DNA of 18,692 nt from Clostridia bacterium (GTDB lineage: Bacteria > Bacillota > Clostridia > Oscillospirales > CAG-272), in the NCBI GenBank assembly GCA_024404435.1, contig JAKSPW010000004.1, positions 1-18,692 of the forward strand, given 5' to 3'. A model generated the notes under the pieces. That model saw only the letters and a program-made list of their open reading frames with translations, made no database searches and was not told where the DNA came from. Below, one piece after another: positions 1 through 18,692 of the stretch; positions within the stretch are counted from its first letter, which is position 1; every line of letters starts with the position of its first letter. A program made the position numbers and the translations under genes.

Positions 1-560
1 GAGATGGACGTCTTGCAGTGCGGGCACCAGTTGATGATGCGCTCGCCGCGGTAGATGAGTCCCTTTTCGTAGAGCTGTACGAACACCTTGCGGACTGCCT
101 CGGAGCAGCCCTCGTCAAGGGTGAATCTCTCTCTTGTCCAGTCGCAGGAGGAGCCGAGCTTCTTGAGCTGCTCGATGATCCTTCCGCCGTATTTCTTTCT
201 CCATTCCCAGGCGCGCTCGAGGAATGCCTCACGGCCGATGTCCTCTTTCGTGATGCCCTCTTTGCGCATTGCCTCGACGATCTTCGCTTCCGTTGCGATG
301 GAGGCGTGGTCGGTTCCGGGCACCCAGAGGGTGTTGAAGCCCTTCATCCTCTTGTAACGGATAAGGATATCCTGAAGGGTGTTGTCGAGTGCGTGGCCCA
401 TGTGGAGCTGTCCCGTGATGTTCGGAGGCGGAATAACGATCGTGAAGTGATCGGCGTCGTCACGTCCGTTCGGAGTGAAGCAGCCGTCGTTTACCCACGA
501 GTTGTAGATCCTTTCCTCGAAATCGGCGGGATTATAGGTTTTTGCGAGTTCTTTTCTCAT
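1..560 (-). CDS. valS: Valyl-tRNA synthetase, N-terminal part (runs off the window)
   Basis: Class I aminoacyl-tRNA synthetase that charges tRNA-Val in the cytoplasm. The first 186 residues are visible on the complementary strand, starting [16 protein letters not shown] at 560. The class I signature appears as [15 protein letters not shown] (HMGH at about residues 53-56), followed by the [15 protein letters not shown] block near residues 77-90, both typical of ValS rather than IleS or LeuS. A CPHC pair lies near the truncated end. The start is set by AAAGGA about 9 nt upstream. The KMSKS loop, anticodon-binding domain and C-terminal coiled coil lie outside the window. A T-box leader and sigma-A promoter precede the gene, so it should be induced when tRNA-Val is uncharged. 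The identity is secure from the visible motifs; the reading frame continues past base 1. Confidence 0.96.
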
Positions 561-597
561 TTTATCTATATCCTTTCGGTTTGTTTATTCTTTCGGA

Positions 598-692
598 GTG
601 AAGTTCTGCCTGCGGCAGAGTGAAGTGCCGCCTGCGGCGGCGTGAAGTTTTGCCTTCGGCAAAGTGAAGTATTTTGCCGCGGTGCGGCAAAA
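598..692. repeat. Tandem hairpin array A, linker GTGAAGT
   Basis: Four perfect small palindromes are separated by the 7-mer GTGAAGT (598-604, 620-626, 642-648, 664-670). The stems are TCTGCC/GGCAGA with loop TGC (605-619), GCCGCC/GGCGGC with loop TGC (627-641), TTTGCC/GGCAAA with loop TTC (649-663) and TTTTGCCGC/GCGGCAAAA with loop GGT (672-692). The linker is constant while the stems differ, so stem sequence is free but pairing is kept. The array lies inside the transcribed leader of valS, between the T-box terminator and the ribosome binding site. Its function is unknown. Confidence 0.85.
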
Positions 693-696
693 AGAT

Positions 697-922
697 AAAA
701 AATCGTCCTGACGTATCAGGACGATTTTTTCGCGGTACCACCTGACTTCACGCGTAATGCGTGCAGCTCATGTTTCCTTAACGCGGAACACGGCGCGGAC
801 TACGTTTCACCCGCGCGGCTCTGAAGCGACTTCACGGGGGCTTGTCTGCGGCGCTCTCACCTTCCGCCGCTCTCTTTGAGACTGCATTCTCGCTACTGCT
901 CTTCGTTATTGCCTTTTAACAG
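697..922 (-). promoter_or_regulatory. T-box leader of valS with terminator/antiterminator
   Basis: The conserved T-box AGGTGGTACCGCG is read on the complementary strand at 743-731. It is followed by the usual CGTCCT block and an intrinsic terminator at 730-697 (stem AATCGTCCTGA/TCAGGACGATT, loop TACG, then T residues). This is the tRNA-sensing riboswitch class that reads the charging state of a matching tRNA. A GUC valine codon at 830-828, in the context GTGAAGTCGC, is a reasonable specifier candidate and agrees with the downstream gene. I did not fold Stem I in full, so the specifier is an inference. Confidence 0.93.
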
Positions 923-926
923 GATT

Positions 927-955
927 AGTATAGCACCGCGAGAGGTTTTTGTCAA
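927..955 (-). promoter_or_regulatory. Sigma-A promoter of valS
   Basis: TTGACA (955-950), a 17 nt spacer and TATACT (932-927) on the complementary strand, with TGC just before the -10 (extended -10). A run of C precedes the -35 box. Transcription would start near 920, immediately before the T-box leader. Confidence 0.88.
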
Positions 956-963
956 GGGGGGAT

Positions 964-998
964 AATTAATAATGAATGATGAATAATGAATAATGAAT
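964..998. repeat. Heptamer tandem array upstream of the valS promoter
   Basis: Five 7 bp units (AATTAAT, AATGAAT, GATGAAT, AATGAAT, AATGAAT) end 8 nt before the valS -35 box. In promoter orientation the unit reads ATTCATT. Similar heptamer arrays precede two other promoters in this window. Confidence 0.75.
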
Positions 999-1008
999 AT
1001 TTTCGGAT

Positions 1009-1030
1009 CATTTCCGCCTCGGCGGAAATG
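1009..1030. repeat. Perfect palindrome with ATTTCCGCC stem
   Basis: The stem CATTTCCGCC/GGCGGAAATG with 2 nt loop TC sits midway between the divergent valS and beta-helix promoters. The same ATTTCCGCC/GGCGGAAAT stem recurs at 3285-3304 with flanks in the opposite orientation (GTAC on the other side). Confidence 0.75.
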
Positions 1031-1042
1031 TACATTGTAAAA

Positions 1043-1070
1043 GCTTAAGGCTTAAGGCTTAAGGCTCTAA
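1043..1070. repeat. Heptamer tandem array upstream of the beta-helix promoter
   Basis: Three exact copies of GCTTAAG plus a degenerate GCTCTAA end 14 nt before the -35 box at 1085. The unit matches the GCTYAAK heptamer family at 10810-10851. Confidence 0.8.
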
Positions 1071-1084
1071 ATGCCAAATCCCCC

Positions 1085-1113
1085 TTGACCTTCGGGCGAA
1101 ACTGTGCTATCAT
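1085..1113 (+). promoter_or_regulatory. Sigma-A promoter of the beta-helix gene
   Basis: TTGACC (1085-1090), a 17 nt spacer and TATCAT (1108-1113) with TGC just before the -10. It is preceded by CCCC, as at the valS promoter. The transcript would begin about 35 nt before the ATG. Confidence 0.8.
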
Positions 1114-1156
1114 TGAGTTGGCGCAAAAGCACAAATATTCTTCTTGTGAGGTAACT

Positions 1157-3211
1157 ATGGAAAATCTCAAATACAACACTCCCGTCGTGAAAAGCACGTT
1201 CACCGAAAAAGAATATCCTCTCGTGACCGACGCGGACGTTTACGTCTCTGTTTCGGGCGACGACTCCGCAGACGGATCGTTTGCTCATCCCGTGAGGACT
1301 TTTGAGGGTGCCCGCGATCTCGTCAGAAAAAAGAAAAAGACGGCAAAGGGCGAGATCAGGGTCGCGTTCATGGCAGGAGAGTACGGCAGGCTCGAGGGAC
1401 TTTCTCTCACCGCCGAGGACGCCGGCACGGAAGAGACACCTATAAAATACTGCAAGTACGGCGACGGAGATGTCGTTTTCGACAACGGACTGTCCCTCTT
1501 CGGAAAGGACTTCAAAAAGCTTTCTGACGGCGAAAAGGCTCTTTTCCCCGAAAAGGCCGCAGATCATATAAGGAAGCTTTCTCTTGACTCCGTTTTCCCC
1601 GACGGTATGCCGGAGGACGTCAAGATCTTCGGCGGAGACAAGCCGATCTGGGAGGCGAGATTCCCGAACAAGAACGACGGCAGAGACGTTTACATGAAAT
1701 TCATGCTTCAGGTGTTTGAGAACAAGAAAAACATTTACGACCCGAGGCTGAAGATCCTTTCTCCTCTCACCGGACAGCTTGAAAAGATCGCGGACTTCAC
1801 GGACGTGAAGCTCGTCGGATATATCATGTACGGCTGGAGAGTCAATTCGTTCTATATAGACTCGTACGACAAGACGACGCATATCATGGAGTTCGACCGC
1901 GAGAGGCTTCCCTCCGACTTTTATACAGGTGCTGCGGGAGCCGGAATCCGCACGCCGCAGATGCCGCTCGACGAGGTCTATCTGTCGAACGCGCCGGAGC
2001 TCCTCGACGACAACGGCGAGTACTGGTACGACAAGAAGAACAACGTGATCTACGTTTACGAGCCCGTCGAGGAGTATACGATCGGTCTCGGCGGAAAGTT
2101 CGCGTCTCTTGAGGGCGCGGATTACGTGACGTTCGAGGGACTTACGTTCAAAAACAACACGGACACGGCGATCACCTGCACGGATTCCGCTCACGTGACC
2201 TTCGACGGAGTGAAGATGAGCGGCGTCGCCGCCTGCATCACCGCTTCCGGGAATTCTGACTTCTTCACCGTCAGAAACAGCGAGTTCGAGAGATTCATCG
2301 GCTGCTGCATCAGGCTTGCGCCGACGAGACACCGCACGACGCTCGAGTCGAACCACATGGTGGTCGACAACAACTACGTCCACGACTTCGGCGACTCGAC
2401 GAGATTCAACAATCAGGCTGTAGCCGACGGAGCGATCGGCTCGGTCATCTCGCACAATTTCTTCAAGACGAGCCCGAACGGAGCAGTTAACCTCGGAATG
2501 CTCTCGACCGTCGAGTACAACGTCTTCGACAACCTCATGACATGCACGCAGGACTACGGCATCGTCTACACGTGGGAAGCGATCTCGACCGCAAGGCAGA
2601 ATCACATCAGATACAATCTGTTCACGAACATGTGCGGCGGCCAGACGTACGGAAACTACATCGACGATTTCTCACAGGATCAGTACATCTACGGCAATAT
2701 TTTCTATAAGTGCGGTGCGTGCGGAGTCATGCTCCACAATGCGCGCAACTGCTTCGTCTACGACAACTTCTTCTACGGCTGCGGCATGAACTCCAACGGC
2801 TACGGCTACTATAAGGACGGCGGCGTTCAGGAGGGACTTCTGCCCGACGGCACGGGCTGGGAGGCCGAGTTCGAAAGATACTACCGCGGACGCATCAACG
2901 AGGGCGAGGAAGGGTATGAGGTCTGGAAGGCTCAGTTCCCGTCTCTCTACGAGCTCGAGCCGGACGTTGAACATCCGGAGAACTACAACAGCTTCTTCTG
3001 CCCGTGGAACTCGATCCACCACAATCTGCTCGTCAACGCGACCTCGAACGTCTTTAACTGCGCGACCGAAAGGCTCGGCGACGTACACGACAACGAGTGG
3101 CTCGACGACAGCGAGAACCCGTACTTTGTCGACCCGACGCGCGGCGACTACACGCTGAAGGACGGCGTTACGTTCTTTGAGATACCGTTTGAGAAAATAG
3201 GACGCTATTGA
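1157..3211 (+). CDS. Right-handed parallel beta-helix protein, possible glycoside hydrolase
   Basis: A 684-residue protein beginning MENLKYNTPVVKS. The ATG at 1157 is chosen because GTGAGGT lies just upstream; longer reading upstream would run into the promoter. Residues 29-40 (YVSVSGDDSADG) match the opening strand of beta-helix carbohydrate enzymes. A TAEDAGTEETPIKY block follows, then a non-helical insert (about 110-260), then repeated coils such as VTFEGLTFKNN, VTFDGVKMSG and FFTVRNSEFERF through about residue 600. The layout resembles GH141-like and related beta-helix glycoside hydrolases or lyases, but I cannot assign a substrate or catalytic residues. There is no signal peptide or membrane segment, so it is probably cytoplasmic and would act on imported oligosaccharides. 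It is monocistronic, with its own promoter and terminator. The general fold is confident; the enzymatic role is not. Confidence 0.88.
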   Translation: MENLKYNTPVVKSTFTEKEYPLVTDADVYVSVSGDDSADGSFAHPVRTFEGARDLVRKKKKTAKGEIRVAFMAGEYGRLEGLSLTAEDAGTEETPIKYCKYGDGDVVFDNGLSLFGKDFKKLSDGEKALFPEKAADHIRKLSLDSVFPDGMPEDVKIFGGDKPIWEARFPNKNDGRDVYMKFMLQVFENKKNIYDPRLKILSPLTGQLEKIADFTDVKLVGYIMYGWRVNSFYIDSYDKTTHIMEFDRERLPSDFYTGAAGAGIRTPQMPLDEVYLSNAPELLDDNGEYWYDKKNNVIYVYEPVEEYTIGLGGKFASLEGADYVTFEGLTFKNNTDTAITCTDSAHVTFDGVKMSGVAACITASGNSDFFTVRNSEFERFIGCCIRLAPTRHRTTLESNHMVVDNNYVHDFGDSTRFNNQAVADGAIGSVISHNFFKTSPNGAVNLGMLSTVEYNVFDNLMTCTQDYGIVYTWEAISTARQNHIRYNLFTNMCGGQTYGNYIDDFSQDQYIYGNIFYKCGACGVMLHNARNCFVYDNFFYGCGMNSNGYGYYKDGGVQEGLLPDGTGWEAEFERYYRGRINEGEEGYEVWKAQFPSLYELEPDVEHPENYNSFFCPWNSIHHNLLVNATSNVFNCATERLGDVHDNEWLDDSENPYFVDPTRGDYTLKDGVTFFEIPFEKIGRY

Positions 3212-3213
3212 GC

Positions 3214-3243
3214 AAAAAAAGAAGCCGAAAGGCTTCTTTTTTT
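3214..3243 (+). terminator. Intrinsic terminator of the beta-helix gene
   Basis: Stem AAAAAAGAAGCC/GGCTTCTTTTTT with GAAA loop, starting 2 nt after the stop codon and ending in a T run. The A-rich 5' arm means it could also work on the other strand. Confidence 0.92.
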
Positions 3244-3281
3244 GAAGAGAAAAGAGAAGAGAGAAAAGAGAAGAGAAAAGG
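3244..3281. repeat. Homopurine GA-rich tract
   Basis: About 38 bp of only G and A, built from GAAGAGA and AAAGAGA units, directly after the terminator. It is low-complexity sequence with no coding or regulatory signal that I can name. Confidence 0.7.
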
Positions 3282-3284
3282 TAC

Positions 3285-3428
3285 ATTTCCGCCGTGGCGG
3301 AAATGAACATATCAATAATGGAGCGAAGCGAGAATTCATGACAGTCTGCCACGGCAGAGTGTCAATTCATGCTACCTGCCGCAGGCAGGTAATCGATTCA
3401 TGATTTTCCATCGGAAAATCAATTCATT
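3285..3428. repeat. Tandem hairpin array B, linker AATTCATG
   Basis: The array opens with palindrome ATTTCCGCC/GGCGGAAAT (3285-3304). AATTCATG or a near copy then recurs at 3333-3340, 3364-3371, 3395-3402 and 3421-3428. Between the copies are three unrelated hairpins: GACA.TCTGCC/GGCAGA.TGTC (3340-3363, one mismatch), TACCTGCC/GGCAGGTA with loop GCA (3373-3391) and GATTTTCC/GGAAAATC with loop ATC (3402-3420). The segment 3316-3341 is identical to 10701-10726 in array C. Confidence 0.85.
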
Positions 3429-3473
3429 TTCATCGAGAGATCATAGCCAAACAAAACGGCGGGAATAATTTCT

Positions 3474-3696
3474 CGGTAGGGGTCGGCGCCCTCGACGACC
3501 CGAATGAATTATACAAAATCATTTTGCCTTTGGAAATGCGTTTTTGCCTTTTATTCAATTTTTCAACATAGAATTCTTTTTGTGCACGGACGGGTCGTCG
3601 AGGGCTCGGAGCACGCGCGGAGCGGTGCGACTCCCTACGGCTTGCTGAAAATATTTGTACGGCTGTCCGGGTCGTCGAAGGCGCCGACCCCTACCG
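3474..3696. mobile_element. MITE-like element with 29 bp terminal inverted repeats
   Basis: The left end (3474-3502, starting CGGTAGGGGTCGGCGCC) and right end (3668-3696, ending GGCGCCGACCCCTACCG) are inverted copies with one mismatch in 29. A third partial copy of the inner end, CGGGTCGTCGAGGGC, is at 3591-3605, suggesting a nested or composite element. Each end can itself fold (GGGTCG/CGACCC). The A+T-rich interior holds no convincing gene. I see no target-site duplication beside the ends. No transposase is present, so any movement would be in trans. The call as a mobile element is an inference from structure. Confidence 0.55.
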
Positions 3697-3870
3697 TGGC
3701 TTGACTGCTGACATTAAGCGTTTCAGCCCGTCTGCCGCTTTTCTTTGACACCGTCAGCGCAAAGAAAAGCTGACAAAAGAAACGCCAATGGGGGGCTACT
3801 CGCCCCGGAGCACGCGCTTGTCGGTGCGACTCCCCGCCCCTCCTTGCCCAAAAAATGAGGGGCGAAAAAC
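3607..3870. repeat. Structured repeat block with direct repeats and strong stems
   Basis: A pattern of about 29 bp (CGGAGCACGCGC, 5 variable bases, GGTGCGACTCCC) occurs at 3607-3635 and again at 3806-3834. Strong stems follow the MITE-like element: GCTTTTCTTTG/CAAAGAAAAGC (3737-3747 with 3760-3770), an overlapping GTCAGC/GCTGAC (3753-3758 with 3769-3774), and CGCCCCTC/GAGGGGCG (3835-3842 with 3857-3864). Short open frames here encode low-complexity peptides that look spurious. I read this as an interspersed repeat or structured RNA of unknown function. Confidence 0.5.
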
Positions 3871-3944
3871 TTTTCAACTATTATAATGAACACTTTTGCC
3901 GCGGAAAAAGCGAACATAATAAAAAACGACGGGAATGGCAAGAC

Positions 3945-3974
3945 AAAAAAGGAACTGTTTTCACAGTTCCTTTT
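3945..3974 (-). terminator. Intrinsic terminator of the CorC/HlyC gene
   Basis: On the complementary strand the stem AAGGAACTGT/ACAGTTCCTT with loop GAAA is followed by a T run. The gene's TGA stop (3963-3961) lies at the loop, so the terminator overlaps the last codons. Confidence 0.92.
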
Positions 3975-5235
3975 CTTCTTCGGGTTCTTCTTTTCTCACC
4001 TTGACGGTGATCTCGAGGACTCTCTGGTTATCTGTTGACGTGACGGTGACGTCGAGATTGTCGTACGAGAACGTATCTCCCTCGACGGGCACGCGCCCTA
4101 TCTGCTCCATTACCCAGCCGCTGACCGTGATCGAGTCGGATTCTTCCTCTTCTTCAAGCTCAAAGAGCTCGAACAATTCGTCGAGGTCTGCGCTGCACTT
4201 GATCTTATAAGTATCTTCGCCGATCTTGGTGAACTCTTCGATGACCTCGTCGTGTTCGTCCCAGATCTCTCCGACAAGCTCCTCGAGGATATCCTCCATC
4301 GTGACGATGCCGAGCGTGCCGCCGAACTCGTCGGTGACGACCGCGATGTGGCTCTTCGTCTTCTGAAGGAGCTTCAGGATGTCCATGATCTTCATCGTCG
4401 GCGTGACGTAAACGGGAGCTTTCATTATTTCGGAAAGCGGCTTATCCGTTATCTTCGCACCGTCGTAAAAATCCTTCTGATGTACTACGCCGATTATGTT
4501 GTCTATCGACTCTCTGTAGACGGGCAGGCGGGAGAATCCCGTGTCCGTGAACACCTGCGCGATCTCTTCCTTCGGAGTGTCCTCCGAGACCCCCTCGATA
4601 TTCACGCGGGGAGTGAGGATCTCTTCCGCCTCCTGCTCGTTGAATTCAACGGCAGATCTGAGAAGCTCGCTTTCGTCACTGTCGATCTCGCCGCCTTCCT
4701 CGACGGCGTCGATGAGGGTGATGAATTCATCCGGCGTCATGCCCTTTTCCTCGGACACCTTGAAGATCTTCGAAAGAAGCTTCTTCCAGAGCGAGAAAAG
4801 GAAGTTCACGGGCGTGAGGATGAACATGAAAAAGCGGATCAGCGGAGCGGAAAAGGATGCGAACTTTTCGGGAGACTCCTTTGCGAGGCTCTTCGGGGAT
4901 ATTTCGCCGAAGATGAGGACGACTACCGTCGAGACTGCCGTCGCGACCGTCGCGCCGGTGCTCTCGCTCCTCATCACTTTGATGAAGAAGAGGGTTGCGA
5001 GAGACGTGAGAGTTATGTTCACGAGGTTGTTTCCGACGAGTATCGTCGAAAGAAGGCTGTCGTACTTTTCGGAAAGGTCAAGTACGCGCTCGGCTTTCCT
5101 GTCGCCCTTGTCGGCCTGGGTGCGCAGTCTCGTCTTGTTCATCGACGAGAACGCAGTCTCGGTTGCCGAGAAGTAGGCGGAAAGCATGACGAGCAGAACC
5201 ATGACGATTATCGTGATAATATCGCCTGAGCTCAT
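3961..5235 (-). CDS. CNNM/CBS-domain membrane protein, CorC/HlyC family
   Basis: A 424-residue membrane protein of the hemolysin-C/CorC (CNNM) family, whose members are implicated in magnesium and other divalent-cation transport. Domain order is complete. DUF21/CNNM occupies about residues 5-185, with hydrophobic segments near the N terminus, around 65-90, around 95-115 and 128-150. It contains the characteristic SATETAFSS and [12 protein letters not shown] motifs. Two CBS domains follow (about 205-325; [18 protein letters not shown] and [20 protein letters not shown]), then a C-terminal CorC_HlyC domain after about 340. The acidic tail ends EPEEEKEL. The SD GGAGGTGA sits 5 nt before the ATG but is half buried in a hairpin. 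It lies 202 bp downstream of the transketolase genes with no terminator between, so read-through is possible. The old name hemolysin should not be taken literally. Confidence 0.92.
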
Positions 5236-5437
5236 TTTGTCACCTCCCGTAAAGCATTGCGGGAGTTTCGGTCCTTGCGGCAGGATCGGGGAGGTTTATC
5301 CATATTCTGTGAATATGATTTCGGCAGAGCGGTATCATCCTTTCTGATCTTTGCGTCGGGTGGCCGTTTCTCTGTCGGGGACAGACGGAGCTTCAATTTA
5401 CGGCTGAGCCGCACTTCCGCTGCCCGTATTTTTTTGA
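5236..5437 (-). promoter_or_regulatory. Structured 5' leader with SD-sequestering hairpin, unidentified
   Basis: This is the 202 bp between the transketolase C subunit and the CorC gene. It holds several stems: TCTGTC/GACAGA with loop GGG (5371-5385), CATATTC/GAATATG with loop TGT (5301-5317) and CTCCCG/CGGGAG (5244-5249 with 5260-5265). The last stem pairs the GGGAG of the SD (GGGAGGTGA) with an upstream copy, so it could mask translation. A 60-codon basic open frame here ends by ATGA overlap with the gene but looks spurious. I do not recognise a known riboswitch class, and no clear promoter is visible. Confidence 0.45.
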
Positions 5438-6376
5438 TTATTTGAGGGCGATTGCCTCTTTTGCCTTTGCTGCGATGGATGCGGCGTCGAGTCCGAAGTA
5501 GGAGATGAGCTCCTTAGCCGGGCCGCTTCTGCCGAACGTGTCGTTTACGCCGACTCTCTTGACGGGCGTCGGGCGCTTTTCGCTGAGGCACTCTGCGACT
5601 GCTGCGCCGAGACCGCCGATGACGGTGTGCTCTTCGCAGGTGACGATCGCGCCGCACTTCTCAGCCTCGCTGATAACGAGCTCCTCGTCGAGCGGCTTGA
5701 TGGTGTGGATGTTGACGACGGAGGCGGAGATGCCTTCGTTTGCAAGCAGTTCGCGGGCGAGGAGAGCCTGCTCGACTTCGATGCCCGTTGCGATGAGAGA
5801 AACGTCACATCCGTCAGCGAGCTTTACGCCCTTGCCGATCTCGAACTTGTAGTCGTCGCCGTTGAATACCGGCACTGCCATTCTTCCGAAGCGAAGGTAA
5901 ACGGGGCCGTTATATTCGATGGCAGCCTTGACTGCGAGTCTTGCTTCAACTGCGTCGGCGGGGTTGATGATGGTCATTCCGGGGATCGTGCGCATGAGGG
6001 CGATGTCCTCGCAGCACTGGTGTGTCGCGCCGTCTTCGCCGACGGTGATGCCCGCATGGGTAGCACCGATCTTGACGTTGCAGTGCGGGTAACCGATGGA
6101 GTTTCTGACCTGCTCGAAGCTTCTGCCTGCCGCGAACATTGCGAAGGAGGAAGCGAACGGGATCTTGCCCGTGAGGGAGAGACCGACGGCTACGCCGATC
6201 ATGTTGTTTTCGGCGATACCGCAGTCAAAGAATCTGTCGGGGAACGCCTTCTTGAACGTGCCCGTCTTCGTTGCAGCCGCGAGGTCAGCATCGAGGACTA
6301 CGAGATTTTCATATTCAGCGCCGAATTCGGCGAGAGCCTTACCGTAGGCTTCACGTGTTGCGATCTTATCAGCCAT
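5438..6376 (-). CDS. Transketolase, C-terminal subunit
   Basis: A 312-residue protein, the pyrimidine-binding plus C-terminal half of a split transketolase, which moves two-carbon units between sugar phosphates in the non-oxidative pentose phosphate pathway. It shows the Pyr-domain features: LVVLDADLAAATKT (about 25-38), DCGIAENNMIGVAVGLS with the conserved TPP-activating Glu, FASSFAMFAAGRSFEQVRNS, and GATHAGITVGEDGATHQ. The C-terminal domain follows from about residue 185. It starts 14 nt after the partner subunit stop. Its SD (AAGGAGG) overlaps that stop, indicating tight co-translation. A dxs-like or pyruvate-dehydrogenase E1-beta-like reading is less likely given the partner. Confidence in family and pairing is high; sugar specificity is not shown by the sequence. 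Confidence 0.94.
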   Translation of the reverse strand: MADKIATREAYGKALAEFGAEYENLVVLDADLAAATKTGTFKKAFPDRFFDCGIAENNMIGVAVGLSLTGKIPFASSFAMFAAGRSFEQVRNSIGYPHCNVKIGATHAGITVGEDGATHQCCEDIALMRTIPGMTIINPADAVEARLAVKAAIEYNGPVYLRFGRMAVPVFNGDDYKFEIGKGVKLADGCDVSLIATGIEVEQALLARELLANEGISASVVNIHTIKPLDEELVISEAEKCGAIVTCEEHTVIGGLGAAVAECLSEKRPTPVKRVGVNDTFGRSGPAKELISYFGLDAASIAAKAKEAIALK

Positions 6377-6390
6377 TATTCCGTTCCTCC

Positions 6391-7215
6391 TTATCTCTCA
6401 CCGAGATCCTGCATTGCGACTTCATACTGCTCTGCATTCGGAGCACTGCCGTGCCATGCGACGTTGTTTTCCATGTAGGAAACGCCCTTGCCCTTCGTGC
6501 TGTGCTGGATGATGACTCTCGGCTTATCCGTGCACGCCTCAGCAGCCTTGAAAGCAGCCTCGAGGGAGTTGAAGTCGTGTGCGTCCGCATCGATGACGTT
6601 CCAGCCGAAGCCTGTGAACTTGCCTTCGTACGGAGCGGGATTCATGACCTCTGCGATCGGTCCGTCGATCTGGAGACCGTTGAAGTCAACGATCCAGCAG
6701 AGATTGGAAAGTCCGTAGTGAGCGGCAAACATAGCTGCCTCCCATACCTGACCTTCTTCGGTCTCGCCGTCGCCGAGGATGGCGTATACTCTGTTTTTCT
6801 TGCCGGAGATCTTGGCGGAGAGAGCCATGCCGCAGGAAACGGACGTGCCCTGACCGAGAGAGCCCGATGACATATCTACGCCGGGCGTGTGCTTCATATC
6901 GGGATGACCCTGAAGGTAGCTCGACGTCTTGCGGAAGGTCTTGAGGTCCTCAACGGGGATGAAGCCCTTCTGAGCGAGAACGGAGTAGAGGCCGGGTGCG
7001 CAGTGTCCCTTGGAGAGGACGAGTCTGTCGCGGTCTTCCCACTTCGGATTCTTCGGGTCGACGTTCAGTTTTTCAAAATAAAGGTAGGTGAGCAGGTCTG
7101 CGATGGAGAGCGATCCGCCCGGGTGACCTGAGGATGCAGAATAGACAGCGTCGATGATGCCGACTCTGACTCGTCTGGCGATCTCCTGCAGCTCTTCGAT
7201 TCTTTTTGTTTCCAT
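6391..7215 (-). CDS. Transketolase, N-terminal (TPP-binding) subunit
   Basis: A 274-residue protein carrying the thiamine-diphosphate-binding half of transketolase. Visible motifs are SSGHPGGSLSIADLL (about 28-42), RDRLVLSKGHCAPGLYSVL (about 62-80), GSLGQGTSVSCGMALS, and the cofactor/Mg signature GDGETEEGQVWEAA followed by DFNG (about 148-180). It needs the downstream gene to make a full active site, as in many Bacillota and archaea. The ATG is preceded by GAAAGGA. A promoter (TTGACA-17-TAAAAT) and a 5' hairpin lie upstream. Nothing looks broken: both halves end where split transketolases normally do. Confidence 0.95.
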   Translation of the reverse strand: METKRIEELQEIARRVRVGIIDAVYSASSGHPGGSLSIADLLTYLYFEKLNVDPKNPKWEDRDRLVLSKGHCAPGLYSVLAQKGFIPVEDLKTFRKTSSYLQGHPDMKHTPGVDMSSGSLGQGTSVSCGMALSAKISGKKNRVYAILGDGETEEGQVWEAAMFAAHYGLSNLCWIVDFNGLQIDGPIAEVMNPAPYEGKFTGFGWNVIDADAHDFNSLEAAFKAAEACTDKPRVIIQHSTKGKGVSYMENNVAWHGSAPNAEQYEVAMQDLGER

Positions 7216-7232
7216 TTTGTTTTCCTTTCTCT

Positions 7233-7254
7233 GAGCTTCGCGTAAGTGAAGCTC
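7233..7254. repeat. Hairpin in transketolase 5' leader
   Basis: Perfect stem GAGCTTC/GAAGCTC with an 8 nt loop, ending about 10 nt before the SD of the transketolase N subunit. It could affect mRNA stability or translation; no further evidence. Confidence 0.6.
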
Positions 7255-7303
7255 TTCCGTCGGGTGATGTCTTTGTCCGACGAAGCATAGACTTAACTAT
7301 TCT

Positions 7304-7332
7304 ATTTTATAATATTTTTTGCGATATGTCAA
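7304..7332 (-). promoter_or_regulatory. Sigma-A promoter of the transketolase genes
   Basis: TTGACA (7332-7327), a 17 nt spacer and TAAAAT (7309-7304) on the complementary strand. The A+T-rich segment 7300-7380 separates it from the divergent rpmH promoter. I see no DnaA boxes in the 7216-7533 intergenic region. Confidence 0.82.
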
Positions 7333-7436
7333 TGACGCACACGAATTTTCCTTAAATAATATGATATAATAGGACCTCTTTTTTCGGTGCGGCGCAGTAT
7401 TCTTTCCAAAAAAATGCGAAAAAATAAAAATAACTG

Positions 7437-7466
7437 TTGACAAGCTCGCGTCGGTTGTATTATAAT
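7437..7466 (+). promoter_or_regulatory. Sigma-A promoter of the rpmH-rnpA-yidD-yidC-jag operon
   Basis: Consensus TTGACA (7437-7442), an 18 nt spacer and TATAAT (7461-7466). A CGAATAA/TTATTCG hairpin (7483-7501) lies at the 5' end of the resulting leader. The strong boxes fit a highly expressed ribosomal protein gene. Confidence 0.88.
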
Positions 7467-7533
7467 ATAACTTGCCTATCTGCGAATAAGTTGATTATTC
7501 GATACCAATTTGATCAAAACGGAGGTGTAAATC

Positions 7534-7668
7534 ATGCTCAGAACATATCAGCCCAAGAAGAGACAGAGAAGTAAGGTCCACGGCTTCAGAAAGAGAATGG
7601 CTACCGCTGACGGCAGAAACGTCCTCAAGAGAAGACGCGCTAAAGGCCGCGCTCGCCTGACCCACTGA
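7534..7668 (+). CDS. rpmH: Ribosomal protein L34 (bL34)
   Basis: A 44-residue, very basic protein of the large ribosomal subunit: it begins [18 protein letters not shown], runs through [19 protein letters not shown] and ends RLTH. Length and sequence match bL34 throughout. The SD GGAGG at 7521-7525 fixes the start. It is the first gene of the classic rpmH-rnpA-yidD-yidC-jag cluster. In many bacteria dnaA lies just upstream, but here the neighbour is a divergent transketolase. Confidence 0.97.
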
Positions 7669-7727
7669 TCTCATCAGAATAAGACGAAGGTGTCACTCGC
7701 CAAGGCGAAAAGAAAATCTTCAGACAT

Positions 7728-7749
7728 TAACCTCCGCATGCGGAGGTTA
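7728..7749. repeat. Perfect 22 bp palindrome between rpmH and rnpA
   Basis: TAACCTCCGC and ATGCGGAGGTTA form a perfect palindrome, followed by TATTT rather than a full T run. A second small stem, CGGAC/GTCCG with loop GAA, follows at 7760-7772. The position suggests partial termination or 3'-end protection that makes rpmH mRNA more abundant than the downstream genes. Confidence 0.7.
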
Positions 7750-7793
7750 TATTTCTAAACGGACGAAGTCCGGACGGAATAAGGAATTCAAAA

Positions 7794-8186
7794 ATGAAGC
7801 TTTATCCGATAAGGGACAATCATCTTTACCAGAAAGCGTACCGCTCGGGTGCGAAAGCGGTCTCGCGTTCCGTGTGTGTTTACACGATGCGCGACAAACG
7901 CGCCGGGCAGCTGAAAAAAAGCAATCCCACGGGAGAATATCTGAACCGTGTCGGCATATCGGCCTCTAAAAAGATCGGAGGCGCCGTACAGAGAAACAGA
8001 GCCAAGAGAGTAGCCCGCGAGGCGTACAGACAGATAGGCAGAGAGTACGCGATAAAGCAGGGATACCTCGTAGTGATAGCGCTCCGCACGTCATGTACGG
8101 TCTTGAAGATGCAGGACGTTAAAAGTGACCTGCTTTATTGCCTGAGACACACGGATATGATCTCCATGGAAGCGCAGGGAGAATGA
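7794..8186 (+). CDS. rnpA: Ribonuclease P protein component
   Basis: A 130-residue basic protein that, with the RNase P RNA, removes 5' leaders from pre-tRNAs. The RNR signature is clear: [18 protein letters not shown] at about residues 59-76, after the N-terminal [12 protein letters not shown] segment. Length is normal for the family; a short Lys-rich insert near 35-45 is a minor variation. The SD AAGGA lies 8 nt upstream of the ATG. It is followed by yidD with a 1 nt gap, so the two are translationally coupled. The RNase P RNA gene is not in this window. Confidence 0.96.
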
Positions 8187-8187
8187 G

Positions 8188-8496
8188 ATGGGACGCATAA
8201 AAGCGGCGGCGAAGTGGTTATTCCTCCTTCCGAGGCGGATAGTATCACTTCCGATAAAGCTGTACAGGCGATATCTGTCGCCGATGAAATCGTCTCCCTC
8301 CTGCCGGTTCACTCCCACCTGCTCCGCATACGCCCTTGAGGCGATCGGGGAATGGGGAGTCATAATCGGCCTGTTTCTTGCCGTGCGCAGAGTGCTCAGA
8401 TGCAATCCGTTCTGCCGAGGCGGGTACGACCCCGTCCCGAAAAGGCGGAAGAAATCCGATGCACCAAACGAAGGAAAGGACAAAACCGATCAATGA
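8188..8496 (+). CDS. yidD: YidD, membrane protein insertion efficiency factor
   Basis: A 102-residue protein with an amphipathic N terminus (residues 5-32) and the family signature [16 protein letters not shown] (about 38-53), followed by [20 protein letters not shown] (about 65-84), with the conserved cysteines C39, C45 and C72. YidD acts at the inner face of the membrane beside YidC to help insert proteins. The start follows the rnpA stop by 1 nt, with GGGAG as SD. The stop overlaps the yidC ATG (ATGA). The hydrophilic C-terminal tail is variable in the family. Confidence 0.96.
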
Positions 8497-9599
8497 AAAT
8501 TTTCGACATTCTGCTCGTCCCGATGGGCTGGCTCATCAGGCTCGCCTACTCGCTGACGAACAACTACCTGCTCGCCGTCATGCTGTTCACTCTCGTGATG
8601 GAAGTGATCCTCTGTCCGATACAGATCAAGCAGCAGAAAAATCAGATAGCGCAGGCAAAGCTTCAGCCGAAGGTCAGGGCGATCACGAAGAAGTACGACG
8701 GACGGAACGACCAGGCATCGAACCAGAAGAAGCAGCAGGAGATCATGGATCTCTATCAGAAGGAAAACTTCAACATGATGGGCGGCTGCCTCCCGATGCT
8801 TATCCAGCTTCCGATCATCCTCTGCCTCTATCAGGTCATCATCCGCCCGCTCCGCTATATCACGGGACTTTCGAGCGACGCCATCGACAGTGTCAAAAAG
8901 GCACTTGAAGGCCTCGGACACACGCTCGGCGCAGGCCAGCAGGCAGAAGCGAACATCATCAATCTGCTCAGAGACAAGGATATTTTCGCCAAGGTAGTGA
9001 AGGACGTTCCGGACATCGCCGGCAAGACGCTCCCCGACTTCTCGCTTTTCGGAAGCTCGAAGTTCAATCTCGGCGTAAATCCCGACATGGGCAAATTCGG
9101 ATGGCTGTGGATCGTTCCTCTGCTCGTATTCGTAACGAGCTATCTGTCCATGGTCCTCATCAAGAAGCTGTCGTATCAGCCGCCGGAATCGGCAGATGCA
9201 CAGAACGGCTGCAGCATGAAGCTGATGAACATCGGCTTCCCGCTCCTCTCGACGTGGATCGCGTTCAGCGTTCCCGCAGCGATCGGCATTTACTGGGCAT
9301 TCAGAAGCGTGCTCTCCGTTGTTGAGAAGTACATCCTCTGCAAGGTTTACCCGATCCCCGAGATGACGGAAGCGGATCTGAAGGCAGCAGAGCGCGAATA
9401 CGGCGCAAAGAACAAGAAAGCAAAGACGGAAAGGGACCCGAACAAGCCCGCTGTCAGAAGTCTGCACAGAATTGACTTTGACGACGAGCCGCTCCCGCCT
9501 CCCACACCCGATCCGGAGCCCGAGGAAAACCATTTGACGAAGCTGAACGGCTCGCCGATCGACGCGGCTCCTCTTAAAGACGAAGATAAGGATAATTAA
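8493..9599 (+). CDS. yidC: Membrane protein insertase YidC (Oxa1 family)
   Basis: A 368-residue polytopic insertase that places membrane proteins alone or with SecYEG. The ATG at 8493 overlaps the yidD stop. It begins [19 protein letters not shown] with no lipoprotein signal. The core helices are seen at about 25-41, 98-118 (with the signature [18 protein letters not shown]), 205-225, 250-265 and 268-285. Between the second and third core helices lies an extended soluble stretch of about 75 residues (SLSSDAID-like to the FGSSKFNLG region), longer than in Bacillus SpoIIIJ. The C-terminal tail (about 295-368) is charged and proline rich ([14 protein letters not shown]), a likely ribosome-contacting or disordered tail. 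Identity is secure from position and motifs. Confidence 0.95.
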
Positions 9600-9608
9600 G
9601 GGAATATT

Positions 9609-10055
9609 ATGAGCGAATCATTTATTGTAACGGGGAAGACCCTCGAGGCTGCCGTCGCAGAAGCGAAAAAGCAGTACGGTGACGGCATCACCTACGATAT
9701 CATTCAGATGAACAAAGGCGGTTTCCTCGGCATCGGCGCCAAGGAAGCCATGATAAAGGTCACGGTCGAGGGACACGACGACGTCCTCGGCTCGATCGTC
9801 AAGGAGATCAAGGGCTACAAGTCCCAGACAGCCCCGAAGACGGGATACTACGAGGACGACGAAAAGCCCGCTCCCGAAGAACGGCGGAAAGCCGCAGAAT
9901 CAGCCGAAGCCCGAAAAGCCCGCTCCCGCACCGAAGGAAGAGCCCGCAGAGGCTCCGACGGAAGAGGCTGCCGCCCCCGCAGAGCCCGACAGAAAGTACG
10001 CGGTAAGCGAGGACGAGATGAACTTCGCCATCGAATTCATCAACACGGTCATTAA
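9609..10055 (+). CDS. Jag/KhpB N-terminal fragment (Jag_N domain), frame broken in linker
   Basis: The reading frame starts MSESFIVTGKTLEAAVAEAKKQYG. About residues 1-52 are a clear Jag_N domain (GGFLGIGAKEAMIKVTV), followed by the start of an acidic, proline-rich linker (GYYEDDEKPAPE). After about residue 90 the frame becomes an Arg-rich nonsense tail and stops at 10055. The expected continuation of the linker, and the KH and R3H domains, lie in the +1 frame (reaching 10632). The break is therefore a one-base excess or a two-base loss around 9865-9885. It could be a sequencing or assembly error, a true mutation, or ribosomal frameshifting. The SD AAGGGAA and 9 nt spacing from yidC place it as the last gene of the operon. 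Confidence 0.82.
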   Translation: MSESFIVTGKTLEAAVAEAKKQYGDGITYDIIQMNKGGFLGIGAKEAMIKVTVEGHDDVLGSIVKEIKGYKSQTAPKTGYYEDDEKPAPEERRKAAESAEARKARSRTEGRARRGSDGRGCRPRRARQKVRGKRGRDELRHRIHQHGH

Positions 10056-10632
10056 AAACATGAAGCTCTCCGCCGAGGCGAAGAGAGCAGAGCCCGACGG
10101 CTCCGTCGAGGTCATCTGCACGGAGAACGCCGACGTTTATCCCGCGATCGAGGTCGTCGGAGACGACACCGGCATCCTCATCGGTCACCACGGCGAAACG
10201 CTTGACGCCATCCAGTATCTCGTGAACCTCGCGCTCTTCAGAAGAGCCGCAGGCGACAGAGGCGGAAGAGAGAGCATCAGGATCACCGTCGACATCGAGA
10301 ACTACCGTGCGAAGAGAGAGGAAACTCTCCGCGCACTCGCAAGAAGAATGGCTGCACGCGCCGTCAAGTACAGACGCAACATCTTCCTCGAGCCGATGAA
10401 TCCGTACGAAAGACGCATCATCCACTCCGAGCTCCAGAGCTATCCCGACGTGTCGACGCACTCCGTCGGAAGCGACATCAACCGTAAGATCGTCGTGACC
10501 TACGAGGGCACGGACAAGGCGCCTCAGAGAAGAAGAGGCGGCAGAGGACACGGACGCGGCAGAGGTCAGCACCGCGACGGCGAGGTCTCGACTCCCGAGG
10601 CCATGCCTCTCCCCACTCTCGACGAGGAGTAA
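10018..10632 (+). CDS. jag: Jag/KhpB C-terminal fragment (KH and R3H domains)
   Basis: Two RNA-binding domains of the Jag/KhpB/EloR family. A KH domain with DDTGILIGHHGETLDAIQYL (GHHG loop) is at about residues 49-68 of this frame. An R3H domain with NPYERRIIHSELQ is near 127-139. The tail is Arg/Gly rich (RRRGGRGHGRGRGQ), as in other RNA-binding proteins. The same frame is open upstream of the listed ATG through a P/A/E/K-rich linker (KPAPAPKEEPAEAPTEE), so this is the true continuation of the gene starting at 9609, not an independent gene. With KhpA it binds RNA and affects cell elongation and division in Gram-positive bacteria. The domain sequence looks intact, suggesting the break is recent or artefactual. 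Confidence 0.85.
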   Translation: MNFAIEFINTVIKNMKLSAEAKRAEPDGSVEVICTENADVYPAIEVVGDDTGILIGHHGETLDAIQYLVNLALFRRAAGDRGGRESIRITVDIENYRAKREETLRALARRMAARAVKYRRNIFLEPMNPYERRIIHSELQSYPDVSTHSVGSDINRKIVVTYEGTDKAPQRRRGGRGHGRGRGQHRDGEVSTPEAMPLPTLDEE

Positions 10633-10649
10633 TTGAAACGTAAGATCAT

Positions 10650-10701
10650 TTGGGGGAAGAACTTTCTTGAAAGAAAAGTTCTGCCCCCAAAAACCTTTTT
10701 T
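10650..10701 (+). terminator. Intrinsic terminator of the rpmH-jag operon
   Basis: A long stem pairs TTGGGGGAAGAACTTT with AAAGTTCTGCCCCCAA (one bulge and a few mismatches near the loop), then AAACC and six T residues. It starts 18 nt after the jag stop. The array C hairpins begin immediately after it. Confidence 0.82.
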
Positions 10702-10794
10702 AATGGAGCGAAGCGAGAATTCATGAACTTTTGCGTCAGCGAAAGTTCAATTCATGCGCAAAGCGCAATTCATGCCGCGCCGCGGCAATTCATG
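10701..10794. repeat. Tandem hairpin array C, linker AATTCATG
   Basis: AATTCATG occurs exactly at 10718-10725, 10749-10756, 10767-10774 and 10787-10794. Between the copies are GAACTTT.GC/GC.AAAGTTC with loop GTCA (10725-10748), GCGC/GCGC with loop AAA (10756-10766) and GCCGCG/CGCGGC (10774-10786). Each stem begins with the last G of one linker and ends with C just before the next. The leading 26 bp (10701-10726) are identical to 3316-3341. Confidence 0.85.
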
Positions 10795-10809
10795 CCCCTC
10801 TGCCCCACC

Positions 10810-10851
10810 GCTTAAAACTCAAGGCTCAATGCTCAATGCTCAATGCTCATT
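10810..10851. repeat. Heptamer tandem array upstream of the permease promoter
   Basis: Six 7 bp units: GCTTAAA, ACTCAAG, three GCTCAAT and GCTCATT. They end 6 nt before the -35 box at 10858 and share the GCTYAAK consensus with 1043-1070. Confidence 0.82.
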
Positions 10852-10857
10852 TCCCTC

Positions 10858-10885
10858 TTGACAAAACCGAAAACCGTGCTATAAT
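10858..10885 (+). promoter_or_regulatory. Sigma-A promoter of the permease gene
   Basis: TTGACA (10858-10863), a 16 nt spacer and TATAAT (10880-10885) with TGC before the -10. CCCTC precedes the -35, as at the valS and beta-helix promoters. A CCGAC/GTCGG hairpin (10914-10926) follows in the leader. Confidence 0.85.
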
Positions 10886-11038
10886 AAAAAGGTCGTGCGC
10901 GCACGGCAATAAACCGACTACGTCGGCGCAGGAAAAGAGACGGGAAACATCACCGGGTCACACAGAATTCCTCTGATTACCGCGGTCAGAGGTGAAAAAA
11001 TAATCGCGGCGGCGGCCCGCTTCGTAAAAAAGAATACC

Positions 11039-12106
11039 GTGATGGTCATCGCGCTCATTCTCGCGGCGGCGACGAGCATCATCGTTCCGCCGGACGAAAA
11101 ATACGTTTCGTATTTCGATTTCCGCACGCTCACCTGCCTTTTCTGCGTGCTCGGCGTCGTCTGTGCGCTTAAGAACATCAGCTTTTTCTACATTCTTGCG
11201 AAAAAAGTCGTGAGAGTTTTCAAAACGGCGCGCATGAGCGTGCTGGCTCTCGTTTACATAACCTTCATCGGCTCGATGCTGATCGCCAACGACATGGCGC
11301 TTCTGACGTTCCTGCCGCTCGGCTTCTTCGTTCTGACTACGACGGGGAAGCAGAAGTACATGGCGGTCACGTTCATCCTTCAGAACATAGCCGCGAACCT
11401 CGGCGGCATGCTGACTCCGTTCGGCAATCCGCAGAACTTGTATCTCTACTCGAAATTCGCCATCCCGAACGGGGAATTCATGGCGATCATGGCACCTCCC
11501 TTCGTCTTCTCGGTCGTGCTCATCACGCTTTGCTGCATAATTTTCGTCAAGGCGGAGCCGCTTGAGATCTCGGACGAAAAGGTGAGCCTTCCGCCCGCAA
11601 GAACCGTCGCTTACCTTGCGCTTTTCGCTCTCGCGATCGCGATAGTATTCCGTGGGATCCCGTATTTCATCGGTCTTGCGGTGATACCCGCAGCGCTGTT
11701 CTTGCTTGACAGAAAGGCACTTGCAAGCGTCGACTATCCGCTTCTCCTTACTTTCGTATTTTTCTTCATTTTTGCGGGGAACATGGCACGCATCGACGTC
11801 GTCAGAGATTTCTTCTCGTCGCTTCTCGGCAAAAACACTCTCGTGTTCAGCACGCTCTCCTGCCAGTGCATCTCGAACGTGCCGTCCGCGATCCTGCTTT
11901 CGCAGTTCACGGGCAACTACCGCGAGCTGCTCCTCGGCGTGAACATCGGCGGCGTCGGCACTCTGATCGCTTCTCTTGCGAGCCTCATCACGTTCAGGGA
12001 GTACGTCAGCCACAATCCGGGAAAGGCGGGACGCTACGTCGCCGTCTTCTCCGCGTTCAATTTCTCTTTCCTCGCGCTTCTTCTGGCTTTTACGTCGATT
12101 ATATGA
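11039..12106 (+). CDS. Anion/Na+ permease of the SLC13/ArsB (ion transporter) superfamily
   Basis: A polytopic membrane protein of at least 355 residues with about ten hydrophobic segments in two halves. Each half has the family's polar re-entrant motif: MLIANDMALLTFLPL in the first and CISNVPSAILLSQF in the second. The LGGMLTPFGNPQNLYLY segment is typical of the SLC13/CitT/ArsB group. The substrate (dicarboxylate, sulfate, arsenite or other anion) cannot be read from the sequence. The listed start is a GTG at 11039, but the frame is open back to 10913 and the upstream residues (IIAAAARFVKKNTV) look like the family's normal cytosolic N-terminal helix. A good SD (AGAGGTG, 10988-10994) precedes an in-frame ATA at 11000, not an ATG. 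The true start is thus uncertain. It is monocistronic, with its own promoter and terminator. Confidence 0.85.
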   Translation: MMVIALILAAATSIIVPPDEKYVSYFDFRTLTCLFCVLGVVCALKNISFFYILAKKVVRVFKTARMSVLALVYITFIGSMLIANDMALLTFLPLGFFVLTTTGKQKYMAVTFILQNIAANLGGMLTPFGNPQNLYLYSKFAIPNGEFMAIMAPPFVFSVVLITLCCIIFVKAEPLEISDEKVSLPPARTVAYLALFALAIAIVFRGIPYFIGLAVIPAALFLLDRKALASVDYPLLLTFVFFFIFAGNMARIDVVRDFFSSLLGKNTLVFSTLSCQCISNVPSAILLSQFTGNYRELLLGVNIGGVGTLIASLASLITFREYVSHNPGKAGRYVAVFSAFNFSFLALLLAFTSII

Positions 12107-12133
12107 AAAAAGCTCCCGTGAGGGAGCTTTTTT
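12107..12133 (+). terminator. Intrinsic terminator of the permease gene
   Basis: Stem AAAAAGCTCCC/GGGAGCTTTTT with loop GTGA and a T run, starting directly after the TGA stop. Confidence 0.93.
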
Positions 12134-12153
12134 GAATAAATATCGCATTTGCC

Positions 12154-12182
12154 TTGACAAACGGGCGGCAAAATGATATAAT
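12154..12182 (+). promoter_or_regulatory. Sigma-A promoter of putP
   Basis: TTGACA (12154-12159), a 17 nt spacer and TATAAT (12177-12182) with TGA before the -10 (extended -10). No heptamer array precedes this one. Confidence 0.9.
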
Positions 12183-12223
12183 TTAGTATATTTTTGAATT
12201 AAAATTCATTTCGGAGGTAAAAA

Positions 12224-13717
12224 ATGAGTTCAAGACAGATAATAGAGCTTGTGATTTTCGTAATCTATCTGCTGTTCATGCTCGGCATCGGCTTCTGGTT
12301 CTTCATAAGGGACAAGAAGGAAAACAACACCGGCGAAAAGACGTACTTCCTCGGCGGAAGAAAGATGGGCGCGTGGGTCGCCGCTCTTTCCGCGGGCGCG
12401 TCGGACATGAGCGGCTGGGTCCTTATGGGACTTCCCGCTTCGATATACGCTCTCGGCGTCGGCCAGATATGGATCTCGGCGGGCCTTGCCATCGGCTACA
12501 CGCTCAGCTGGATCTTCGAGGCGCGCCGTCTCAGAAAGTTCTCGATCGTGTCGGACGACTCGATCACGATCCCGCAGTATCTGACCAACCGCTTCAAATC
12601 AAAGTCGAGGTCGCTTCAGCTCATCTGCGCCGTCGTTTTCCTCGTCGCGTACACGGTTTACGCCGCATCGAGCGTCAAGGCGTGCGGTACTCTGTTTGAG
12701 AAGGTCCTCGGCATCGACCCGAAGATCTCCATGATCGCCGCAGCCGTCATCATCGTGGGCTACACGTTCCTCGGCGGTTATTCGGCAGTATGCTGGACAG
12801 ACTTCTTCCAGGGAATGCTCATTCTCGGCGCGATGCTTCTCGCACCGATCTTCTCGCTCGTCGCAATGGGCGACCTCTCCGCTTACCCGATCACGGGCTC
12901 GGGCGCCGAAAACTATTGGAACGCTTTCGGCGACTGGAAGGCGATCGTCAGCGGCCTCGGCTGGGGCCTCGGATACTTCGGCATGCCTCACATCATCGTC
13001 AGATTCATGTCCCTGAAGTCCGATAAGGAACTCAAGAAGTCAAGAAAGATCGGTATCTCTTGGACGGTCATCATCGTCATCCTCGCCGCCTTCATCGGCA
13101 TCGCGAGCCGTATGTATCTCGGCTTCGATCAGGAGATCAGCGACGCGGGCAAGCCGTTCATCGAAATGGTCGACCGCATCTTCCCCGCAGCGATCGCGGG
13201 ACTTCTCCTCTCCGCCGTCCTCGCGGCATCCATGAGTACGGCAGACAGCCAGCTCCTCGCCGCCTCCTCGGCGTTCTCGAGTGACGTTTACAAGCCGATA
13301 ATAAAGAAGGGCAAGGTCTCCGACAAGGGCATGATGTGGGTCGGACGTATCGTTGTCGTCGCTGTCGCGGTCGTGGCTCTCATCATCGCCCTCGCTCCCG
13401 GAACGGGTACGATCATGAGCCTCGTCGAGAACGCATGGGGCGTATTCGGAGCCGCATTCGGGCCCGCGATAATGCTCTCGCTCTTCTGGAAGAGATTCAA
13501 CTATCAGGGCGCTGTCGCCGGCATCGTAGTCGGTGCGGCAGTCGATATCGCGCTCTGCGCGCTCGCGCTCACGGGCACGTTCGACACGGGCATCTACGAG
13601 ATCATCCCCGGCACGGCAGCGGGACTTATCGCGGCTGTCGTCACGACGCTCTGCACGAAGGCTCCGACGCAGGAAGTGGAAGAGCTCTTCGACGCGGCGG
13701 TCGCATACGAAGACTGA
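12224..13717 (+). CDS. putP: Sodium/proline symporter PutP
   Basis: A 497-residue sodium:solute symporter (SSS family) with about 13 transmembrane segments. It begins MSSRQIIELVIFVIYLLFML; the start follows SD GGAGG with 7 nt spacing. Signature residues of the proline branch are present: ALSAGASDMSGWVLMGLP (about 54-71), with the Asp/Met/Ser/Gly/Trp block that binds sodium and proline, and ASMSTADSQLLAASSAFSSD (about 335-354), whose Ser-Thr corresponds to the second sodium site. TFLGGYSAVCWTDFFQG is the conserved helix 5-6 region. Length is as expected for PutP. It is monocistronic, with its own promoter and a long hairpin downstream. It likely imports proline as nutrient or osmolyte. No putA-like gene is nearby. 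Confidence 0.93.
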   Translation: MSSRQIIELVIFVIYLLFMLGIGFWFFIRDKKENNTGEKTYFLGGRKMGAWVAALSAGASDMSGWVLMGLPASIYALGVGQIWISAGLAIGYTLSWIFEARRLRKFSIVSDDSITIPQYLTNRFKSKSRSLQLICAVVFLVAYTVYAASSVKACGTLFEKVLGIDPKISMIAAAVIIVGYTFLGGYSAVCWTDFFQGMLILGAMLLAPIFSLVAMGDLSAYPITGSGAENYWNAFGDWKAIVSGLGWGLGYFGMPHIIVRFMSLKSDKELKKSRKIGISWTVIIVILAAFIGIASRMYLGFDQEISDAGKPFIEMVDRIFPAAIAGLLLSAVLAASMSTADSQLLAASSAFSSDVYKPIIKKGKVSDKGMMWVGRIVVVAVAVVALIIALAPGTGTIMSLVENAWGVFGAAFGPAIMLSLFWKRFNYQGAVAGIVVGAAVDIALCALALTGTFDTGIYEIIPGTAAGLIAAVVTTLCTKAPTQEVEELFDAAVAYED

Positions 13718-13771
13718 ACGACAGTCCGATTGATGACTGAACTTCAAAAAACAATATAGGAAACGAAATAA

Positions 13772-13824
13772 GATAAGCACCTGCTGAAAGAGAATCGACG
13801 TACTCTTTCGGCAGGTGCTTTATC
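13772..13824. terminator. Long hairpin after putP, possible terminator
   Basis: About 21 bp pair: GATAAGCACCTGCTGAAAGAG with CTCTTTCGGCAGGTGCTTTATC, with a 10 nt loop and one bulge. The expected T run after the stem is absent (ATATCGTTTGG follows), so it may act as a weak terminator or mRNA 3' protector rather than a standard terminator. Confidence 0.6.
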
Positions 13825-13850
13825 ATATCGTTTGGCGATCAGATAATTTA

Positions 13851-13989
13851 GTGAAATATTTGCCTCGCGGCAAATGTGAAATAATTTGCCGGGCAAATTG
13901 TGAAATATTCTCGTTTCACTCGAATGTGAAATGAAATAAATCCCTGACACGCGCCGCAGCGCATTTCACAAATCTCCGAGGGGATTTAT
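13851..13989. repeat. Tandem hairpin array D, linker GTGAAAT
   Basis: GTGAAAT occurs at 13851-13857, 13876-13882, 13900-13906 and 13926-13932, with an inverted ATTTCAC at 13963-13969. Stems between the copies are ATTTGCC/GGCAAAT (13858-13875), AATTTGCC/GGCAAATT (13883-13899) and a weak ATTC/GAAT pair (13907-13925). GCGC/GCGC (13951-13962) and AAATCTCC/GGGGATTT with one wobble pair (13970-13987) follow. ATAAATCCC (13936-13944) can pair with GGGATTTAT (13981-13989), enclosing the distal part. No gene is seen in 13825-14039. Confidence 0.82.
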
Positions 13990-14039
13990 CTCGCTGCGGA
14001 GTGCCCGAGAGGAAAATCCGCACATCCGATGGCCTTTTT

Positions 14040-14645
14040 TTATTTTTTAGGGCCGAGGCGCATCCTTGACCAGAGCACGATTATCGCCTGACCGGGAACG
14101 CCGAGGAAGTATATCTGCCAGATGTTGAAGCCGAGCGTCAGGAAGCTCACGTGCATCGAGATGAGCACCGACCACGTCAGAAGTGAGATTATGAGGAAAT
14201 TTCTCCTCGTGTCGAACCAGATGCAGTTGAAGACGAGCCACACGATGAGGGACGCGGGCACCGCGAACACGAACGCGAGCCAATAGGGGCCGCGTCCCGC
14301 GCGCACGATGTCGAGCACGACGTACAGGAGAGGCGCGATCAGCCACACGAGCACGACGCTGATGCAAGTTATCATCGCGTGGTTCTTGAAGACGCGTTTT
14401 GCGTCCGGCTCGACCGCACGCGAGGGCGTTTTATGCTCTGCTTCGAGCAGATAATCGACTCCGACTCCGAAGAGATCGGCGATATCCTTCAGCACTCCGA
14501 CGTCGGGAACGGATTCTCCGCGCTCCCACTTTGAGATCGCCTTGTCACTGTAATTTAACCTCTCCGCGAGCTCGATCTGAGTCATGCCGAAGTCGCGTCT
14601 GAGAGCGGTGATGTTGGCGGCAATGGTGTTTTTTATATCGTTCAT
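14040..14645 (-). CDS. Membrane-anchored HTH (XRE family) transcriptional regulator
   Basis: A 201-residue protein with an N-terminal XRE/Cro-C1 helix-turn-helix (residues 7-62; TQIELAERLNYSDKAISKWERG covers the recognition region) and four hydrophobic segments at about 91-114, 121-144, 149-172 and 176-193. The DNA-binding domain is thus tethered to the membrane. This architecture recurs in gut Bacillota, usually without a known ligand. I prefer the ATG at 14645 (MNDIKNTIAANI), which matches the normal family N terminus; a GTG 30 bp upstream (14675) is possible. A TTGCGT-17-TATAAT promoter lies upstream. The stop TAA is followed by no clear terminator. Targets are unknown; the palindromes between it and degV are candidate operators. 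Confidence 0.87.
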   Translation of the reverse strand: MNDIKNTIAANITALRRDFGMTQIELAERLNYSDKAISKWERGESVPDVGVLKDIADLFGVGVDYLLEAEHKTPSRAVEPDAKRVFKNHAMITCISVVLVWLIAPLLYVVLDIVRAGRGPYWLAFVFAVPASLIVWLVFNCIWFDTRRNFLIISLLTWSVLISMHVSFLTLGFNIWQIYFLGVPGQAIIVLWSRMRLGPKK

Positions 14646-14696
14646 ATTATTTTCTGCCTTTTTGCCGTGCGGCACGATTTTTTCTTCCGTGATGAC

Positions 14697-14725
14697 ATTA
14701 TATCACAAAAAGCCCCGACACGCAA
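14697..14725 (-). promoter_or_regulatory. Promoter of the membrane-anchored HTH regulator
   Basis: TTGCGT (14725-14720), a 17 nt spacer and TATAAT (14702-14697) on the complementary strand, with TGA before the -10. Confidence 0.78.
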
Positions 14726-14738
14726 CACTTTTTTATCG

Positions 14739-14810
14739 CTCTACCGTGAGTAGAGAAGGCAGGAGAATATTCTACCGCCCGTTTTTTATCATTCTATCGG
14801 CGTCCGGACG
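14739..14810. promoter_or_regulatory. Candidate operators between divergent promoters
   Basis: A perfect inverted repeat CTCTAC/GTAGAG with loop CGTGA (14739-14755) lies just upstream of the regulator's -35. A perfect palindrome CGTCCGGACG (14801-14810) lies 7 nt before the -35 of the divergent promoter. The half-site CTACCG recurs at 14741 and 14772, with CTATCG at 14794, spacings of 31 and 22 bp (about three and two helical turns). Binding by the adjacent HTH protein is an inference. Confidence 0.45.
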
Positions 14811-14817
14811 GTGTAGA

Positions 14818-14846
14818 TTGACTTGAAAGCGGGCAGAATGTATAAT
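14818..14846 (+). promoter_or_regulatory. Sigma-A promoter, distal to degV
   Basis: TTGACT (14818-14823), a 17 nt spacer and TATAAT (14841-14846). The transcript would have a leader of about 150 nt before degV, including a small CGCC/GGCG stem near 14873, or could be a short untranslated RNA. No gene is visible between this promoter and degV. Confidence 0.75.
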
Positions 14847-14933
14847 AGACTCGAAGATTACTTCAAAAATACGCCGCAGGCGCGTCCAAATGAGAATTTT
14901 TTATTAACAAGCGGACGGATAATGATTTTTTAT

Positions 14934-14962
14934 TTGCAATCCGGCAAAAAATATGGTACAAT
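14934..14962 (+). promoter_or_regulatory. Proximal promoter of degV
   Basis: TTGCAA (14934-14939), a 17 nt spacer and TACAAT (14957-14962), about 40 nt before the degV ATG. It is weaker than the distal promoter by consensus match. Confidence 0.7.
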
Positions 14963-15003
14963 ATTATATTATAGAATGACCGGAACCCGGAGGGACAGCT
15001 AAT

Positions 15004-15870
15004 ATGAACGAATACGTGATCTACGCCGATTCATCGTGCGACACACCCGACGAGCTTCTCGACAAATGGGGAGTTAAGCGAATCGAGCATACTTTCAGAT
15101 TTACCGATTCACCCGAAATATATAACAACAGCGACATGACGCCTCACGAGTTCTACGAAGAGCTCCGCGCGGGACGCGACGCCAAGACCTCGGCGATCAA
15201 CCCCGACATTTACAAGGAATACTTTGAGGCAGAGCTGAAAGAAGGACGCGACGTGATGTATCTTTCGTTCTCGTCCGGACTTTCCACGACCTACAACTGC
15301 GCCCGTGTCGCGGCTGCAGAGCTTGCGGAGACCTACCCCGACAACAAGGTCGTCGTTGCCGACTCGCTCTGCGCGTCGACCGGATACGGAATGATGCTCA
15401 GGCTCATGCTCGACTTCATCGAGGCGGGACATACTCTCGAGGAGGCCCGCGACTTCGTCGACGGCAAGAAGAGACACATCTGCAGCTGGTTCACGGTCGG
15501 TGACCTCAATTATCTCAAGAGAAGCGGAAGAGTCAGCGGAGTCGCCGCCTTCGTCGGCACGGCTCTCGGCATCAAGCCGGTGCTCCACATGGACAACGAC
15601 GGTCACCTCGTGAGCGTCTCGAACGTGAAAAGCAAGAAAAAAGCGATCGCCTCGATCGTCGAGGCCTTCGGCGAGCTCGTCGAGGACATAAACGAAGGCC
15701 CGTATTACCTCTGCCACAGCGACTGCCCCGAGGACGCGGAAGCGCTCGGCGCGGCACTTCACGAGGCGTACGGCATTGAGATCGAGCTGACCGGCGAGAT
15801 CGGCCCCGTCATCGGCTCACACTGCGGCCCCGGAACTTTTGCCGTGTTCTTCATCGGAAAAGAAAGATAA
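15004..15870 (+). CDS. DegV family fatty-acid-binding protein (FakB type)
   Basis: A 288-residue cytoplasmic DegV protein that holds a fatty acid in a buried pocket and presents its carboxylate to the kinase FakA. Motifs are intact: IYADSSCDTP at residues 6-15, TSAINP at 62-67, YLSFSSGLSTTYN at 86-98, and DSLCAS further on. Thr62 and Ser94 sit where DegV/FakB proteins contact the fatty acid head group. The C-terminal domain carries GTALGIKPVLHMDNDGHL and ends with HCGPGTFAVFFIGKER. SD GGAGGGA lies 9 nt before the ATG. The neighbouring fakA, 61 bp downstream, strongly supports a fatty acid kinase role. Chain-length preference cannot be read from sequence. Confidence 0.94.
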   Translation: MNEYVIYADSSCDTPDELLDKWGVKRIEHTFRFTDSPEIYNNSDMTPHEFYEELRAGRDAKTSAINPDIYKEYFEAELKEGRDVMYLSFSSGLSTTYNCARVAAAELAETYPDNKVVVADSLCASTGYGMMLRLMLDFIEAGHTLEEARDFVDGKKRHICSWFTVGDLNYLKRSGRVSGVAAFVGTALGIKPVLHMDNDGHLVSVSNVKSKKKAIASIVEAFGELVEDINEGPYYLCHSDCPEDAEALGAALHEAYGIEIELTGEIGPVIGSHCGPGTFAVFFIGKER

Positions 15871-15931
15871 TCGGGAAAAGCCGCGAATATAATTTCAGAC
15901 AACAACGATTGCCGAACGGCACGGAGACAGA

Positions 15932-17608
15932 ATGGATAAGATACTCAACGAAAAATACAGCGAAACGGTACTTGACGCAGCCCTTTACGCGGAAATGATC
16001 CGCGGCGGCGCCGCATGCCTCAGAGCAAACGCCGAAGAGGTCAACGAGCTCAACGTTTTCCCCGTCCCCGACGGAGACACGGGAGACAACATGAGCATGA
16101 CCGCAGAGGGCGGCGCGGCGGCACTTGCGAACGTCGACGGAATGCTTCTCGGAGAAGCGGCGAAGACGGCGGCACGCGGGATGCTTCTCGGCGCGAGAGG
16201 CAACTCGGGCGTCATCCTTTCGCAGATGTTTGCCGGGATCGCGCAGGTCTTCGAGGACTGCGAAAGCGCGGATATTCCTCTCATCTGCGAGGCTCTGAAG
16301 GCGGGAGTCAAGAAGGCGTACTCGGCGGTCATGAATCCCGCGGAGGGCACGATCCTCACCGTCATGCGCGAGGGCACGGAGGCTGCCTGCATCGCGGCGA
16401 ACGCCGATTCCACGGTCGGCTCCCTTATTTCCGACATAGTCAGTGAAATGAAAAAATCTCTCGAGCGCACGCCCGAACTGCTTCCCGTTCTGAAAGAAGC
16501 GGGTGTGGTCGACAGCGGCGGCGCCGGAGTCTACTACGTATTCGAGGGCTTCCTCAGAGTCCTGCGCGGCGAAGAGATCGCACGCACGAGCACCGCAAAG
16601 GCGATGAGCGCGCCCGATCTGTCCGCGTTCGGCCCCGACAGCGAGATGACCTACGGCTACTGCACCGAGCTGATGCTTCAGCTCCAGAACTCGAAGGTCG
16701 ATCCCGAGAGCTTCGACGAGACCGTCATCACGGATTATCTGAATACGCTCGGCAATTCCATCGTCGCTTTCAAGACGGGGACGATCGTCAAGCTTCACGT
16801 CCACACGATGACTCCCGAGAAGGTGCTCGGCTTCTGCAGACAGTTCGGTGAATTCCTCACGGTGAAGATCGAGAACATGTCGGTCCAGCACAGCGAGACG
16901 ACGGTGCAGAAGGAAAAAAACGAACCCAAACCCGAAAAACGCGAAAAATACGCCATAGTCGCCGTCGCAAGCGGCGAGGGCATGTCGGAGATATTCAGAG
17001 GACTCGGCGTCTCGTACGTCATCGACGGCGGTCAGACGAACAACCCGTCCACGTCCGACTTCCTTGAGGCTTTCGACGCGGTGAACGCGGAAAACGTCTT
17101 CGTGTTCCCGAACAACGGCAACATCATCATGGCGGCAAATCAGGCCTCCGGACTGTACGATAAATCAAAGGTCTACGTCATTCCGAGCCGCGACGTCGGC
17201 GCGGGATACGCCGCACTGTCTTCACTCGATATGTCGGCGGACGATCCCGAGGTGATCGCGGTCAATCTCGAGGCTGCTCTCGGAGACGTGACGACCGGAT
17301 ACGTCTCGAGCTCGATCAGAGACGCGGAGCTGAACGGAGTATCGATCAAAAACGGCGACTACATAGGCTTCGTCGGCAAGACGATGCTCGTATCGACCCG
17401 AGACCTCAACGAGACCTCCGCCCGCCTCGCGGAGCACATGATGTCCGACGGAGACAAGTTCATGCTGACCGTGTTCTGCGGAAAGGACGCGTCGGAGGAA
17501 TCGAAGGAGAAGCTCGAGAGCTTCGTTTCGGAGAAATTCCCCGATGCGGAGGTTTACCTCGCAGACGGCGGTCAGGACGTTTATCCGTTCATTTTCGTAG
17601 CTGAATGA
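15932..17608 (+). CDS. fakA: Fatty acid kinase catalytic subunit FakA (DAK2 domain)
   Basis: A 558-residue kinase that phosphorylates fatty acids bound to DegV/FakB, feeding acyl-phosphate into phospholipid synthesis through PlsX/PlsY. The N-terminal DAK2 (dihydroxyacetone-kinase L-like) domain shows the Mg-ATP site ELNVFPVPDGDTGDNMSMT (about 39-57, Asp47, Asp49, Asp52) and LLGARGNSGVILSQM (about 84-98). A middle domain follows (about 220-320: KTGTIVKLHVHTM). The C-terminal DegV-like domain runs from about 340, with a charged linker (EKNEPKPEKREK) between. Length agrees with FakA (about 550). SD GGAG precedes the ATG. The stop overlaps a possible ATG of the next frame, but a terminator intervenes. 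Co-location with degV confirms the role. Confidence 0.95.
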   Translation: MDKILNEKYSETVLDAALYAEMIRGGAACLRANAEEVNELNVFPVPDGDTGDNMSMTAEGGAAALANVDGMLLGEAAKTAARGMLLGARGNSGVILSQMFAGIAQVFEDCESADIPLICEALKAGVKKAYSAVMNPAEGTILTVMREGTEAACIAANADSTVGSLISDIVSEMKKSLERTPELLPVLKEAGVVDSGGAGVYYVFEGFLRVLRGEEIARTSTAKAMSAPDLSAFGPDSEMTYGYCTELMLQLQNSKVDPESFDETVITDYLNTLGNSIVAFKTGTIVKLHVHTMTPEKVLGFCRQFGEFLTVKIENMSVQHSETTVQKEKNEPKPEKREKYAIVAVASGEGMSEIFRGLGVSYVIDGGQTNNPSTSDFLEAFDAVNAENVFVFPNNGNIIMAANQASGLYDKSKVYVIPSRDVGAGYAALSSLDMSADDPEVIAVNLEAALGDVTTGYVSSSIRDAELNGVSIKNGDYIGFVGKTMLVSTRDLNETSARLAEHMMSDGDKFMLTVFCGKDASEESKEKLESFVSEKFPDAEVYLADGGQDVYPFIFVAE

Positions 17609-17613
17609 CATTT

Positions 17614-17639
17614 TCCCGCGGCTCTGCCGCGGGATTTTT
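17614..17639 (+). terminator. Intrinsic terminator of degV-fakA
   Basis: Stem TCCCGCGGC/GCCGCGGGA with loop TCT and five T residues, starting 6 nt after the fakA stop and ending 10 nt before the next ATG. Some read-through into the next gene is likely since no promoter fits between. Confidence 0.9.
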
Positions 17640-17649
17640 CGGAGATTAT

Positions 17650-18339
17650 ATGATTTTCATCGACAGCAGCGCGGGCAGGATCGGGATCCTGTACGAAGAC
17701 GAAAACGTCATCTGCGCCGTCAAGCCCGCGGGACTCCTGTCGGAGGGCACGGGAGACGAAAAAACGTTTATTGACTGCCTCGCGGAATATGCGGGAAGGG
17801 AAATTTATCCCGTCCACAGGCTCGACAGAACGACGGGCGGCGTGATGGCAGCGGCGAAGGATCCGCGTACCGCAAAGGCGCTCTCGGAGCATATCGCCGA
17901 AGGACGCCTTTCGAAGGAATATCTCGCCGTCGTCCGCGGAGTACCCGCGGAGAAGAGCGGCGTGCTCGAAGACGATCTTTTCTTCGACAGGCGGGCGGAC
18001 AAATCGTTCGTGGTCGGGAAAAGCGGCAGAAAGGGAGTAAAGCACGCGGTGCTGTCCTACGAGGTGCTGAAAAGCGTGCCTCACGGCGGCGGTGAAATCT
18101 CTCTCGTGAAAATCGTGCTCGGCACGGGCAGGACGCACCAGATCAGGGTGCAGATGGCGCACGCGGGGCATCCGCTTCTCGGAGACGGGAAATACGGCGG
18201 CGGCAACGACAGGGCGAAGTCGGCTCTGTTCTCGACCTCGCTGAAGCTTGACTGCGGCGGCGACGGCGCGTGGGAAAAAGCGTTGTCTGACGGAATTACG
18301 GCTGAACCCTCGGGATATCCGTGGGAATTATTCAAATAA
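17650..18339 (+). CDS. RluA-family RNA pseudouridine synthase
   Basis: A 229-residue enzyme that converts specific uridines in rRNA or tRNA to pseudouridine. It lacks the N-terminal S4 domain and starts directly with the catalytic fold: ILYEDENVICAVKPAGLLSE (about 13-32), the signature YPVHRLDRTTGGVMAAAKD (about 53-71) with catalytic Asp59, and GTGRTHQIRVQMAHAGHPLLGDGKYG. The ATG at 17650 is chosen because GGAG lies 6 nt upstream. An earlier ATG at 17605 would run through the terminator stem. The size is that of short RluA proteins; the target site is not deducible. It is transcribed either by read-through or from an undetected promoter. Confidence 0.92.
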   Translation: MIFIDSSAGRIGILYEDENVICAVKPAGLLSEGTGDEKTFIDCLAEYAGREIYPVHRLDRTTGGVMAAAKDPRTAKALSEHIAEGRLSKEYLAVVRGVPAEKSGVLEDDLFFDRRADKSFVVGKSGRKGVKHAVLSYEVLKSVPHGGGEISLVKIVLGTGRTHQIRVQMAHAGHPLLGDGKYGGGNDRAKSALFSTSLKLDCGGDGAWEKALSDGITAEPSGYPWELFK

Positions 18340-18367
18340 AAACAATAAAAACAAGGAAACGGAAAAC

Positions 18368-18673
18368 ATGAAAAGGATCATTTCGACAGCTTTGGCATTC
18401 GCACTTATCGCGTCGGCGCTCGCGCTCGGCGTCTTCGCCGGAAACGGCGTCAACCCCGCGGGCGGATGCAGGGAAGAGGTGACGATCCGTCGCACCTATC
18501 CCGAATACGTCGTCAAGGACGGCGTGATCGGCGAGCACGAATACGAAAAGCTTGAGATCGACGCGGGTCCCGAAACGACCGACCTTCAGCTCAACTGGGA
18601 CAGCGCGGACGCGTCTCTCGGAGCAGTCCCCAGTGCAAACGCCGAGGCGTACCTCGGTCCGGTGGAGTACTAG
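18368..18673 (+). CDS. Secreted protein with signal peptide, interrupted by in-frame TAG
   Basis: A 101-residue frame with a standard signal peptide: MKRIISTALAFALIASALAL, then GVFA, with likely cleavage after VFA-G. The mature part (YVVKDGVIGEHEYEKLEID, then LQLNWDSADASLG and AEAYLGPVEY) resembles the start of a CBM9/DOMON-like carbohydrate-binding domain, whose next strand is usually an aromatic-rich FSWD or YSWD segment. The TAG at 18671 is followed in frame by codons for FSWEEE to the end of the window, exactly such a segment. So the real gene probably continues, with the TAG being a nonsense mutation, sequencing error or recoded codon. No clear SD (AAGGAAACGGAAAAC upstream). The family is a tentative call. 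Confidence 0.6.
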   Translation: MKRIISTALAFALIASALALGVFAGNGVNPAGGCREEVTIRRTYPEYVVKDGVIGEHEYEKLEIDAGPETTDLQLNWDSADASLGAVPSANAEAYLGPVEY

Positions 18674-18692
18674 TTCTCGTGGGAAGAGGAGC

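Follow-up and report, generated by a model that had tools for sequence, protein, structure and literature searches.

Introduction

REP sequences and REPINs, with their RAYT (Y1) transposases, are short hairpin units that are oriented and dispersed and that occur in facing pairs. The BOX repeats of Streptococcus pneumoniae are called parasitic non-autonomous elements in the parts of the account used here, and the pneumococcal trp leader harbours one of them between two T boxes, the riboswitches being judged still functional (PMC3049150). Perfect stems can have a purely mutational origin, as template switching can create and mend them in one event, according to the portion of PMC8794818 on which we draw. 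A further structured motif, Gut-1 (Rfam RF01706), was rated 'Y' for RNA and not cis-regulatory in the sections of Weinberg et al. 2010 (PMC2864571) consulted; among the matches listed by an open-access literature search, Gut-1 or RF01706 was found only in that paper, and a search of the same literature for descriptions of such repeats gave nothing useful.

Here we describe hairpin arrays in a stretch of 18,692 nucleotides (the window), which is contig C183 of a Clostridia genome of 1.5 Mb in 248 contigs, about 80% complete. The reading that we favour, with moderate confidence, is that the array upstream of a gene taken as valS represents one copy of a repeat that is dispersed, non-autonomous and probably mobile, with the Gut-1 of Rfam as its core. 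The name Gut-1 is already known, and what is new is the evidence that its copies are oriented modules of a dispersed repeat.

Results

The hairpin array in the valS leader

On the minus strand the order of features is T-box leader, terminator, array, Shine-Dalgarno-like AAAGGA and the ATG (560-558) of a gene that we take to be valS from its protein (Table 1). An initial annotation had placed the array between the T-box terminator and the valS Shine-Dalgarno sequence, which is borne out by the sequence, by cmscan and by the hairpin positions. It had also described four perfect palindromes spaced by an identical 7-mer, and we find all four hairpins within 598-692 perfectly paired, with GTGAAGT starting at 598, 620, 642 and 664. 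Shuffling, which the same annotation had proposed as a check, leaves such linker-spaced palindromes far above chance: identical 7-mers around a perfect palindrome (stem of at least 5) occur six times in the window, with a longest chain of three, against a mean of 0.007 cases, a maximum of one and a longest chain of one in 300 dinucleotide shuffles of the window. In the whole genome the pattern GTGAART-N9-27-GTGAART is found 16 times and its reversed control not at all. A looser search of 111 loci for any 7-mer linker with a palindromic spacer gave 64 matches, many of them plain coding sequence, against 17, 6 and 13 in three shuffles.

Table 1. Coordinates of the valS leader features, the units of the hairpin array and the second element in the window
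Feature	Position	Strand	Basis
T-box leader, RF00230, 117.2 bits	714..918	-	cmscan
T-box terminator hairpin and T-tract, immediately preceding the array in the transcript	697..730	-	
5' part (186 aa) of the gene taken as valS, truncated by the contig end	3..560	-	name presumed
Shine-Dalgarno-like AAAGGA	571-576	-	sequence
Gut-1-type one-way hairpin array, GTGAAGT-linker variant	598..692	+	cmscan match 596-675 (+)
Linker 1, GTGAAGT	598..604	+	sequence
Hairpin 1, TCTGCC-TGC-GGCAGA, 6-bp stem, loop TGC (valS-sense strand: GCA)	605..619	+	
Linker 2, GTGAAGT	620..626	+	sequence
Hairpin 2, GCCGCC-TGC-GGCGGC, 6-bp stem, loop TGC (valS-sense strand: GCA)	627..641	+	
Linker 3, GTGAAGT	642..648	+	sequence
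Hairpin 3, TTTGCC-TTC-GGCAAA, 6-bp stem, loop TTC (valS-sense strand: GAA)	649..663	+	
Linker 4, GTGAAGT	664..670	+	sequence
Hairpin 4, TTTTGCCGC-GGT-GCGGCAAAA, 9-bp stem, loop GGT (valS-sense strand: ACC, not GNA type)	672..692	+	
Second Gut-1-type element, with three GTGAAAT-linker hairpins followed by GAAATAAATCCC and inverted linker ATTTCAC	13849..13969	+	cmscan

When the leader RNA is folded, the terminator hairpin and the four array hairpins form separate units (z -6.9 versus shuffles). Together with the position of the array between terminator and Shine-Dalgarno sequence, this fold could be taken to indicate an element specific to valS regulation, acting for example on translation or stability of the read-through mRNA, and the array had indeed been annotated as lying inside a regulated leader. 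However, the array is downstream of the terminator and so is transcribed only in read-through RNA, it leaves the T-box, the terminator and the Shine-Dalgarno sequence intact, and the same kind of element is found at many other loci. Moreover, none of 109 other valS upstream stretches (104 of which extend over all 420 nt and 41 of which include a T-box motif) contains the array, as judged by the presence of two GTGAART linkers, and it is thus not a general feature of valS leaders. A regulatory role specific to valS is for these reasons very improbable, and the valS copy is probably a tolerated passenger.

One of the 109 stretches (L097) holds a hairpin array with a different linker, CGATATG. 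The best ValRS relatives come from metagenome-assembled Clostridia, several of them labelled Ruminococcus; the two closest (89% and 87%) have no T-box motif beside the start codon in the stretch inspected, and therefore do not serve as clean empty sites.

Similarity to Gut-1

The initial annotation knew of no named element of this form, which proves wrong, as the array resembles Gut-1 over the whole model. With cmscan at a relaxed threshold it aligns to model positions 1-77 of 77 with 43.2 bits (E 1.1e-5), and all three consecutive hairpins of the model are paired in the alignment. The second copy in the window (13849-13937, plus strand) also matches the whole model, with 43.8 bits (E 7.5e-6). 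As both fall below the curated gathering score of 50 bits, neither is filed as a formal Gut-1 member. Further copies in the same genome lie above this cut-off (66.2, 60.2 and 50.6 bits), and elements from other genomes of the family reach 76.2 and 70.4 bits. The array at valS is a lineage-specific copy of the scattered repeat filed in Rfam as 'Gut-1'.

Some stems recur in the window with other linkers, as had been noticed before: TTTGCC/GGCAAA with GTGAAAT at 13858-13875, and TCTGCC/GGCAGA with AATTCATG near 3345-3358. The earlier interpretation of the hairpins as exchangeable cassettes does not follow from this, since shared ancestry of Gut-1 copies explains the recurring stems more simply.

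Two more arrays, with AATTCATG linkers and an identical 25-base start, TAATGGAGCGAAGCGAGAATTCATG, are situated at 3316-3430 and 10701-10800 of the window, and neither has an Rfam match. Elsewhere in the same genome an array with ATATCAT linkers is present (L352 1526-1593, contig C62). The four linker types of this genome (ATTTCAC, ACTTCAC, ATATCAT and AATTCAT) fit the consensus ANWTCAY; CGATATG and GCTAAAT, from other genomes, do not. The window also contains a 29-base inverted repeat, 97% complementary, with its arms at 3474-3502 and 3668-3696, 165 bases apart, and near-identical hairpins, CATTTCCGCC-GGCGGAAATG, at 1008-1036 and 3278-3306 on both sides of a 708-aa ORF. The 683-aa protein piece at 1160-3211 is matched 18 times in its own genome and as many as 57 times in a congener, and belongs to a greatly expanded paralogous family.

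Spread across genomes and absence at comparable sites

Within the family, 102 of 146 genomes have matches to the Gut-1 model (E at most 0.001), and in 81 of these the cut-off is exceeded; the richest genome has at least 29 copies, 29 being the number of candidates scored there. In an even draw across the phylum Gut-1 was found in at least 5 of 398 genomes, our own included, which is a lower bound because fewer candidates were scored and the filters were strict. One of 14 control genomes, E. coli, has a match, which is below the cut-off and which we count against the interpretation as a dispersed repeat. The linker pattern is found in up to 98 pairs per genome (G144), with none for the reversed control. 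As a measure of presence the pattern count (123 of 146 genomes) proved overstated, some genomes having non-palindromic matches alone (in G006 all seven), and the Gut-1 counts are therefore used instead.

By a rough ORF call, 77 of 98 clusters lie outside ORFs of at least 90 codons. The Gut-1-type arrays are multicopy, dispersed, structured and intergenic, as is expected of a MITE or BOX-like repeat. A preference for gene ends was considered and dropped, as the 98 clusters adjoin 75 3'-sides and 61 5'-sides, no clear bias given the same rough ORF calls.

Genome G121 gives evidence of copying between sites. One 241-base element has seven further places there at 92-99% identity over at least 150 bases, some of which could be the two halves of a single copy on different contigs. 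Its matches differ in number between close species, with 18 in G121, nine in G589 and two each in G570, G579 and G593, counts that can be lowered by genome completeness (53 to 96% among the genomes compared; G589 53%, G570 83%). Twelve of 20 chosen array stretches of G121 sit at a contig end, as expected where near-identical copies break assemblies.

Downstream of a gene that we take to be pnp, a GTGAAAT element is present in only one species of 27, G121 itself. The 27 loci come from 29 searched genomes of its genus, G121 included; four of the downstream stretches are shorter than 600 nt, among them that of G121, whose copy ends with the contig and so has no right flank. The two closest relatives of G121, at 98.9% and 97.2% identity over the protein piece, show a plain terminator beyond the stop codon. 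This occupancy of one site in 27 at pnp, with none among the 109 others at valS, is the pattern of presence and absence at orthologous sites that would be expected of a mobile repeat, the comparisons being between species and not between strains of one species. Two elements of the window did not lend themselves to an empty-site comparison: the gene next to the one at 13851 has diverged too far within the genus (best identity 60%), and the protein beside the one at 3316 has so many paralogs that it offers no clean ortholog. In a further species (L381) the site downstream of pnp holds an ATGAATT-linker array, which resembles the AATTCATG-linker arrays of the window.

Anatomy of the units

To describe the units we collected 524 spacers (261 distinct), of which 207 with at least 60% symmetric pairing were kept and 54 dropped; as they were collected via exact linkers, linker conservation is partly built in, and as the units are related to each other, the counts below are not independent. 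Of 131 near-perfect odd-length units, read on the ATTTCAC strand, 93 have a GNA and two a TNC triloop, and 121 have C-G as closing pair. Even-length units have GNNA tetraloops in 34 of 52 cases (GNRA 18, GNYA 16). Hairpin 4 of the valS array, with loop ACC on the GNA strand, counts against the reading that we favour, as does the score of this array below the Rfam cut-off.

The 108 distinct clusters include 41 one-way arrays and 61 in which two arrays face each other. In these composite elements, as judged by eye, the linkers change together, as GTGAAAT/ATTTCAC or GTGAAGT/ACTTCAC, and few are mixed (L176, L250). Read on one strand, the forward halves have TNC in 44 and GNA in none of 52 triloops, and the reverse halves TNC in none and GNA in 32 of 50, so that the loop type tracks linker direction and flips within one composite element.

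Genome G114 provides a view of related arrays, with 14 of 17 fetched stretches sharing their right end. The last four slots of these 14 paralogous arrays hold 55 linker-bounded hairpins, of which 54 are perfect despite paired stem changes such as ACGCC/GGCGT (8) versus ACGC/GCGT (6) in slot 2, and TTTGCC/GGCAAA (6), TTCGCC/GGCGAA (5) and TTCGC/GCGAA (2) in slot 4. The earlier observation that pairing is conserved while stem sequence changes thus extends across paralogs, and the hairpin-based copying mechanism that had been suggested for it fits if it acts at the DNA level. Imperfect and recombinant units do occur, which we count against a dispersed repeat made of perfect hairpins; an eleven-hairpin array of G114 (L264) has a repeated three-unit block and three imperfect units.

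That repeated block is what would be expected if arrays arose locally by tandem-repeat slippage with quasipalindrome correction and then spread vertically, with no mobility at all, and template switching could in principle both produce and maintain the perfect stems (PMC8794818, in the portion used here). However, the further G121 places matching the 241-base element need copying between sites, as does a unit order that by eye seems conserved across genera, and slippage as the sole process is improbable.

DNA hairpins or RNA

If Gut-1 is a structured noncoding RNA, with its three hairpins, UGAAAU linkers and multiple copies, then the valS array would be such an RNA fused into the leader. The rating of Weinberg et al. 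2010 (PMC2864571, as far as consulted), the fold of the valS leader, which is far better than that of its shuffles, and the conservation of pairing under sequence change all speak for this. Against it, there are at least 29 copies in one genome, comparable sites in relatives lack the element, unit number varies, and in 61 of the 108 distinct clusters the motif faces itself on both strands with flipping loop type, so that a single transcript of a composite element would hold one half of the opposite loop type.

The stems point in the same direction. Mismatches among 1264 pairs, read on the GTGAART strand, are G-T 11, A-C 16, C-T 50 and other 14, the C-T class apparently stemming largely from units such as ATCTCGC...GCTCGAT. 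The same count on 55 tRNA acceptor stems from the same loci (385 pairs) gave G-T 26, A-C 2 and other 3. Unlike tRNAs, the array stems show no G-U preference. Purine preference is a feature of RNA GNRA loops, and the GNNA units here are without it. GNA and GNRA loops exist in RNA too, however, and the loop argument is therefore not proof of DNA. Folding energy was rejected as a test of strand, as nearest-neighbour energies with DNA or RNA parameters fail to separate the two strands. C(GNA)G minihairpins are described as exceptionally stable in DNA in the part of PMC6479982 used here (citing Yoshizawa 1997 and Hirao 1994). Taken together, the evidence favours Gut-1 copies being oriented DNA hairpin modules over their being one RNA, and we find a noncoding RNA unlikely.

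Discussion

We propose that the valS array belongs to a dispersed repeat whose unit would be an oriented module, a linker ATTTCAC (ACTTCAC at valS) with a short perfect hairpin whose loop, on the ATTTCAC strand, has in most cases the form C(GNA)G or C(GNNA)G. Such units would be strung as one-way arrays or as two facing arrays, and in this lineage a copy of the repeat would have come to lie between the valS start and the T-box terminator. Perfect stems may be kept by hairpin-templated (template-switch) repair during replication, which their paired changes fit, and unit number may change through recombination between linkers. The conserved linkers and loops would fit a protein that recognizes both on a single strand of the DNA, and a putative factor may thus recognize the hairpins when they are extruded or single-stranded.

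A bolder proposal, possible in our judgement although doubtful, is that Gut-1 is not an RNA at all but the first mobile array of oriented DNA minihairpins, in which linker plus C(GNA)G hairpin forms the site of a strand-specific enzyme, and arrays with other linkers (AATTCATG, ATATCAT, CGATATG, GCTAAAT) are sister families. The putative enzyme would cut, copy or insert hairpins, and stems would vary freely because only linker and loop are read.

Searches for PF01797 and Y1-like proteins revealed no autonomous partner or transposase for the arrays. PF01797 has no match in our own genome (80% complete) or in the five array-richest genomes (G144, G114, G161, G121 and G063); the sixth (G022) has one weak match below the cut-off and the eighth (G018) full IS200-type ones. 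A Y1/RAYT transposase was rejected as partner, since PF01797 does not follow array number over the 146 genomes, and just one of 20 loci around weak Y1-like matches has an array nearby. A GCTAAAT-linker array (L197 191-255) is located about 750 bases from a weak Y1-transposase-like frame.

An unsystematic look at element flanks recognized no target-site duplication. Flank pairs with at least 11 matching bases number 13 of 77 for an element's own flanks and 24 of 308 for permuted ones. Insertion into terminator loops was considered and set aside, as three of four complete copies suggest it by eye but the overall excess is weak. Locus-specific inverted repeats of 13-27 bases enclose some elements (L397, L398, L399, L177, L423), and in several cases an A-tract precedes and a T-tract follows, an arrangement suggestive of insertion in the loop of a bidirectional terminator.

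Listed as a certain noncoding RNA since 2010, Gut-1 now looks like a dispersed repeat of DNA hairpins that is common in one large family of Clostridia. The evidence that its copies are oriented modules of such a repeat calls this listing into question; if the DNA reading is true, covariation in Gut-1 is no evidence of RNA function, the Rfam entry is misleading, and one could begin to look for the factor that recognizes linker and GNA loop.

Among known systems, REP sequences and REPINs resemble the arrays in their short, oriented, dispersed hairpin units and facing pairs, but in the arrays stem sequence varies freely, and PF01797 matches are lacking in five of the six array-richest genomes. 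Template-switch footprints share the paired stem changes and perfect stems (PMC8794818, in the portion used here); however, they reflect a mutation process and not an element, and leave dispersal and linkers unexplained. BOX elements (boxA-boxBn-boxC) are likewise modular, structured and intergenic with a variable number of units, whereas the combination seen in the arrays, an invariant 7-mer linker and stems that vary freely, is absent from the BOX description in the parts compared (PMC3049150), the comparison being by description only. The BOX copy between two T boxes is the nearest published precedent for the valS array, and with this array there is a further instance of a T-box leader that has received a structured repeat. 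Gut-1 itself, with three hairpins, UGAAAU linkers and CUUCG-like loops, is like both Gut-1-type arrays of the window, as the full-length cmscan matches indicate. The valS array departs from it in its GTGAAGT instead of GTGAAAT linkers, its fourth hairpin and its score below the cut-off, and, where Rfam lists Gut-1 as one noncoding RNA, the copies described here provide evidence for oriented DNA modules within larger repeats.
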